A stretch of 64,000 bases of DNA from Rhizobium sullae. GTDB taxonomy: Bacteria > Pseudomonadota > Alphaproteobacteria > Rhizobiales > Rhizobiaceae. The translations under genes were made by a program, and so were the position numbers. The notes beneath the pieces are model-generated. The model was not told the DNA's origin. It searched no databases and worked only from the letters and a program-made list of their open reading frames with translations. Shown one piece after another: positions 1-64,000 of the stretch. The stretch lies in assembly GCF_025200715.1 (NCBI RefSeq), contig NZ_CP104144.1:1922001-1986000 (forward strand). The letters run 5' to 3'. Position 1 is the first letter of the stretch, and every line of letters begins with the position of its first letter.

Positions 1-722
1 CAGTCGCAGGCAGACAGAACCTCCACAATCGACTTGCCGTCAGCGGCCGGCGCATCGAGGACAATCGTCGCTAGACGGTCTCCCTGCTTCACCTTCTGCG
101 GCAGAGCGGCAAATTCGACCACCCCATCGCGTGGCTGATAGACCGTAACCGTCTCCGCAGCGATGCTCGCCGAAACAGCCTCGAAGGTGAACAGCCTCTT
201 ATAGACGATACTGGAGAGGAAGGAGAAAGCGGCCAAGCCGATGACAACGAATATCAAAAGCCCGAATATACGCCCTGCAAGACCGTTCCCGGTCGACGAC
301 GCCGTCACACCGACCACCGCAGCCTTAGCATCTTTTTTTTCTGCCATCTGATGTCCCAATACGTAAACTTTCGAACCGCTTTGAACGACCCGCCCGGCGA
401 GATAGAGGTCGGCGAAATGCGACAAAGGCGCTGTTGTCTCCGCAGGGTCGAGAATTTGTAGGCCGGCGCGCCGCTCGTCTGCATCCACCCAGACAATGCG
501 CGTATTAAGAGCCAGCTCGAGACAGGAGCCCTCGGTTTCTAAGAGCAGGGTCACGGCGAGGTAGTCGCCTGGAGCCTGCGTGAGCGCGACCGCGGCGAGC
601 CCGAGACCGGTCACCGACCAGTCGCATACCTCGATGCGCTTTCCGTCGATTAGCGCCGCCAGCGGCAATTTGAAGCGCGGGAACTCCCGTTCGCGACGCT
701 TGGGCACGGCAACCGCAGTCAT
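1..722 (-). CDS. alg44: Alg44-like PilZ/membrane-fusion protein, partial (C-terminus outside window)
   Basis: The frame is open from an ATG at 722 to the window edge, about 240 codons, so the gene is partial. The N-terminus carries both halves of a PilZ c-di-GMP site: REFPR (RxxxR) near residue 12 and DWSVTG (DxSxxG) near residue 38. One hydrophobic membrane segment follows near residue 150, then the start of an HlyD-like periplasmic domain. This domain order is that of Alg44, the c-di-GMP receptor and co-polymerase of mannuronan synthase Alg8. The start codon overlaps the alg8 stop (ATGA), so the two are co-translated. The order algD-alg8-alg44 equals the Pseudomonas and Azotobacter operon. 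The rest of the export machinery (algK, E, G, X) would lie to the left of position 1. Confidence 0.85.
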   Translation of the reverse strand, partial: MTAVAVPKRREREFPRFKLPLAALIDGKRIEVCDWSVTGLGLAAVALTQAPGDYLAVTLLLETEGSCLELALNTRIVWVDADERRAGLQILDPAETTAPLSHFADLYLAGRVVQSGSKVYVLGHQMAEKKDAKAAVVGVTASSTGNGLAGRIFGLLIFVVIGLAAFSFLSSIVYKRLFTFEAVSASIAAETVTVYQPRDGVVEFAALPQKVKQGDRLATIVLDAPAADGKSIVEVLSACD

Positions 723-2251
723 CAGAACACCCTATCTGTGATTTTCGGCAAGCGTTCCGGTGCTTCGTCCGTGAAATAGCTACCGAGATTTGCGAGGAAG
801 ACGAGAACCGAGACGAAAACCAGCACGGCAACGGAATTGACAAGCCGGGACGACCATAACTTGAAAGCCGCGTCGAACTGAGAATCGGTCCGCTTGAAGG
901 CAGTCTTCTGGCGCGTCCACTTCTGCCGGTCGAGCCGGAAGAAGATCAGCACCTTCACCGCCGAGCCGAAGATCTGATTGAAGTAGAGTAGCGGAATATA
1001 GACCAGATTGATCGATGGACGCACAGTCAGGAAGGTCAGCGCCAGGATGTATCTCGAGACAATGACCCAGAGGACATAGAAGGCGGCCGTCCATGGTGTG
1101 ATCATCGCGGTCCCGAGAAGGGCAAGCGTGATGCCCGACAGGCTGGTCCACATCGACATGCGCTGATCGAGAATAGACCACCAAGTAAACGCGCCGATTT
1201 TGATCGGCCCAAGATTAAGGGCGCGAGCATTTGTGCGCAGCATGTTTCCGAACCAGCGGGTCATTAGCACATAGGCGGAGCTGATGAAGCTCGGGCTTGG
1301 CGGCTGCTCGATAGTCTCCACCTGAACGTCCGGCACGTAATACATGTTGTAGCCGTTCTTCAGCAGCCAGAACCAGCTCGACTTGTCGTCGCCGGTGAGC
1401 ATGCGGATTCGGCCCAGGCGCCAATGGTCGATATAGTCGTTTTGAACATGATCAATGAAACCCGGATCACAAGCGAGCCGCGCGCGGAACATTGACATGC
1501 GCCCTGTCAGCGTCAGTACGCGCTCTGCAAGACCATGCGACGACATCAGAATCTGCCGCTGTGCAAAGCGCATCGAATACCACTGCTTGAAGATTTCCGC
1601 GCCCTCGACGGTGCACACCTCATCCGTGGTAAGCGCGCCCAGATTCGGATTGATCAGGAACATGCAAGCACAGCGCTCTACGAGATCGGGCGGCACAATG
1701 CTGTCGCCGTCGATCACCGAGACCGTGTCGTCGCCAGCCGGATTGAGCGCCGCGATGGCACGGAAACCGGCAGCGAGGGCATCGCGCTTGCCCGTCCCGG
1801 GAATGCGGACGATTTCCAGCCGGAACGGCGGGCTATCGCCATACATCACTTCGGCAAGGCGACGAATGAGGCGCTCGTCACCGATCTCGACAATCGAGCA
1901 AACGATCGTTGCGCCGGCAGGCGCATTGGCTGCCGCGATGAAAGCGCCGCGATAAACCTTGGTGGTGGTCGGGGCATCGATCCTGAAGCTCGTGATCAGA
2001 AAGTAGGCATGCCCCAACCCTTGCGCCTTTGCTGCCGCTTCGGCCATCCGACGCATCCCTGGAAAGCGGACCAGCCGGAACCAGAGGCTGCGCAGCAGAT
2101 GAAGCAGTCCCCAAGACCATCGCCACAGCCCGATGACGCCGACCACTAATGCGGCGTCGCGTGCCTTCTCGTCGAATGCCTGCTGCGGCAGCATCGCTGC
2201 ACACACAGCCAGCAGTAGGACGAAAACGATATGCTTGAGGATACCCAACAT
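722..2251 (-). CDS. alg8: Alg8-like mannuronan synthase (GT2)
   Basis: This is a 509-aa inner-membrane family 2 glycosyltransferase expected to polymerise mannuronate from GDP-mannuronic acid. N-terminal hydrophobic segments (residues 1-60) precede a cytosolic GT2 domain with VIDGDS (D-x-D, residues 179-184), TGDDK at 286-290 in the place of the TED motif, and RWFGNMLR at 332-339, which replaces QxxRW and is typical of Alg8. Several membrane helices follow at 360-490. The gene starts 7 bp after the algD stop and overlaps alg44 by 4 bp. The neighbours distinguish it from cellulose or hyaluronan synthases. The polymer may be an alginate-like polyuronate rather than true alginate. Confidence 0.87.
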   Translation of the reverse strand: MLGILKHIVFVLLLAVCAAMLPQQAFDEKARDAALVVGVIGLWRWSWGLLHLLRSLWFRLVRFPGMRRMAEAAAKAQGLGHAYFLITSFRIDAPTTTKVYRGAFIAAANAPAGATIVCSIVEIGDERLIRRLAEVMYGDSPPFRLEIVRIPGTGKRDALAAGFRAIAALNPAGDDTVSVIDGDSIVPPDLVERCACMFLINPNLGALTTDEVCTVEGAEIFKQWYSMRFAQRQILMSSHGLAERVLTLTGRMSMFRARLACDPGFIDHVQNDYIDHWRLGRIRMLTGDDKSSWFWLLKNGYNMYYVPDVQVETIEQPPSPSFISSAYVLMTRWFGNMLRTNARALNLGPIKIGAFTWWSILDQRMSMWTSLSGITLALLGTAMITPWTAAFYVLWVIVSRYILALTFLTVRPSINLVYIPLLYFNQIFGSAVKVLIFFRLDRQKWTRQKTAFKRTDSQFDAAFKLWSSRLVNSVAVLVFVSVLVFLANLGSYFTDEAPERLPKITDRVF

Positions 2252-2257
2252 GACCGT

Positions 2258-3574
2258 TTACCAGACGAGACCTTCGTAATGCACGCCGGACGGCATATCG
2301 ACGGGAATACGGACGAGGTCGATGACCTTGACGCCTTCCCGCGCTTTCTTCAGCGCATCCTTAGTGCCTTGGCCGTTGATGCCGACCACGATGGCCTCGC
2401 TCTCCGACACGACTTCGTCGGGCGACGAACGCATGAAGCTTGCCAGGTGCGAGATGTAGTTCCGGCCGCCATGATCGTTGACCGAGACGTTGGAGTCATA
2501 GATCGACAGCTCGTAACCCTTACCCATCAAGCGTTCGGCCAAAAGCACAAGCGGGCTCTCACGCAGGTCGTCCGTGTCCGACTTGAAGGTCAGGCCGAGA
2601 AGGCCGATTTTCTTGGCCCCGGAGCGGTTGACGAGGCGGAAGGCGCGCTCGAGCTGGTATTGGTTCGCCTCGACAGTGGCGTCGAGGACCGGCGTCGACA
2701 CGTTCTGCATCTTGCCGAAATGGCGTAGCGCCCGAAGATCCTTCGGAAGGCAGGAGCCGCCATAGGCGAAGCCGGGCTTCATATAGGCGCGGGAAATATT
2801 GAGTCGCGTGTCGGCGCAGACAACATCCATAACGACGTGGCTGTCGATGCCGACGGATTTGCAGAGATTGCCGATTTCGTTGGCGAAGGAAATCTTTACC
2901 GCATGCCAGCAGTTGTTGGTGTACTTGACGATTTCGGCGCTGCGGATCGGGATGACATGCGGCTTTACTTCGACCGAGGCGCAGAGGTCGTGTAGGGCCT
3001 GAATGGTTTTCTCATCGCCTTCGTATTGGCCAAAGACGATCGCACCTGGGCTGTAGTAGTCGGCGATTGCCGTACCTTCGCGCAGAAATTCCGGGTAGTA
3101 TGCCAGACCGAAGTCCACTCCGACCGTCTTTCCGGAGGCGCCTTCAAGGGCCGGGATGACCACGTCCTCGACCGTGCCTGGGAGGATCGTCGAGCGCATA
3201 ACGACCATGTGGAAATCGCTCTTGTTGCGCAATGCAACACCGATCTGCTCGCAGACCAGCTTAACATAGCTCGTGTCCAGCGAACCGTCTTCACGGCTCG
3301 GCGTACCCGGGCAGCAGAACGAGATGTCGGTCTCGTTGATCGCGGCGATATAGTCGCTGGTTGCAGTCAAAAGGCCGTTCTCGGCGCCCGTTTCGATCAG
3401 GTCAGGCAGACCCGGCTCGAAGATTGGAGAGCGACCTTCGGAGATGCACTTGACTTTGTATTGGTCCGGATCGACCGCGACTACTTTGAAGCCGTCTTTT
3501 GCAAGACAACCGGCTGATACAGCTCCAACATAGCCCGCGCCAAAAATACTTACGCGCCAATTTTTCTTGCCCAT
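2258..3574 (-). CDS. algD: GDP-mannose 6-dehydrogenase
   Basis: This 438-aa protein belongs to the UDP-glucose/GDP-mannose dehydrogenase family. It has an N-terminal Rossmann site (FGAGYVGAVSAG), the central family segment with PEFLRE and EIVKYTNNCWHA, and the catalytic cysteine in GGSCLPKD. Blocks such as FANEIGNL, RPGFA-like KPGFAYGGSCLPKD and TDDLRESPLV match Pseudomonas AlgD from memory better than UDP-glucose dehydrogenases. It supplies GDP-mannuronate to Alg8. I chose ATG at 3574 because a GGAAAGG ribosome site lies 8-10 bases upstream; the alternative GTG at 3583 sits directly against that site. It is first in the algD-alg8-alg44 operon. The 0.8-kb upstream gap should hold its promoter. 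Confidence 0.9.
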   Translation of the reverse strand: MGKKNWRVSIFGAGYVGAVSAGCLAKDGFKVVAVDPDQYKVKCISEGRSPIFEPGLPDLIETGAENGLLTATSDYIAAINETDISFCCPGTPSREDGSLDTSYVKLVCEQIGVALRNKSDFHMVVMRSTILPGTVEDVVIPALEGASGKTVGVDFGLAYYPEFLREGTAIADYYSPGAIVFGQYEGDEKTIQALHDLCASVEVKPHVIPIRSAEIVKYTNNCWHAVKISFANEIGNLCKSVGIDSHVVMDVVCADTRLNISRAYMKPGFAYGGSCLPKDLRALRHFGKMQNVSTPVLDATVEANQYQLERAFRLVNRSGAKKIGLLGLTFKSDTDDLRESPLVLLAERLMGKGYELSIYDSNVSVNDHGGRNYISHLASFMRSSPDEVVSESEAIVVGINGQGTKDALKKAREGVKVIDLVRIPVDMPSGVHYEGLVW

Positions 3575-4404
3575 AAGCTGCACCTTTCCCGCAATGTTTG
3601 TTCAAAAAAGAATAGAAATGCCGCTTTTCTTGCCGCCACATAAAATTCAAATAAATCTATATGTTGCGTCTGCGAAGAGCACCCCTCTCAATTTCGCAAT
3701 ACAGCATCTGTTTATGACGTCAACATAACGAATCTCAGTTATCAACATGCCAGGCCGGTAATATTTGCATCAAAATTGTGCAGACTCGTTTCGAGCTAAT
3801 ATTACGTGTAGTAATACATACGCGTGACATGCCGACTAAGATTTTGTTAACAATATCAATATATTAGAATATGATTAAAAGATGCGCACAGGGCGCTTAC
3901 TTTTTGTGCGCCGCAGCATTAACCAAAGCTTGATTTCGGTTGGTTTTTTTCAACTGAGGCAACTGCGCAACGCTCGGGCATCTGTGCCAACTGAAAAACG
4001 AATCAGCAGCTGACGCACGCTCTGCGCAAGATCTCGCAACGGGGCGCAATGCTAAGTAGATCTTCGCCGCAATGCCGCGTGCCTGCCTCAAGATAGTGGT
4101 CGTCGAACGCATGGTGCCAATCCGTAAGCACAGTCAGCTTGGACAGCCAACGCTTCGCAGCCGGATAGCCCAACATCGTCGCTCGTATTGACGATGAGCG
4201 CTCTCAAAGGATGACACATAGACCAACTAAATATGCAGAAGCGTCCCGTAATTAACTTTCACTTAAACCATTCCATAAATTGCCGTCATCAAAGTTAACT
4301 TCCAGTATACAAAATAAAAAATCGATTGTTTAAAGTTTTATACGTCAAAAACACGAAATATTGCTTTGTATTTCCTATTGTCTTCCCAAAGCCGGGAGAT
4401 AAAT
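3575..4404. promoter_or_regulatory. Divergent regulatory region between algD and algL
   Basis: This is 830 bp of AT-rich DNA with no convincing gene, between divergent algD and algL. It contains the inverted repeat TATTAC-gtgta-GTAATA (3800-3816), a plausible operator for a dimeric regulator, roughly 225 bp upstream of algD. Runs of T/A near 3840-3880 and 4230-4330 could hold promoters, but I cannot assign a specific -35/-10 pair. The 71-codon open frame at 3897-4112 on the minus strand has no ribosome site and is not called. Confidence 0.4.
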
Positions 4405-5586
4405 ATGAGAATAAAAGCATTCCAAATCGGGACTATTATTGCACTCAACATATTCTCCCCAAACATCTGCGGCGCTCAGGAAGTGGCAACTGTGCCCGAA
4501 ACGGTCACGATCCAATCGCCAAGCACCTCAAAGAGACTAACGGGTCTATTCTCAGATTTGCGTGGCCGTGTTTTCGGCACTTCTGACCAACAGGATGCCG
4601 CCACGTCAGTTGACAGCGCAACAGCGACAGCGGCTAGCACTGTCGACAAGGACTATACGATCCAAACGGGCAGTATTTCGTCCCTTTCCGCCGGCAACGG
4701 CGTCGGGACAGCCGGTGCGGAACCAGAGCAAGTTCCTCTTTGCGTCAGCATCCCTGCGCCACCCGCAACGCTGCAGACACAATCGAAATACAAGGCTGAC
4801 GACAGTTCAAAATCCTCGATCGACGACGACGCCTTGCAAGCGCGCGATAGGACCGTGCAGCCAATCCGCAACTCTATTCGCCTGCTGACCAACATTGCCT
4901 ATGCCGGATCGAACAGTTCGCTAGTGACCCAGGCGCGGGCAGAATGCGTGCTGCATAATGTTGATCGGTGGGCGTCTGCGAAGGCGTTGACCGACATGCG
5001 CACTGTTGACGCCTATCTTAGCCGCGACCGTTGGGTGGCCGAAATCGCACTTGCGGTTCGCTCGGCCAGCAAACGTGTGGAGCTCTCCAGTGAGCGCAAG
5101 GCGCTTTACTCGACATGGTTCAGCACACTTGCCCGCGATACCATGGACGCTTATTCGCTTCGCCTTGGCCCGAAGTCGAAGACAAATAATCACCGTTACT
5201 GGGCGGGTCTGTCGGTCGCTGCCGTGGGCTTTCTTCTCGATAGTGGTGATTTCAAGACATGGGGCAAAACGAGTTTCGAGATCGGCGCTTGCCAGGTAGA
5301 TGATCGCGGTTTCCTGCCGGCGGAGCTGGCCCGCGGCGAGAAAGCCCTTGACTACCATGTCTATGCGTTGCGCCCACTCGCTGCCATCATCAAGCTCGCC
5401 TCGGACAACGGCGAGCCGCTTCAGTCAAAGTGCCTCGATAGGTTCAAACGTCTCACCGCGATGACGCGCGAGGCCCTACTGGATCCCACGGAATTCGAGC
5501 GTGTCGCCGGTCAGCGCCAATCGATAATCTCCTCGGAAACCAGCTACTCTGCAGCGTTGAAGCTCGACGCACTTCCGCTCCTATGA
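4405..5586 (+). CDS. algL: AlgL-type periplasmic alginate lyase (PL5)
   Basis: This 393-aa protein is predicted to be a poly(beta-D-mannuronate) lyase. ATG 4405 is preferred because GGGAG lies 7 bases upstream and the first 24 residues form a signal peptide ending near ICGA-QEV. Residues 25-130 are a Ser/Thr/Ala-rich low-complexity segment not usual in AlgL. The lyase domain follows, with NNHRYW (conserved active-site Asn-His), QVDDRGFLPAEL, and RGEKALDYHVYALRPLA, which holds the conserved YH-YAL block. In Pseudomonas AlgL sits inside the alg operon and clears polymer from the periplasm; here it is divergent from algD. The family call rests on recalled motifs and is supported by algD-alg8-alg44 next door. 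Confidence 0.8.
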   Translation: MRIKAFQIGTIIALNIFSPNICGAQEVATVPETVTIQSPSTSKRLTGLFSDLRGRVFGTSDQQDAATSVDSATATAASTVDKDYTIQTGSISSLSAGNGVGTAGAEPEQVPLCVSIPAPPATLQTQSKYKADDSSKSSIDDDALQARDRTVQPIRNSIRLLTNIAYAGSNSSLVTQARAECVLHNVDRWASAKALTDMRTVDAYLSRDRWVAEIALAVRSASKRVELSSERKALYSTWFSTLARDTMDAYSLRLGPKSKTNNHRYWAGLSVAAVGFLLDSGDFKTWGKTSFEIGACQVDDRGFLPAELARGEKALDYHVYALRPLAAIIKLASDNGEPLQSKCLDRFKRLTAMTREALLDPTEFERVAGQRQSIISSETSYSAALKLDALPLL

Positions 5587-5625
5587 GACAGTCCGAAAGC
5601 GTTGCAAACGGTCGGGAAACTGACA

Positions 5626-5892
5626 TCAGTTGCGCGTTGGCGAAGCCGGCAGTTTGATCTGTGCTGCTTCGCGCCATCTTTGCTGATCTTTAATGGAAGT
5701 GCTTGTCGCGGCATTGCTGCCTAGCAGTAGCGCGCTGTAGATGGCCTGTTTCATGCCGTCGGCGCCGAGCTTGGCGAATTGAACCATGTCCATACCAAGT
5801 GCCGCACTCACCTCATCGATATGTCTTGGCGCTGCGAGATTTTCAATATCTACAAGCGCCGCCTTCAAAATTGCTCTTTGCTGAAAGTTCAC
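5626..5892 (-). CDS. Small hypothetical protein (88 aa)
   Basis: The open frame extends to 6099, but a strong ribosome site (GGGAGGA) stands 4 bases before a GTG at 5892, giving an 88-aa product. It is mainly helical, with the segment LAAPRHIDEVSAALGMDM reading like a small amphipathic or HTH-like helix pair, and ends in a short basic tail. I do not recognise a family. It converges with algL (40 bp between stops) and lies upstream of the PL7 gene on the same strand. The good ribosome site is the main reason to believe it. Confidence 0.5.
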   Translation of the reverse strand: MNFQQRAILKAALVDIENLAAPRHIDEVSAALGMDMVQFAKLGADGMKQAIYSALLLGSNAATSTSIKDQQRWREAAQIKLPASPTRN

Positions 5893-6204
5893 AGGATCCT
5901 CCCATCCTTTTCCTAAGCTGATTTTCCCCCAAAAGCCCATTAAGGCGAAGTGTGGATGCCCATTCTTCAATTGTGACACGAATTGAAAGATCCTACAACT
6001 TCTTATATTATAAAATGGTAATATCCAATTTACGAATACAAAGCCGTGACTTGCGCGTGGGGAAATACAAGCGGGTGGCCAAAATAGAAAGACGCTCAAT
6101 GGCTGTAGATATGTCCTCGTCGGTTAAATCAATATGTGACCTCTTTTTGGGCTTGCCCCTAACTTAGACCTCTCACTTCGTGCAGTGCGACCACCTATTG
6201 TTCG
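5893..6204. other. Intergenic, no gene seen
   Basis: About 310 bp between the small 88-aa gene and the stop of the RTX lyase. The stretch 5980-6060 is AT-rich and may hold the promoter of the small gene. I see no RNA gene or repeat. Confidence 0.4.
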
Positions 6205-7968
6205 TCAGAAGATAAAGTCACTGCTTTGAAGCTGAACGACGCCATCGACGTGGATCGAAAAGTCCGCAGTCCCATCCCCATTGATATCGCCGTAGATATA
6301 GGTCTCGGACCCTGTATTGACGTAGCGCAACTCGCCGACTTTCTCTGAGAATGCTCCAGTCCCGATGAAATCGAAGGCTTGACCGCCATTGACGGCGGTG
6401 TTCGCATCGATCACGCTGAGATTGATTATATCGCCTTCAGCCTGAGAAAACTGGTAGATGTCGTCGCGACCGATGGAGGTTAACGTCGACGGATCGAGCC
6501 AAGTGAAGACGAAGGTGTCGGCGCCTGTCCCGCCGTAGAGATTATCAGCACCTTCGTCGGCATAAAGTCGGTCGTCGCCGGCCCCCCCGTAGAGCGTGTC
6601 GTCGCCGTCGCCGCCCACCAGCTTGTCCGATCCTGCGTCGCCGTAAAGCCTATCACTATCGCTATAGCCATAGAGCGTATCATTGCCAACTCCCCCGACC
6701 AACCTGTCAGCGCCGCCCTGGCCCACGAGCATGTCGTCACCGTCTTGGCCATAAAGCCGGTCGGCGCCTTCACCGCCATAGAGCCGATCGTTATCCCCGC
6801 CGCCACTGAGGATATCGTCGCCCTCACCTGCAACGATCGTGTCGGCACCGGCGTCACCGCTCAGGTCATCGATTGCTGCCCCACCGTAGACGATATCGTC
6901 TCCGTCGCCGCCGGTGATCGTATTCGCGCCGGCTTCGCCCTTGAGTGTGTCGTTACCGGCACCGCCATCTATTGTATCGTTACCGGCACCGCCGTAGACG
7001 ATATCATCGCCCGCCCCTGCGGAAACCACATCGGCGCCGTCCTGTCCCTGGAGCTTGTCAGCGCCATTGCCACCCACAATCCTGTCGTCGCCGGCGCCGG
7101 CGCGAACTACGTCATCGCCACCATAGCTGTAGATGACGTCAGCAAGCTCACCGCCTGTAAGCACATCATTGCCGATCGTACCGGTTGAATCTGCCGAATA
7201 GTCGCTCGTGCCGTCATCGGCTGTCACGGTGCTCACCAGGCCGCCCAACCCGTCTCCTGTTTCGTGAGAAAAATCAAACCCATAAAATGATACCTGGCCA
7301 GCGCCGGTACTGTTCGTCTCATTGTTTCCCAGATAGGCACCCGCCTTGAAGTAGAACTGTTCGCCGTCCCAGACAGAACTGACCGTTGTGACCGACTTGT
7401 AAGTGTACCCGTCGGCATAGACGATGACCGTCAGCGTATCGCCCTGGACGTCAATCTTGTAGGAGAACTGCTCCCCAAGGGAAACTTGCGGCGTGTCGCC
7501 GTCCGCATTGGTGAGCTCGAATTTCAAAGAATCGTTGCCGTCTCCGCCCTTGTCGCTCTTGAAATAGACCTCTCCATTGTCCCAATAGAGCCTGACCAGC
7601 TCCTCTTCCGAACCATGAATCTGGCCGACGACGATACGCCCATCCGCACCATCCATCGTTTGCGGCGCCTCATCGACCTTCAAGGTCGCGGTCATAGTGC
7701 CTCCTTCATCTACGCTCCAGGAGGCTAACGAGTGACCATCCATCTCGCGCAGCTCCGACCTCGCGCAGGTTGTACCCTTGGTCAAGGCGCCGTCAGTGAT
7801 CGCGCGAAACACCATCGCCCCATCGTCGGCTGTATAAAAATAGGACGAATGTTCGAAACCCGTGAGATCTAGAACCTCCAAAGCCGTACCAACGGTTCCA
7901 CCGTCCTCGTCGATCGGCAGGCAGAGTTTCCAGCTCACTAAATCGAAGTTATCGGAATTTGTCGCCAC
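6205..7968 (-). CDS. Secreted PL7 alginate lyase with RTX repeats
   Basis: This is a 587-aa extracellular enzyme. Residues 1-235 are a polysaccharide lyase family 7 domain with all three signature blocks: RSELRE (70-75), QIH (116-118) and YFKAGAY (206-212). In this family QIH enzymes tend to prefer G-containing blocks and QVH enzymes poly-M; that is family knowledge, not measured here. Residues about 255-490 are glycine-aspartate calcium nonapeptides (GGxGxDxLxG). There is no N-terminal signal peptide, so export by a type I system using the C-terminal signal is expected; no such system is in the window. The start is GTG 7968 with GAGGA 8 bases upstream. Proximity to the alg operon suggests it trims the cell's own polymer, though scavenging algal alginate is possible. 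Confidence 0.88.
   Translation of the reverse strand: MATNSDNFDLVSWKLCLPIDEDGGTVGTALEVLDLTGFEHSSYFYTADDGAMVFRAITDGALTKGTTCARSELREMDGHSLASWSVDEGGTMTATLKVDEAPQTMDGADGRIVVGQIHGSEEELVRLYWDNGEVYFKSDKGGDGNDSLKFELTNADGDTPQVSLGEQFSYKIDVQGDTLTVIVYADGYTYKSVTTVSSVWDGEQFYFKAGAYLGNNETNSTGAGQVSFYGFDFSHETGDGLGGLVSTVTADDGTSDYSADSTGTIGNDVLTGGELADVIYSYGGDDVVRAGAGDDRIVGGNGADKLQGQDGADVVSAGAGDDIVYGGAGNDTIDGGAGNDTLKGEAGANTITGGDGDDIVYGGAAIDDLSGDAGADTIVAGEGDDILSGGGDNDRLYGGEGADRLYGQDGDDMLVGQGGADRLVGGVGNDTLYGYSDSDRLYGDAGSDKLVGGDGDDTLYGGAGDDRLYADEGADNLYGGTGADTFVFTWLDPSTLTSIGRDDIYQFSQAEGDIINLSVIDANTAVNGGQAFDFIGTGAFSEKVGELRYVNTGSETYIYGDINGDGTADFSIHVDGVVQLQSSDFIF
6490..7200 (-). repeat. RTX calcium-binding nonapeptide repeat region
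   Basis: A run of roughly 9-codon units encoding variants of GGxGxDxLxG within the PL7 lyase. At DNA level the units share ggcgg-gacga-type blocks, so this is a place to expect slippage or recombination. It folds on calcium after export. Confidence 0.85.
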
Positions 7969-8234
7969 TAACTCGTCCTCAAAGGGGGGATAATATCTCG
8001 TCTCATCAGGAACTTGGGTCTATGCGGCCATCGAGACTGTTCGTCGAAGACGCTAACAAACTCTGAGAGCGCGCTTCGGTACGAATGATCTCCGACGAAA
8101 GAGCTGAAACCGCTCCATCAATCGTTTTGCTTGCCCTACTATGCAGGAAGAATTGCTACGGGAACGTAAAGGTCACCGCGAGGGCCTAACATTGCAAACG
8201 CCCATGCCGAGCATAGCGGTGCCTTGTATGGCCG
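7969..8234. other. Intergenic upstream of the PL7 lyase
   Basis: About 265 bp. It should contain the promoter of the leftward PL7 gene and, nearer 8234, decayed sequence upstream of the flavin-reductase fragment. No gene is supported. Confidence 0.35.
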
Positions 8235-8633
8235 GAGGCGCAAAAGCCCCAATCAATCGCGGCCGTCGAAGCCGTGCTGTTCGTCACGCCCGAATACAAT
8301 CGATCCATACCCGGCGGGCTGAAAAACGCAATCGACTGGGCGAGCCGCCCCTACGGCACCAATTCGTTCACACGTAAGCCATCAGCGGTGATCGGCACGT
8401 CGCCGGGCGCGATAGGCACAGCAGTCGCCCAGCAGAATTTGCGCAGTGTGCTCAGTTTCTGCAACTCTCCCCAGATGAATGCCCCGGAAGCCTATATCCA
8501 GTTCACACCGGGGCTGATTACCGATGACGGTGAGGTGACCAACGACACTACCGCCGATTTCCTTCGCACTTTCATGCAGGACTTCCATGTGTTCATCGCA
8601 AGGGTTCGCTCAGTGCTGCCGAAAGATGCCTAG
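8235..8633 (+). pseudogene. 5'-truncated NADPH-dependent FMN reductase (ChrR/YieF type)
   Basis: The frame reads from about 8235 into AVLFVTPEYNRSIPGGLKNA, the flavin-binding hallmark of the NADPH-dependent FMN/quinone reductase family, followed by IDWASRPYG. About 120 C-terminal residues are present. The first 60 or so residues of the family, including the N-terminal GS(x)R phosphate-binding loop, cannot be found upstream in any frame, and there is no ribosome site before the GTG at 8274. I therefore call a decayed remnant. A palindromic repeat abuts its stop codon. Confidence 0.7.
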
Positions 8634-8678
8634 CGCATCGGCCCAAAATCGGAATCGATTTTCGGAAGCACGATGCGC
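8633..8678. repeat. Palindromic intergenic repeat
   Basis: A two-step palindrome of 46 bp: outer arms GCGCATCG (8633-8640) and CGATGCGC (8671-8678), with an inner CCAAAATCG/CGATTTTCGG pair. Its core (8637-8650) is identical over 14 bp to part of the repeat at 40615-40645. It resembles the short mosaic palindromes scattered through rhizobial intergenic DNA and could end transcription. Confidence 0.7.
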
Positions 8679-8690
8679 AGATTCAAAAGC

Positions 8691-9044
8691 CTAATCTCCG
8701 TAGTAGTAGATCGGCTCCCGAGTGAGTTCGCCCTGCCCGATATGCCGGTACAGTTGCTTGCCGAGGAGCCAGAAGGCGATTGCCTCGGTCCTCATGCAGA
8801 AGACGTAGTCGCCGTCTCTCCAATACGTGGCGGCCGACGACGAGAGAGGAAACAGATAGTCGCCGGCCTCATAGAAAACTGCCCTGTCCGATTCACAGTC
8901 ATAGAGGTACCTCTCCTGAGCAGCCACGTGACCCTCCCGACAACCGTCCCTGAGAAGCCTACACCAATGCTTCAGGCTTCGCGGACACACCGCTTGCCGG
9001 CGGTGATCGAGCGACTCGAGCCCGAACCGCAAAGCCCATTCCAA
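8691..9044 (-). CDS. Hypothetical protein (117 aa)
   Basis: The frame encodes 117 residues rich in aromatic and charged residues at the C-terminus (GDYLFPLSSS, RDGDYVFCMRTEAIAFWLLG, ending EPIYYYGD). The C-terminal half has protein-like composition; the N-terminal third is Arg/Cys-rich and less convincing, and no ribosome site precedes the start, so the gene may be shorter or a remnant. No family is recognised. Confidence 0.4.
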   Translation of the reverse strand: MEWALRFGLESLDHRRQAVCPRSLKHWCRLLRDGCREGHVAAQERYLYDCESDRAVFYEAGDYLFPLSSSAATYWRDGDYVFCMRTEAIAFWLLGKQLYRHIGQGELTREPIYYYGD

Positions 9045-9207
9045 TAGAGCTTGCTTATTTAGGGTTTTTCAACATGCCGATGGGTAGAATTTGATACCTT
9101 CTTCTCAGTCGACGCTCCATAGTTGTTCTTTTGGCAACCACAGCGAGATTTGATTGCAAAAATCTGCGGCAGCATGTTAGCAATGTCTCAAAAAGATTGA
9201 TGCGGGA

Positions 9208-10857
9208 ATGAGAGATTCTAATCTGGCTGCGTATATGCAAAGTCAAGCTAGTGAATTTGTTTCCTATTATGGGAATAGCCTAAGACTCGTAAAATGCTCT
9301 GCAAAGGTTGCCCAGGCCTACAGAATCGTAGGCGCGGGAGATGCGACCCTTTGGCAGGTCTATCCAGAGCTGCTGGTTTCCGATCGCAAGCCGTTTGTCG
9401 AAGCCGTGCTTGCCGGCGGCCTCCCGCGCAATATTGCGATTGAACCTGGCGCGTCCGATGAGGACCGCAATCTTCTCCTTTTCAGCACAGAGCGGGGACT
9501 CGGCGTCATCGAGACGCGAAATGAGGTCGCGCGCTCGCAAGCGTCGATCGCAGATACAGATCGGGCTCTGCTTCTCTATCAGGCCAGACACGACGCTTTG
9601 ACGGGATTGCCCAACCGCCGCCAGTTCAGCAGCGATCTTGCGGCAGATCTTCCGTTGCGTGGCGGGCACAAGCTTGCACTGATGCAGATCGATCTCGACG
9701 ACTTCAAGCCGGTCAACGACACCCTTGGTCACGGCGCCGGCGATATCGTGCTCAAGATGACGGCGGAACGAATTCAGGCGGTGCTCCGCAATGGGGAGAC
9801 TGCCTACAGGCTCGCCGGCGATGAATTTGCCGTCATCCAATGCCATGACGATCAGCCTGCTGAAGCAGAGCGGCTCGCCGAATCGCTGGTCCATGCGTTC
9901 AAAGAGCCGTTCACCATCGACGGGATCGATGTCTTTGTAGGCGCAAGCGTCGGAATCGCCGTTGCGCCAAATGACGGAAACGACGGCGAGCAGTTGATGA
10001 AGGCGGCCGACATCGCCCTCTACGCCGCGAAGAACGATGGACGCGGCCGTGCGCGGACATTCAACCGCTCGATGCTCATCATGCTGGAGCAGCGCGAGAT
10101 GCTGAGGCGCAGCTTACGTGTCGCGCTCCAGGAAGGGCAGTTCTTCATTGAATACCAGCCGCTCGTCGAACTGCCGGAAGGGATCGTCGGCTTCGAAGCG
10201 TTGCTGCGGTGGCATCATCCCTATGCTGGAGTCGTTCCGCCGAACCTTTTCATTCCCATGGCCGAAGCTGACGGCCTGATGGGAGAAATCGGAGAGTGGG
10301 TGCTGGAAACCGCCTGCCGCCAGGCGACAACGTGGCCCTCGCACTTCATTGTTGCGGTCAATCTTTCCCCAGCCCAGTTCCTACTCGGTGGGTTCACCGA
10401 TCGCGTAGCGGGAATCCTTGACAAGGTCGGACTCGCGGCCGATCGGTTGGAACTCGAGATAACGGAAACCGTCTTGCTTGAGCGCACGACCAACAATCTT
10501 GACACGCTCAACACGCTCGAGGTCCTGGGTATCCGGATCGCGCTCGACGACTTCGGTACCCGATATTCGTCCCTGAGCTACCTGCAGAACTTTCCTTTCG
10601 ATACGATCAAGATCGACAAGCACTTCATCAACGATGTCGAGACGAACCGGAACACCCAGACGATCGTGCGCTTCATCATTGGGCTTGCTCATGGATTGGG
10701 GATGCGGGTCACTGCGGAAGGCGTCGAGACTGTCGGCCAGGCTGCCTGGCTAGGCAGAAGGAAATGCGACCGGCTACAGGGAAACCTCTTGGGCGCCCCG
10801 ATGGCTGCCGAAGCTATCGGGGATTTCTTGCATCATCCCTCGTTTGCTACTTTGTAA
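9208..10857 (+). CDS. GGDEF-EAL cyclic-di-GMP turnover protein
   Basis: This 549-aa cytosolic protein has an N-terminal PAS-like or unassigned sensor (1-110), a GGDEF domain (about 125-285) and an EAL domain (about 300-545). The cyclase motif is AGDEF (203-207), a substitution seen in active enzymes. The phosphodiesterase domain keeps EAL (330-332), NLSPAQF, ITET, DDFGTRYSSL (Arg replaces the usual Gly) and AEGVET, but the late GCD-x-x-QG block reads KCDRLQG. Both activities are possible; which dominates cannot be told. No membrane segment is seen. It stands alone, between the alginate locus and the lipid operon. Two window products bind or are expected to respond to c-di-GMP (Alg44, BgsA). 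Confidence 0.88.
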   Translation: MRDSNLAAYMQSQASEFVSYYGNSLRLVKCSAKVAQAYRIVGAGDATLWQVYPELLVSDRKPFVEAVLAGGLPRNIAIEPGASDEDRNLLLFSTERGLGVIETRNEVARSQASIADTDRALLLYQARHDALTGLPNRRQFSSDLAADLPLRGGHKLALMQIDLDDFKPVNDTLGHGAGDIVLKMTAERIQAVLRNGETAYRLAGDEFAVIQCHDDQPAEAERLAESLVHAFKEPFTIDGIDVFVGASVGIAVAPNDGNDGEQLMKAADIALYAAKNDGRGRARTFNRSMLIMLEQREMLRRSLRVALQEGQFFIEYQPLVELPEGIVGFEALLRWHHPYAGVVPPNLFIPMAEADGLMGEIGEWVLETACRQATTWPSHFIVAVNLSPAQFLLGGFTDRVAGILDKVGLAADRLELEITETVLLERTTNNLDTLNTLEVLGIRIALDDFGTRYSSLSYLQNFPFDTIKIDKHFINDVETNRNTQTIVRFIIGLAHGLGMRVTAEGVETVGQAAWLGRRKCDRLQGNLLGAPMAAEAIGDFLHHPSFATL

Positions 10858-11262
10858 AGAAGATCGGAGTCTGGATCTGCTAGGGTCCGAACCCATAAGG
10901 GGGGTTCCGTTGGGCCCCGCTCAAGCCGCTGTAGCTCGCCGCGAATTTCCGGAATTTTGACAGCGAAAACCGGAAAAATGGATTCTCCGGCAAACCCGTC
11001 AAAATCATTCAGAACGCATCCTTGAAGCCGCCTCAAAGGCGGATTGAAAGGCGGGGCCTAGTCATTGAACCGAGGACGGTTCCAGTCGTGGCATATGCCC
11101 GCCGCGTCGCTGATCGCGCAGTCGTCCTGGGCGACGGTCAGTGGCACGCTCCAGACGGTCCCGACCATTAGGCGCTTCGTGCGTTAACTAACTCGAAATA
11201 ATGTTCTTGCTGGAACCTGCAACTGGTGGTTCAATCTCGCCGGGATATGGGGTTCTGCGGAT
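10858..11262. other. Intergenic with a possible 36-aa minus-strand reading frame
   Basis: About 405 bp. On the minus strand a short frame (11058-11168) reads MVGTVWSVPLTVAQDDCAIS and ends in a natural stop; its Cys-rich end (CAISDAAGIC) looks protein-like, perhaps the tail of a lost gene. A small hairpin GAACCG-agga-CGGTTC lies at about 11067-11082. The promoter for the lipid operon should be near 11200. No firm gene is called. Confidence 0.3.
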
Positions 11263-12261
11263 ATGACCGAAGTCGTGATCAGCGTGGCCGCATCGCGTCG
11301 GCCGATGGCGTGGTTGAGCGTGTCTTGCGGCGTCTTCGCGATCGTCGCGTTCGGCATCGCGCCCGCACTTTACGTGCGGAACCTAAGTGCGTTCGCGTTG
11401 CAAGTCGTCCCGGCGGCAGCTGTTCTATCAATCGCTGTCCTCCTGGCTGCCTCCATCATCCGGCAGCCGGCCGTGCCCCTCTCCCACCTGGCCGGTATTC
11501 TTAGGCGCCGAGGCGGCGGAGTGCTTGGGATCGCCGCTTGGATGTGCATCGGCATGGCGGCCTTCTGGACGGTGAAGTTCCAGATCCCGCACGTCGTTCC
11601 GTTCTACGCCGACCCCGCCCTTGCAGCGATCGATCGCGCCCTTCACTTCGGTGATCCATGGCGTTGGGCTCATTCCTTTTTGCCAGCGGAGGCAATGCCC
11701 TCGATGCTTATCGTCTATTTCCCGCTTTGGCTGCTCGCATTCATTGGCTGCATAGCCCTGGTCGCCTTCCATCCGAGCGATCGGCTGCGATCGCGATATC
11801 TCCTGTCATTCGCCGCGACATACGTGTTTTTGGGGACAGTGGTTGCGGCTCTGGGCGCTTCCGTTGGGCCAATATTTTATGACCGATTTTTCGATGATGG
11901 CCGGTTCGGCGATCTCGTTGCGACGCTCAAACAGAACCCGGGCGAAAGCTATCTTTTCTTTGTCGCCGATCGGCTCTACACCGCCTATGCTTCAGGTGCC
12001 GAGGACATCTTCGCCGGCATATCGGCAATGCCGAGCATCCATGTGGCGATCGCGACCCTCAATGCGCTCCTGCTGGCACAGCTCAGCCGCTGGCTTGGGG
12101 TTGTCGGCTGGACCTTCGCTGCCCTTACGCTTTTCGGCTCGATCTACTTCGGCTGGCACTACGCGGTGGACGGGTATGTTTCTGCTGCTGCCGTTTTCTT
12201 TTTTTGGCGGCTCTTCGATGCGCCGAGCCAGAACAAGCAATCATCGGGTGTCACATGTTAG
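11263..12261 (+). CDS. PAP2-superfamily membrane phosphatase/transferase
   Basis: This 332-aa protein has about seven hydrophobic segments and the PAP2 signature near the C-terminus: SAMPSIH (catalytic His region) and GWHYAVDGY. A cytosolic-facing KX6RP block is not obvious, as in the PAP2_3 subgroup that includes inositol-phosphoceramide-synthase-like enzymes. It likely removes or transfers phosphate or a phospho-headgroup on a lipid in the inner membrane. It is the first of four genes: its stop overlaps the start of the hydroxylase by 7 bp. The exact substrate is unknown. Confidence 0.8.
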   Translation: MTEVVISVAASRRPMAWLSVSCGVFAIVAFGIAPALYVRNLSAFALQVVPAAAVLSIAVLLAASIIRQPAVPLSHLAGILRRRGGGVLGIAAWMCIGMAAFWTVKFQIPHVVPFYADPALAAIDRALHFGDPWRWAHSFLPAEAMPSMLIVYFPLWLLAFIGCIALVAFHPSDRLRSRYLLSFAATYVFLGTVVAALGASVGPIFYDRFFDDGRFGDLVATLKQNPGESYLFFVADRLYTAYASGAEDIFAGISAMPSIHVAIATLNALLLAQLSRWLGVVGWTFAALTLFGSIYFGWHYAVDGYVSAAAVFFFWRLFDAPSQNKQSSGVTC

Positions 12262-13070
12262 AACTCATCGACCTGAAGGCGATACTGATCATCGCCATGA
12301 TCTTCATTCCGCTTGAGCGGCTTCTTCCGCTTTACGCTGATCAGGAAATGCTGCGAAAGCACTGGCTGAACGACGTGATCTATCTCTTCTTCAACGGTAT
12401 CCTGATCAAGCTCGGTTTCGTCGCCCTGGTCGGCGCGATGATGTTCGCCATCCGGCTTGTCATCCCGGAAGGCATGTTCGCTGTGGTGCAAGCGCAGCCG
12501 ATATGGTTGCAGGCGATCGAGGTCACTCTTGTTGCCGATATAGGCTTTTATCTAGCGCACCGCGCCTTCCATTCTGTGCCCTTCCTCTGGAAGTTTCACT
12601 CTGTCCACCACAGCATCGAAGAGATGGATTGGCTGGCCGCGCATCGTGTTCATCCGGTTGACCAAATCGCGACCATGACTGCCTCCATGCTCCCGGTTTA
12701 CGCCCTTGGCTTCTCCGGATCTGCGATTGCGATCTATGCTTTCATTTATCAGGCGCAGTCGCTTCTCATCCATTCAAACACTCGGATCAGGTTCGGTCCT
12801 CTAAAATGGGTGCTCGCGTCGCCGCAGTTCCATCACTGGCACCATGCCAACGAGCGACAGGCCTACGACAAGAACTTCGCCGGGCAGTTGCCCTTTATCG
12901 ATGCCTTGGCAGGCACTTTATACATGCCTGAGCGGATGCCGAGGGTCTATGGCACAGATGACCCGGTTCCTCCGCTTTACCACCAGCAACTTGCCTACCC
13001 TCTCAAACAGATTGCCGGTCGAGTGCCGGCGGCTGAGGTATCAGCGCAAACGGGAGACTCACGTCCATGA
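12255..13070 (+). CDS. Sterol desaturase / fatty-acid hydroxylase family protein
   Basis: This 271-aa membrane protein starts at ATG 12255, which overlaps the preceding stop; an in-frame upstream start at 12204 lies inside the previous gene. It carries the clustered histidine motifs of the non-haem di-iron family: HRAFH, HSVHHS and FHHWHH, between hydrophobic hairpins. Such enzymes hydroxylate or desaturate acyl chains, sterols or sphingoid bases. It is translationally coupled to the PAP2 gene and, by ATGA, to the ICMT-family gene, so a shared lipid substrate is likely. Confidence 0.87.
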   Translation: MLELIDLKAILIIAMIFIPLERLLPLYADQEMLRKHWLNDVIYLFFNGILIKLGFVALVGAMMFAIRLVIPEGMFAVVQAQPIWLQAIEVTLVADIGFYLAHRAFHSVPFLWKFHSVHHSIEEMDWLAAHRVHPVDQIATMTASMLPVYALGFSGSAIAIYAFIYQAQSLLIHSNTRIRFGPLKWVLASPQFHHWHHANERQAYDKNFAGQLPFIDALAGTLYMPERMPRVYGTDDPVPPLYHQQLAYPLKQIAGRVPAAEVSAQTGDSRP

Positions 13071-13744
13071 TCGGCAGGCTCGAAGACTTTCTCGGAAAGG
13101 TTTTTCTGGTGCTTGTTTTCTTCTTCCTGGCGCTGCAGCAGATCGCCTCGATCGTCACAATCATTCGGCTTCGCGAGAGCGTGGAGTTCTGGCCGCTTGC
13201 TCTCTCTTCGCGATTGGCGGGCTTGCTGTTCCTGTGTCTGGTCGTCGGCCTGACGGTGGTTCGTCTGCCGCCACGGCAGAACGCGGACGGGATAGAGCCT
13301 CGACTGAGTGCACTCGCGGGGACGTTTGGCTTGATGGTCCTGATAGTACTGCCGCGAGGAACGGTAGGACCGGAGCTCTTGATCGCCGCGACCGTCCTGA
13401 TGCTCGTCGGTGCTGCACTGTCGATCTACTGTCTGTTCTGGCTAGGGCGCTCGTTTTCGGTCATGGCAACGGCCCGCAAGCTCGTCACCAGCGGACCCTA
13501 TGCGATAGTCCGGCATCCGCTGTATCTCGCGGAGGCTTTCAGCGCTGTAGGCTTTCTGATCGCCAATTGGTCGTTGGCTGCTTTGCTGGTGGGAACTGCT
13601 CATTTTGTCTTCCAATTCCGACGGATGTTCAACGAGGAACGCGTTTTGCGAAGCACCTTTCCGGAGTATCCTGGCTATGCCAGCAGGGTTCCGATGTTCA
13701 TTCCGCGACCGCTGACCCCCGTCGCGAGGTCGGAAAGAGGATAA
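13067..13744 (+). CDS. Isoprenylcysteine carboxyl methyltransferase (ICMT)/PEMT-family methyltransferase
   Basis: This 225-aa polytopic protein contains the family block GPYAIVRHPLYLAE, then NEERVL and FPEYPGYASRVP, the SAM-binding C-terminal motif. In bacteria these enzymes methylate small lipids or phospholipid headgroups rather than prenylated proteins. The start overlaps the hydroxylase stop (ATGA) and a 52-aa membrane protein follows at once. Most likely it modifies the same lipid as its neighbours. Confidence 0.85.
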   Translation: MIGRLEDFLGKVFLVLVFFFLALQQIASIVTIIRLRESVEFWPLALSSRLAGLLFLCLVVGLTVVRLPPRQNADGIEPRLSALAGTFGLMVLIVLPRGTVGPELLIAATVLMLVGAALSIYCLFWLGRSFSVMATARKLVTSGPYAIVRHPLYLAEAFSAVGFLIANWSLAALLVGTAHFVFQFRRMFNEERVLRSTFPEYPGYASRVPMFIPRPLTPVARSERG

Positions 13745-13749
13745 CGGCT

Positions 13750-13908
13750 ATGCCAACCAAATATCGACCTCCGAAACCGAAACCGGACCACGTCGCCACC
13801 GAATGGCGCATGCTCGCGCTCCTACTCATCCTCGGTCTCTTCGCGGCGATCAAACTAGGGCAGTTCGATGTTGACGCGGATTGGGTGCTTACCCTCCCTT
13901 ACAACTGA
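13750..13908 (+). CDS. Small membrane protein (52 aa), last gene of lipid operon
   Basis: ATG 13750 lies 5 bp after the ICMT-family stop. The product has a basic proline-rich N-terminus (KYRPPKPKPDH), one hydrophobic helix (MLALLLILGLFAAI) and a short acidic tail ending TLPYN. The compact design and tight spacing argue for a real gene, perhaps a stabilising partner of one of the membrane enzymes. No family is recognised. Confidence 0.6.
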   Translation: MPTKYRPPKPKPDHVATEWRMLALLLILGLFAAIKLGQFDVDADWVLTLPYN

Positions 13909-14001
13909 CGGTCTTCGAAACCGGAAGCACGGTCATCATCCGCATAGCTGGCAATAACCGCGATGCCAGTCGGGTGCTTCTGAGCCAGCGAGTCCCTCAT
14001 G

Positions 14002-14409
14002 CTAGAGTCCCGATATCGGTTCCGGCGCGGCCTGATTAGGGTCGAGATAGAGGATCTTGTCGGGTAACGGCGATAGCCCGAAGGCCGATCGGAGCTTGCC
14101 CGTCGTCGCGTTCGCCAGCAGCTTCGCCTTGACCGCCTGCACCTGCGAGCGTGACGTCAGCCGGTTATGCCCTTGCAGCATGCAGGCGATAACACCGGCC
14201 GTTCAAGGGGCGGACAATGATGTCCCGCGGTACGTGCGGTAATCACCAACTCCCTGCACCGGGGCCGCCGCATAACGGACCATCAGTGCGGGGGCCATGA
14301 TCTCGACGGCCGTCCCGAAGTTGGTGCCGTCGGAGCCGTAGTAATAGGGGGTATCGTTCATCCCTAGCCCGCCGGCGCAGATTGCGTCCGGTGCTTCCGC
14401 AGGAAGCAT
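14002..14409 (-). pseudogene. Subtilisin-like serine protease (S8) C-terminal remnant with in-frame stop
   Basis: The minus strand reads NFGTAVEIMAPAL and then GTSLSAP, the catalytic serine block of peptidase family S8. A TGA follows immediately, yet the same frame continues for 66 codons (TAGVIACMLQGHNRL, then KAKLLANATTGKL) as a typical subtilase C-terminus, to a TAG at 14002. The 5' end is cut by an IS21-type terminal array at 14416. A nonsense mutation plus truncation makes this a pseudogene. Confidence 0.75.
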
Positions 14410-14415
14410 GTTGCG

Positions 14416-14505
14416 GGTTTCACAAAGTACGGGACAAGGATTTCAGTAAGTCGCGGACACCGATTTCAGTAAGTACGGGACAGCGATTTCACTAAGTCGC
14501 GGACA
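14416..14505. repeat. Four 21-bp units at 23-bp period (IS21-type terminal array)
   Basis: Units start at 14416, 14439, 14462 and 14485 and follow GATTTCAGTAAGTCGCGGACA with small changes (cg/cgg, taag/aaag). Multiple internal terminal repeats of this kind are the transposase binding sites at IS21-family ends. The array lies just upstream of an istA fragment and marks the edge of the element inside the subtilase gene. Confidence 0.8.
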
Positions 14506-14579
14506 GATATAGCGACGGATTTAGATCGATTTTCGTGAGCGCCGATCTGGCACTTTGCCCTCGTGTTTTGAGCGAGGAC

Positions 14580-14815
14580 ATGATGCCCAGACGGAAGCAA
14601 GCGAGACATACGGACGTGAAGGACATCCGATCGATACTGCGGCTGACGTTCGAGCAGGGATTGTCGATACGCGCCGTTTCTGAACGGCTGAAGATGAGCA
14701 AGACGTCGGTTTCGACTATCTGCTGCGGGCGCGGGAAGCCGGGCTTGCGGTCTGGCCCCTTCCACCAGGCCTGGACGAGGACGATGTTCTCGAGCAATCA
14801 TCATCCCCTTGAACA
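14580..14815 (+). pseudogene. IS21-family istA transposase fragment, frameshifted
   Basis: The start reads MMPRRKQARHTDVKDIRSIL, then FEQGLSIRAVSERLKMSKTSVS, the IstA N-terminal helix-turn-helix. After KTSVS the frame shifts: the expected continuation YLLRAREAGLAVWPLPPGLD is present in the neighbouring frame. The sequence is lost near 14815, where IS30-related DNA begins. Not functional. Confidence 0.78.
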
Positions 14816-14860
14816 AGCTGGATGTGGACTCGAGAATCTACGCCAATGCAACATGCCGGA

Positions 14861-15045
14861 TTACAGGGTGTGGGGATCAGCCACATTCCCGCAAATGGCG
14901 ATGAACGCTTCGGCCGGTGTTTTGTAGCCGAGGCATTTGCATGGCTGCGCATTCAGATGATGGGCAAGGTCGACGAGCTGTTGCTGGGTGATGTTGGATA
15001 GGTCGGTGTCGCCAGGCATGAAGCGGCGGATCCGCCTATTCTGCA
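14861..15045 (-). pseudogene. IS30-family transposase C-terminal remnant
   Basis: The last 55 or so codons encode RRFMPGDTDLSN and LNAQPCKCLGYKTPAEAF, the conserved end of IS30-type transposases (LN-x-RP-RK-LG-x-TP-x-E). Everything upstream, including the DDE residues, is missing. The junction with the membrane-protein gene is near 15045-15060. Confidence 0.78.
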
Positions 15046-15575
15046 CCCGACCGGTATATACGTTCGAGGATCCTTCGATGGCAGCAAATGCAAGCCGACA
15101 GCACGACGATAAAAAGAAGCGTCCCGAGCGGTGAGGATAGCGGCAGGAAAGACCAGTCGCCGCGCAGCAGTCGCGGCAACGAAAAGCTGGAAAGGCCGGC
15201 TTGCGCCACTGCCGCCCGCCCCATAGTGAGACCGATCGCGAGCAGCGCGACATGCGCATGGATGAAACCTGACCGCAAGTGTCGTTGTGGCTGCAAGGCG
15301 AGCTGAATCCCGAAGAGCGATGCAAGAATCAGTATCGCCGTAGCGATCCAAATTCCGACTCCAGGTACCGCAAAAAGCAGATAGATAGGCTCGCGCATGA
15401 TCGGAAGAATCGCCATATAAAGCCACCAGGCGGATGGGCTTGAGGGAGAGTATTCCAACAGCAGCATGCTGATGAGGAAGACCGCCGCTGTCGCATAAGC
15501 CAGGGATGGTCCCAGTCGCACCAAAGTGAACATAGCGGTCCGCATATGACTTTTATCCTTTGGCCTTACGGTCAC
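15036..15575 (-). pseudogene. Membrane protein, probably 3'-truncated by IS30 remnant
   Basis: The 179-aa frame has five or so hydrophobic segments (SLAYATAAVFLISMLLLEY; LYMAILPIMREPIYLLFAVP; IWIATAILILASLFGIQLAL). Its final residues (RIYRSGAE) run into the IS30-derived sequence, so the natural C-terminus is lost. No family is recognised. An internal ATG at residue 11 (15545) is an alternative start. Confidence 0.5.
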
Positions 15576-15833
15576 GCTACGACCGATAGGAGCAATATAG
15601 GTGACGCTTGATTAATTTTTACTCTACCAATCACAATCCGCGAAGCGCGTCTTTCGAATCGCGCGCTTCCAAAAACTGGCTCATTTTGCCTCATAACGGG
15701 CTGCGCATCTGTCGTTATTTTGCGACTGTTTATCTAAATTATTGAGTTATTATCTTTTTTTCAAGAAGATTTCTCGTGGACACATCCGAATGCTTGGCTA
15801 GGATGCTTGAAGGATCGGGGGATCAAATTGCAA

Positions 15834-16358
15834 ATGCTGCAGGTTAGTGCTCGGATTAGGTGCATTGCATTCTTGCTTGCGAGTGGAGCGATCCTGGTCG
15901 GGTGCCAGTCGTCCGGCGTTGATAATCTGGCAGCTTATGGCGACAGCGCGAAGACCGTCGAGGATGATTCAGCCGTCGCCTTCTACAAGAACGACGAACT
16001 TATCACCATTGGCAAGCTGCAGTTTCAGGAAAAGAACTACGGAAAATCATACGCCATTTACAAGCGCGCGGTTAACGTCTTTCCGGAAGATCCGGCCGCC
16101 TGGCTCGGCTTTGCGGCCTCTGCAGATATGGTCGGCCGCTTCGATACCTCCGACCGCGCTTACCGGGAACTCGGAAGGATGATCGGCAATACCCCGGTCT
16201 ACTACAACAACATCGGATACTCGCACCTCTTGCGCGGCGACCTTCCCGGCGCCAGACGGTACTTTCTGAAAGCCTACGAGCTTGATCCCGCAAACGAAGT
16301 GACCGCCCGGAACCTCGAATTGTTGAAGAACAGCGTGAATTTCGCACAACGGAGGTAG
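15834..16358 (+). CDS. tadD: TadD-like TPR lipoprotein
   Basis: This is about 174 aa. A lipoprotein signal ends in ILVGC and is followed by TPR repeats (YGKSYAIYKRAVNVFPEDPA; FDTSDRAYRELGRMIGNTPV; GARRYFLKAYELDPANEVTA). TadD proteins are outer-membrane TPR lipoproteins that help assemble the Tad secretin. GGGGGA precedes both a TTG (15828) and this ATG, so the start may be two codons earlier. It faces the rest of the tad cluster convergently. Confidence 0.75.
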   Translation: MLQVSARIRCIAFLLASGAILVGCQSSGVDNLAAYGDSAKTVEDDSAVAFYKNDELITIGKLQFQEKNYGKSYAIYKRAVNVFPEDPAAWLGFAASADMVGRFDTSDRAYRELGRMIGNTPVYYNNIGYSHLLRGDLPGARRYFLKAYELDPANEVTARNLELLKNSVNFAQRR

Positions 16359-16499
16359 GTTTTCGGCGATTCGGGCTCCCAGTCGACACTCCGCCGACGG
16401 ACAGCCTGGCGTCGTTGCCCCTTGTGAACCGACACGGTACGTACTAGGACGATTCGCGTCGCCGGGCGGTTGTGTTGGAGATTTCGGTGAAGTCGCGGT

Positions 16500-17078
16500 T
16501 TACTGCACCTTCCGGAGTATAAGCTTCCCTTCCGGTGAGACCGTTCGCTCGTAGCGCGGCAGGTCGTCGACCGCGACGCCCTTAGCATCGATGGACGTTA
16601 AACTTTCATCCGGAGTCTGATATCCAGCTGGCGGGGCAGCGGGCGATGGCGCGAAATATTGTGCCGGTTCCTTGCCAGGCGCACTCAGCACCAAAGCTCC
16701 GCCAACGCGCGAAGCAAACGAACCAGAGCGCATCCGTTCATTCATTATGAAAATCGTCTTTTGCAGGCTTTCCGTCTGCTGCCGGATGACTGCCACTTCA
16801 TCAGCCTTCGCATTTCCGGCAAAATTGCGCCCCTGCTTGTCTACCTGCGCTTTCAGGCCATCGATCGACCTCTTGAGCGCGACAATCGTCTCGCGGCTCT
16901 CGCGCAAATCCGCTGCGTTTTTGGCAGTATAGATCAGAATACCTGCATTGATCGGCAGAAGCATCACAACCATGGCGATGAGCGGGGCATTTCTTGGGTG
17001 CCTCTGCTCTCCGGTCTTTCGCATACCGCGCAGTTTGGCGTCGTCCGCTTCGGCGTCGAGATTCGGGATGCTTGTCAT
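16500..17078 (-). CDS. Single-pass membrane protein with coiled coil, tad-linked
   Basis: This is about 192 aa, starting at ATG 17078 with GGAG 8 bases upstream (an earlier in-frame start is at 17105). It has one transmembrane helix (APLIAMVVMLLPINAGILIY, about residues 30-50), then a heptad-rich coiled coil (about 55-115) and a proline-rich C-terminal part. It follows the AAA ATPase at 65 bp and probably ends the tad operon. No known Tad component matches by sequence; a scaffolding role is an inference from position. Confidence 0.6.
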   Translation of the reverse strand: MTSIPNLDAEADDAKLRGMRKTGEQRHPRNAPLIAMVVMLLPINAGILIYTAKNAADLRESRETIVALKRSIDGLKAQVDKQGRNFAGNAKADEVAVIRQQTESLQKTIFIMNERMRSGSFASRVGGALVLSAPGKEPAQYFAPSPAAPPAGYQTPDESLTSIDAKGVAVDDLPRYERTVSPEGKLILRKVQ

Positions 17079-17142
17079 TCGCTTTGCTCCACCGCTCGTC
17101 ATCACGTCATTGTTTCAGGCATTCCTTAATAAGGCTGGCAAC

Positions 17143-18447
17143 TTATTCCAGAGTGAACACCCCTTCCCAGGCCCGTTCCAGCATATCCAGCGACGCGACC
17201 TTCGGCATTCCATTGAATTCGCAGTAAGACCCGACGAAGTCGAGAATATACTTCGGATGATAGCAGGACGCGAGCATCGTGCCATGGTACTTGCGATCAT
17301 AAAAATGGTTCAAATCAATATCACTGACATCTATCGCGGCACCGCCGGCATACGACTTGAAAATTTGGATGTATTCTTCGCGCGACGGGTTATTCACGAA
17401 GATCTTGTACTTCAGACGTCTAAGGCCAGCCTCGTCGGAAAGATCCTTCGGGGCGATGTTCGTCGAGAAGACGACCAGCTCGTCGAATGGAACCTTGAAC
17501 TTCTTGCCGGTGTGCAGCGTCAGGAAGTCGTATCCACGCTCGAGGGGCACGATCCAGCGATTGATAAGCGATTGCGGCGCCACCTGCTGGCGCCCGAAAT
17601 CGTCGATGATGAAAACGCCGCCGGATGCCTTCAGATGCACCGGCGCTTCATAGACATTTGGTCCTTCGTTGAAGGTGAGATCGAGCAGATCGAGGGTTAA
17701 TTCCCCGCCGGTCTTGACCACAGGACGACGGCATTCGATCCATCGCTGATCGGCCCTCGGATAAGGTTTTGCGTCAGCCCCGGCTATGGGTTGATGCACA
17801 GCTTCGTCAAAGAAACTGATGACATGGCCGCCAACCTCGATGGCATGGGGCACAAAGATCGTTTGGCGAAACAGTTGCGACGTCCGCTCGGCAATGCTCG
17901 TCTTTCCGTTTCCGGGCGGTCCGTAAAGCAGGATGGAGCGACCCGAGTTCATGGCCGGACCGAGCTTTTCGACCAGCGAATCCGAAAGCACCAGCCCCTC
18001 AAGGCTCTCGATCAGCCGCTCTGGGGTCACGCGCTCGTCATGGATGGACTGTAAACTCACTTGACGGCAGAAAGCGTCCAGCGATACCGGCGCCGGTCCG
18101 ACATACTGGGATTGACGCGACGCCGCGCGGGCATATTCGAGGCCATTTGTCGAAAGCGCATAGCGAATGTCGGATCTCACATCCTCGCCGGCCAGGCCCC
18201 GAGCCTCCAGGAGTGCGAGCTTCACAAGTTCCTTGATCAGGATATTGGCCAGCACTTTCGGCAATTTCATGCGATCGGCAAGGTGAGATGCCGTGATTGT
18301 ATCCTGCTCGGCCGCACATTTTGCCGCCAGCCTAAGCAGGAACGACGATTCCAGGCCCGTCTCCTCCAGGCTTGCAGGCGCCATCGGCATCCGTGGATCG
18401 AGGGGTATTACGACATCTTGACGGTTCTGTTCGGGCGAATACTGCAT
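17143..18447 (-). CDS. AAA ATPase encoded in tad cluster
   Basis: This 434-aa protein has an N-terminal winged-helix-like part (1-110) and an AAA core with Walker A GPPGNGKTS (176-184), a Walker B-like GVFIIDDFGRQ (about 277-287) and an arginine-rich sensor region (AGLRRLKYKIFV). It is not the Tad motor (that is CpaF). Spacing of 17 bp from tadC and a GAGG ribosome site show co-expression. It recalls ATPases found near rhizobial tad loci, but its job is unknown; a MoxR-like chaperone role is one option. Confidence 0.75.
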   Translation of the reverse strand: MQYSPEQNRQDVVIPLDPRMPMAPASLEETGLESSFLLRLAAKCAAEQDTITASHLADRMKLPKVLANILIKELVKLALLEARGLAGEDVRSDIRYALSTNGLEYARAASRQSQYVGPAPVSLDAFCRQVSLQSIHDERVTPERLIESLEGLVLSDSLVEKLGPAMNSGRSILLYGPPGNGKTSIAERTSQLFRQTIFVPHAIEVGGHVISFFDEAVHQPIAGADAKPYPRADQRWIECRRPVVKTGGELTLDLLDLTFNEGPNVYEAPVHLKASGGVFIIDDFGRQQVAPQSLINRWIVPLERGYDFLTLHTGKKFKVPFDELVVFSTNIAPKDLSDEAGLRRLKYKIFVNNPSREEYIQIFKSYAGGAAIDVSDIDLNHFYDRKYHGTMLASCYHPKYILDFVGSYCEFNGMPKVASLDMLERAWEGVFTLE

Positions 18448-18463
18448 ACGGACCTCGCTTGGT

Positions 18464-19408
18464 TCAACCGCCGGGTTTCAAGCCGACAAGAATACTGACG
18501 ACACGGATGACAATCGGAACGAGCACGATGATCAGGCTCACCGGGAACAGGAACGCTCCGAGCGGCAGCAACATTTTGATCGGCAGGGCGTTGGCCTTCT
18601 CCTCGGCCCGAACGATACGAAGATCGCGCATTTCCTTACTGTAGACCCGCAGCGTCTGCGTAACGCTCGTTCCGAGTTCCTCCGATTGGCGGAACAGTAC
18701 CGAAAGCGCCCGCGCCTCATCTATCCGCAATCGCGTCGCAAGGTTGGCCAATGCATCGCGCAAGCGGCGCCCGCCGCGCACTTCCAGCATCATGATCGAG
18801 AGATGCAGGCCGAAGTCCTGCTGCTTGTCGATGAATTCCCGGGTAACGCGGTTGGCCGCCGCCTCGATGCTCATCCCCGCATCGAGGCAAACGATCAGCA
18901 TGTCCATGAAGTCGGGAAAGAGCCGGCGATACTCCCGCTCCTTGGCGCCGCCGCGCCGGTCGATATAGATGTTGACCAGAATAAAGGTCACGCCGGCGGC
19001 AAACATGGCGATGATCAACGTAGCGATCCGCGACATCTCGGGCACGAAGCGATCGAATGCCCAGACCGCCGCGACAAACACGCCGATACAGATCAGCGCG
19101 CGAACCACCTGGAAGATCGTCACTGCGCTGGCATCGAAAAATCCTGCGCGGATCAGGCGGTTCTGGATGGAGTTCTGATTCGTGTCACGCCGGGTAATCT
19201 CGAAATAGCGACGGATCAGGCGGTTTTCCGCCTCGCCGAGATCGGCAATCGTCGTATCGCCAAGGTGGAGTTCCTCGCCTGCCGCCGTCGTGGCCTTCGA
19301 CAGCCGCGCCCCGACCTCACGCCGCCGAAAAACCAGTTCCGATGCCGCTGCTGAAAATATCAGCACTGCAAAGAAGACGATGAAGTAAATTCCATATTCA
19401 CTCGACAT
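18464..19408 (-). CDS. tadC: TadC inner-membrane platform protein
   Basis: A 314-aa type II secretion F-domain protein with N-terminal, middle and C-terminal membrane helices. The soluble domain includes DFMDMLIVCLDAGMSIEAA and SEELGTSVTQTLRVY, typical of GspF/TadC. With TadB it forms the platform on which the CpaF motor acts. It starts 3 bp after the tadB stop. Confidence 0.9.
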   Translation of the reverse strand: MSSEYGIYFIVFFAVLIFSAAASELVFRRREVGARLSKATTAAGEELHLGDTTIADLGEAENRLIRRYFEITRRDTNQNSIQNRLIRAGFFDASAVTIFQVVRALICIGVFVAAVWAFDRFVPEMSRIATLIIAMFAAGVTFILVNIYIDRRGGAKEREYRRLFPDFMDMLIVCLDAGMSIEAAANRVTREFIDKQQDFGLHLSIMMLEVRGGRRLRDALANLATRLRIDEARALSVLFRQSEELGTSVTQTLRVYSKEMRDLRIVRAEEKANALPIKMLLPLGAFLFPVSLIIVLVPIVIRVVSILVGLKPGG

Positions 19409-19411
19409 GGC

Positions 19412-20365
19412 TCAGTACTCGAAGTTGACCAGCTTGTAGAGAATGACATTCCCGACCGCCATGAGGGCCAGCAGCACGCACACGACGACGGTTCCGTGGC
19501 CGCTGTCCCAGAGGGGATCGAAGTAGGTCGGCGACAGCGCCTTGATCATCCCGTAGAGCAGAAACGGGTAGATCGACATGAAGATCGCGGTGATGCGTCC
19601 TTCTGAGGAGATTGCCTTGACCTTTGCCTTCAGCATCGTCCGGTCGCGCAGTGTCTTCGAAAGGTTCTGCAGGATTTCGACGAGATTCCCGCCGGTTCCG
19701 GCCTGTACACTCAGCGATATTGCGAGCAGGTTTAGATCCTCGACGCCCACCCGGTCGGCCAGGTTTGTGAGGGCGTCGTCGAGCGTCACTCCATAGGTGA
19801 GTTCGTCCGAGAGGAGGCCGAACTCGCTGCCGATCGGATCAGGCATCTCGCGTGCCACCAGAGCAATCGCCGAAGGCAGCGGATGGCCGGCGGCCAGGCT
19901 GCGGTTGGCGACATCGAGCGCTTCGGGGAGCTTCAGTGCGAATTTTCGCATGCGGCTCGCCCGGGTGCGCCAGACGACAAGCGCAGGGATAAGGAGGCAG
20001 ATCAGGAGAAAGACCGGTACCCTGACCAGATTGCTCGGCACCAGAAACTGAACGACCATCCACATTAAAGGTGCGCCGGCGATCGCGAAGAGGCCAAATC
20101 GCCTCGCATCGAACTTAATGCCGGACTGGACGTAGAACTGCCGCAGCCGCTGCATCAAGGGGGTCTGCCGCCAGCTGCCGTCGGCACCACGCTCCTTCAG
20201 CATGTCGCGGTAGGTCTTACGATGATCATCGCTGACATTGAGCAGGCTCAGCCGATGGTTTACCGCGCGGTGACGCTCGGATGTCCTGAAGTAGCCGCGA
20301 ACGATCGCATCGACGGCAACAAGGGCCGCGATGAATACGGCCGCGTAAAGCAGGATCAGGGTCAT
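19412..20365 (-). CDS. tadB: TadB inner-membrane platform protein
   Basis: A 317-aa type II secretion F-domain protein. Two helices near residues 95-125 are followed by the cytosolic block (LPEALDVANRSLAAGHPLPS and SVQAGTGGNLVEILQNLS) and two C-terminal helices. The start overlaps the cpaF stop by 4 bp. It pairs with TadC. Confidence 0.9.
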   Translation of the reverse strand: MTLILLYAAVFIAALVAVDAIVRGYFRTSERHRAVNHRLSLLNVSDDHRKTYRDMLKERGADGSWRQTPLMQRLRQFYVQSGIKFDARRFGLFAIAGAPLMWMVVQFLVPSNLVRVPVFLLICLLIPALVVWRTRASRMRKFALKLPEALDVANRSLAAGHPLPSAIALVAREMPDPIGSEFGLLSDELTYGVTLDDALTNLADRVGVEDLNLLAISLSVQAGTGGNLVEILQNLSKTLRDRTMLKAKVKAISSEGRITAIFMSIYPFLLYGMIKALSPTYFDPLWDSGHGTVVVCVLLALMAVGNVILYKLVNFEY

Positions 20366-21816
20366 GGTTCAACGGGCCCCGTTTGCAGCGGTTTACCGGG
20401 ATCGAAGATCATCGCAGGAATCTTGATCCCGAGTTCGGCAAATTCCTCGATGAAGCGCGGCCGTATACCCGTGGCGCGGAATTCTCCGTGGATCCGCCCG
20501 TGGTCATCGGTGCCGGTCTTCTTGAATTTCATGATCTCCTGCATCTGCACGACCTCACCCTCCATGCCGGTGATCTCTGAAATCGAGACGATCTTGCGGC
20601 TGCCGTCGCTCAAGCGCTGAACCTGCACGATAACCGTAATGGCGGACGAGATCTGCGAGCGAATGCTCAGCTGCGACATCGGCATCCCGGCCATGCCTAC
20701 CATCTGTTCGAGCCGGCCGACAGCGTCGCGGGGCGTGTTGGCGTGAATGGTCGTCATCGACCCCTCGTGGCCGGTATTCATCGCCTGCAGCATGTCGAAC
20801 GCCTCGTCGCCGCGCACTTCGCCGACGATAATGCGGTCCGGACGCATACGCAGCGCGTTTTTCAAAAGTTCGCGTTGACGAATTTCGTTGCGCCCGTCGA
20901 GGGTCGGCGGCCGAGTTTCCAGCCGGCCGACATGCGGCTGCTGCAACTGGAGTTCGGCCGCGTCCTCGATAGTAATCAGACGCTCCTTCGGAGAAATTTG
21001 CGACGAGAGCGCGTTGAGCAAGGTCGTCTTGCCCGAACCCGTGCCGCCCGAAATGACCATGGATACCTTGCCCTTGACGGCGGCGCTAAGAAGGACGCGC
21101 ATCGCATTAGCCATGGCGCCATATTCCACGAGGCGCTCCATCGTCAGCGGCTTGCGGGTAAATTTTCTGATGGAAACGAGCGGTCCGTCGACCGTGATCG
21201 GCCTAATGGCGACGTTCACACGCGAGCCATCCTTGAGGCGGGCATCGACCATCGGCGTCGATTCGTCGACGCGGCGACCGACCGCCGAGACGATCTTGTT
21301 GATCACCCGCAACAGATGGTCCTCGTCCTTGAAACGCACGGCCGTGCTTTCGAGCCTGCCGCCCCGCTCCACATAGACGCTATCGTGGCCGTTGATGAGA
21401 ATGTCGGCAATCGTGTCGTCGGCCAGTAGCGGCTCGATCGGTCCCAGCCCGAGCATCTCGTCGGTGATATCGCGGATCAGATCATTGATTTCCTTGGCAT
21501 TGAGCGGAAAGTTGTTACGCCGGATGTAGTCCTTGACCAGAGGCCTGATCTCAGTTGCAATCTCCTCGTTGTCGAGCGTGTCGAGAATGCCCAGGTTGAT
21601 ACGATCGAGCAGGTATCGATGCAGATTGACCCGCTCCGACACCATGTCCGGCCCGAGCGAAGCTTCTTCGACATGTACCGGCGCTTCGCCGGACGCGGGT
21701 TGCCGAGCTGGGACGTGCGGAACCGCACCGGCTAGAGACAGTTCGATCGCCTCCGGATGCTCCCGGTTTTCCGGTTCCCGCTGCTTGTAGAAACGCCCGA
21801 TGATTCCGTTCGTCAT
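20362..21816 (-). CDS. cpaF: CpaF/TadA pilus assembly ATPase
   Basis: A 484-aa hexameric secretion ATPase with Walker [10 protein letters not shown] (about 257-265), an Asp box, RGDEAFDML (Walker B region) and the His box [16 protein letters not shown] 21816 has GGAAGG directly upstream; a GTG three codons earlier is less likely. It is followed by tadB with overlap and preceded by the L,D-transpeptidase gene at 16 bp. It powers Flp pilin polymerisation at the inner membrane. Confidence 0.93.
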
Positions 21817-21832
21817 GCCTTCCACCCCTCGA

Positions 21833-22399
21833 CTATTTTACAATGACCGTGGAACCGACCTTCACCCGCTCAAAGAGATCGATGACATCGGCGTTGCTCA
21901 GGCGGAAGCAGCCCGACGACGCGAAGGCGCCGACCGTCGACTGCTCGTTCGTTCCATGAATGCGGTAAAGCGTGTCGGTGTTGCCCTTGTAGAGATAGAT
22001 TCCCCGAGCGCCCAAGGGATTAAACGGCCCTGGAGGTACAAGGTCCGGAAGTTGCGGCGAGCGCGCCTTCATCTCGGCCGGTGGCCGCCACTCAGGCCAC
22101 TCTGATTTGCGCCCGACCTTCACGACGCCGCTCCAGCGAAATCCGTCGCGGCCGACACCGATTTTATAGCGGATCGCCCGATTTCCGGAGACGACGAGGT
22201 CGAGCGTCTGGTTCCCGCTGACAATGACGATTGTCCCTGCTGGGTAGCTTTGCTCGATGGTCACCATGGCGCCTGTCCTCGGTCCGAGACTTCGCGGCAC
22301 AAGCCCGCCTGCTGCCGCATCCGCGACAGCTGTCGCGAAAACCACAAAACCTAAAATGGCGGCACAGGTCCTTATGCGCCGACGGTCGATCGCCTTCAT
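21833..22399 (-). CDS. L,D-transpeptidase (YkuD) embedded in tad operon
   Basis: This 188-aa protein has an N-terminal signal sequence and a YkuD domain ending in the catalytic pattern HGTNEQ...SSGCFRLSN (the Cys is the nucleophile). Such enzymes make 3-3 peptidoglycan crosslinks or anchor proteins to peptidoglycan. It overlaps the cpaE stop by 4 bp and precedes cpaF by 16 bp, so it is translationally coupled within the pilus operon. It may remodel the wall to let the Tad channel through, or anchor it. Confidence 0.88.
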   Translation of the reverse strand: MKAIDRRRIRTCAAILGFVVFATAVADAAAGGLVPRSLGPRTGAMVTIEQSYPAGTIVIVSGNQTLDLVVSGNRAIRYKIGVGRDGFRWSGVVKVGRKSEWPEWRPPAEMKARSPQLPDLVPPGPFNPLGARGIYLYKGNTDTLYRIHGTNEQSTVGAFASSGCFRLSNADVIDLFERVKVGSTVIVK

Positions 22400-23538
22400 C
22401 GCACCAGTGCTCCGAGTTTGCCGACCGCGCTGCAGAAGCGCGCTCGGGAATTCACTTCCACCGGCAGCACCCCGCGATTGACCGCCTCACTTAGGGTATC
22501 CCAATCATCCGCAATGACATGAGTGGGGATCTCCCCGAATATCTTCTGTGTTTGCTGCCGGCGCACCCCGAGGCCGAAAAGCTTGGTGCGATATTTGTTG
22601 ATGACGATGAATATCTGATCCGAATTGCCGCGCAGCCGCACCAGATTGGCGAACAGGTCCTTGGCTTGCGAAAGCGCAGGAATCGTCATTTCGGTCACGA
22701 TGCAGATGCTGTTGACCGAGCTGAGCACATCGTACTTCCACGGCGTATCGTAGTAGGGAATGTCGATGACGGTGTGATCGCTCTCGAAGGCTGCTACGTC
22801 CAGCATCCGCAACACCAGTTCGGAGCCCCTCGGCGTCAGAAGAACGGACGGCTGCTTGAAGGACAGCAGCGAAAAGCCGCCCGAATGACGCTTGCGGACC
22901 AGATCAATAAATTCCAGATCGACCCGGGAAGGATTGGCGATGACCGGCTTCAGGTCGTAGTCGTTGACAAGGTTGAGATAATAGCCGAGCGACCCCGATG
23001 AAAAATCCATGTCGAACAGATCGACCCGCGGCGCGGAATTCTTGGTCGGCTGGGCAAGCACATGCGCGAGCGACGAAGCGATCACGCTGGCGCCCGCACC
23101 GCCGACGGCCGAAACCACGGCATGGACCCGGCTGTCGCTTGCCCCGGTGCCGGGAGCATGGGTTGAGATTACCTCAATCAACGCGCGCCGCTCGAGCGGT
23201 TTCTTCAACCAGTCATTGCCATTCAGGCGGAAGAGCAGCCGCAGCATGTCGTCCGGTAGATCTTCGGAAACGACAACGAGCGGAATATCCCGATGGCTGG
23301 TGCGGAACGCGAACAGTTCCGGACGGTGCAGCGATTCGCCGTCGTCGACGTCGAGAACGATCAGGTCGAACCGCGTCGAATCCAACCGACCTTTTTCGCC
23401 AAGCGCCTTCAGCGCCACATGGCGCACATCGTAACGCGACAACGCACCGAACACATCGAGCATGAGGCTTGCGGCCGCAGCATCGTCGGAAAGGACCAAT
23501 ATCTTGGTGGATGCGGCAATGTTGATGTGAGCTGTCAT
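22396..23538 (-). CDS. cpaE: CpaE/TadZ pilus localisation ATPase-like protein
   Basis: A 380-aa protein with an N-terminal receiver-like domain (ILVLSDDAAAASLMLDVFGA, with FDLIVLDVDD) and a C-terminal ParA/MinD-like domain. The deviant Walker A reads VGGAGASVIAS, lacking the usual GKT lysine-threonine, so ATP hydrolysis may be absent, as reported for some TadZ proteins. It positions Tad machinery at the pole in related systems. Confidence 0.88.
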   Translation of the reverse strand: MTAHINIAASTKILVLSDDAAAASLMLDVFGALSRYDVRHVALKALGEKGRLDSTRFDLIVLDVDDGESLHRPELFAFRTSHRDIPLVVVSEDLPDDMLRLLFRLNGNDWLKKPLERRALIEVISTHAPGTGASDSRVHAVVSAVGGAGASVIASSLAHVLAQPTKNSAPRVDLFDMDFSSGSLGYYLNLVNDYDLKPVIANPSRVDLEFIDLVRKRHSGGFSLLSFKQPSVLLTPRGSELVLRMLDVAAFESDHTVIDIPYYDTPWKYDVLSSVNSICIVTEMTIPALSQAKDLFANLVRLRGNSDQIFIVINKYRTKLFGLGVRRQQTQKIFGEIPTHVIADDWDTLSEAVNRGVLPVEVNSRARFCSAVGKLGALVR

Positions 23539-23566
23539 TTCGCTTTCCTACGCAATATTTAAGGAG

Positions 23567-24208
23567 TCAGCAGGTTGAACAAGTCTTGAGGTCTTCCGTG
23601 GTGATCGTCACCGGATGGGCCGGCATGGGGATGTCGTCGAGGCCGAGGAGCGCGCCGAGGAACAACACGGGGACGGCAACGTCGTGGACCTCGAAGCGCA
23701 TGGTCAGCACCGGCCCGTCTGGTCGGCCCCAATAGCCAAGCCCCGAGCGCTGGTAGGTCACTACGACATTCTCCGGCTTTATTCGGTATTTCGGACTGAT
23801 CGACCAGTTCAGATCGCACATGCCCGGACGCGACGTGCCGACCGGCCCGCAAACGCCATCGCTCCCTAAGACGATCCGGTTCAATGCCGCCGTGCAGTTC
23901 TCAAGATCCGGTCCGCAGGTTGAGGAAATCGCCGCATCGTTCGGCGCGGCATTGCCGTTGTCGAGTGGATCGGCAGCTTCGATCGGGAAACGGGCATCGA
24001 AATTCGTCGTCAGCGGATCGGATACTGCAGCCAGGCGGGCGCCATATTGCAGTGCCTTGACGGTCTGGTTCCACTGCGCCATCGCATAGCCAAACTCGAC
24101 GAAGGCAGCAAACACCAGCATAACGATCGGAAAGGTCACGAGCGCCTCGGTGAGGCTGACGCCACGGGTATCTTGCCAAAACGCCTCAAATGTCCGAGTG
24201 CTCACCAT
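23567..24208 (-). CDS. TadE/TadF-like minor pseudopilin
   Basis: A 213-aa protein with an N-terminal pseudopilin segment (GVSLTEALVTFPIVMLVFAA) carrying the Glu needed for prepilin processing, followed by a Cys-containing periplasmic domain and a CSTC tail. The start overlaps the upstream tadE stop. It is a likely substrate of CpaA. Confidence 0.82.
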   Translation of the reverse strand: MVSTRTFEAFWQDTRGVSLTEALVTFPIVMLVFAAFVEFGYAMAQWNQTVKALQYGARLAAVSDPLTTNFDARFPIEAADPLDNGNAAPNDAAISSTCGPDLENCTAALNRIVLGSDGVCGPVGTSRPGMCDLNWSISPKYRIKPENVVVTYQRSGLGYWGRPDGPVLTMRFEVHDVAVPVLFLGALLGLDDIPMPAHPVTITTEDLKTCSTC

Positions 24209-24684
24209 CCGATGTATCTCTCTTCATGGAAGGAACTGATGGTGATGGCATCGAGTCCGAGCCAGCCGAACAGAGGCGAAGTCTGGTAGAGGTGAGCGGT
24301 AGAAACAGTAATGTTTCCGTCGGCATCGGGCGCTGCGATGGTGATGTCGGCAGGATCCTTCCAGCCCGGCACGCGGGGTTTAGCTTCCGCTGCAGGAGTT
24401 TGCGTTCCGTAAAAGGCGATCGTCTTCGCCGTCGCCTGATTGCATGTCGGCTCATAGGTTGCCGACGCCGGCCGACAGCGCGACAAATAGCGCCCCGCAT
24501 CGCGCAGGCCTGCATCGATCTGCATCCGCTCCCAAAAAATGTTGCCGAATTCGAAAATACCGGCGGCGAACAGCGTCACAAAGGGCACCGCCACCAGCGC
24601 TTCGGCCAGTACCGCTCCCTCCTGCCTTGACCAGAAGCCGAGACCGAGACCTTGCCGGACGAAATTGCGGAGCGCCATCATCAT
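24202..24684 (-). CDS. tadE: TadE-like minor pseudopilin
   Basis: A 160-aa protein with the TadE hydrophobic segment (GAVLAEALVAVPFVTLFAAG) and a short periplasmic domain. It overlaps tadG upstream and the next pseudopilin downstream by a few bases, so the three are translationally linked. Which of the two TadE-like genes is tadF is not decidable by eye. Confidence 0.82.
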   Translation of the reverse strand: MMMALRNFVRQGLGLGFWSRQEGAVLAEALVAVPFVTLFAAGIFEFGNIFWERMQIDAGLRDAGRYLSRCRPASATYEPTCNQATAKTIAFYGTQTPAAEAKPRVPGWKDPADITIAAPDADGNITVSTAHLYQTSPLFGWLGLDAITISSFHEERYIGW

Positions 24685-26294
24685 CGGACTAGTTCCGCTT
24701 CTTCGCGCAGAAACTCATCGAGCGTACCGCGCCCGCCCTTGCCGGTTATGTCGATCATTTCGAGCGAGAGGTATCGCTCACTGCCATCTTTGATCGCCGG
24801 CTTGGTCAGGAACATCCGGGCAAAGGCGACCGCGCGGGTGGCCTTACGGCCGTTCAAATGGTCAACGGAATGCTCGTAGCCGCAGTTTACGATGGCTGAG
24901 AAGATCTCGCGGCGATCGCCATATTCGGCCGCCGTATAGTCCGCGAGGCTTGGCCCGCTGTAGCACTGGCCGCCTGTCGCAGGCGTCCCCGTCTCGCCGT
25001 TCGCCGAGGCGTGGCTGATGAGCGCCGGGTTTGTGAGCTCGTAGCGGTAGACGTCGTAGGCGGAGGGCTGGGATGGCGTACCGGCTGCCTGCTGCGGATA
25101 ACTGGAGTGGTTGCTTAAGATCGTGCTTGTTGAGGGAGCGGCCGTTCCCTGCGCAACGTTCCAGTATGTCGTATACTGCCAGTTGTTACCGCTGCTGATC
25201 TTGCCGCCGGAGAGGGAGGTCATGGCCGCTCCGTAACCTAGCGGTAAAGCCTTGGCGGGATCGCCGACAATGTCTTCGAATTTTACCGGATCGTACGTAT
25301 CGCATCCCTTGCCGCCATTTCCGGTTATCGTTTGAGCAGAGCGCACGTTTTGGGCTGGGCGATAGCGATAATTGCCCCGCACTTTATTGAACGACGAGGA
25401 GTAGTAGCCGAAGCGCGTATTCACGCCGTCTTCGACCGGCCCCGCCTTTGCACCGGTCTCGGTATCGAGGCTGTCGCGTGTATAGCAGGTACCGGGATTG
25501 CCGGTGGCAAGAGCCTCCGCCAGCTCGGACGCCCCGTTACCCAAGGGAGTTCGCAAAAACCCGAAATTGCCGGGACCGGGGTTGGACGCCGAAGTGCTGT
25601 GAAGCTCGATCTGCACGCCATAGAGATTGCCGGCCGCAAAATTGGTGTGCAAGGCCTCTGCCGCATCTTCGCTTGCAGTCTCGCTCGTGTTCCCACCGGG
25701 TTCGAACGGATTGCAGATAAACAGGGGCGTCACGTCGCAGGCGCTCACCCGGTAGACCGCCACGGCATCCGCCGAGACATTGACTGTGTCACGTGTAAGG
25801 CCCGCTGGTATTGGGAAGATTGTCTGCATCGCCTGTTCTTTGGCGATGACCCAGGCATAGGAGGCTTCGTTGGAATTCTCCGCCTCCATCGTATCAAGGT
25901 CGATGTCGTCGTCATCCTGATCCGGTATGCTCTTGAGATATTTGACAATAACGGTGCTCCCGGCATCGTTTCCGGGGGCATAGCTCACCGTTATGTACGA
26001 GCCGAGCGACATACCGTTCCCACCACCGGAAAAAGCTGCACTGTTGGCAATTTTCTTGATTGCCGCGTCCGCCCGGTCGATCGCATCGTCGCGGCCGTCG
26101 AGTTCGCGGGCTCCGGCCAGCGCCATGGCATCGACGGCGCTTTGCAGGTCGGTATGCAGATTGCTGCTGCGGCCTACATCGATGACCAGCAACGAAAAGC
26201 CGAGAAGCAGCGGCATGGCGATAAGCGTCAAGGCGATGACGTAGCCATGATGATCATTCCAGAACTGTCTGATAACCCTGCTAAGCATTGGCAT
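24681..26294 (-). CDS. tadG: TadG-like pilus assembly protein
   Basis: A 537-aa protein with an N-terminal TadG/TadE-like membrane segment (YVIALTLIAMPLLLGFSLLV) next to DVGRSSNLHTDLQSAVDAMA, the conserved start of TadG. A long exported domain follows with several cysteines. It is translationally coupled to tadE. In other systems TadG anchors or caps the pilus. Confidence 0.83.
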   Translation of the reverse strand: MPMLSRVIRQFWNDHHGYVIALTLIAMPLLLGFSLLVIDVGRSSNLHTDLQSAVDAMALAGARELDGRDDAIDRADAAIKKIANSAAFSGGGNGMSLGSYITVSYAPGNDAGSTVIVKYLKSIPDQDDDDIDLDTMEAENSNEASYAWVIAKEQAMQTIFPIPAGLTRDTVNVSADAVAVYRVSACDVTPLFICNPFEPGGNTSETASEDAAEALHTNFAAGNLYGVQIELHSTSASNPGPGNFGFLRTPLGNGASELAEALATGNPGTCYTRDSLDTETGAKAGPVEDGVNTRFGYYSSSFNKVRGNYRYRPAQNVRSAQTITGNGGKGCDTYDPVKFEDIVGDPAKALPLGYGAAMTSLSGGKISSGNNWQYTTYWNVAQGTAAPSTSTILSNHSSYPQQAAGTPSQPSAYDVYRYELTNPALISHASANGETGTPATGGQCYSGPSLADYTAAEYGDRREIFSAIVNCGYEHSVDHLNGRKATRAVAFARMFLTKPAIKDGSERYLSLEMIDITGKGGRGTLDEFLREEAELVR

Positions 26295-26381
26295 ACCCCC
26301 ATCGCAGCGCTATCGCCGTGACCTCCGTGCCTTGTGCGTCTTTTCCCTTCCGGCGTTGCCGCCGTTCATGCCTTTCGATAG

Positions 26382-26687
26382 TTACTGACTGATGGCCGCC
26401 CCGTTGGACGTCCCATTGACCGCCATGCCCGCTGTCGGCGCGATAACCGACCCGCCGTTCTGGTAATCGGTGACCACCCTGCGGATCACCTTGCCGTCGC
26501 TCGCGATACGGGTTCGCTGCGCTTGCGGCGGGAACGGGTCCTGCGTATGGATGGCCTTGTTGGCTTCCAGGGCGTTCCCGAGCCCGAAGGTGATCGAGTC
26601 GCGATGGTTCATGTAGTCGGCGCAGCCGGAAACCAGGCTGGCGATGATAAAGACGAGAAGCACGCGCTTATCTTTTTGCAACAGCAA
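26382..26687 (-). CDS. cpaD: Short CpaD-like pilus lipoprotein
   Basis: TTG 26687 is preferred because AGGGAGG stands 5 bases upstream; it overlaps the end of cpaC by 20 bp. The product is about 101 aa, with a lipoprotein signal ending LVSGC-ADYMNHRDS. Usual CpaD proteins are twice as long; this one keeps only the N-terminal lipidated part plus a short polar tail. Its place directly after cpaC is that of cpaD (RcpB), the secretin partner. Assignment rests mainly on position and the lipobox. Confidence 0.65.
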   Translation of the reverse strand: MLLQKDKRVLLVFIIASLVSGCADYMNHRDSITFGLGNALEANKAIHTQDPFPPQAQRTRIASDGKVIRRVVTDYQNGGSVIAPTAGMAVNGTSNGAAISQ

Positions 26688-28149
26688 GTTGGCCTCCCTG
26701 GTCCAGATCGAGACGATGGCCATAGGGCCCCTTCACACCTTCGCCGTTGCGAAAGCGCCGCAGCATGTCCTTGTCCACTTCCAATATTCCGAGCGCGAAC
26801 AGCTCCGCGTCGTTCGACGAACGTGTCTGGTCGAGCGGACTGTAGAGGTCCTCGCCTGGCGAGGCCGGCCGCACGATATGCGGGGTGACGACGATGACGA
26901 GGTCGGATTCCTTTTTCTGGAAACTCGTCGAGCGGAACAGCGCGCCGAGAATCGGTATCTGCCCGAGACCCGGTAATTGCTGGATGTCCTTGGCATTGAT
27001 CGACTGCAAAAGCCCCGCCATTGCGAAGCTCTGCCCGTCGCGCAGCGCCACCGTGGTGCTGGCAGCGCGCGAGATGAAGCCCGGATTGCCGTTGACGTTG
27101 ATCGATGTGTCAAGCTCGGAGACTTCCGGCTCGATCTGCAGGTTGATGAGGCCGTCATCGAGAACCACCGGCTTGAAGGTCAGCCGCACGCCGAAGGGGC
27201 GATAGTCGGTCTGGGTGGCGACGGTCGCGCCGTTGGTCGTCGTGGTCAGGATCGGCACTTCGCCGCCTGCATGGAAGCTGGCGGTCGAGCCGCTCATGGC
27301 GATCAGGTTCGGCTGCGCCAGTCGGCGCACCACACCTTTCTGCTCGAGCGCGTTGATCACTACGTCAATTTGGCCGCCCGAGATTTCCAGCACCTTGGCG
27401 ATTAGTTGGCCGAAGGGCTGCATACCCGTCGCTGCGCCCTTGGGGTCGAGCAGGGTGCGGACGAGGCTGCCGTCGTCCACTCCGATGCCCTGGCTGGTCG
27501 TTGCCTTGCCGATGCCGTTGTTGCCTCGCCCGGACCAACCAATCCCGAGGTCGCGGCCCGTCTGGCGCGAGGCTTCGATGACACGGACCTCCAGCATCAC
27601 CTGCTGGCTGTCGCTGACCTTGAGCTGGTTTAGCACCGGTCGCTCGGAATAGGATTGGGCAATTTCAATCACCCGCTGCAATTCCACGGCATCACGTACG
27701 CTGCCGGTCAGGCGGATGCGATCATTGGAGTTGAACACCCTGACCTGAGCCCGGGGCGCGGCGGAGCGGATGGCGAGGGCCGCCTCGCTGAAATCGCTGG
27801 CGACGCGGACGTCGATGACGCCGAGCAGTCTCTTGCTGTCGTCATAGACCGAGATATTGGTAGCGCCGATCTGCTTGGCGCGAATGAACAGCGACCGGTC
27901 TGACAGCGGCACCACGTCGATCATATCGGCGCTGCCGATGACGAGATCGCCAAACGTCTGGCCGGTATTGAGCGTCAGCGTCTCGTTTGGAGGCAGCGTG
28001 ACCTGCTGGACCGAGCCGCCGAGCGTCACGAACTTTTCCTGTGCGTCGGCGCGCCCGGTAAAGCCTGGCCCCCAGCACACACAGGCCGAAAACACTGCGA
28101 CCAGTGCCGCAAGGCTCGACCTTGCGATTCCCCTCTTGCCCCTCGACAT
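26668..28149 (-). CDS. cpaC: CpaC/RcpA outer-membrane secretin
   Basis: This is about 493 aa. ATG 28149 has GGAGG 5 bases upstream. A signal peptide is followed by the N-terminal pilus-secretin domain (TLNTGQTFGDLVIGSADMID), a BON-like region (VRVFNSNDRIRLTGSVRDAV) and the C-terminal secretin domain (PNLIAMSGSTASFHAGGEVP and the end block DLVIVVTPHIVRPA). It forms the outer-membrane channel of the Tad pilus. Confidence 0.93.
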   Translation of the reverse strand: MSRGKRGIARSSLAALVAVFSACVCWGPGFTGRADAQEKFVTLGGSVQQVTLPPNETLTLNTGQTFGDLVIGSADMIDVVPLSDRSLFIRAKQIGATNISVYDDSKRLLGVIDVRVASDFSEAALAIRSAAPRAQVRVFNSNDRIRLTGSVRDAVELQRVIEIAQSYSERPVLNQLKVSDSQQVMLEVRVIEASRQTGRDLGIGWSGRGNNGIGKATTSQGIGVDDGSLVRTLLDPKGAATGMQPFGQLIAKVLEISGGQIDVVINALEQKGVVRRLAQPNLIAMSGSTASFHAGGEVPILTTTTNGATVATQTDYRPFGVRLTFKPVVLDDGLINLQIEPEVSELDTSINVNGNPGFISRAASTTVALRDGQSFAMAGLLQSINAKDIQQLPGLGQIPILGALFRSTSFQKKESDLVIVVTPHIVRPASPGEDLYSPLDQTRSSNDAELFALGILEVDKDMLRRFRNGEGVKGPYGHRLDLDQGGQLAVAKR

Positions 28150-28209
28150 GCCTGCCTCCACCCCCCCATTCGGCCGCCGCGCTCGCGCTGCGGGTATCCC
28201 GCATCTATG

Positions 28210-29121
28210 TCACTGGATCAGGCCGACTCTGTGCTCCTCGCGCTTGGTCGTGTTCCAGACGCCCACAGTCGCCCACTTTGGCTCAATCGGCAATGCCGGT
28301 TCGACCTTGCTTTCGACAATCTCAACTTGTTTTTCGCGCTCCGGCGTCTTCGCCAGATCCTTGCCGAGTTCGGTCGCCGTCGGCCCACCGCCGAGATCGG
28401 CGACCGTGATCTGCCGGGTCTCTTCGACGGAGGACGAGGCGATGTTGCGAAGCGTCAGCGACAGCGTGCCGATTGTGGCGCCGAGCGTGAGACGCTGCGC
28501 CTCGTCGGTCGTCACCTCGAAGGTCACGGTTTTCACGACGGAAGGCTCGTCCTTGCGCTCGTCCGCGGTCTGGTCCACGGCCAACACCTTCACGCCCTGC
28601 AGCAGCACGTCGACAAAGGTTTGGTCGTTGCCGGCCGGGTCACGCACGAGCCGTGTCAGAAGCACATCGACGCGATCCGAAGGCCGCACAAAGCCGGCGA
28701 CCCCCAGCACGTCGTTGACGCGGATGGAAACCGCCTTCATGCCCTGGTCGAGCGCCGCCGACAGCGTGGCCCGCTCGCCGGCTCCGGTGATCTTCGAGGA
28801 CAGAACCGGCTCGCCCGGATCGATCGCCTCCATGGCATAGCGCGGCTGGGCATCGTCGCCGACTACGGTCTCGATGCTTGCGAACGAGCCTGTGGGCGTT
28901 TCGTTTGAGGGCCATGGGATGGCCTTGAGATTTTCGGGGCGCACCCGGTCGCCGAAGCGCATCGGCTTGGCGGCGACAACCAGCGTTTTTTCCTGCGTCT
29001 TGGTGCGGCCCATCGCCAGGAGCCGGGCCTGCTGATCGGCGAGATACTCGCGCATTCCGAAAACCGCTGCTCCTGCGAGCACGAAAGCAATAACGAGACT
29101 GAAAATCGTTGAAGAACGCAT
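28210..29121 (-). CDS. cpaB: CpaB/RcpC pilus assembly protein
   Basis: About 303 aa with an N-terminal membrane anchor, an SAF-like domain (FGDRVRPENLKAIPWP) and the RcpC C-terminal block (VNDVLGVAGFVRPSDRVDVL). It is a periplasmic assembly factor linked to the secretin. It follows pilA at 88 bp, with a hairpin between them. Confidence 0.9.
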   Translation of the reverse strand: MRSSTIFSLVIAFVLAGAAVFGMREYLADQQARLLAMGRTKTQEKTLVVAAKPMRFGDRVRPENLKAIPWPSNETPTGSFASIETVVGDDAQPRYAMEAIDPGEPVLSSKITGAGERATLSAALDQGMKAVSIRVNDVLGVAGFVRPSDRVDVLLTRLVRDPAGNDQTFVDVLLQGVKVLAVDQTADERKDEPSVVKTVTFEVTTDEAQRLTLGATIGTLSLTLRNIASSSVEETRQITVADLGGGPTATELGKDLAKTPEREKQVEIVESKVEPALPIEPKWATVGVWNTTKREEHRVGLIQ

Positions 29122-29170
29122 CACCGCTACTCGCTACACTGGGTGGGATACTTCCAATATGACTAAATTA

Positions 29171-29201
29171 GAAGAGAGGCGTTAACAAAACCCCTCTCTT
29201 C
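29171..29201 (-). terminator. Stem-loop between pilA and cpaB
   Basis: Perfect 9-bp arms GAAGAGAGG (29171-29179) and CCTCTCTTC (29193-29201) around a 13-nt loop, just after the pilA stop. On the transcribed strand only a weak T tract follows, so partial termination or RNA stabilisation is more likely than a full stop. This would allow far more pilin than assembly proteins. Confidence 0.7.
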
Positions 29202-29211
29202 AGCTCCAAAA

Positions 29212-29424
29212 TCAAGGAGTAGGAGTAGCCGCTGGTGCCGTGAGGGTTTGAGCTTGGAACCAAGTCGCCCACGATGCCCATGCCGTGTTGAGTTCCCCGC
29301 CGATCGTGAGAACCGATGCAACAACTCCGCCGACCAGCAAACCAAGCAGAATAAGATATTCAGTCAGTGCCACGCCGTCTTCTTCCCGCGCGAAAGCGCG
29401 TACACTATTTACAAGTGCTTTCAT
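29212..29424 (-). CDS. pilA: Flp/Fap-type major pilin
   Basis: A 70-aa prepilin. The Flp motif is EEDG-VALTEYLILLGLLVGG: cleavage after Gly17 leaves a mature protein with Glu5 and Tyr6, the Flp hallmark. A hydrophobic helix and a short Ala/Thr/Pro tail (APAATPTP) follow. It is the first gene of the leftward tad operon and diverges from the prepilin peptidase gene. Confidence 0.93.
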   Translation of the reverse strand: MKALVNSVRAFAREEDGVALTEYLILLGLLVGGVVASVLTIGGELNTAWASWATWFQAQTLTAPAATPTP

Positions 29425-29686
29425 CGAGAATTACCTCCAGATTACTTGGCTCGCCGTCATTCCCCCGGCACCGCCTCTTGCCGTCGAGACCACCCCTCCG
29501 ACTACGTATATTAATAATCTGTTAATTCTAATTTAGTCAATTAGTGATATTGCATACGAAGCGTCGTATATAGTTTATGGTTAAGACGCGGCTCGACAAA
29601 TTGCGCCGCAAAAACTGTTCCATCGCGGCATGCATCGGCTTTAGAGCTGAATTTGTAGATTATCTTCGCCAATAGAGTTAGGTGGC
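29425..29686. promoter_or_regulatory. Divergent pilA/cpaA promoter region with inverted repeat
   Basis: About 260 bp of AT-rich DNA between pilA and cpaA. An inverted repeat ATACGA-agcg-TCGTAT occupies 29554-29569 and could bind a regulator acting on both sides. I cannot assign exact promoter hexamers. Confidence 0.45.
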
Positions 29687-30268
29687 ATGGTACAAATAGT
29701 CAGCTTTACTACGTGGCTTTCCGTATTGCTTTTTCTTTATGCCGGGTGGACCGATTTCCGAACGTGGAAAATTCCCAACACACTCGTCCTCGCGCTCATA
29801 ACCCTGTATGCGCTGCGCGCCGTGGCCGTGATGCTTGGCTCCGAGGATGTCGGCGCGACGCTGTTTGCCCCTACTGGGATCGGCGGCGATGTCGGTGCCG
29901 GCCTGCTGATGTTCGCGCTAGGTGTCGTGCTCTGGGCTTTACGGATGTTCGGCGCCGGTGACGCCAAGCTCTTCCTGCCGATCGGCCTTTTCGTCGGCTG
30001 GCACGGCATGCTGCCGTTTTCGATCTTTCTCCTCGTCCTCGGCGTCGCGACGCTGCTGATGCTGCGGCTGCCGGTGCCGCTGCCGTTTAGGCATCTCGCC
30101 TTTTTTATGCGCATCGAGGAAATCCGGGCGAGCCGCAAGGTACCGTATGGCGTCGTCATGGTCTTCGCGGCTCTCCTCACACTTGCTGTGCCCTCCGCAG
30201 AATCTGCCGCTTCGGCAACGTCCGCTTCCAGGGCACCAGGAGTTCCCGCACTACTGCTTCCGGTGTGA
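29687..30268 (+). CDS. cpaA: CpaA/TadV prepilin peptidase
   Basis: A 193-aa polytopic aspartic protease with the two catalytic Asp blocks: WTDFRTWKIPN in the first loop and FGAGDAKLFLP (GxGD). It cleaves the leader of PilA and probably of the TadE-like proteins. It is transcribed away from the main operon. Confidence 0.92.
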   Translation: MVQIVSFTTWLSVLLFLYAGWTDFRTWKIPNTLVLALITLYALRAVAVMLGSEDVGATLFAPTGIGGDVGAGLLMFALGVVLWALRMFGAGDAKLFLPIGLFVGWHGMLPFSIFLLVLGVATLLMLRLPVPLPFRHLAFFMRIEEIRASRKVPYGVVMVFAALLTLAVPSAESAASATSASRAPGVPALLLPV

Positions 30269-31992
30269 TCACCAGCATGAAAGCGAAGAACTAGAGACCA
30301 TAGCTAACGACTTAAAAATGTTGCCGCCCAGGTGCGTTCACGCACCTCTGTCTTGATCGGTCGAAAAGGGCCGTATCGGTCCGCAACGGGTGGTGGGAAG
30401 CGGAAATTCACGAGCAAATGAGAGGCGTTTTGCCGCTCGCCGAAACCGCTCCATATGGGAAAATCGCCCACCGCAAGAGCCTGCCAGCTTCCCAAAACTC
30501 AGGAGCACGCGTGACGTCCGAGAGGCCCCAAGCCAGCCATCTTCGAAGGGCGGGTTAGCTTCGATATTCTGAGGAGAACGAGATTGAGGAAATCCGTTAA
30601 TCCAGCTAATCGCAGCACATCTTGCGGACGTAGGTGCTTGCGAACGTCACCATCGAATCCAGATTCGCACCGCAGGCAAGTTGATTGCATCGATGTCAGA
30701 CGAGGTATGCCAGAACATTTCGTTCCCGCGGAAGCTCACGGCCAGTTCGGCAGGCACCGGCGACGTCGGCCAATCGAGGCATGGCGGAACAAATGGCCGC
30801 CATTATCCGTTGCGGTTGCATGACATTGGGACGCAGACAATGGGTTGGGTTGTCAGAGCTACCGATATCTTACGATGCGGTGCCTTCGCTGAGACTGATA
30901 AATACACGCGCGTCTCGGCGACCTGGAGGGGAAACGAATGCATGAGCATGCGATAGGATTCTTGGTTGCAGCGGAGCTGTCGGCCATGTTCTGGGCCGGT
31001 CTCTTTCTCGTGCTCGGACACGTTTGACACTCGCAATTGCGGCCGGTTCGCCGCCGCCCGCGACAAATCTGCATCGTGCATCAGCCCGCGCGAGCCCCCG
31101 CTAGTTGAGCTCCGACGTGCGAGAACGAAGTCTCGGCATGCTTCGGCATCGCAGACCGGAATAATTTCTAATGTCTGCAATCCGAAATCGATGCTTCACA
31201 CCGGTGGCATCAACGAGCACAAACTCACCTTGAAATGTCAAACACGCAGATAGAAAAACTGCGCTCAGCCCCTATCAGGTATAGATACAACAGGCATATG
31301 ATTAATACTGTTGAGTACTTACGATCAATTTTCTCTTGCAGACGGCAGTAAATTTAATGTTTCCACTTGAGGTGTGTAGAGCGAGCCGACGGTGATCAGT
31401 GCGACCCATCCGAGCGCTCCGGCATGGAAGCACAGTGCGAGCTTGATCCAATACAGTTATTGAGCGGCTGAGATCTTCGACTTTGGACATGATAGTCTAT
31501 CTTTCCGGTTGTTCGTACGACGATGGGGCCACCTCGCCGCTTTCCCGCACAGCTTCTCATGCCTCAGCACCTCAACAGCAAAAGCTGCGGGGAAATTCTC
31601 GTTTACGTTGGAAGAACATTCTCACTCAATCGGTTTCCAGATCCGCGTCGCTTTTGCGTTTGTTCGCAACCGCGATCGTCGCGTCGTCGTCCCACAATAC
31701 CCCTCGACCACTCACGACTACCTTGGCTCACACCTTGAAAATCAGCGCTGGGATAATCTGAGGCGGCCTTGTACCACATTGGTTTAATTCATGTTTTTAT
31801 CCTTCCAGCACCAAATGTTTCGTGTTGTCGGCATCGTGTGTTTCGCTGGATAAGCCTCACCTTCCGTAGGAAGAATGGATATTCCCGAAATAGAAAATCC
31901 TCCCTCGGGCAGCAGAATATTCACGTTTATGTTGCATCGCGGCATATTTTTGTTAAGGTGAGTCCTCCAGTTCGCCACCCTGAGGTTGTGGA
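30269..31992. other. 1.7-kb region with almost no gene content
   Basis: No long convincing frame is present. Overlapping frames of 60-125 codons on both strands lack ribosome sites and domain signals. The only item with a good ribosome site is the 29-aa frame at 30938. On the minus strand near 31350-31460 a hydrophobic stretch (LYWIKLALCFHAGALGWVAL) can be read but has an in-frame stop before it; it may be a decayed small membrane gene. The DNA looks like eroded boundary sequence between the pilus and polysaccharide islands. Confidence 0.5.
30938..31027 (+). CDS. Possible 29-aa single-helix membrane peptide
   Basis: ATG 30938 is preceded by GGAGGGG at a workable 6-base spacing. The product begins MHEHAIGF and is a single hydrophobic helix (LVAAELSAMFWAGLFLVLG) ending GHV. 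Composition fits a small membrane protein; there is no family match and chance occurrence remains possible. Confidence 0.35.
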   Translation: MHEHAIGFLVAAELSAMFWAGLFLVLGHV

Positions 31993-32646
31993 ATGAAGGA
32001 CTATGCCTGGTCAAGAAGCCCGAGGCTCCGACGCGCGCAAGTAGTGTCCCGGCGGACCGGCGACGGACTCATAAAGCGCGGGTTCGACATCGCGGGAGCC
32101 TTGTTGGCACTTGCATTCCTCAGCCCGTTACTGCTGTTGCTTGCCTGCCTTGTCGTGTTTGCCGACGGCGGACCTGTCTTCCAGAGACATCTCCGAATTG
32201 GGCGCGGTGGCTGCGTCTTCAACTGCCTGCGGTTCCGTACGGCGTTGGAGGAGGCGGGCGGCTTAGCGGTCGCGCAATTCCGTCCCGCCGCGCGGGCTCA
32301 GGCGTTCGAATACGATCCGCACGTCACTCCAGTTGGCGCTCTACTGACGAAGCTCAGCCTCGTCGAAGTGCCGCAGTTCATCAACATTTTGCGCGGGGAG
32401 ATGAGTATCATCGGCCCGCGCCCGATGGCGCCGGGCGACCTTATAGTCCTAGGAAACGTAGCGGAATTCTACCTGAAGTCACGGCCCGGTTTGACAGGCC
32501 CATGGCGACTGGGTGCGAGCGACCAGGCGCGGCACTCGAACCAGCTGAAGTTTGAGCGGCTCTACGCCGAAACCTGGTCGTTCCTTGGGGACCTGCACAT
32601 TATTTCCAAGTGTGTCGCTGCCGCCTGTTTGCCGCGTGGCGGCTGA
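31993..32646 (+). CDS. Priming sugar-phosphate transferase (ExoY/WbaP type)
   Basis: A 217-aa bacterial sugar transferase expected to load the first sugar phosphate on undecaprenyl phosphate. It has KRGFDIAGALLAL plus a membrane helix, GGPVFQRHLRIGRGG, LRFRT, TKLSLVEVPQFINILRGEMS, IIGPRPM and SRPGLTGPWRLGAS, in family order. This length is that of the catalytic ExoY-like core without the extra WbaP membrane domain. It opens the second polysaccharide region. Confidence 0.9.
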   Translation: MKDYAWSRSPRLRRAQVVSRRTGDGLIKRGFDIAGALLALAFLSPLLLLLACLVVFADGGPVFQRHLRIGRGGCVFNCLRFRTALEEAGGLAVAQFRPAARAQAFEYDPHVTPVGALLTKLSLVEVPQFINILRGEMSIIGPRPMAPGDLIVLGNVAEFYLKSRPGLTGPWRLGASDQARHSNQLKFERLYAETWSFLGDLHIISKCVAAACLPRGG

Positions 32647-32726
32647 ATATCGACGCCGGCTGGCGTGAAGCTTTTGAGAAGTCCGGAACCGAGCGTGTTT
32701 CGCACCCTACAAAGGACGTGCCCGAA

Positions 32727-32852
32727 ATGAACCTGGCGCTTGTTCAAGTTGGCCCTGTCGATCCTTCTTTGTCAGCCTTTGCCCTCAAGGACGACGCCCC
32801 GGCAGCGCTCGTTAAGACAGCATTCCAATCCACTTCTCGAAAAAAAGGCTAG
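32727..32852 (+). CDS. Small protein (41 aa) upstream of the GMC dehydrogenase
   Basis: ATG 32727 has AAGGA about 10 bases upstream, and the stop falls 3 bp before the dehydrogenase start. The product starts MNLALVQVGPVDPSLSAFAL and ends in a basic tail (TSRKKG). No signal peptide or family is seen. Spacing supports translation; the role is unknown. Confidence 0.45.
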   Translation: MNLALVQVGPVDPSLSAFALKDDAPAALVKTAFQSTSRKKG

Positions 32853-32855
32853 CGA

Positions 32856-34298
32856 ATGGTCCTAGATATCCGTCCTGAAAAGGTTGCAGGAGAGCATTTC
32901 GACGTTGTCGTGATCGGTTCCGGCTTCGGCTCGGCATTCTTTCTTCATGGCTTTGCCAAGCACCGCAGAGCCCGGGTTCTACTCCTCGAATGGGGCAGGC
33001 ACAACACGCACGAGTGGCAGCTTGAACATGGTGCCAATACCGATGTTAAGGACGAGGAAACCTACAAGAGCAACTCGACAAAGCCGTGGAACTATACGAT
33101 AGGGCTTGGGGGCGGAACGAACTGCTGGTTTGCCCAGACGCCCCGACTGCATCCGAATGATTTCAGGCTGAAAAGCCGTTATGGCATCGGCCAGGATTGG
33201 CCGATCAGCTACGAGGATCTCGAGCCTTTCTACTGTGAGGCGGAAATGGTCATGTCGATTTCCGGCGACCCGGACATGGCCGCGATCATGCCGCGCTCGA
33301 TGCCCTTCCCGCAGCCGCCGCATCGCATGTCTACACCCGATCGCCTGATGAAGGCGGCCCAGCCCGACCGGCATTTCGTCATGCCGACGGCGCGTGCGCG
33401 GATCGCGACGGAACAGCGCCCGCCATGCTGCGCATCGCTTCGATGTTGGCTCTGCCCCGTGGATGCAAAGTTCACCGCGAACAACGGTTTGATGCATGTG
33501 TTCGAGCACCCGGACGTCTCTGTTTGCCTCGGCTCGGAGGTGCGCCGGCTGGACCACGCCGCCGGCTCCATTCGCGCCGTGACCTTCCGTCATGGCGGTA
33601 AGGAGCATGTGGTCACCGGCGACTTCTTCGTCCTCGGCGCGAATGGAATCCAGAGCGCGGCAATCATGCTCAGATCGGATCTCGGCGGCGAATTCGTGGG
33701 GCGTGGCCTGCACGAATCCTATGGCTGGAGCTTCGAAGCCTATCTTGATGACGTCGAGAATTTCGACGGCAGCACGATTACCACCGGACTGAACTTCGGC
33801 CTCTACGACGGAGCCCATAGATCAGAATATGCGGCAGCATTGGTCTATTTCGAGAATCGATGGCCGCATGGCTTGCGGCCGGAAAAAGGGCGGTTGCGGC
33901 AAACCCTGCCGATCATTGTCGTCACGGAAGACCTGCTCGAGCCGGAGAATTTTGTCAGTCTCGACGAGAACGAGAACGCGTACGTCACCTACAGGGGACC
34001 GGCCGATTATGCGGTTGAAGGGATGGCCCGTGCACGAGAGAAACTGCCCGAACTACTTGCGCCGCTGCCCGTTGAAAAGATCGCCGACCGCGGTCAGCGG
34101 CGAACCGAGTCGCATGTGCAAGGCACGCTTCGAATGGGCACGGACCCGAGCAATTCGGTCGTCGATCGAGACATGATCCATCACAAGCTCAGGAACCTGG
34201 TTGTCGTTGGCACAAGCACGTTTGCGAGTTGCTCCTGCGCCAATCCCAGCCTGACGGCCGCCGCTTTATCCCTGCGAGCGGCAAGCCGAATTGCATGA
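32856..34298 (+). CDS. GMC-family dehydrogenase, FAD-GDH/gluconate-dehydrogenase large-subunit type
   Basis: A 480-aa flavoprotein. The FAD site is VVIGSGFGSAFFL near residue 20, and the GMC C-terminal domain has HVQGTLRMGTDPSNSVVD and ANPSLTAAAL. Cysteines 191, 192, 197 and 200 form CC-x4-C-x2-C followed by PVDAK. From memory this resembles the 3Fe-4S ligand region of FAD-dependent glucose dehydrogenases. It therefore probably oxidises a sugar or polyol and passes electrons through a cluster. The next gene encodes a Tat-signal small subunit. No cytochrome subunit is in the window. Its place in a polysaccharide locus suggests action on a sugar residue or precursor. Confidence 0.82.
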   Translation: MVLDIRPEKVAGEHFDVVVIGSGFGSAFFLHGFAKHRRARVLLLEWGRHNTHEWQLEHGANTDVKDEETYKSNSTKPWNYTIGLGGGTNCWFAQTPRLHPNDFRLKSRYGIGQDWPISYEDLEPFYCEAEMVMSISGDPDMAAIMPRSMPFPQPPHRMSTPDRLMKAAQPDRHFVMPTARARIATEQRPPCCASLRCWLCPVDAKFTANNGLMHVFEHPDVSVCLGSEVRRLDHAAGSIRAVTFRHGGKEHVVTGDFFVLGANGIQSAAIMLRSDLGGEFVGRGLHESYGWSFEAYLDDVENFDGSTITTGLNFGLYDGAHRSEYAAALVYFENRWPHGLRPEKGRLRQTLPIIVVTEDLLEPENFVSLDENENAYVTYRGPADYAVEGMARAREKLPELLAPLPVEKIADRGQRRTESHVQGTLRMGTDPSNSVVDRDMIHHKLRNLVVVGTSTFASCSCANPSLTAAALSLRAASRIA

Positions 34299-34311
34299 GA
34301 GGAGTGCACGA

Positions 34312-34755
34312 ATGATCAGATTTTCCCGTCGCATGGTGCTTGCCCTGATGGCAAGCGGGGTTGCATCAACCGGTTTCGGTTATGCCGCAATGCGATCTTT
34401 CTCTGATGTGGATTTGGCGCGCGCCACGCTTGAAAAGTACCTTGGCGAGTTGAACATCACGGACGATCATCTACGGGCATTTGTACTGGATTTCCAAAAG
34501 CGAAATCCCTGGGACTTCCCCACGGGAAAACTCGCCGACGCGTCAACGCTTCTTGAACGGCTTCGACTGGGCGCCGTCGCACGCCCGCTTCTGCCCGAGA
34601 ATGCCGCCCAGCGACTGGAGCAGTTCGAGCGCTGGTTACTGGCTGACTTTCATCTGCTGACCGACTTCGCTTGGCGAAGCGCACCGGACGATCCCGTACA
34701 GTACACAGGCTCACAGCATTGCGTGAACCCGTTCGCGAACTTCGAGTCAGCTTAG
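34312..34755 (+). CDS. Tat-exported small subunit for the GMC dehydrogenase (gluconate dehydrogenase subunit 3-like)
   Basis: A 147-aa protein starting at ATG 34312 with GAGGAG upstream. The N-terminus is a twin-arginine signal (RFSRRMVLALMASGVAS), then a helical domain (LARATLEKYLGELNITDDHL, FERWLLADFHLLTDFAW) ending with a conserved-looking CVNPFANF. Small Tat subunits of this kind escort GMC large subunits to the periplasm. Family match is by architecture and neighbour, not strong sequence identity. Confidence 0.7.
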   Translation: MIRFSRRMVLALMASGVASTGFGYAAMRSFSDVDLARATLEKYLGELNITDDHLRAFVLDFQKRNPWDFPTGKLADASTLLERLRLGAVARPLLPENAAQRLEQFERWLLADFHLLTDFAWRSAPDDPVQYTGSQHCVNPFANFESA

Positions 34756-34833
34756 CGCAGTTCGGGGGCCGCCCCGCTCTCGCATTGGCCGCTGGGCCTC
34801 AAGGACATTTGCAACGCAGCAAGGAGTAGGTCG

Positions 34834-35955
34834 ATGAAAATTCTGTTTGCAGGCGGAAACGGGTACTACCCCGAGTTCAGCGGTGGCGTTCAGTCGAGCA
34901 CCCACCACCTCGTGAAGCAACTGCGCAACCAAGGTCACGAAGCGGCTGTGCTTGCCTCGCTGTTCGGGGACGGCATTTTCGGCTTCAAGGCGCGCGCCAA
35001 AATGAAAATCCTGCGCCAGCGCGCAGTGATTGATCACTTTCCGGGTTATCCCGTTGTCAGGGCCTGGTTTCCCTGGGAGGCGGCAACCTTCGCAGTCGAG
35101 CGGATCAAACCTGATGTCGCGGTCGTGCAGTGCCAAAGATCCGTACCGATCGGAAAGGCCTTGCAGGCCCAGAACGTGCCGCTGGTCGTCTATCTCAGAA
35201 ACGTCGAATTCCATGAGCTGGCTGGCGATCTTCGCGAACTGCATTCAGCCCTCTATATCGCGAATTCGCAGTTCACAGCGCGAGCGTACAAGGAGAAGTT
35301 TGGAATCAAGTCGACGGTCATTCCCCCTACGATTGACGCCGGCCTGTACGCTACGCCCACCACGAAAGCATACGTTACATTGGTCAATCCCTATAACGAA
35401 AAGGGTTTCGATCTTGCCGTCCGCATTGCAGAGCAATGCCCTGAACTCCCGTTTCTGTTCGTAGAGAGCTGGAAACTTGCCGACGATCACCGGGCGCAAA
35501 TCGAACAAACGATCAAACCCTTCACGAACATCCGCCTAGAAAGCCGCACCAGTGACATGAAAACGGTCTATGGGCGCACCAAGATCCTGCTCATGCCTAG
35601 TAAATGGGAGGAGGCATGGGGCCGCGTCGCATCGGAGGCCCATTGCAGCGGCATTCCAGTAATCGGATCGCGACGTGGAGGATTGCCGGAGGCAATAGGT
35701 GAGGGCGGAGTCGTGCTCGACTATGATGCTCCGACAGAGGAGTGGGTCGGCGCAGTCAGGCGGCTCTGGAACGACACTGACGAATACGAACGACTATCGT
35801 CGGCCGCCCGAAGGTTTTCGCGGCGGCCGGAACTGGATCCGCAGCGGCAGTTCTCGACCTTCCTGGATGTCGTCAACCGGGCGGCCGCTGTTGGCCAAAC
35901 ATCGTACCGGTTTCGGGTTGGATCGGCTGGGAGACCCGGTTGGGATTTCGTTTGA
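34834..35955 (+). CDS. Family 4 glycosyltransferase (group 1)
   Basis: A 373-aa GT-B enzyme. ATG 34834 has AAGGAG upstream. The acceptor domain starts with FAGGNGYYPEFSGGVQSSTH, and the donor domain has the EX7E motif region (SKWEEAWGRVASEAHCSGIP) and GGLPEAIGEGGVVLDYD. It should add one sugar during repeat-unit assembly at the cytosolic face. It converges with the PRTase-HAD gene through a shared hairpin. Confidence 0.88.
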   Translation: MKILFAGGNGYYPEFSGGVQSSTHHLVKQLRNQGHEAAVLASLFGDGIFGFKARAKMKILRQRAVIDHFPGYPVVRAWFPWEAATFAVERIKPDVAVVQCQRSVPIGKALQAQNVPLVVYLRNVEFHELAGDLRELHSALYIANSQFTARAYKEKFGIKSTVIPPTIDAGLYATPTTKAYVTLVNPYNEKGFDLAVRIAEQCPELPFLFVESWKLADDHRAQIEQTIKPFTNIRLESRTSDMKTVYGRTKILLMPSKWEEAWGRVASEAHCSGIPVIGSRRGGLPEAIGEGGVVLDYDAPTEEWVGAVRRLWNDTDEYERLSSAARRFSRRPELDPQRQFSTFLDVVNRAAAVGQTSYRFRVGSAGRPGWDFV

Positions 35956-35985
35956 TTCACCAACGTGGCGATTTGCGGTATAGGA

Positions 35986-36004
35986 AAGCCGGTCAGGCCG
36001 GCTT
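35986..36004. terminator. Bidirectional hairpin between convergent genes
   Basis: AAGCCGG (35986-35992), loop TCAGG, CCGGCTT (35998-36004). It covers the stop of the PRTase-HAD gene and lies 30 bp after the glycosyltransferase stop, suiting termination in both directions. There is no strong T run. Confidence 0.5.
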
Positions 36005-36982
36005 CCTGACCCGACTTTTCAGGGCCTCGTAGCCTCTTTCTCCGAGCACCGTCCGCGCCACCGCCTTTAGCATGGCCTGCCGCCCTTCCGCGGTTCTTGC
36101 CTGCTTCAATCGCACCGACAGCCCCTCTGGTGAGACCATCTCTTGCGTCTCAATACACAGCACCGGTTTTCCCGAGAGCTTCGCAATATTCACCGCCTGC
36201 TCGTATTCGCTTTCGATGAAGAGCACCGCGTCGGAGGTTCGATAGAATTCGGCCTTGAATTTACCATGGGCGGCCAGCCGCTGCCGCTCCTCCTTGCTTG
36301 GCAGGTCAAGCATGATCAGCTTGTTGTATTGAACTCCGTGTGCCGCGAGCCACTCTTCAGTCAAAGACCGGTATTTTTCCAGCCGACTGGTCACGAGATA
36401 GGCAATCTTCCGGGTCGGTCCGTGCAAGGGACGTGCCTGCGCCAAGAAGCGCTCATAGGCCGGCCCGTCGTCGTTTTCCGCATCCGTTGGATCAAGGCAC
36501 AATACACCGTCAATGTCGACGCAACTCTGCTCAAGGAATTTATGATGCATGAAATTCCACTGGAACAGCCGCGGCTGAGGTACGGACTCGAATATGAAGT
36601 CCGCCTCCTCGTGATGGTCGAATGAGCCATAGACGGCCGCATATATCAGCAGCTCGGCGGCAGTGCCGGCCGCCGCGATCCTGGCCCTGGCGTCGTTCAT
36701 AGCGGTGCCGCCGTTGATGCTGTCATCAATGACCAACACTTTGCGCATCTCCGATGTGCTGCGGTCGAGAGCCGCCCGTCGTTTCGTGACCCCTGACGAG
36801 AAGGTCTTTCCGGCGATGAAGCTGTCAAGATCGGTCATCGGAATGTTCGCCGTCAGGCTGACGAGATTGGCGGCGAGAATCCCGCTGCGCGGAATGCCAA
36901 CCACCAGATCAATGTCGCGCGGTAGCCGATGCAGATTCCCGACAATCGTAGCGTTCATATCGGCGATTGATCGATAGTGCAT
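35993..36982 (-). CDS. Phosphoribosyltransferase-HAD fusion protein
   Basis: A 329-aa two-domain protein. Residues 1-130 are a type I PRTase with the PRPP loop VLVIDDSINGGTA; residues about 155-300 are HAD-like, starting at DIDGVLCLDP with a nearby VTSRLEKY. The combination suggests transfer or hydrolysis of phospho-ribosyl or sugar phosphates, but the substrate is unknown. A fragment of a second copy (same C-terminal sequence pattern, ALKSRSRKPA) survives at 45013-45117, so the gene was once duplicated in this island. Confidence 0.75.
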   Translation of the reverse strand: MHYRSIADMNATIVGNLHRLPRDIDLVVGIPRSGILAANLVSLTANIPMTDLDSFIAGKTFSSGVTKRRAALDRSTSEMRKVLVIDDSINGGTAMNDARARIAAAGTAAELLIYAAVYGSFDHHEEADFIFESVPQPRLFQWNFMHHKFLEQSCVDIDGVLCLDPTDAENDDGPAYERFLAQARPLHGPTRKIAYLVTSRLEKYRSLTEEWLAAHGVQYNKLIMLDLPSKEERQRLAAHGKFKAEFYRTSDAVLFIESEYEQAVNIAKLSGKPVLCIETQEMVSPEGLSVRLKQARTAEGRQAMLKAVARTVLGERGYEALKSRVRKPA

Positions 36983-37059
36983 GGATTCAGACCTCTTTCT
37001 GCTGGCGGCCTCGGGACGTTGTCGATAGTCGGCAAGTGCGGCGAAGGCGGTGTGTGCGC

Positions 37060-38586
37060 CTACTTTACCTGCCTTCCTACCGGCTTAGTCAACCTTGTTG
37101 ATAGGAGCGTAAGCCCCTCTCGCAGCGTCTCACGGCCGGACGGAAAAAGCAGCGCCGCGACGAGAGCGACCAAATATGAAAGGATAGCGGCCGCTATAAT
37201 CGCAAGGGTTTCCTGATGCGGCAGGCTCGGCTTGGCAAACCAGACTGCAGCCAGTGCCAGATGAGCACCGAGGACGAATGGGGTTGCCGCCCGCAGCATA
37301 TCCCCGACCCTCAACGGGCCTTTCCTGCCGACATACATCCACAGGAAAGGGGTTCTCAGATATTCGCTCGCCGCGTAAACGACCGCCACACCCAGTGCGC
37401 CATAAGGTAATCCGATGGCAAACGCCAGAGCAGACGTCAGGGCCGTGACGATCCCCCAGCGCATGAAATCGCCGGACCGGCCTTGGCTGATAAACAGCCA
37501 GCCCGCCGGGTTGTTCAGCGGTTGCAGCAAGCCGGCAAATCCTAGGGCGCGAAAGATATCTGAGCTTTCCCGCCACTGCTCACCGAGAAAGAAGGGAATA
37601 AGGATGTCCGACATTGCCACAGCGGTTGCCACGCCGGGCAGTGCCACAAGCAGCATTAGACGCATCACGCGAAGGTAGGCGCTGCGATATCGGTCGGGCT
37701 CGCCGTTCAGCCGTGAAAGGGCAGGAACCATGACCCGCGAAAGCGGGTTGGCGATCTGGCTCAAGGGAAACAGAAGAAGCTTGTAGGCGCGATCATAAAG
37801 CCCAAGCTGCGCTTCGCCCCAGTATCTTCCGATCAGGATGTTGTCGAGGTTTCGGGCAAAGAAGTTGGCGAAATTGAAACCGGTAATCCCGGCGCCGAAA
37901 TTGAGCAGTTGGCCGACACCGTCGACCTTTCGCGGAAATCCCGGACGCCATCGAGAATTCATCCAGTAGCAAAGTGCCGGCAGAACAGCGCCGGTCAGCG
38001 TACCTGCATAGAGCGCCCAGTAGGATCGGTCGATCAGCGTCCATGCGACAGAGACAGCCAAGCCTGCAATTGCGCCTGCGACTTCGATTATGGCGAGGCG
38101 GCCGAACGCCATGCGGCGATTGAGCAAGGCGAGGTGTTGGGCCCCGAGGCCATAGGCCAGAATCTGCAACGCCATTGCGGCCACCAGAAGACTGACCCGA
38201 GGTTCGCCATAAAAAGCGGCAATCAACGGCGCGATTGCAGCGAGAAGGCAGGCAAGTGCCGCACTGACCGCGACGTTGATCCAAAACAGATAGTTGACTT
38301 CATCGTGGCTGATCGAACTCTTCTGAACGGTCGCCTGGGTTAGGCCAAAGTCCTGGAACAGCGCGATGAAGACCAAAACGGGGGAGCACATAGCCACAAT
38401 GCCGAAATCTTGTGGCGACAGCAGGCGGGAAAGGACAATGACCGAGAGGATCTGGGTCGAAACCTTGACGGATTGAGCGAGGCCCGTCGCGACAGCGCCG
38501 CGTCCGACGGACTTGCGAAGCGAGCCCTCGGGCGGATCGAATGGGCTGGCCTGCAAATTCCTACCCTTATCCCGGTTTTGGTCCAA
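37060..38586 (-). CDS. Polysaccharide flippase (Wzx/MOP superfamily)
   Basis: A 508-aa protein with 12 or more hydrophobic helices of the polysaccharide biosynthesis (WzxC-like) group. Signature stretches include LSRLLSPQDFGIVAMCSPVL near the N-terminus and FARNLDNILIGRYWGEAQLG at mid-length. It should move lipid-linked repeat units to the periplasm. It lies 77 bp upstream of the PRTase-HAD gene on the same strand. Confidence 0.88.
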   Translation of the reverse strand: MDQNRDKGRNLQASPFDPPEGSLRKSVGRGAVATGLAQSVKVSTQILSVIVLSRLLSPQDFGIVAMCSPVLVFIALFQDFGLTQATVQKSSISHDEVNYLFWINVAVSAALACLLAAIAPLIAAFYGEPRVSLLVAAMALQILAYGLGAQHLALLNRRMAFGRLAIIEVAGAIAGLAVSVAWTLIDRSYWALYAGTLTGAVLPALCYWMNSRWRPGFPRKVDGVGQLLNFGAGITGFNFANFFARNLDNILIGRYWGEAQLGLYDRAYKLLLFPLSQIANPLSRVMVPALSRLNGEPDRYRSAYLRVMRLMLLVALPGVATAVAMSDILIPFFLGEQWRESSDIFRALGFAGLLQPLNNPAGWLFISQGRSGDFMRWGIVTALTSALAFAIGLPYGALGVAVVYAASEYLRTPFLWMYVGRKGPLRVGDMLRAATPFVLGAHLALAAVWFAKPSLPHQETLAIIAAAILSYLVALVAALLFPSGRETLREGLTLLSTRLTKPVGRQVK

Positions 38587-39129
38587 GAGAGCGGAGTGAG
38601 GAATAGTGTGCGGGGTTTTCCACCCACATCCCGCGTCTCAACTCTTTAGAAACATCACTGTGATCGAACGCCCTGCAATAGCGGGATTTCAGTTGCAGCG
38701 CAACAAAAAAGCAATTTGCAATGCACCGCACAATGAATGTTGCCGCACAGCATCTCACGTATTAACGTGTCTCTGCAACCGAACCATAGGTGGCAAGACT
38801 CCCGCGTCTACTGCGCTTCAGAAACGGTATTTACAGTTTCAGGTTGATTGTTAGACTGCAGGTGTCTCAACTTAGCGGTTGGCCGCTCAAGGCCACAGCT
38901 TTCCGGCGACATTTGCCGTCAAGCGGCAAGGCTTCGGATCCGAGGTGCGAAGATGGTCGGACAATACGGAGGGATATCTATCCAACACGGCGGCCGCGCC
39001 GCTCAACCATCGATATCGCACACCAACGACTGCATGACGTTCCCTGAACCGCTTCCGGCTCAAGGGTCACGCAGGAGCGACGTTTGTCCCCAAAGGGACG
39101 CTCAATGGTAACTCGAAGTGGAATTCGTG
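38587..39129. other. Intergenic region between divergent flippase and HTTM-like genes
   Basis: About 540 bp with two outward promoters expected. AT-rich DNA around 38640-38780 and a GC-rich part after 38880. No supported gene or clear operator. Confidence 0.4.
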
Positions 39130-40608
39130 ATGACGGCAAGGGCGATACCTTTCTGGAATCTTGGTCGGAATAAAGCCACCAACGTCAGAGACCTGACTTA
39201 CACCTATGACGGTCTCACCGCATTCACGCCCTTCTGGGCAATGGCGGCGATCTTCAGTATCGCCGGCGATACCCATGGCCTCATTGGCTACAAGGGCTCC
39301 GCCTATATGGCTCTGAGCTGGGCCGTGATTCTGCTCAGTCTCTTGCTTTTCCTTTACCCGCGACGCACCGGGATATTGTTGGCACTGGTCGCAGTGTCGC
39401 TTGCGTTGTACGCCATTCGCCTCCCGGTCGCCTCGAACAACAAGACGATAACCACCGTCATGAACGGCGCTATCCTGCTCAGCGCGGCCGTGCTCTACGT
39501 GAAGGCGGGCCGTGGCGGTTCCATAGACCGTGTGGCCCTTTACAACCAGATCCGTGTTGTTGCGCGCGCCCTGCTCGCGATCATGTACTTCTACGGCATC
39601 TTTCATAAGATCAACACGGATTTTCTCGATCCTACCGTCAGTTGCGCCGTGGGGCTCTATGCGCCGCTCGCCCGTCCCTTCGGTCTCGCGGACAACTTGT
39701 TCGGCCAATATCTGGCGATTTACGCCACCTTTGTTATCGAGGCGATCGCCATCGTCTCGCTCTATTGGAAGCGCTATTTCGCCGCCGGCTTCATCCTGGC
39801 GCTGATCTTCCACTACATCATCCCGATCTCTGCCTATTCCTGGTACATGGATTTCTCCAGCCTGGTTTTTGCGCTTTATGTGCTGAGCATCCCGACGCCT
39901 GCCAGCCAGATGCTCTATGGCATCTCGCTGAGCGTCGCCAATGCGCTGCGCGAAAACTTCGGGCGGATCGGAACGCTTGTGCCCGCGGTGGCGCTGGTGC
40001 TGGCGGCGGCTGCCGTCGTCATGCTTTTGGCCCTGGCCTTCCCGGAACGCTCCTTCGACATGGCCGTCCATTCCGTCTGGATCCTGACCTGGGCGGTCGT
40101 TGGCGGAGCGGCGATGGTCGTACTCACCTACGTGGCGCTAGCGAACTTGCCTTGCGAGGATGTTTCCGCGCCCCGCCCGCCGGCTTGGGTTTACGTCGTG
40201 CCTGGCCTGTTTTTTGTCTCTTGCCTGTCGCCCTATGTCGGCCTGAAAACCGAGAGCTCCATCAATATGTTCAGCAATCTGCATACGGAGGCTGGCCAGA
40301 CCAACCACCTGCTCTTTTCCAAGCCGCCATATCTTTTCAACTACCAGAACGATGTCGTGAAGGTCGTCGACTCCTCCGAGCCGCGCTGGGTGCAGCAATC
40401 GCAGGCCGGCAATTACCACATCCTGCATGATCTGAAGCGGCAGCTCCGGTGGAACCCGCAAGCTTGGGTGACCTATGTGAAGGATGGCGTCACTGTAACG
40501 CGGGCAACGGCAGCGACTCTCGCAGAGGAAATGCCGAATATCCTCGAGCGCAAGCTGCTGCTCTTCAAGCTCGTGGACTTCTCCCGCCCGAAGGTTTGCA
40601 CGCACTAG
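39130..40608 (+). CDS. HTTM-like polytopic membrane protein
   Basis: A 492-aa protein with about ten hydrophobic helices. The block FYGIFHKINTDFLDPTVSCA matches the conserved segment of the HTTM family (relatives of vitamin K-dependent gamma-carboxylase), and FHYIIPISAYSWYMDF the next. A C-terminal soluble part follows (WVTYVKDGVTVT). HTTM proteins are often encoded with, or fused to, DCC (DUF393) thiol proteins, and one stands convergently 170 bp downstream. ATG 39130 is preferred over GTG 39118. Reaction unknown. Confidence 0.65.
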   Translation: MTARAIPFWNLGRNKATNVRDLTYTYDGLTAFTPFWAMAAIFSIAGDTHGLIGYKGSAYMALSWAVILLSLLLFLYPRRTGILLALVAVSLALYAIRLPVASNNKTITTVMNGAILLSAAVLYVKAGRGGSIDRVALYNQIRVVARALLAIMYFYGIFHKINTDFLDPTVSCAVGLYAPLARPFGLADNLFGQYLAIYATFVIEAIAIVSLYWKRYFAAGFILALIFHYIIPISAYSWYMDFSSLVFALYVLSIPTPASQMLYGISLSVANALRENFGRIGTLVPAVALVLAAAAVVMLLALAFPERSFDMAVHSVWILTWAVVGGAAMVVLTYVALANLPCEDVSAPRPPAWVYVVPGLFFVSCLSPYVGLKTESSINMFSNLHTEAGQTNHLLFSKPPYLFNYQNDVVKVVDSSEPRWVQQSQAGNYHILHDLKRQLRWNPQAWVTYVKDGVTVTRATAATLAEEMPNILERKLLLFKLVDFSRPKVCTH

Positions 40609-40614
40609 ATCAGG

Positions 40615-40645
40615 ATGATTTTGGGCCGAATCGGCCCAAAATCAT
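40615..40645. repeat. Perfect 15-bp-arm palindrome, likely terminator
   Basis: ATGATTTTGGGCCGA, one A, then TCGGCCCAAAATCAT: a perfect inverted repeat 7 bp after the HTTM-like stop. It shares a 14-bp core with the repeat at 8633-8678. It can serve as a terminator between convergent genes and looks like a dispersed rhizobial element. Confidence 0.75.
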
Positions 40646-40780
40646 AAACGCGATCGATTCTAATAGCTTTAGGCAGGACGCGGCCGGAAAGGCACCCACA
40701 GTCGCGTTCCATCCGGTGAGGGCAAATCCGACCGGCACCGTCAAGCTTTCCGGATCGTGGATCGGGGCAATCGTGTCGGT

Positions 40781-41203
40781 TCACCAGCCCTTGCCCGGAT
40801 CGGGGGACTGGTCCAGATCGGCGGGAAGGAGCGACCGGCCGCGCAGTCGCAGCGTCAGGCGGCGGCCGAACTTGAGTGCGGGATAGATCAGCCTTGCGGC
40901 TGTCCTGTTGGAAAGGATCGCACGGTTGAGCCAACCGAACAGCGACGACGAAGAACTGAGGATCGCCAAAAGGTTGACGGCTTCGTCGCCATGGTAGACG
41001 CGATCTTCGAAGACGAAGAGCATCCCTTCGTTCAGGTCATAGCCCTCGCGTTGGAAGCTCGCAACGCGCGGATCACCGGAACGGGCATCGAGCAGCTCGA
41101 CCGGCCCCACGGTTTCACGCAATCGCATGAAGCGAACATAGCTCTGGCAAAAGACGCAATCGCCATCATAGACGATGAGCGCCATTTTCGCGGGCGCGGT
41201 CAT
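40781..41203 (-). CDS. DCC-family (DUF393) thiol protein
   Basis: A 140-aa protein with the family start YDGDCVFCQSYVRFM (DGxCxxC redox pair) and the later GDEAVNLLA. ATG 41203 overlaps the stop of the upstream small gene (ATGA); longer in-frame starts would lie inside that gene. DCC proteins are predicted thiol-disulfide oxidoreductases and partner HTTM proteins. Confidence 0.82.
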   Translation of the reverse strand: MTAPAKMALIVYDGDCVFCQSYVRFMRLRETVGPVELLDARSGDPRVASFQREGYDLNEGMLFVFEDRVYHGDEAVNLLAILSSSSSLFGWLNRAILSNRTAARLIYPALKFGRRLTLRLRGRSLLPADLDQSPDPGKGW

Positions 41204-41394
41204 TGGGCCACCGGGTCGATGCCTGGATCCGTGGGCGGCGTCGAGGCGTCGCCCAAGGCGCATTCGCCGTAGAATGTACAGCCGGAAACGACGGGCAAGT
41301 TGACAAGCGCATCGAAGACCCCGACCGCCGCCAGACCGACGACGCCAAGTGCGATGAGCTTTTTGTAAACAGGCATGTCTCGAAGCATTCTCAT
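41200..41394 (-). CDS. Small single-pass membrane protein (64 aa)
   Basis: The start at ATG 41394 has AAGGGA close upstream (ATG 41388 and GTG 41415 are alternatives). One hydrophobic segment (LIALGVVGLAAVGVFDALV) is followed by two cysteines (SGCTFYGECALGD) and a Pro-rich acidic tail. It is translationally coupled to the DCC gene, so the cysteines may be substrates or partners of the DCC thiols. Confidence 0.6.
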   Translation of the reverse strand: MRMLRDMPVYKKLIALGVVGLAAVGVFDALVNLPVVSGCTFYGECALGDASTPPTDPGIDPVAQ

Positions 41395-41597
41395 TCGTTC
41401 CCTTGCTGGGTTCACGTCATTTGACTTGCTTCATTGACGACCAACGGGCACATAGGGACCAAGCGCGACCATAAGTTCCGTTACCAACGGCCCTAAGCCG
41501 CCCGTCGCCAATCTGGTGCGATGCACAATCTCGCTCAAATTTGGTGCAGGATCAAGTAAATTTATCCCCTACGGTTGTATTTAGGCGTCCGCGAAGC

Positions 41598-42638
41598 TCA
41601 TCTCGCCCGGCCAGCAAGGCTGCGCTTCATATGATCGACGCTGAGCGACAGAGAGCCATATCCCAAGAACCAGGGGGAGAGAATCGCCGATGACTTCAGG
41701 AGGCGATAGAGGAGGTAAGGCAGCCCGACGGACAGGAGGATCAGAGTGACCTCGGATGACACCCCTGAATCGCGCAGCGTGAAATGAACGAACTGGTGGC
41801 CGAACATGATGACCAGCGAAGCTCTGCCGAGCTCCGCAACCGGCGCGACCGGAACGTTTGGCGTGGAGACCAAACGAATGACGCTGAGCACGGTGACTGA
41901 GATGGCCAAAGCGAGCAGCAGACCGAGGATCGGTGGACCGTATTTGGTGGCTTTCATGGTGACCGCAAAGTCGGCGCCCGCCCAGGCAGCGGCGATTGAG
42001 ATCCCGAAAACTGCAATCGCAGCCACAGCAATTGCATTCGCGCTAATAAGGCGTTCTCGCAGGACATGCCCGAACCAGAAGGCGCCGATGGCGAGCGGGA
42101 CATTGGTCAGCGCGAGAGGCGAGCGCACATCCGGCCAATAGGCCTGGATGACATAAGCGAGGACGACGGAAGCGGCCACGAAGATCAGCATGGCTGGGTC
42201 GGTCGGCCCGGCGGTTCTGAGCGCAACCTCATTGTAGAGAATCTGGGTCGCAAAGAGACAGGTCACGAACCAGAAGACGCCGAGTTCGCGGGTCAGGTAC
42301 CTCCCACCCCAAATCGCGTTCGTCATCAGTTCCCTGATTTGCCATGGCGCCGGTACTTCACCTCGAAAGAGATCGACGAGCAGCAAGCCCGCGATGACAA
42401 GGCCAAGAAAGGCCACGTAGGGGATCAAGAGGCCCCTCACCCGCTTCGAAAGCAGAACCTTTCGATCGGACACCGTGAAGAGATAGCCGGAGATAACGAA
42501 GAAAAACGGCATATAGAAGAGGGCGATCGCAAAATAGACCCCTGGTGCCCATTGCCATTTGCTGTGGGTGAGAACGTGGGCGAGGACAACGAGAACGATG
42601 CCCACGCCTTTGGCGACGTCGAGCCAAGTCTGGCGCAT
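41598..42638 (-). CDS. Membrane acyltransferase family 3 (OafA/ExoZ-like)
   Basis: A 346-aa protein with about ten helices. ATG 42638 opens MRQTWLDVAKGVGIVLVVLA, the family's typical start; the longer frame to 42791 adds unrelated residues. The helix FYMPFFFVISGYLF carries the usual motif. It probably acetylates or succinylates a surface polysaccharide. It lies just downstream of the RTX-SGNH esterase gene on the same strand. Confidence 0.85.
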   Translation of the reverse strand: MRQTWLDVAKGVGIVLVVLAHVLTHSKWQWAPGVYFAIALFYMPFFFVISGYLFTVSDRKVLLSKRVRGLLIPYVAFLGLVIAGLLLVDLFRGEVPAPWQIRELMTNAIWGGRYLTRELGVFWFVTCLFATQILYNEVALRTAGPTDPAMLIFVAASVVLAYVIQAYWPDVRSPLALTNVPLAIGAFWFGHVLRERLISANAIAVAAIAVFGISIAAAWAGADFAVTMKATKYGPPILGLLLALAISVTVLSVIRLVSTPNVPVAPVAELGRASLVIMFGHQFVHFTLRDSGVSSEVTLILLSVGLPYLLYRLLKSSAILSPWFLGYGSLSLSVDHMKRSLAGRAR

Positions 42639-42750
42639 TGTTAGCCTCCAGTGGCCCGATCGACCAGCCCAATCGATCGGCTCTTTCAAGAAGCATTGTG
42701 CACAGCAGAAGATCGATGACAACCCCCAATTGTTGATCGTACGGCCATGT

Positions 42751-44940
42751 TTACGCGAACAGAAAATCGCCGACCGAAAGGTTCGACGCAATCACAGCTT
42801 TCAACAACAGCGAGTCGCTGTCGGAGAGGACCACGAGCGTATCGTCTTCGAGCTGGCGCAGTTCCTCATAGGCAAGGTATCCGGAAATCTCCACGAGATC
42901 GTCGCCCGCTGTGTTGAAATCCGTGATTGCATCGCGACCATCGCCGGCACTGAAGACGAAGATGTCGCCACCCGACCCGCCCGTCAGGATATCGCCGCCC
43001 ATGCCGCCCACCAGGCGGTCGTTACCGCCGCGCCCGTCCAGCATGTCGTTGCCGCCGCCGCCCTCGAGCCTATTGGCGCCGCTGTTGCCGTTGATCGTGT
43101 TGGCCAACGCATTTCCCTGGCCATTGAGATTGGCAGACGACCTCAAAAACAGGCTTTCAATATTGTCGGTCAGTGTCCAGTTCAAATAAGCGTGAGTTTC
43201 GTCAATCCCGCCGTCCGGCTGTTCGATGGTCTGGTCGTCGATGTTCTCGACGTAATAGCCGTCATTGCCGGTGCCGCCGACAAGCCTATCGGCTCCTGCT
43301 TTTCCATCCAGGACGTCGGTTCCACCCATTCCGTCGATGTGGTCAGCACCGCTGCTCCCCTTGAGTGTATTGTCTCCGGAATCTCCGACGATCGCACCAG
43401 GCGGAAGTTGATCGGCATCGGCGGGTGAGACCCAGATGAAGTCCTGAGCGCTCATGAAGGTGCTATCCACCCCTTTCAGAAGCAGCGTGTCACTGCTGGA
43501 AAAGACGACCAGCGTATCGGCGCCTACCTGGCGGAGCTCGCTGTAGCTTTGATAGCCGGCAATCTCCAGGGTATCGTTGCCGGAAAGGTCAAAATCGGTG
43601 ATGACGTCGTGGCCGTCGCCGATGGCGTAGACGAACCTATCGTCGCCGGCCCCACCCGTCAGGATGTCGTTGGCGGCGCCGCCGATGATCCGGTCGGCTC
43701 CGCCACGACCGTCGAGGGTGTCGCCGCCGCCGAGCCCATCGATCCTGTTCGCGCCGCTATTGCCGATGATCCTATTGGCGCTGGCATTGCCGGCACCTGC
43801 CAGGTTGGCAGCCGACCTCAGGAACAGGTTTTCGACATGATCGGCAAGCGTCCAGTTGAGGTAGGCGTGCACTTCATCGGCACCACCGCCAGCCTCTTCA
43901 GTCGTCTTGTCTCCGGAATTGTCAACATAGTAGACATCGTCGCCCGCCCCGCCGATCAGCGTGTCGGCGCCTGTTCCACCGATCAGCACGTCGCCGCCGC
44001 CCCGCCCCTGAAGCAGGTCATCCCCGCCGAGGCCGTCCAAGGTGTTGGCTCCGCCGTCACCGCTCAGCTGGTCGACAAAGGAAGAGCCGGTGAGGTTCTC
44101 TATGCTGATGAAGCTATCGCGATCGGTTCCGATGCCCGTCTCGCTCAAGCCGAAATGCTGCTCCAGCGCGTCCAGCCAGTACGAAGCAATTTTCTCGTAG
44201 CCTCCGGCCGTCGGGTGCAATCCGCTATCTTGCGGCGGCGCCGTTATGTCATCGGGCGTCAGGCCGCGCATATCGACGAAAACCACCTTGCGCCCCTGTG
44301 CGGCCAGTTCTTCGATGAGCTCAGGCATTGCGTCGTTATAAGCGTCGACCCGGTCGGCCCGCTCCTGCGACTGCTGGCCGACGCGAACCGGAGGCAAGGA
44401 ACCGACGAAGACCGTCGAGCTGGAGTTTTGAGACGTAAGGCTGAGCAACAGATCGCGCAGATCCTGTAGCATCGTCTGCACGCTGTCGGTCGAGCTGTCA
44501 TTGGTGCCGGCGATAAGCAGCACGGCATCCGGCCGGGTCGCTGCCAGGACGCTTGCATCGATGCTATTCAACTGGTTGAGCGTCCAATTGCGATGTCCTT
44601 CGTGATCACGGTCTTCCATATCAGCGGGACCGTTGGACAGCGAACCGACGAGGTCGATCTGGACGTTGAGGGCATGCAGTCGATCTAGCATGAATTTGCG
44701 ATATCCACCGCTCTCGGTATTGGTGGTGCTGCCGATCACGCCGTAAGTGATGGAATCGCCAAAAGGCAATATCGCGAGCAATTTATAGGCGTGCCCGGAT
44801 TCGAGATCGGCAATGACCCCGTGCGAGGACCGGCTGTAGCTTGCGGTGTCCACTCCCCCGCCGCCATCGAACGTGTTCCGCCGATTATCGTCATAGAACA
44901 CATCGGGGCCAGAACCCCCGACAATCGCGCTTTCTGCCAT
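42751..44940 (-). CDS. RTX protein with SGNH/GDSL esterase domain
   Basis: A 729-aa protein. A short RTX-like lead (1-45) precedes an SGNH hydrolase: LPFGDSITYG (61-63 GDS), GTND (145-148) and a block V written DSGLHP, one residue longer than the usual DxxH. Residues about 275-729 are RTX calcium repeats with two long duplicated modules, each holding THAYLNWTL/VHAYLNWTL and LFLRS-ANL. There is no signal peptide; type I export is expected. SGNH enzymes of this kind deacetylate or deacylate polysaccharides. The gene lies downstream of bgsBA and upstream of the acyltransferase, hinting that ester groups on an exported glycan are both added and removed. Confidence 0.85.
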   Translation of the reverse strand: MAESAIVGGSGPDVFYDDNRRNTFDGGGGVDTASYSRSSHGVIADLESGHAYKLLAILPFGDSITYGVIGSTTNTESGGYRKFMLDRLHALNVQIDLVGSLSNGPADMEDRDHEGHRNWTLNQLNSIDASVLAATRPDAVLLIAGTNDSSTDSVQTMLQDLRDLLLSLTSQNSSSTVFVGSLPPVRVGQQSQERADRVDAYNDAMPELIEELAAQGRKVVFVDMRGLTPDDITAPPQDSGLHPTAGGYEKIASYWLDALEQHFGLSETGIGTDRDSFISIENLTGSSFVDQLSGDGGANTLDGLGGDDLLQGRGGGDVLIGGTGADTLIGGAGDDVYYVDNSGDKTTEEAGGGADEVHAYLNWTLADHVENLFLRSAANLAGAGNASANRIIGNSGANRIDGLGGGDTLDGRGGADRIIGGAANDILTGGAGDDRFVYAIGDGHDVITDFDLSGNDTLEIAGYQSYSELRQVGADTLVVFSSSDTLLLKGVDSTFMSAQDFIWVSPADADQLPPGAIVGDSGDNTLKGSSGADHIDGMGGTDVLDGKAGADRLVGGTGNDGYYVENIDDQTIEQPDGGIDETHAYLNWTLTDNIESLFLRSSANLNGQGNALANTINGNSGANRLEGGGGNDMLDGRGGNDRLVGGMGGDILTGGSGGDIFVFSAGDGRDAITDFNTAGDDLVEISGYLAYEELRQLEDDTLVVLSDSDSLLLKAVIASNLSVGDFLFA
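42754..43983 (-). repeat. Tandem duplication of an RTX module inside the SGNH gene
   Basis: Residues about 320-505 (43983-43428) and 540-729 (43323-42754) are two copies of one module: nonapeptides, then AYLNWTL, LFLRS, NSGANR, GRGG-DR-GG, a DAITDF/DVITDF block, SY-ELRQ and a hydrophobic end. By eye, roughly two thirds of positions agree. This points to internal duplication. Confidence 0.8.
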
Positions 44941-45012
44941 GGGTATCTCCTCTCAAGCAGCGCAGCCTCAAACTTCAGTGTGGCAAAGTCCTACGAGGTG
45001 CCGGGAAGCAGT

Positions 45013-45117
45013 TCAGGCCGGCTTCCGGCTCCTGCTCTTCAACGCGTTGCGGCCTTGTTCGCCGAGCGTTGCCCGGCAGATCAATTCAGCATTGTACGCC
45101 GCCTGCTGGCGGCCCAT
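45013..45117 (-). pseudogene. C-terminal fragment of a second PRTase-HAD gene
   Basis: A 34-codon frame ends ATLGEQGRNALKSRSRKPA and stops. It aligns with the end of the PRTase-HAD protein at 35993 (TVLGERGYEALKSRVRKPA), including a GRQ a little upstream. Nothing of the upstream domains remains. The fragment sits just before the RTX-SGNH start. Confidence 0.65.
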
Positions 45118-45416
45118 TGCTAGTCGTATAAGGAAATATGAATACAGCTTATCAGAGAATTTTCGCGTGGCAAGATAAAATCATGAGGCGAAATAATCAC
45201 ATTTCAGCGCTGGAGTGGGCGCGGATGATATCGCAGGCGTCAGGCATCTGCCGATCGTAGTTGCATATTGCAGCGCCAGGTTCGGTAAGAGGATAGCGAT
45301 CCTCGCGCACGCTTCGGGTAGCCCGGAGTCTTCGGTTCCTTGGATTTTTCAAGTAACCGATATCGGGTCCACCGACTGTCACCGCTCTTGACGAGGCGAG
45401 CCGAGAAACATCACCC
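45118..45416. other. Intergenic after bgsA
   Basis: About 300 bp, AT-rich near 45120-45200. No gene, terminator hairpin or repeat is evident. Confidence 0.35.
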
Positions 45417-47432
45417 TCAAAGCGTCCGGGTTCGACCGAATGTCCGAAGCAGTAGGTTGATCGAGACAGCGACCTTGTCAATGTCACGAACGTCCTGGGA
45501 GTAACGCCCGGTATAAAGCTTGACGATCATCTTATCGCGGGCCGACCCGGTAAGATCGAAATGGAGGTGCAGGTAGAAGGCCTCCTTGTCGCCATGGCGA
45601 GCAACGCTCCTTCGTCTTTGAGTGACCATCCTTAGTTCCGTTTTGAAGGGTGAAAAACCCTCGAGCGACAGCGTGACATCGGCAGATGCAAAGCGCGTCT
45701 TTGTCGGCACGGCAACGACTGCCTTGTCGAGCGCCAGACTGACCATGCGGCCGGGAACGCCGTCGACGTGAACCTCTTCATCAAGCTTGAACGCATTGAA
45801 GAGCCGTCGCGGTTTTTCGAAGCAGATCAAGGACGCGATAGCGAGAACGACAATGTTGATGCCCGACCAACAAGCCGCAATCGGCGAGAATTGCGCATCG
45901 ACAGGGGAGGTCTCAGGCACAATATTGATGACAAGACCGATGGCCGTCGCCAAGATCAACACTGCTATCCAGGCAAAGCTGTATCCATCAAATCCGATCG
46001 CCTCGTTGCCGCTGCCCTTCGGGGTCACCCTGAACGGTTTGCCGAAGGGACGCACCACACTGGAAATAACGGTTGGCAACATCCGAAACGTCGCAAAAGC
46101 TCCGACGGCACTCGATACGACGGGCAAATACCGCGTCGGTGTTATCCAGAGCATCAAAAGGAAATACGCCGTCAGCAACGGGATCTGATTGGAGATATAA
46201 TCCACAGTGTTGGTGAAGTAGAGCGGCAGCAAGCCGAACCAGAGATATATGATCGGGATGAGCAATATCGTAAAGCGCACCAGATACTGCACCAACCACG
46301 ACAGCGGAAGGAACATGATGCGTTGAAAAAGTGACAGACCAGGGCCGCGCAGCGGGCCGTTGTGAAGATAGAGTGTTTGAATTCCCCCCCGACACCAGCG
46401 CTCACGCTGTACGAAATAGCCAGTCAAATTCTCAGCGGCCAATCCCATCGACAGGCGCTCATTCAGGTAACCGGTCTTGTAACCCTTGTTGAGCATGGAA
46501 AGGGTGGTCAACAAATCCTCTGTGATGGATTCCGTCGGAAACCCCCCAATCGCATCGATCGCCTTGCGTCGCGCGATCGAGCATGACCCACAGCAGAAAC
46601 TGACGTCCCAGATATCTCGGCTCGGCGCAATTTCGTCAAAAAACAAACGCTGCTCGTCCGGCCAGATATTTTCGAGACCGAGATTTGTCTGCACTGGATC
46701 GGTATTGAAGAAATGCTGCGGCGTTTGAACGATGCCGATGGTTGCATCGGAAAAGAAGGGAAGCGTGCGGCGCAGGAAGTGACGATAGGGCACGAAGTCA
46801 GCATCGAATATCGCGATGAAGTCGCCGGAGCTGACCTTCAGACCGTTGTTCATGTTTCCGGCTTTGGCATGGCTGTTGTCGGGCCGTGTGACGTGGATTG
46901 CTCCCCTCTCCTTGCAGTACGCCTTAAGCCAATCACGACGCTGATCGTCGAGCACGTAGACATTCAGCTTGTGTTGCGGATAATCGAGCGCAAGCGCCCC
47001 TATAATCGTCCTTTCCAGGACGTCGAGCGGCTCGTTGTAGGTAGGAATGAACACATCCACCGTGGGTAATTGTTCCTCGTCACCTCTAAAGAAGTCTCGC
47101 GCGAGCCTGTCCGCTTCTGCGCTCCGGTCCACGTATCGACTCATCAAGACCAGGAAGAGGACGACTTCAAAGAACGCGAGAATTTCGACGATGAACAGAA
47201 ACCAGACCCAGTAGAAGTTAGGGCCATCGTTGGGATAAGGAAGTACCGTTTCGAATAACCGCCAGAGTATATAGCGCAATGCAACGGCGCCAACGACAGC
47301 GCATGTGATAGCGCGCGTCCAGCTGTGATTACGCGACCAGTTGAAAGGCCCAAGCAAAAAGAACGCCAGAACCAAAAACGTCGGCGCCAGTGCTATGAGA
47401 TACTGAACCACAGCCCTTCCACCCAGTTCCAT
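45417..47432 (-). CDS. bgsA: BgsA-like mixed-linkage beta-glucan synthase (GT2)
   Basis: A 671-aa inner-membrane processive glycosyltransferase. After two helices come DVFIPTYNEPLDV, the D-x-D (DAD, 210-212), TED (304-306) and QRERW (342-346, QxxRW), then about five helices and a C-terminal cytosolic domain of about 130 residues. Unlike bacterial cellulose synthase BcsA there is no clear RxxxR/DxSxxG PilZ pair. That fits BgsA of S. meliloti, whose C-terminal part binds c-di-GMP by another route (recalled from the literature). It overlaps bgsB by 40 bp. Product inferred: (1-3)(1-4)-beta-glucan. Confidence 0.87.
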   Translation of the reverse strand: MELGGRAVVQYLIALAPTFLVLAFFLLGPFNWSRNHSWTRAITCAVVGAVALRYILWRLFETVLPYPNDGPNFYWVWFLFIVEILAFFEVVLFLVLMSRYVDRSAEADRLARDFFRGDEEQLPTVDVFIPTYNEPLDVLERTIIGALALDYPQHKLNVYVLDDQRRDWLKAYCKERGAIHVTRPDNSHAKAGNMNNGLKVSSGDFIAIFDADFVPYRHFLRRTLPFFSDATIGIVQTPQHFFNTDPVQTNLGLENIWPDEQRLFFDEIAPSRDIWDVSFCCGSCSIARRKAIDAIGGFPTESITEDLLTTLSMLNKGYKTGYLNERLSMGLAAENLTGYFVQRERWCRGGIQTLYLHNGPLRGPGLSLFQRIMFLPLSWLVQYLVRFTILLIPIIYLWFGLLPLYFTNTVDYISNQIPLLTAYFLLMLWITPTRYLPVVSSAVGAFATFRMLPTVISSVVRPFGKPFRVTPKGSGNEAIGFDGYSFAWIAVLILATAIGLVINIVPETSPVDAQFSPIAACWSGINIVVLAIASLICFEKPRRLFNAFKLDEEVHVDGVPGRMVSLALDKAVVAVPTKTRFASADVTLSLEGFSPFKTELRMVTQRRRSVARHGDKEAFYLHLHFDLTGSARDKMIVKLYTGRYSQDVRDIDKVAVSINLLLRTFGRTRTL

Positions 47433-48625
47433 ATGCGGATGTTAGGTTTGGGCAGGCGCACCTGAACAGAACGCCCCACCTGGCAAAAGTTTGCAAAATC
47501 CGTGTTGAGAGCGGAGGGGGCCAGGCCCACGCGGATTCGATCGTTGCGTTTGGTTGTTTCGGGCTGATTGGCTGCCAGTGTATCCTTCTCGGCGACCGCA
47601 GCGCTGCCTCTGACCGACAGGACCACGCCTTTGAAGACGTCGCCAGCGCCTAACACGCGCGCCTCTGCAGCAAGGCCAGGATAAATCTCTTGGTAATCGA
47701 CCTCCGGAACCAGGATATCGACGAAAAGATCGCTGCAGTCGAGGATGCGCATCAGCTCGTTATTGAGAATGACGTTCGAGCCGTTGACGACGTTGCTACT
47801 CCATACGACTCCATCGAAAGGCGATGGAACTGATGCCGAAATGAGACTGCGGACGCGGTTTTCCTCCTCAATCAGCTGCTTTTGCGCCTGTGCGGCCCGT
47901 GTTTCGTTTTCGGCGACGCGCGTGTTGAGATCGTTGATACGAACAGTCACCTCATCCTGCCGCTGGCGGGAATAGGGCACATCGTTCTGGCCGTCACCGA
48001 GAACGAAAACTCCTTGGCGAACCGCCGCCAGCTTTTGTTCGAGCTGGGCAACGGTCAAGCCACTGATTTCGAGTTCGCCCCCCGCAGCTTCCCAGGCCGC
48101 TCGGGCGGACTCGACCATCTTGGTCGAGAGGATACCCTTCGCTTCGAGCGCCAGCCGCCGGTCAAAGTCGACTTGCGCGACATTGTCCTGCGCCTCGGAA
48201 ACCTTGACCCGCTTTTTTAGAATCTCAACTTGTCGCTCCAGGTCGGCAATGGTTGTGCGTGTAAAGACTTCCATGCGTACAGCCAGCTGATCACGAAGCC
48301 GTACGAGCTCGTCGCGTTCCCGCTTCAGCGCCGCAGCATGTTCGACGGCAGTCATGTGGTCGGCGTGCAGCGAAGTCAGTATTGCGCGGTTCACGCGGGC
48401 ATTGCGAATTAAGGCGAGCGTCTCTCCTGCCAACACGTGCGCACCAACTTTGGGGGGCGTTTCTACGACCTCGCCGTCGATCGGAGCGTTCACGATCGCA
48501 AATCGCGCATTTACCGTACCGTCGAGGCTCGTGAAGCCAGTGAGGCTGGGCAACATAAGAACGATCACAAGCGCGAGCAGTGATATGCCGACCAGAATGC
48601 GGGTGATGCGGCGGTTCCAAATCAT
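47393..48625 (-). CDS. bgsB: BgsB-like membrane fusion (HlyD-type) protein
   Basis: A 410-aa protein with one N-terminal membrane helix, a biotinyl-lipoyl-like start (VNAPIDGEVVETPPKVGAHV), a long coiled coil (about residues 95-270) and a C-terminal beta-barrel (SVPSPFDGVVWSSNVVNGSN). In S. meliloti bgsB precedes bgsA and is needed for glucan export. The 40-bp overlap with bgsA shows coupling. Confidence 0.85.
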   Translation of the reverse strand: MIWNRRITRILVGISLLALVIVLMLPSLTGFTSLDGTVNARFAIVNAPIDGEVVETPPKVGAHVLAGETLALIRNARVNRAILTSLHADHMTAVEHAAALKRERDELVRLRDQLAVRMEVFTRTTIADLERQVEILKKRVKVSEAQDNVAQVDFDRRLALEAKGILSTKMVESARAAWEAAGGELEISGLTVAQLEQKLAAVRQGVFVLGDGQNDVPYSRQRQDEVTVRINDLNTRVAENETRAAQAQKQLIEEENRVRSLISASVPSPFDGVVWSSNVVNGSNVILNNELMRILDCSDLFVDILVPEVDYQEIYPGLAAEARVLGAGDVFKGVVLSVRGSAAVAEKDTLAANQPETTKRNDRIRVGLAPSALNTDFANFCQVGRSVQVRLPKPNIRIWNWVEGLWFSIS

Positions 48626-49134
48626 TAGCGTTCCCGAAAATTATCAACTGCAAGGCATCCATGGCAGGGTTAACGCGATGCGAATGCAACCCAATCTTGT
48701 GGTGATCTAGGCTTGTCAGAGCCACCGGCAAGGGGAAGAGCTGGCTGCGCGCAATACGTGCAGTAAAATGTTGGATGTGGCTACCTTTGGACGAACTGTC
48801 CTCTATGGCGGGAGGCTCGTTTTGTATCATGATTGGACTGTCGACGCTTCTTTTGGCGAAGTTGCCGGTCGTTCCATGGTTCCTTCAGCCCAAGTCGTCC
48901 CAGTAGGATCAAGAGCAGCTCAAAACGAGCAAATCTGCGATTTGGGCTTTTCCGCTTTCCGGACCTGCAGCCTCGAGGCGGTTGAAGCAGTGGGTATCGC
49001 GATATTTCAGCCCGCTGGAGGCCTCCCTTAGCAAAACAGGAACAGCACCTATCGACAGCCATTATGACGCTGCCAGATAGGCCCAGTCGGCGCGCTGCGA
49101 TTTAGGCCATAGGGAGCCGGAATAAGACAATCGG
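48626..49134. promoter_or_regulatory. Upstream region of bgsBA
   Basis: About 510 bp between bgsB (leftward) and the vapC stop. It must contain the bgsBA promoter. I see no clear operator palindrome and no supported gene; the frames of 80-90 codons here lack ribosome sites. Confidence 0.4.
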
Positions 49135-49533
49135 TCAGGACAAGAGCTGTGCCGTCTGCCCTTGTTGCGTTATCAGTTCGATCGCTTGTTTATCGAAAGA
49201 GACGAAGGTTTCGCCACGCAACCAATTGCCCTCATAGGCCATGATGCCATCCGCAAAATCGCCGCCAGCTTCGAGGATCGCAAGCCCGGCCTCGACAGCG
49301 GGACGGTTCATCACGACATTTCCAGCATCCAGCAAATCACGGATCGTCACGGCTACATCTTCTTTCGGGAGGTTCGCGCCCCGGCGCAGTATCCAGACCA
49401 GTTCACACAAGCAAGGCAAGGAAACCGCGATCAGCGAAGCCTCTTTCAGGAGCTTGCCGGCGGCGTGGCCCTGCTTTGCGTCGTCCTGCAAAACGGCTCG
49501 AGCCAACACGTTTGTGTCGACGGAAATTTTCAT
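49135..49533 (-). CDS. vapC: VapC-type PIN-domain toxin
   Basis: A 132-aa PIN nuclease with acidic residues at the usual places: VDTNVLARA (N-terminal Asp), CELVWIL (Glu), GGDFADGIMA (Asp) and FVSFDKQAI (Asp). It overlaps the antitoxin stop by 4 bp, the normal vapBC order. Predicted to cleave RNA when unopposed. Confidence 0.88.
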   Translation of the reverse strand: MKISVDTNVLARAVLQDDAKQGHAAGKLLKEASLIAVSLPCLCELVWILRRGANLPKEDVAVTIRDLLDAGNVVMNRPAVEAGLAILEAGGDFADGIMAYEGNWLRGETFVSFDKQAIELITQQGQTAQLLS

Positions 49534-49781
49534 TGCTCACCCGCCCAACCAGAGGCGGCAATCTCGTTCATTTCTTCAATCGTCATCGGTTTTTTGACCT
49601 TGCCCGCATGCCGACCAATGAAACTATCAATGGTGCCAGTTGGCCGCGCCGCCCTCACCCGAAGCTCACCGCCCGGCAGCTTGTCAAAGACGATCCGTTC
49701 GCCCGGCTTGATGCCAAGGTGTTGCAGCAAATCCCGCTTTAGCGTGACCTGCCCTTTCATTGTTACCGCGAGTGAAGTCAT
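49530..49781 (-). CDS. vapB: AbrB/MazE-type antitoxin (VapB)
   Basis: An 83-aa protein with the swapped-hairpin AbrB DNA-binding fold at the N-terminus (VTMKGQVTLKRDLLQHLGIK) and a C-terminal toxin-binding tail (KPMTIEEMNEIAA). It should neutralise VapC and repress its own promoter. Confidence 0.87.
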   Translation of the reverse strand: MTSLAVTMKGQVTLKRDLLQHLGIKPGERIVFDKLPGGELRVRAARPTGTIDSFIGRHAGKVKKPMTIEEMNEIAASGWAGEQ

Positions 49782-49813
49782 GGGAAGTCCCTTTCGTTAG
49801 ATGTGCCTACATG

Positions 49814-49833
49814 GTAATTGAAATTTTCATTAC
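49814..49833. promoter_or_regulatory. Imperfect palindrome upstream of vapBC
   Basis: GTAATTGAAATTTTCATTAC, an AT-rich imperfect inverted repeat 33 bp before the vapB start. It is a candidate autoregulatory operator for the VapBC complex. Confidence 0.4.
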
Positions 49834-50048
49834 AAACAAACTGAATTGGAGGTTCGATCGTGTTGGGCTGAATTGGGCCGTGTTGCATGGAACAGATCGC
49901 AGATGAAATGATCCTGCAGGTATTCCAATCGGCTGGCTTTGCCTTTGAGGGGAACAGCGTTGATGTTCGCGCTCGCCGTTCCACTCCTCTCAAAAGGGAA
50001 CAGATGCTTGACGGGGATGACGTGCGGCCAAGAGCCCGCATGAGAAAG

Positions 50049-50474
50049 CTATTCCTGAACGGCCTCAACGTGCTTTTCGAAGCGAGGAACATGAGGATTA
50101 ATCCAGGCCCAGTCTGGAGCTGACGCCGTCCAGATCACACTCGTCGGCTCCGCGATGTTCGGCTGATCGAGTGTGCCCACGCGAACCACAATATAGCCCG
50201 GCTGTGACATGGCTTCGCTGAACATCTGGGTTCCGCAGGTCGGGCAGAAGCGGCGTCGGATAATCTGGCCGCTGTCAGCGACGCTTGCGTATTCTGCAAG
50301 CTCGCCTTTGATGACAATATCTCCGCTGGCGAAGACGACATTGATGGAAGCATTGCCACAGGAGAGATATTGGCAGTCCCTGCACCAGCAGGCGCGTTTG
50401 AGGATCGGTGCGCTGGATACTTCGAACTGGGCCGCTCCGCAAAAACACCGCCCTGTTATCGGTTTGCTCGTCAT
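50049..50474 (-). CDS. GFA-family (CENP-V/glutathione-dependent formaldehyde-activating) zinc protein
   Basis: A 141-aa protein with the family zinc cysteines: GRCFCGAAQF, CWCRDCQYLSCG and RRRFCPTCGTQMF. Members bind Zn with seven conserved cysteines; despite the name the enzymatic role is uncertain in most bacteria. It stands alone. Confidence 0.88.
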   Translation of the reverse strand: MTSKPITGRCFCGAAQFEVSSAPILKRACWCRDCQYLSCGNASINVVFASGDIVIKGELAEYASVADSGQIIRRRFCPTCGTQMFSEAMSQPGYIVVRVGTLDQPNIAEPTSVIWTASAPDWAWINPHVPRFEKHVEAVQE

Positions 50475-50598
50475 GTTTCACCTCAGTTGCTTGCTCAAGG
50501 TGTATATCGTTCGCGAACATGGGCACGTCCACGCTATCATAAAATGGTTCCTTCCCGGCTCTGCGAAACAGACGGGAAGTTGCGTCCGTAACTATCAG

Positions 50599-51075
50599 TC
50601 AAGCAGGCCTGATGAGGCGCGACAGGAGTGCGGGAACGAGGATTTTGTGGAACGGCAGGACGGCTGCGAGATAAACGCGGCCGAGCAGGTTGTTTCGCTG
50701 AACCAGCGTCGTGGCAGTAACCCGGAGCGTGGCGTCGTTCAAATCTGCCACGTCGACAATGAGCCGAAAGTTGAGGTGCCTGTCGTCAAGGCCAAGAACG
50801 ATGCGCTCGGGAGACGATGAAAAGACCGGAAGACCTCTGTGCTGGGTCGACAAGTCCAGTTCGTCGCCGGACTTCAACCCAAAAGGAGCGACGACGAGAT
50901 TGCGAAGGGCCAGAAGTTTCGCGATCCAGCCCGGCGGCTGACTGAATGCCAACTGTGCGGCCTGAGGCGCGCTCATCGCCGTATCGATCACGTCGACAGC
51001 AAAAGCGTCGCCGAAATCGGCGGACGGCAGGATTTGTCCGCAGTTTTCGGGGACGGATACAGGAAATGGCCGCAC
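50599..51075 (-). CDS. DUF2867-family protein
   Basis: A 158-aa protein. GTG 51075 is preferred because AAGGAG precedes it (the frame extends to 51102). Typical family blocks are GDELDLSTQHRGLPVFSSSP and LDDRHLNFRLIVDV, then a hydrophobic tail segment (LAAVLPFHKILVPALLSRL). The function of the family is unknown. It follows a TetR-controlled membrane gene on the same strand. Confidence 0.7.
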   Translation of the reverse strand: MRPFPVSVPENCGQILPSADFGDAFAVDVIDTAMSAPQAAQLAFSQPPGWIAKLLALRNLVVAPFGLKSGDELDLSTQHRGLPVFSSSPERIVLGLDDRHLNFRLIVDVADLNDATLRVTATTLVQRNNLLGRVYLAAVLPFHKILVPALLSRLIRPA

Positions 51076-51133
51076 GGAATGCTCCTTTCGATCTGCTTGC
51101 ATTGCGTCGAGTGGCGGCTGCGTCCGAAGGCAT

Positions 51134-51538
51134 TCAGTTGGCAGAACCGGTCGCCGGCATGTTTCCCCAGACGATCAAAGCGAAGGCAACAGCCATCAGC
51201 ACCCAGCCCGGATGGAGTCGGCGCACGCCCCATAAGGCGCCGAGAGCGCCAAAGAGAAACGAGCTGCCCGCGAAAAAACTGGCAGCAAGTTGCGCCTCAC
51301 GTCCGTACCAGATGACAGCCGCGATCAAAGCAACGCCGCTCAGCAACCAGTTGAACGTGGTGAAATGCAGCAGCAGCGGTATCAGTCTTCGCATTGGTGC
51401 GGATGGTGTCGCTGCAGCGGTAAGTGATGCGTCGACCCGAGAGACTACGAGCCTTTGCAACAGGATACCGTGAGACACCGCTGTTCCGCCGCCGATGACC
51501 CCGGCTGCTATCAGGGCTGCGCCATGCAAATCCATCAT
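51134..51538 (-). CDS. Small integral membrane protein (134 aa), TetR-linked
   Basis: Four hydrophobic segments (LIAAGVIGGGTAVSHGILLQ; LLHFTTFNWLLSGVALIAAV; LAASFFAGSSFLFGALGALW; WVLMAVAFALIVWG). The gene diverges from the TetR gene with two operator-like palindromes between, and the nearest lies 13 bp from this start. It is therefore the probable regulated target, with DUF2867 downstream in the same transcript. Confidence 0.65.
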   Translation of the reverse strand: MMDLHGAALIAAGVIGGGTAVSHGILLQRLVVSRVDASLTAAATPSAPMRRLIPLLLHFTTFNWLLSGVALIAAVIWYGREAQLAASFFAGSSFLFGALGALWGVRRLHPGWVLMAVAFALIVWGNMPATGSAN

Positions 51539-51550
51539 CTCGAACCTTCT

Positions 51551-51614
51551 CCATACATATCTGTATGGTCAAGATGGAACTCATGTTGCCAATAGTCAAT
51601 ACATCTGCGTATGG
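51551..51614. promoter_or_regulatory. Twin TetR operators
   Basis: Site 1 (51551-51568): CCATACA-tatc-TGTATGG, a perfect 7-bp-arm palindrome. Site 2 (51597-51614): CAATACA-tctg-CGTATGG, the same pattern with one mismatch per arm. The centres are 46 bp apart, between a divergent membrane gene and a TetR gene; site 2 is just upstream of the regulator's start. They fit autoregulated TetR binding. Confidence 0.7.
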
Positions 51615-51621
51615 TCGGCCC

Positions 51622-52179
51622 ATGAATGATCGTCTTGCGAAGTCCGACTGGATCGACCATGGCCTGCGCACCCTTGCCGAGCGCGGCCCCAATGCCCTGA
51701 AAATCGGCGCCATGGCGGAGGGGCTGAACGTTTCCCGCGGCAGCTTTTATTGGCATTTTCGGGACGTAGCCGATTTCCGGACACAACTCCTGCAGCATTG
51801 GAGAGACTGGACAACGCAGCGGGTCATCCGGGAACTGGAGGCTGATCTCGATGAGCCGGACCGTCTGAAATCGTTGGTGAGCAGCGCATTTGCCGGCGAG
51901 CCGGGGAACGGTCGATCAATAAGATCACTGGACAAGGCTGTGCGTGCCTGGGCCATAGATAGTGACGAAGTTGCGGCGGTCGTTGCCTCCGTCGATGCCG
52001 ACCGGGTGGCCTATATCGCAAGGTTGCTGGTGGAATCCGGGGTGGAAAGCGAAAAGGCGGCCTATCGGGCATCCTTCCTTTATTGGGCCTATCTGGGCCA
52101 GCCGATTGCGATGAACCCGGATTTTTCATCGGCCACATCGACCGCCATCGCCGATATCTGCGAGCTATTCAGGAGATGA
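51622..52179 (+). CDS. TetR/AcrR-family regulator
   Basis: A 185-aa protein starting at ATG 51622; the longer frame from 51565 would run through operator 2. The N-terminal HTH includes LAERGPNALKIGAMAEGLNV and SRGSFYWHFRD. The C-terminal ligand domain is typical in length. Predicted to repress the divergent membrane gene and itself. Confidence 0.87.
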   Translation: MNDRLAKSDWIDHGLRTLAERGPNALKIGAMAEGLNVSRGSFYWHFRDVADFRTQLLQHWRDWTTQRVIRELEADLDEPDRLKSLVSSAFAGEPGNGRSIRSLDKAVRAWAIDSDEVAAVVASVDADRVAYIARLLVESGVESEKAAYRASFLYWAYLGQPIAMNPDFSSATSTAIADICELFRR

Positions 52180-52734
52180 GGATCAAGACGATGTTCAGAT
52201 TGACGCTGCGCTTTCTTATCAACTTCACCGCTTCAAGTTTTGTATTCGCAGCTGAACTTCCGTCTTTGGATTCACGCTCTCCGGTTTCGGGAAGAAGCAC
52301 CTTATCTCGGTGTCCAGGAAACGGGGGAGCAAGCCGTTCCACCGGTCGCTCAGGGTTCGTCTTCTCCGGACCGTAGTCCGATCAGCACAGCGCGCTGTGG
52401 CGTGCTGTAGCCTGGTTGCGGACCTCCCACCATTAATCAAGGCCTAAGTTGCGGCGGTAACCGCGCAAAGGCCGAGGGCGCTGCCGCTCCCTGAGAAGCC
52501 GAGCGTTAAGCGCAACCTGAAACATGTCAAAGCGGACCCAGATGCGGTTTCCGTTTTCATCGGGACACAGCAAGTGCCAGAAGCCTCTCTTCGAGCCGTC
52601 AACCAGTCACGACGAACCCACCTACGCTCCAATTTTAAGGCGGCGTCGTGGACTCTCCAGCGGAGGGGGTTCGCCAGCAACGAACCGCCGTTCAAAAGGC
52701 GTTCCCCTTCCAGATTGCGACTTTGTAGTTTCCA
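52180..52734. other. No gene recognised
   Basis: About 550 bp. A signal-peptide-like start (MFRLTLRFLINFTASSFVFA) follows the TetR gene, but the sequence after it does not continue as a plausible protein. Frames on either strand are short and unconvincing. Probably decayed DNA leading to the DUF4143 remnant. Confidence 0.4.
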
Positions 52735-52940
52735 ATTGGCGGGACATTGACTTCCAATCAGCCGGCATCGAGATCAAGGCGAGCGCCACGGTCAAGGCCG
52801 GCGATTTTGGGGGCCTCCGCGCACTTGCTGAAGCCTGCGGCGATCGTTTTGCCTTCGGCGTCGTCCTCTATGACAACACTGATGTGGTGCCGTTCGGCGA
52901 CAAACTGGCCGCAGCGCCGCTGTCCAGCATGTGGGGCTGA
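52735..52940 (+). pseudogene. C-terminal remnant of a DUF4143-type ATPase
   Basis: The frame ends with GIEIKASATVKAGDFGGLRA and GDRFAFGVVLYDNTDVVPFG, then LSSMWG. This is the end of the DUF4143 domain (PD-D/ExK-like) found in AAA proteins with that domain. The N-terminal AAA part is absent. The whole window holds no other piece of it. Confidence 0.65.
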
Positions 52941-53337
52941 GTGGTCGCAGAAGCCGACGTGGGGACCATGCAAACACATCGTCGACCAACGTGTCTCTGG
53001 CCGAGAAAGAAGAAAAGTAAAAATTCAGGAAATCGCTTTCCGGGTTTCCCGCTGCAGCACGATCAACTGGACGAGCGCACCTCATGACCTCTGCGCGCCA
53101 ACCGAGGGCTCAACCTCTCAAGCTTTGCGGCGCATCGGCGCTCATACCGTTTCGCCGAATGCGGACGTATACGCCGGACCCAAGGACCACTCTTCCTCTA
53201 CGGCTGGCCGCATTGTACTCAAACCATCGAGATCAATCACGACCGTCCCGCCAAAACAGGCATCTGCAACATCGATGCGCTCGGTAACGGATTGGGCAAT
53301 CTTCTGCAATTTATCATCCGATGAACGGTCGCCCTCA
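52941..53337. other. Intergenic, no gene seen
   Basis: About 400 bp. A minus-strand frame (53142-53372) overlaps the pirin end and has no ribosome site or recognisable domain. Nothing else is supported. Confidence 0.4.
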
Positions 53338-54273
53338 TCAGTCTGGAAGCGGGATGTGCTCATCCCGGTCATCGACCGGAAGATCGAAGCGCCCCTCGCC
53401 CCAGTTCTGTGCCCGCCATTCAGCCTTGGCTTCGTCGATACGCTCCCTGGATGAGGCGACGAAGTTCCACCAGATGTAGCGTGGGCCGGAAAGTGTCGCC
53501 CCGCCTAAGATCATCAGTCGCGCGCCTCTTTCCCCGGCTGCGACCGTGATCCTGTCGCCAGGACGAAACACCATCATCTGGGGTGCTTCGAACTCCCGGC
53601 CAGCGATCGAGATCGAGCCTTCGACAATGTAGATGCCCCGGTCCTCATGATTGTCCGGCATCGGCAGGCGAGCGCCTGCTTCAAGCTTAACATCGGCATA
53701 GAATGTCTCGGAAAACATGGTCGCGGGAGCGAACTTGCCATAGGCGTTCCCGAGAATGAGCCTCACCGACACACCATGGTCCTCGATCATCGGAAGCGTC
53801 TCCTTGCCGTGGTGTTCGAACATCGGCGCCATGTCCTCGTGGGCTTCCGGCAAAGCCAGCCAGGTCTGGATCCCGAACAAGCCGTTCGGCCCTGTCCGCG
53901 CCGCTGCGGATGTCCGCTCGGAATGGGAAACACCTCGCCCTGCGACCATCCAGTTCAACTCACCGGGACGGATGATCTGGTCAGCCCCGGTGCTGTCACG
54001 GTGGTGAAAGTCACCGCGATACAGATAGGTGACCGTGCCAAGACCGATATGGGGGTGCGGCCGAACATCGATGCCCTGGCCGGTCAACAGCTCGGCCGGG
54101 CCAGCCTGGTCGAAGAAGATAAACGGTCCCACCATCTGCCGCTTCGGCGCCGGCAGGGCGCGCCGAACCTCGAAGCCGCCAAGGTCACGGGCCCGAGGAA
54201 CGATTAGGGTCTCGATCGCGTCGATGCCGACCTCGTCAGGACAGCCTGGTTCGATTGCAGGGTTCCAACTCAT
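53338..54273 (-). CDS. Pirin-family cupin protein
   Basis: A 311-aa bicupin. ATG 54273 has GAGG 8 bases upstream (GTG 54282 is an alternative). The metal site residues are in HPHIGLGTVTYLYRG and HRDSTG, with GELNWMVAGRGVSHSE. Some pirins oxidise quercetin; others act as redox-sensing regulators. It lies downstream of a LysR gene on the same strand, 165 bp away. Confidence 0.88.
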   Translation of the reverse strand: MSWNPAIEPGCPDEVGIDAIETLIVPRARDLGGFEVRRALPAPKRQMVGPFIFFDQAGPAELLTGQGIDVRPHPHIGLGTVTYLYRGDFHHRDSTGADQIIRPGELNWMVAGRGVSHSERTSAAARTGPNGLFGIQTWLALPEAHEDMAPMFEHHGKETLPMIEDHGVSVRLILGNAYGKFAPATMFSETFYADVKLEAGARLPMPDNHEDRGIYIVEGSISIAGREFEAPQMMVFRPGDRITVAAGERGARLMILGGATLSGPRYIWWNFVASSRERIDEAKAEWRAQNWGEGRFDLPVDDRDEHIPLPD

Positions 54274-54438
54274 GCGCTTCACCTCATCCGTTTGGCGATC
54301 TCCTGCCTGCGTAGAGCGCAGGGGTCGCTGCGTGGGCCCAAGTGACTAACGGGTGAGCGCCCCCAAGACTAGTTGCGCGGCGCGGTGAGCTGTGTCGCAA
54401 AAAGCGGAACGCGCAGTCGATGTGTCAACACGCAGACC

Positions 54439-55314
54439 CTACAAATGCGGATTTCTTTCGAATGCTTCGATCAGGAACTCCGAGAGGATGCGCACTTTTC
54501 GCGCCGGGTGCGGACTGGGTGGCCGCACGACGTAGACCCCACCGACCGGTAGCGGAAAACGGGTCATGACTGGAACCAGCGCGCCGGACGCAAGATATTC
54601 ATGGGTAACGCAATCGGGAAGCCACGCTATACCAAGCCCTGCTGCGGCCGCGCTGGCGAGCGCCGCGCCGTTGTCGGAACTGAAGCGCCCCTGCGGCTGC
54701 ACAGTGATGATCTTGTCGCCATCCATGAAACGCCACGTTTCGGCGCCCACGAGGGCTTGATGAGCGGCGATTTCATCCGGCTTTTCAGGTGAACCATGTA
54801 TCCTGATATAGTCCGGGCTCGCCACCAGCTTGCCGTAGATCTGACCAACCCGCCTTGCAATCAAGTTCGAGTTGCGCAGGGCGTCGACCCGGATCGCGCA
54901 ATCGAACCCGTCCGCAATCAGATCGACGAACCGATCGGCATACTCGGCATGGATCTGAAGCTGCGGGTGGTGGCGTGCCATCTCTGCAAGCACGGGCGCG
55001 AAATGTAGCGGGCCTGATGTGAGAGGGACGGCCACGCGCAAGCGCCCGCGAAGATCACCGGCAGGCAAGATCGTTTCCCGCGCAAGGTCGATCTCGGCAC
55101 AAATCCTGGCGGCATGTTCTCGAAACGTGCCCCCGGCTTCCGTCAGCCCAGCACCACGGGTCGTTCGTGCAAGAAGCTGGATACTGAGCGCTTCCTCAAG
55201 CCTGATGAGGCGCCGACTGACCATTGACTTGGAGATCCCCAGTCGACGTGCCGCGGGAGAAACGCCCCCGGCATCGGCAACTTCGACAAATGTCCGCAGA
55301 TCCTCGATGTCCAA
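54439..55314 (-). CDS. LysR-family regulator (paralogue 1)
   Basis: A 291-aa protein. TTG 55314 is preferred: GGGGAA precedes it and it aligns with the start of the second LysR gene (DIEDLRTFVEVADAGG). HTH: AARRLGISKSMVSRRLIRLE. The effector domain has FVDLIADGFDCAIRV and FSSDNGAALASAAAAGLGIA. It is closely similar along its length to the gene at 57381. It follows the LLM gene by 41 bp. Confidence 0.88.
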   Translation of the reverse strand: MDIEDLRTFVEVADAGGVSPAARRLGISKSMVSRRLIRLEEALSIQLLARTTRGAGLTEAGGTFREHAARICAEIDLARETILPAGDLRGRLRVAVPLTSGPLHFAPVLAEMARHHPQLQIHAEYADRFVDLIADGFDCAIRVDALRNSNLIARRVGQIYGKLVASPDYIRIHGSPEKPDEIAAHQALVGAETWRFMDGDKIITVQPQGRFSSDNGAALASAAAAGLGIAWLPDCVTHEYLASGALVPVMTRFPLPVGGVYVVRPPSPHPARKVRILSEFLIEAFERNPHL

Positions 55315-55354
55315 TTGGCGTTCCCCGCTTTGCAATACAGCCTGGCGTCCATGC

Positions 55355-56386
55355 CTATCGCGCTGCCCTCACGATTGGCGCGACTTCAGTGCCGAGAAGT
55401 TCGATCGATCTCTTCATCGCTGCCGTGTCGAGAGAGGCTGTGCTCATCTGGAAGGTGATGCGCGAAACGCCGCCAAGCGTCTCACTGGCCTGCAGCATCT
55501 TGGCTGCGACCGTCTTCGGGTCACCGACCAGGAATGCGCCCTGCGGACCTGCCATGGCTTCGAACTGCTGGCGCGTCGGCGGTGACCAGCCGCGTTCGCG
55601 ACCGATCTTCGTCGTCAGATGCGCCCATCCCGGAAAGAAGGCGTCCTTCGCTGCGGCGTTGGTCTCGCCCAAGAATCCCATCGCGTGGACGCCGACCTTA
55701 AGCGTCTCGGGGCTATGTCCCGCGCGACTGCCAGCTTCGCGATAGAGATCGACAAGCGGACGGAAGCGCTCGAAGCTCCCGCCGATGATTGCGATCATGA
55801 GCGGAAGGCCAAGCGAACCGGCACGAGCGAAGGATTGCGGCGTGCCGCCGACCCCGATCCATAATGGTAGCTGTGGTTGATGGGGACGCGGAAAAACACC
55901 TTGCCCTTTGAGGGCCGGACGGAAGCGACCTTCCCATGTAACATTGGTCGCCTCGCCAAGCTTGAGAAACAGCTCAAGCTTTTCAGCAAAAAGGTCGTCA
56001 TAGTCGCGTGTGTCCAGACCGAATAGCGGATAGGCTTCCACGAAGGAACCTCGCCCGACAACGACTTCCGCACGGCCTTTGGAAATCAGATCGAGAGTTG
56101 CGAACTCCTGAAAAACCCGCACCGGGTCAGCGGCGCTCAGAACGGTCACCGCGCTTGTCAATCTGATCCGGCGGGTCCGGGCCGCTGCCGCGGCCAGAAT
56201 GACGGTCGGGGCCGAATCGAGAAACTCGCCGCGATGATGCTCGCCTATGCCGAAGACATCGAGCCCGACGCGGTCCGCGACGACGACCTCCTCGATGAGT
56301 TCGGCCATTCGCTCGGTCGCCGAAGGAAGCTTGCCTGTGGTCGGATCCGGGAGGATGGCTGCAAAACTGTCGATACCGATTTCCAT
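55355..56386 (-). CDS. Luciferase-like monooxygenase (LLM class flavin-dependent oxidoreductase)
   Basis: A 343-aa TIM-barrel protein. ATG 56386 opens MEIGIDSFAAILPDP; the frame to 56455 adds unrelated residues. Motifs: VGLDVFGIGEHHRGEFLDSA, GRAEVVVGRGSFVEAYPLFG and LPLWIGVGGTPQSFARAG. It should use reduced flavin to oxidise a small substrate. The substrate is unknown. It is probably co-transcribed with LysR paralogue 1. Confidence 0.86.
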   Translation of the reverse strand: MEIGIDSFAAILPDPTTGKLPSATERMAELIEEVVVADRVGLDVFGIGEHHRGEFLDSAPTVILAAAAARTRRIRLTSAVTVLSAADPVRVFQEFATLDLISKGRAEVVVGRGSFVEAYPLFGLDTRDYDDLFAEKLELFLKLGEATNVTWEGRFRPALKGQGVFPRPHQPQLPLWIGVGGTPQSFARAGSLGLPLMIAIIGGSFERFRPLVDLYREAGSRAGHSPETLKVGVHAMGFLGETNAAAKDAFFPGWAHLTTKIGRERGWSPPTRQQFEAMAGPQGAFLVGDPKTVAAKMLQASETLGGVSRITFQMSTASLDTAAMKRSIELLGTEVAPIVRAAR

Positions 56387-56567
56387 TTTTGGTCCTTGGA
56401 TATTTGTCTGTCTAGGCCGGCGACTGACCCTGAAATGCATCATTCGCACAATCAAGCCGGTGCTTCAGATACTTCGACCTGTCACGAAAAAGGGACGACG
56501 AGGTACAATGCACCGTCCGGGCTTTTGCGACACGTTCATCGAGAAACCCGTCATCCCCGTTATGTTT

Positions 56568-57227
56568 TTAGTGCCCGCTTTGGGTGCTCGGCACCGGCGT
56601 GTTGAGAAGCTGCTGCTCCCAAAGATACGCGATGCCGCTGCCGCCGAAGTGCTGGATGAGAATCTCGGTCAGCTCCTCTGCATGCTCGGTGCGGGCCCAA
56701 TCGCGTTGCCATTCGCCAGTGAGCGCCATCACGGTCATCACGTTTGCGCCGGCCGCGATCATTCGCTGGATGGCAACTTCATGAGACTCCTTCGAAATCC
56801 CGCCCGACGCGTCGGTGATCACGGTCACGTCCCAGCCTTCGCCGGCGGCCTGGATGACAGGCATTGCGACGCAGACCTCGGTCCACAGGCCGGCGATGAT
56901 CAGCTGCTTGCGGCCGGTCGCCTTGACGACGTTCACCACATTCTCGTCCTGCCAGGTGTTCACCCAGGTGCGATCGATGACTTCCTGGCCAGGGAACACG
57001 TCGGTGATCTGCTTAAAGAGAAGTCCACCGCGCGCCGCGATCACGCTGGTGAGAATGGTCGGAACATTGAAGGCTTTTGCCAGCTTCGCCAGCGCGGTCG
57101 TGTTGTTGACCACCATTTGAGGATCATGGCTGTTCAGGTTCGCCAGCTGGTAAGGCTGATGATCGATCAGGACGAGGACGGAATCTTCGGGGCGGAGAAG
57201 TGAGTCAAGGCCGTTACGAAAGGTCAT
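56568..57227 (-). CDS. YcaC-like cysteine hydrolase (isochorismatase superfamily)
   Basis: A 219-aa protein with SVLVLIDHQPYQLANL (Asp), the Lys region VKATGRKQLIIAGLW and the catalytic Cys in TEVCVAMPVI, completing the Asp-Lys-Cys triad. YcaC proteins are octameric hydrolases of unknown substrate. It diverges from the second LysR gene, its likely regulator. Confidence 0.87.
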   Translation of the reverse strand: MTFRNGLDSLLRPEDSVLVLIDHQPYQLANLNSHDPQMVVNNTTALAKLAKAFNVPTILTSVIAARGGLLFKQITDVFPGQEVIDRTWVNTWQDENVVNVVKATGRKQLIIAGLWTEVCVAMPVIQAAGEGWDVTVITDASGGISKESHEVAIQRMIAAGANVMTVMALTGEWQRDWARTEHAEELTEILIQHFGGSGIAYLWEQQLLNTPVPSTQSGH

Positions 57228-57380
57228 GGTTTCATCCTATGTTGACGGTTTATCGAAGCGCGTTTGCTCAAAAGACATGTGCCCTCCGAGGCGCTGCCGC
57301 GGGACGAAACTTGTCATTCCCGTTTGTGATGCGGTAGTCCTTGCCTTTGCTAAGCTGTGTCGCAGAATGAGGAACACTGA

Positions 57381-58295
57381 GTGGATATCGAAGATCTCCG
57401 GACATTCGTCGAAGTTGCTGATGCGGGAGGCGTCACCTCGGCCGCGCTGCGGCTTGGCATCTCCAAGTCGATGGTCAGCCGACGGCTTGTGCGGCTTGAA
57501 GCGGAGCTTGGTGTCCAGCTCCTAGCCCGATCCACACGCGGGGCTTCTCTCACAGAGGCAGGCGCAACCTTCCGGGACTGCGCAGCCAGGGTTTCCGCCG
57601 AGATAGATGTGGCGAGGGAGACCATCCTGCCGGCTGGTGAGCTTCGCGGTCGCTTGCGTGTAGCCGCGCCGATTTCCTTCGGGCTGACGCATTTCGCGCA
57701 AGTACTTGCACAAATGGCGCGTCGCCATCCTCATCTCCAGATCCAGACCTGTTACAGCGATCGCTTCGTAGATCTGATCGCAGAAGGATATGATTGTGGG
57801 ATCAGGGTCGGCACTCTTCAGGACTCAAGCCTGATCGCAAGACGCGTCGGTCCCCTCTACGGGAATTTCGTCGCAAGCCCGGACTACATTAAGGTCCATG
57901 GCTCTCCGGAGACACCGGAGGAACTCGTAACCCATCAGGCTCTCATGCAAGGCACGGAAACCTGGCAGGTGATGGATGGGGACAAGATTATAACCGTTCG
58001 CCCGCAGGGGCGCTTCAAGGCCGATAACGGGGCGGCTCTCGCGGTCGCCGCAGCAGCCGGATTGGGCATCGCCGCGCTGCCTGACGACCTTATCAAAGAT
58101 TATCTCGACTCAGGCGAGTTGGTTCCGGTCATGAAACGCCATCCACCGCCGCCGGCGGGAATATATGTCGTCAGACCGCCCGGGCAGCATCCTGCAAGAA
58201 AAGTCCGGGTGCTGACCGAAATGCTGATCGAGTGCTTTGACCATGGCCCGGTGTTGCCGCGCTCGGACGGTATCCCGACATCGAACTGTCTGTGA
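57381..58295 (+). CDS. LysR-family regulator (paralogue 2)
   Basis: A 304-aa protein starting at GTG 57381 (DIEDLRTFVEVADAGGVTSA). HTH: ALRLGISKSMVSRRLVRLEA. Effector domain: FVDLIAEGYDCGIRVGTLQD and AVAAAAGLGIAALP. It is a close paralogue of the gene at 54439. The 153-bp gap to ycaC-like DNA should hold its binding site; TTGT/ACAA-type half-sites are present but not decisive. Confidence 0.88.
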   Translation: MDIEDLRTFVEVADAGGVTSAALRLGISKSMVSRRLVRLEAELGVQLLARSTRGASLTEAGATFRDCAARVSAEIDVARETILPAGELRGRLRVAAPISFGLTHFAQVLAQMARRHPHLQIQTCYSDRFVDLIAEGYDCGIRVGTLQDSSLIARRVGPLYGNFVASPDYIKVHGSPETPEELVTHQALMQGTETWQVMDGDKIITVRPQGRFKADNGAALAVAAAAGLGIAALPDDLIKDYLDSGELVPVMKRHPPPPAGIYVVRPPGQHPARKVRVLTEMLIECFDHGPVLPRSDGIPTSNCL

Positions 58296-58369
58296 CGAAA
58301 GGCAATTCTTCGGAACTATACCGCAAATTCGTGAATTCGGACCTCGATGGCACGATCCCCACGAACTTC

Positions 58370-58543
58370 TCCAAACTTGCCCGAATGTCGCGTCGTGAGG
58401 CTGCAGAGCGGTTCGGCGTTAGCGCTGCCAGTGCAGTTCGGTGGCAGAAGCAACTCAGTGAAACAGGCTCCGTCCGTCCCAACAAGCAGGGTGGTGATCG
58501 GCGCTCGCACCACATCGACGCGCATTGGGAGACAGTGAAGTAG
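58370..58543 (+). pseudogene. IS630-type transposase N-terminal remnant
   Basis: The frame reads MSRREAAERFGVSAASAVRW then GSVRPNKQGGDRRSHHIDAH, the N-terminal helix-turn-helix and linker of IS630-family transposases. It stops after about 60 codons and the catalytic part is gone. It directly follows LysR paralogue 2. Confidence 0.72.
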
Positions 58544-58720
58544 CTGTCGTCGTGGACGATTTTCTCGCCCGCCTGCTTGGCTGCGACGACGACATCGCTC
58601 AGGGGTTTCTCGGCGTCGAGACATGCGCCAACGTGTTGTCACGGCCAGTAGTTCGCACTCCGCGAACCATCTCGATTTCAGGAGTTGCCACTGCGCAAAG
58701 CGGGCAGTTTATGGCCCGGA

Positions 58721-60043
58721 TCAGGCGTGCGGAGGAAGGGGCGCGCCTGCGAGTTTGGTCTTGATCCAGTCTGAGACGCGATAGTAGCGCAGCGCCAATT
58801 GCGGGCCATAACTCATATAGAAGGGCGCGACGCTCAACGGCTCAAGCTTCAGCGCCAGGTCGTGCCTGGGCACACCTTTTGCCCATTCCGAAAGTATGCC
58901 GCCCAGCATACTACCGGTGGGCACGCCGCGGCCGGAAAGCCCGGTGACAGCCACGACACCAGGCGCCAGATCATAGAGGCGCGGGACAGTTTGGTATTGC
59001 ATATCCAACTCACCAAACCAGAAATATTCCCAGCAGATATCCTGTTGGATCTGCGGGTGCAGCCATTTCAGCCGGTCGCTCATGACAGTGCGGGTATAAT
59101 CCATGTCGCGGCCGCGCCGGCCCATGGGAAACATCGAGGCGACGATCCGTCCCTCGGCATTGTATTTGTAGACAAAGATATCGCCGCGTCCGTCATGAAT
59201 GGTCGTATTCTGTGGTAGGACCGACCGGCGCTCATCATCGGAAAGCGGCTGTGTCGCTGCGACAAATACCTTCTGGATCTTGAATGTCTGGTCAAGCTTC
59301 GGCCAACCGCCGACCGTGTAGGCGCCGGTAGCAAAAATCACCTTATCGGCCAAGACCTTGCCCCTGTCCGTGTTGATCACCCAACCGCTGCCTTGTCGTT
59401 GGCACCCGGTGACAGGCGAATTCGTGTGGATTACGCCTCCTTCCTGGATCACCGCGCGAGCAAGGCCGCGCGAATAGCTGAGCGGGTTGAGATGCCCTGC
59501 TTCTTCATGCAGCCAACCGCCGTAAAAACGTCGGGTGCCCGTTACAGTTTCGACCTCGCCTCGATCAAGAACTCGCGTTCGGGCACCCACAGCGTTGTAG
59601 GTCCGAACCTTCTCCTCGATTGTCTTCATCATGCCGGGATAGGACGCCCCCATGACGTAGCCGTTCTGCTGCCATTCGCACTGTATCTGGTAGCGCTCTA
59701 TCATTTCGGAAACGCGGTCGTTGGCACGGGTTTGGCGGACAATTAATCGCTCGGCCCAGGGCTCGCCGAGCATCTTGCGCAATTCCGGCAGGCTGTAATG
59801 GGTAAAGGTCGGGGTGCAGTGTCCGGCATTGCGGCCGGATCCCCCAAAGCCGATCTCTTCCTTTTCCAGAAGCACGACACGAAAGCCATCCTGGGAAAGT
59901 TCTAGTGCCGTCGTCAGCCCGGTATAACCACCACCGACAATGCAAACATCCGCGTCGACCGTACCTTGCAGCCTTGTCGTGTCGGGAGCTGGCGTGGCGG
60001 TCGCATACCACAATGTCGTCTTGAAAGGAGAAAACGTGCGCAT
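58721..60043 (-). CDS. FAD-dependent amine/amino-acid oxidoreductase (DAO family, PuuB-like)
   Basis: A 440-aa flavoenzyme with the N-terminal dinucleotide site VCIVGGGYTGLTTALELS, GGSGRNAGHCTPTF, and the C-terminal TGLSGRGVPTGSMLGG. The lead ATPAPDTTRLQGTVDADV recalls gamma-glutamylputrescine oxidase types. It starts 9 bp after the permease gene, so it belongs to the ABC uptake operon and probably oxidises the imported amine or a derivative. Confidence 0.85.
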   Translation of the reverse strand: MRTFSPFKTTLWYATATPAPDTTRLQGTVDADVCIVGGGYTGLTTALELSQDGFRVVLLEKEEIGFGGSGRNAGHCTPTFTHYSLPELRKMLGEPWAERLIVRQTRANDRVSEMIERYQIQCEWQQNGYVMGASYPGMMKTIEEKVRTYNAVGARTRVLDRGEVETVTGTRRFYGGWLHEEAGHLNPLSYSRGLARAVIQEGGVIHTNSPVTGCQRQGSGWVINTDRGKVLADKVIFATGAYTVGGWPKLDQTFKIQKVFVAATQPLSDDERRSVLPQNTTIHDGRGDIFVYKYNAEGRIVASMFPMGRRGRDMDYTRTVMSDRLKWLHPQIQQDICWEYFWFGELDMQYQTVPRLYDLAPGVVAVTGLSGRGVPTGSMLGGILSEWAKGVPRHDLALKLEPLSVAPFYMSYGPQLALRYYRVSDWIKTKLAGAPLPPHA

Positions 60044-60052
60044 CGCCTCCTC

Positions 60053-60937
60053 TCAACTAAGATCGCTGCGGGCGTCGAGTGCGTCGCGCAGGCCGTCGCC
60101 GATGAAGTTGAAGCTGGTGACGGCGAGTGTAATGGCGATGCCGGGGACGATCGCCAGCCATGGCGCCCTGTCGAGATATTGCTGCGCGCCGTTCAGCATG
60201 TTGCCCCAGCTTGGTAGCGGCGGCTGTATGCCATAGCCGAGGAAGCTGACATAGGCTTCAAGCAGGATCGCACGGGCGACCGTTAGGGTCGCGGCGACGA
60301 TTATCGGGCCGATGGCATTTGGCAACAGTTCACGGAACATGATCCAGCTGTTGGAAAGGCCGAGCATGCGCGCAGCGAGCACGAAGTCGCGCTCGCGCAA
60401 CGAGCGCACCTCAGCCTCGACGATGCGGGAAATCTCCATCCAACTCGTCACCGCGATGATGACCGTGATCATGAAAGGGCTCGGCTTGATGAAGGCCGCC
60501 AACGCCAGAAGCAGAAAGATACTGGGAAAGGACAGGAAGGCGTCGACGAAGCGCATCAGCGCTGCGCCGACGCGCCCGCCGTAATAGCCTGCACAGACGC
60601 CGATGACAGTACCGATGAAGGTGCTGAGCAACATGGCAAAGAAACCGACCAGAAGCGAAATACGGCCGGCCATGAACAGGCGCGCTGCGATATCGCGGCC
60701 CAGCGGATCTGTGCCGAAAATATGGTAGCCTGTCAGGGGCGGCGCAAAGCGGGCGCGCAGATCGATGTAAAGCTCGTCGTAGGGCAGGATAGAGGGACCG
60801 ACAATGCAGGCGAGCGCCAGAACGGTGATCATCAGCAGTCCGAGCATCGCTAGCCGGTGACGGGCGAACCGGCGGAAGGTCCGGCTTTGCCACCAATGCG
60901 ATTTCGCGGAGCGGGAAATGGGCAGGGTTACGGACAT
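60053..60937 (-). CDS. ABC transporter permease, DppC/OppC type
   Basis: A 294-aa protein with about six helices, an N-terminal OppC_N segment (FARHRLAMLGLLMITVLALA), GTDPLGRDIAARLFMAGRIS and the ATPase-contact EAA loop (EAEVRSLRERDFVLAARMLG). It pairs with the permease at 60950, 12 bp upstream. Confidence 0.91.
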   Translation of the reverse strand: MSVTLPISRSAKSHWWQSRTFRRFARHRLAMLGLLMITVLALACIVGPSILPYDELYIDLRARFAPPLTGYHIFGTDPLGRDIAARLFMAGRISLLVGFFAMLLSTFIGTVIGVCAGYYGGRVGAALMRFVDAFLSFPSIFLLLALAAFIKPSPFMITVIIAVTSWMEISRIVEAEVRSLRERDFVLAARMLGLSNSWIMFRELLPNAIGPIIVAATLTVARAILLEAYVSFLGYGIQPPLPSWGNMLNGAQQYLDRAPWLAIVPGIAITLAVTSFNFIGDGLRDALDARSDLS

Positions 60938-60949
60938 GGATTTTTCTCC

Positions 60950-61900
60950 CTAACCGAGCCGAATACGCGGATCGACGAAAGCGACGAGGAGATCGGCAAT
61001 GAGACTGCCGATCAAGACGAGGATGGCGGAAAACATCAAAAGACCCATGACGACGGGATAATCGTTATAGCCGAGACTATCGAGGAACAGGCGGCCCATG
61101 CCAGGCCAGGTAAACACCGTTTCGGTGACCAGCGCGCCGCCGAGGATGGTTGGCAGCTGCAGGCCCGCAAGGGTGATCATCGGCAGCAGCGCATTGCCGA
61201 TCACATGTTTCATCAGCACTCGTCGCTCGGAAAGCCCCTTGGCCTTTGCCGTGCGCACGAAATCCTGATTGATGACGTCGAGCGTCGCAGTGCGCATGTA
61301 ACGGCTCCAGACCGCCACGTTGACGAACGCCAGAACCACGGTCGGCATGATGAGGTGAATGGCATAATCGGCGACGGAGCCGTCGCCAATCGTGTACATG
61401 TTACCGGCCGGCAGCCATTTCAGCTTGAGGGAAAACAGGTAGATGGCGATAAGCCCGAACCAGAAGGTCGGGATTGACAGCGCCACCATTGCGCCAATGG
61501 TGGCGGTATAATCGAAGATGGAATAGCGCTTTGTCGCCCCCTTGATCCCGACCCAGGTGCCGACAGCGATCGAAAGCACGGTCGAGGACCCCATCAACAG
61601 TAGCGTGGCAAAGAGGTGACCCATTATGATGCCGAGAACCGGCTGGCTGTCGCGGTAGGAGCGGCCCCAGTCGCCTTGCAAAAGGTGCCGCAGCCAGTCG
61701 AGATATTGTATCGGCAATGGCCGGTCGAGGCCCATCTGCCTGGCAATTCGGTCCAGCGCTTCTTGGGTCATTCCCGGTGTCAGCGCATACTGCGACAGCG
61801 GACCACCGGGCGCCAGATTGAGAACCGCAAATCCGATCATGGACACCAGAAACAGTAGGATCAGGCTTTGCCATAAACGGCCGAGAAGATAGCGCAGCAT
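60950..61900 (-). CDS. ABC transporter permease, DppB/OppB type
   Basis: A 316-aa protein with about six helices, start MLRYLLGRLWQSLILLFLVS, the block YRDSQPVLGIIMGHLFATLL and the EAA loop (TATLDVINQDFVRTAKAKGL). It forms the channel with the DppC-type partner. Confidence 0.91.
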   Translation of the reverse strand: MLRYLLGRLWQSLILLFLVSMIGFAVLNLAPGGPLSQYALTPGMTQEALDRIARQMGLDRPLPIQYLDWLRHLLQGDWGRSYRDSQPVLGIIMGHLFATLLLMGSSTVLSIAVGTWVGIKGATKRYSIFDYTATIGAMVALSIPTFWFGLIAIYLFSLKLKWLPAGNMYTIGDGSVADYAIHLIMPTVVLAFVNVAVWSRYMRTATLDVINQDFVRTAKAKGLSERRVLMKHVIGNALLPMITLAGLQLPTILGGALVTETVFTWPGMGRLFLDSLGYNDYPVVMGLLMFSAILVLIGSLIADLLVAFVDPRIRLG

Positions 61901-61959
61901 CGCAGTCTCTCCGATTGCTATTGGACATCAGGTCAGGGACGTCGAGACGCTTCGTTGGC

Positions 61960-61982
61960 CCCTCCCCCGAAACGGGAGAGGG
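61960..61982 (-). terminator. Intra-operon stem-loop between binding protein and permease genes
   Basis: CCCTCCCCCG, loop AAA, CGGGAGAGGG: 9 of 10 positions pair. It lies in the 101-bp gap after the binding-protein stop. Such hairpins usually protect or partly end the message so the binding protein is made in excess. Confidence 0.6.
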
Positions 61983-62001
61983 TTGCTCAAACGCAGGCGG
62001 C

Positions 62002-63621
62002 TTAGGAAGCCCAATACCAGCTTCCGACGTTCCAGCTGTCGATGCGCGTATTGACATTCGGAACGACGCTTTCGGCACCCGTCTTGTGGCCGCGCACCTG
62101 CGCGTATTGGAAGACGGGCATGAAGGGCAGATCGGCGCGCATAATCTCCTGAATCTTGAGATAGATCTTCTTGCGCTCCTCCGGCACGAAGATCTGGCCG
62201 CCTTCGGTAAGGAGTTTGTCGACCTCGGGATTCGAATACTGCCATGTATTCTGTCCGGCGCCGCCCTTGGCGCCGATCGACGTCGATTTGAAATAGTCGG
62301 ATGTATCGGGATCGGCGCCGGTCAAAAAGTCGATGCCGACGACGACGGAATCAAACTGCGACATCATCCAGTATTCGCCCCACATGACGGCGGGGGGCAG
62401 GTTGGAAATGGTCATTTCGACACCGATATCCTTGAACGACTGCTGCATGAACTGCTGCACCTGTTCGCGGATATGGTTGCCGGCCGTCGTCGAGTTGGAG
62501 AAGGAGAGCTTGACGCCATCCTTGGCGCGAATGCCGTCGCTACCCAATACCCATCCGGCATCATCAAGAATCTTCTTGGCCTTTTCTGGATCGTATTCGT
62601 GCTTCGGCAGGTCTGGATTTGCATAGAAGGACTGCTGCGGCATGTAGCTTTCGGTCGGCGTCGGCAGGCCATAATAGAGGGCGTCAATGATCGTTGCCTT
62701 GTCGAGCGCATGATAAAGCGCCTGACGAACTGCGAGATCCTTGAACTGTGGCTTCTCCATGTTGAAGGTGACGGATTCGACCGTAGAGCCGGGCACGACG
62801 AGAACGGCCTTGCCTTCAAGCGCTTTGGCTTCTTCATAGTGGTCAGGCGTGATCCACTGCAGGCCCACCACGTCGATGTCGCCCGTCTTGAACTGCGTAT
62901 AGAGAACCGTGAGATCCGGAATATACTTGTAGATCACGCGCTCAAGATATGGACCGTCGCCGAAATAGTCGGCATTGGCTTCGAGCGTGATGTGATCGCC
63001 GGCGACCCGCTCCACCCATTTGAACGGACCTGTGCCGATCGGAGCAGCGTTGAAGGGCGCCGTGTTCTTGTCCTTTTCAGCTCCAAAGGCGTGTTTCGGC
63101 ACGATGAAGGTCGACGCCAGGATCGACGGATAGGGTGCAAACGGCTTTTCCATTTTCCAGGTGAGCTCGGTCGGTGAGACCACCGTCAACTCGCGTACTA
63201 ATTCATGTCCCGTCTTGCGCCAGCTGCGGAAATCCGGATCGACCAGCAGCTCCAACGTGAACTTGACGTCATCGGCGGTGAATGGCGTCCCGTCATGCCA
63301 TTTGACGTCCTCTCGAAGTTTAACTTTCCAGGAAAGGCCGTCAGCGGAGATGCCGCCGTTTTCGACACTTGGCACCTCCAGCGCCAGCGCCGGCGTAAAT
63401 TTGCCTTCGGGGGAAATGGCAAAGAGCGGATCGAAAAGGCTGAAATGAATGCCTTCATCGACTTCAATATGCGGCATATGCGGGTTGAAAACGGTTGGCT
63501 CCTGCGAAAAGCCTACAATCATCTGTCCGGTCGGCTTGGCAGGAGGCGCGGCTGCGAATGCCCTGTCGCGGCCGAGAAGATTGGGTACGACTAGGCCGGA
63601 TGCGCCAGCCAGCGCCATCAT
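62002..63621 (-). CDS. ABC transporter substrate-binding protein (family 5, DppA-like), possible N-terminal frameshift
   Basis: A 539-aa periplasmic binding protein with family blocks VGFSQEPTVFNPHMPHIEVD, VKWHDGTPFTADDVKFTLEL, NMEKPQFKDLAVRQALYHAL and ANPDLPKHEYDPEKAKKIL. The in-frame ATG is at 63621, but upstream codons in the same frame encode TRRQALT, completing a twin-arginine signal (RRQALTMMALAGASG), with no start codon before a stop. A good ATG at 63677 (MSDETKN) is in another frame. One missing or extra base near 63655 would join them. Either the gene is frameshifted or translation starts late with a crippled signal. Confidence 0.85.
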   Translation of the reverse strand: MMALAGASGLVVPNLLGRDRAFAAAPPAKPTGQMIVGFSQEPTVFNPHMPHIEVDEGIHFSLFDPLFAISPEGKFTPALALEVPSVENGGISADGLSWKVKLREDVKWHDGTPFTADDVKFTLELLVDPDFRSWRKTGHELVRELTVVSPTELTWKMEKPFAPYPSILASTFIVPKHAFGAEKDKNTAPFNAAPIGTGPFKWVERVAGDHITLEANADYFGDGPYLERVIYKYIPDLTVLYTQFKTGDIDVVGLQWITPDHYEEAKALEGKAVLVVPGSTVESVTFNMEKPQFKDLAVRQALYHALDKATIIDALYYGLPTPTESYMPQQSFYANPDLPKHEYDPEKAKKILDDAGWVLGSDGIRAKDGVKLSFSNSTTAGNHIREQVQQFMQQSFKDIGVEMTISNLPPAVMWGEYWMMSQFDSVVVGIDFLTGADPDTSDYFKSTSIGAKGGAGQNTWQYSNPEVDKLLTEGGQIFVPEERKKIYLKIQEIMRADLPFMPVFQYAQVRGHKTGAESVVPNVNTRIDSWNVGSWYWAS

Positions 63622-63762
63622 GGTCAGCGCCTGACGGCGCGTAGGATGAGAATCGCATTCTTGGTTTCGTCAGACATCGGTCTGCTCCCTTTGCTGTTGC
63701 TCAGTCACTGTTCCACTTCGTTTTCTGCACGTTATGCGATCTGCCTTCTTTGTTCGGGCAGA
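63622..63762. promoter_or_regulatory. Upstream of binding-protein gene
   Basis: Contains the out-of-frame ATG at 63677 with GGGAGCAG upstream, and the gap to the next gene. The two leftward genes may share a transcript. Confidence 0.35.
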
Positions 63763-64000
63763 CTAGAAGCCGCTGATCAGCTCGACCTTCGAGCCATCGG
63801 AGAAGCGTGAAAAACGGAAATCCTTAGGATCGACGACCGGCGGCCTGCCGGTAACGATATCGGCCATCAGCCGTCCGGCGGCCGGCCCGATGCCGAATCC
63901 ATGACCGGAAAAGCCGGTGGCTATATGGAAGCCTGGGATCCTATCAATCGCTGAAATGACCGGCACGGCATCCGGCGTCACGTCGATGTAGCCGGCCCAA
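63763..64000 (-). CDS. FAD-dependent oxidoreductase (DAO family), partial C-terminus
   Basis: The frame is open to the window edge and reads WAGYIDVTPDAVPVI then GFHIATGFSGHGFGIGPAAG and PKDFRFSRF, the usual C-terminal end of D-amino-acid/glycine oxidase-like enzymes. It precedes the binding-protein gene on the same strand, so two amine-oxidase-like enzymes flank this transporter. Confidence 0.87.
   Translation of the reverse strand, partial: WAGYIDVTPDAVPVISAIDRIPGFHIATGFSGHGFGIGPAAGRLMADIVTGRPPVVDPKDFRFSRFSDGSKVELISGF

Follow-up and report, generated by a model that had tools for sequence, protein, structure and literature searches.

A predicted alginate-type operon of Rhizobium sullae without an AlgE porin detectable by profile search

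Alginate, a polymer of slimy consistency, is familiar from Pseudomonas and brown algae. In rhizobia, surface polysaccharides guide root infection and survival; the passages available from PMC5748678 do not mention alginate as one of these. Among the papers listed in our literature search, which covered mainly open publications, none concerned an alginate operon of rhizobia, and the alginate passages available from two Azospirillum papers concern MucR of Pseudomonas and not an alphaproteobacterial operon. Does the locus described here specify an alginate-type polymer in a rhizobium, and how would such a polymer leave the cell?

Gene content of the locus

The window, i.e., the whole stretch of 64,000 nucleotides analysed, opens inside a run of 16 genes that share one strand and together span 26.4 kb of a 2.76-Mb contig in a Rhizobium sullae-type genome (Table 1). 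The run starts with algD, alg8 and alg44, and ~22.8 kb of it lies left of the window edge. The original prediction had placed these three genes in Pseudomonas order, overlapping or near-touching and with a divergent PL5 lyase. This was borne out: alg44 and alg8 overlap by 1 bp, alg8 and algD are separated by a 6-bp gap, the three families were confirmed, and the PL5 gene was recovered. The search left of the window that it had suggested yielded the remaining genes, the full order being algD, alg8, alg44, manC, a second alg44-like gene, algG, a giant Sel1 gene, algX, algF, a second giant Sel1 gene, algL, a phosphomannomutase-type gene, an algK-like Sel1 gene, an AGE-family gene, algI and algJ. 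All 16 frames are open, and catalytic motifs are retained.

Table 1. Features predicted at the left end of the window (window positions, except the entry with prefix C2, which is in contig coordinates)
Feature	Position	Strand	Remarks
alg44 (5' part only in window)	1..722 (ORF 3-722, off left edge)	-	PilZ + periplasmic HlyD-like part
alg44, full gene	C2:1921676-1922722	-	348 aa
alg8, GT2 mannuronan synthase, 509 aa	722..2251	-	Pfam GT2, 94 bits
algD, GDP-mannose 6-dehydrogenase, 441 aa, operon gene 1	2258..3583	-	437 bits to 1mfz
Divergent intergenic region, 43% GC	3584..4365	no strand	conserved blocks
Second PL5 alginate lyase, divergent from operon	4366..5586	+	Pfam Alginate_lyase, 100.8 bits
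PL7 alginate lyase with C-terminal RTX repeats	6205..7968	-	Pfam Alginate_lyase2, 167 bits; RTX, 189 bits
GGDEF-EAL protein	9208..10857	+	Pfam

The alginate operon of Pseudomonas and Azotobacter has the order algD-8-44-K-E-G-X-L-I-J-F-A, and we have read the order of Pseudomonas sp. BN102 (locus L065) directly from its locus. The R. sullae operon shares with the Pseudomonas/Azotobacter type the algD-alg8-alg44 order, AlgG, AlgX, AlgL, AlgI, AlgJ, AlgF, an AlgK-like protein and GDP-mannose supply genes. It differs in that AlgE was not found, AlgG carries an additional helical solenoid of ~610 residues, two giant Sel1 proteins, a second Alg44-like protein and an AGE-family protein are encoded, manC adjoins alg44, and an extra PL5 and a PL7-RTX gene stand beside the operon. 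Beyond alg44, the set departs from the canonical one.

Within the algD/PL5 intergenic region, the blocks TTGACGTCATA and ATGCTGTATTGCA are kept in all six aligned sequences, which represent four species or strain groups. The more likely start of the divergent PL5 gene is the ATG at 4405, which GGGAGA precedes. The ATG at 3574 may be an alternative start of algD.

Predicted enzymes and pathway

AlgD scored 437 bits against a solved GDP-mannose 6-dehydrogenase (1mfz) versus 231 bits for the top UDP-glucose dehydrogenase. In quick trees without bootstrap (limited to AlgDs longer than 400 aa and Alg8s longer than 430 aa; very long branches for L105_UGDparalog and L040_AlgD), it grouped with AlgDs of alginate clusters, as the original prediction would have it, and apart from the three UDP-glucose-dehydrogenase-type paralogues of its own genome. 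The score and the tree together ruled out a UDP-glucose dehydrogenase. Identities to the BN102 operon were 50% for AlgD, 47% for Alg8 and 27% for Alg44, with GGSCLPKD and NxWHA common to both AlgDs, and IDGDS, LTGDDKSSW and RWxGNxLR to both Alg8s. Sources label Alg8 relatives "Alg8" or mannuronan synthase.

Alg44 is expected, from its sequence, to be a co-polymerase under c-di-GMP control. It carries RxxxR and DxSxxG, and its PilZ match (Pfam cut-off 22.5 bits) reached 23.3 bits with the window part and 22.4 bits, just below the cut-off, with the full protein. It also gave 402 bits to a custom Alg44 HMM whose seed took in relatives of the same protein. The GGDEF-EAL protein is a possible local source of c-di-GMP input to Alg44. 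For precursor supply, ManC exceeded its NCBIfam cut-off by <1 bit, its match being confined to positions 1-367 of the 467-position model; the scores of the phosphomannomutase-type and AGE-family proteins lay far below their cut-offs.

The AlgG epimerase gave 208 bits to 4nk6 with DPHD retained, a fold comparison also matched, and the NCBIfam model gave 260 bits, below its 700-bit cut-off. The acetylation set matched the Pfam families AlgF (47 bits), ALGX (126 bits), MBOAT (106 bits) and ALGX (206 bits); AlgJ gave 147 bits to 4o8v, and AlgI is 52% identical to its BN102 counterpart. Among the lyases, AlgL, the PL5 protein of the operon, scored 127 bits with Pfam and 112 bits to the solved alginate lyase 7sa8. 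The divergent PL5 protein gave 93.7 bits to the solved alginate lyase 4ozv and retains the NNH and R...Y stretches. The PL7 protein matched PL7 lyases in the PDB; its export route is probably a type I system.

Mostly from family membership, we infer the following pathway. The AGE-family enzyme, as a proposed stand-in for phosphomannose isomerase, would act with the phosphomannomutase-type protein and ManC to provide GDP-mannose, which AlgD would oxidise to GDP-mannuronate. Alg8 would polymerise this through the inner membrane when Alg44 has bound c-di-GMP. Once in the periplasm, the polymer would meet the solenoid-fused AlgG for epimerisation and AlgI/J/X/F for acetylation, and AlgL would remove misrouted chains, with the two giant Sel1 solenoids and the AlgK-like protein as scaffold. 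Outside the operon, the neighbouring PL5 and PL7-RTX lyases would probably release or remodel the matrix. We consider it very probable that the window holds the promoter-proximal part of an operon of 16 genes whose products make, epimerise, O-acetylate, trim and export a polymer of the alginate type (mannuronan containing some guluronate). Genetically, the earlier suggestion of such a polymer is well supported. For nodule bacteria, such an almost complete set of alginate genes, carried by legume symbionts on large replicons, predicts a matrix polymer that is probably controlled by c-di-GMP.

Outer-membrane exit and distribution

A profile search with PF13372 (AlgE porin) gave no match anywhere in the R. 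sullae genome. The same profile detected 5/5 control genomes with a linked AlgE, and a barrel too divergent for both PF13372 and our custom HMM would escape. Judged by sequence profile, no AlgE visible to PF13372 serves as the outer-membrane channel. With the usual exit channel absent, the polymer would have to leave by an as yet unrecognised route. Of the export genes anticipated left of the window, algK-like genes were present but the porin was missing.

The operon encodes two giant Sel1 proteins of 955 and 1044 aa besides the algK-like one of 472 aa. The latter gave 74 bits to a custom AlgK HMM and no match to NCBIfam AlgK; its AAAC resembles a lipobox by eye, and the strict lipobox pattern gave no match. 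The 955-aa protein gave 59.5 bits to NCBIfam AlgK (cut-off 700). In one comparison, AlgK appeared among numerous helical-repeat proteins, and unrelated members of that group scored equally high or above. Barrels hidden in known components were also considered. The model of a 955-aa family relative from R. mongolense (P0121; pLDDT 86, pTM 0.62) had no strand of ≥3 residues, and that of AlgG consisted of a helical solenoid and a beta-helix; both candidates were rejected. The non-barrel reading of the 1044-aa protein is based on its Sel1 profile matches.

Related clusters were found in many Alphaproteobacteria; the alginate-type set is not an oddity of this strain. We have surveyed the best 80 of at least 566 confirmed relatives, with flanks of ≤10 kb per side and often shorter, ORFs of <140 aa or with >20 unknown residues dropped, and family labels from HMMs run twice, seeded on L065 and on a second locus (L079). 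AlgG was long (>900 aa) in 38 of these 80 loci; 14 had no AlgG within reach and remained unclassed, one of them (L078) with an AlgE porin. Within the flanks, the custom HMM found an AlgE porin in 0/38 long-AlgG loci of this best-80 set. A PL7 lyase was nearby in 14/38 and an AlgE-type extracellular mannuronan epimerase, which is not the porin, in 2/38. The short-AlgG loci (301 to 900 aa) of the same set, gammaproteobacterial ones counted in, had PL5 in 5/28 and PL7 in 0/28. The long-AlgG loci do not form one clade, the Alg8 tree showing 5 label changes, at least 4 of them forced by starred branches. At genome level, 3/28 long-AlgG-cluster genomes (G004, G012, G026) contained a PF13372 protein, always on a contig other than that of alg8; one short-AlgG genome (G034) also contained a PF13372 protein.

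Short-AlgG alphaproteobacterial clusters, of the order algD-8-44-manC-G-I-J-K?-X-F and with an AlgG of ~500 aa, occur, among others, in Rhizobium, Loktanella and Yoonia; where found in Rhizobiaceae and Rhodobacterales, they resemble R. sullae in having no AlgE porin by the custom HMM. In the gene-content comparison, ORF starts and lengths were assigned mechanically and some slices are truncated; for R. mesoamericanum the slice stops short of alg8. "Atypical" alginate operons without algKE, the outer-membrane transport loci, were noted earlier in deep-sea bacteria and, in the part of that paper available, are described as losses (PMC7112194, 2020). The R. sullae-type set, unlike those described there, is nearly complete, has extra solenoid proteins and belongs to Alphaproteobacteria, some of them plant-associated. 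On balance we favour a separate, hitherto undescribed alphaproteobacterial alginate secretion class, without the AlgE porin, with the epimerase in a long solenoid and with two AlgK-like solenoids of ~1000 residues that would take the polymer through the periplasm to a non-AlgE exit in the outer membrane. The absence of AlgE from a conserved, elaborated gene set raises a testable question, namely by which route alginate leaves without the known porin.

One candidate for that route, compatible with the alginate-type operon proposed above, is a PF10082 (BBP2_2) barrel replacing AlgE. Such barrels adjoin the clusters of UBA998 and Defluviimonas, and the family matched in 26/32 genomes searched. 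The single R. sullae copy, however, lies on another contig (C1) among genes that read as housekeeping, and no PF10082 barrel linked to the operon was found. The family also matched where AlgE is present, namely in Pseudomonas sp. BN102 and in Marinobacter, and was absent from three long-AlgG-cluster genomes (G009, G012, G026). The replacement is possible, if doubtful.

Alternative readings of the operon

An operon that is silent, or whose polymer is retained in the cell for want of an export porin, would agree with the lack of a PF13372 protein, and the title of a paper on R. sullae exopolysaccharide names fucose-rich material. We regard this as improbable because the AlgE-less arrangement is kept with open frames in distant genera, unlike a dead operon, and the R. 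sullae frames are likewise open.

Slightly less probable still is that alginate-type machinery makes another polyuronate, e.g., O-acetylated glucuronan. Known AlgG acts on mannuronan, and AlgE-type mannuronan epimerases adjoin related clusters. Sinorhizobium meliloti is the classic glucuronan source, but no Sinorhizobium record matched Alg8 at 1e-60 in a search confined to plasmid records; Sinorhizobium sp. BJ1, on the other hand, has an Alg8 at 86%. The UDP-glucose dehydrogenase expected for glucuronan from its chemistry is absent from the cluster, whose dehydrogenase is of the GDP-mannose type, and manC and a phosphomannomutase-type gene lie inside the operon. In favour, the operon would allow O-acetylation of glucuronan, and the PL7 protein matched, among other PDB entries, the glucuronan lyase 7nde (39 bits). 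According to the part of PMC10180729 available, glucuronan is made by rhizobia (S. meliloti M5N1CS, Peteryoungia rosettiformans), its genes were unknown in 2023, and it is, like alginate, a beta-1,4 O-acetylated polyuronate but built of glucuronate. The sole alg8 relative of P. rosettiformans W3 lies in an alg8-type cluster with short AlgG.

Recent transfer of an ordinary Pseudomonas operon, to which the patchiness of alg8 within the genus (20/148 genomes) might point, is rejected as highly unlikely: Alg8 and AlgD group with Alphaproteobacteria and not with Pseudomonas, the gene content is unlike that of Pseudomonas, and the GC content is that of the host.

Gene content of the alginate-type operon

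The original prediction placed an alginate-type operon at the left end of the window. The 5' part of alg44, alg8 and algD lie there on the minus strand and a PL5 lyase gene on the plus strand. These genes were correctly described, and the sequence, through gene set, gene order, protein families and kept motifs, confirms an almost complete alginate-type operon. Of the genes sought left of the window, algG, algX, algF, algI and algJ were found. The operon runs on to C2:1899171 (C2 being the contig that holds the window, at C2:1922001-1986000, in a 7.6-Mb genome of four contigs). It comprises 16 genes over 26.4 kb, transcribed in the order algD, alg8, alg44, manC, an alg44-like gene, algG (1248 aa), a Sel1 gene (1044 aa), algX, algF, a second Sel1 gene (955 aa), algL, a phosphomannomutase-type gene, a third Sel1 gene (472 aa), an AGE-family gene, algI and algJ, with intergenic gaps of -113 to +134 bp. 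The 472-aa Sel1 protein is a putative AlgK-like lipoprotein. The GC content of the operon was 59.3%, vs. 58.3% for window positions 9001-64000.

Upstream of algD (window 3584-4365), the blocks TTGACGTCATA and ATGCTGTATTGCA were strictly kept across the six aligned sequences, not all of which represent different species, and could possibly constitute a promoter or regulator site.

Alginate-related features of the window
Feature	Window position	Strand	Basis
alg44, 5' part	3-722	-	ORF and domain search
alg8	722-2251	-	ORF and domain search
algD	2258-3583	-	ORF and domain search
PL5 lyase gene	4366-5586	+	ORF and domain search
PL7 alginate lyase gene with RTX repeats, adjoining the operon	6205-7968	-	Domain search

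Probable alginate chemistry and the glucuronan alternative

AlgD scored 437 bits against a solved GDP-mannose 6-dehydrogenase vs. 231 bits against the best UDP-glucose dehydrogenase. In the phylogeny that the original prediction had called for (73 rows), it fell among the AlgD proteins that belong to alginate clusters and was separated from three paralogues encoded in the same genome (SH-aLRT 97). Both manC and the phosphomannomutase-type gene lie inside the operon; ManC cleared its NCBIfam cut-off by less than 1 bit, matching only model positions 1-367 of 467, and the phosphomannomutase-type protein scored below every NCBIfam cut-off. The DPHD motif was kept in AlgG, and DTHW and the serine motif in AlgJ. 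In both PL5 proteins, the NH and R...Y stretches known from solved alginate lyases were retained, and Alg44 contained RxxxR and DxSxxG. Operon enzymes would supply the precursor, c-di-GMP would exert control through Alg44, the polymer would be epimerised and acetylated, the solenoid proteins might act as a scaffold and the lyases may participate in remodelling.

An unlikely alternative is that the operon directs glucuronan synthesis. Peteryoungia rosettiformans is reported to make an O-acetylated glucuronan (producer strain DSM26376) whose genes were unknown in 2023 (PMC10180729). In the W3 genome of this species (locus L075), the sole alg8 relative lies in an alginate-type cluster with a short AlgG (301 to 900 aa). 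Against this reading, the window operon encodes an AlgD of the GDP-mannose type and includes manC. The W3 cluster could, in its own right, bear on the unknown glucuronan genes of P. rosettiformans.

Independent context for alginate chemistry came from lyases and epimerases at the loci of relatives. Among the best 80 of 566 confirmed relatives, a PL7 lyase was present in 14 of the 38 loci with a long AlgG (>900 aa) vs. none of the 28 with a short one, and 2 of the 38 had an extracellular mannuronan epimerase of the AlgE type.

An epimerase of the Azotobacter AlgE type directly follows the alginate-type cluster of R. wuzhouense (L096:17410-19000, continuing in L097:1-3516), with 289 bits to AlgE6 and with RTX and cadherin-like domains; others were seen in Microvirga (L016 and L039).

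Polymer exit, lyases and acetylation

No match to the AlgE porin (PF13372) was found in the genome. A PF10082 barrel adjoins the cluster in two relatives, UBA998 and Defluviimonas. In R. sullae, the PF10082 gene is located on another contig (C1), away from the operon, between genes that we read as housekeeping from the ORF list, and the family also matched two AlgE-bearing control genomes (G032 and G036).

The PL5 and PL7-RTX lyase genes sit just outside the operon. Past its 3' end, left of the window, there are genes for HlyD and for a C39-peptidase ABC exporter (C2:1892375-1895786; L005:2375-5786), a candidate type I system through which the PL7-RTX lyase might be exported.

Acetylation genes are not universal in the class, as PF16822 (AlgX/AlgJ) was absent from 8 of the 21 genomes searched. 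The genomes with long-AlgG clusters and no PF16822 protein (G009, G010, G012, G016, G017, G022, G024 and G026) perhaps make a non-acetylated polymer. Three further genomes (G008, G013 and G027) have PF16822 on the contig that carries a second alg8. In Devosia psychrophila, the alginate-type cluster contains an RTX protein that includes a SASA carbohydrate esterase domain (L092:5340-8921) and is possibly an extracellular deacetylase.

Distribution and earlier records

The window operon belongs to a recognisable alphaproteobacterial variant with no detectable AlgE porin. Within the genus, Alg8 (E of 1e-60 or better) was detected in 20 of 148 genomes, six of them, the window genome included, at identities of at least 94%; the family sample gave 15 of 199, with six of these matches at only 33-37% identity. 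The nearest rows of the Alg8 tree were R. sullae, R. mongolense, Rhizobium sp. CF080, Peteryoungia aggregata and Labrenzia alba, followed by Chthonobacter. Replicons of 2.25-2.54 Mb carry the cluster in R. gallicum, Rhizobium sp. CC1099 and R. etli 8C-3 (Alg8 94-97% identical), and all 13 plasmid records with Alg8 at 1e-60 were typed as non-mobilizable.

Among the matches listed in the open-access literature, no paper dealt with an alginate operon of rhizobia. Passages of a review on rhizobial exopolysaccharides mention alginate solely as the product of a synthase, exemplified by Pseudomonas (PMC5748678), and a word search of the R. sullae genome paper (PMC5526965) did not return "alginate". 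Atypical alginate operons lacking algKE are noted for deep-sea bacteria in parts of an operon survey (PMC7112194). Some relatives are already labelled Alg8 or mannuronan synthase in public databases, so the gene itself has been annotated, although the system may not have been described.

Roseibium sediminicola (L110) and Labrenzia alba (L111) have a second Alg8-like synthase, 34% identical, at a separate genomic place.
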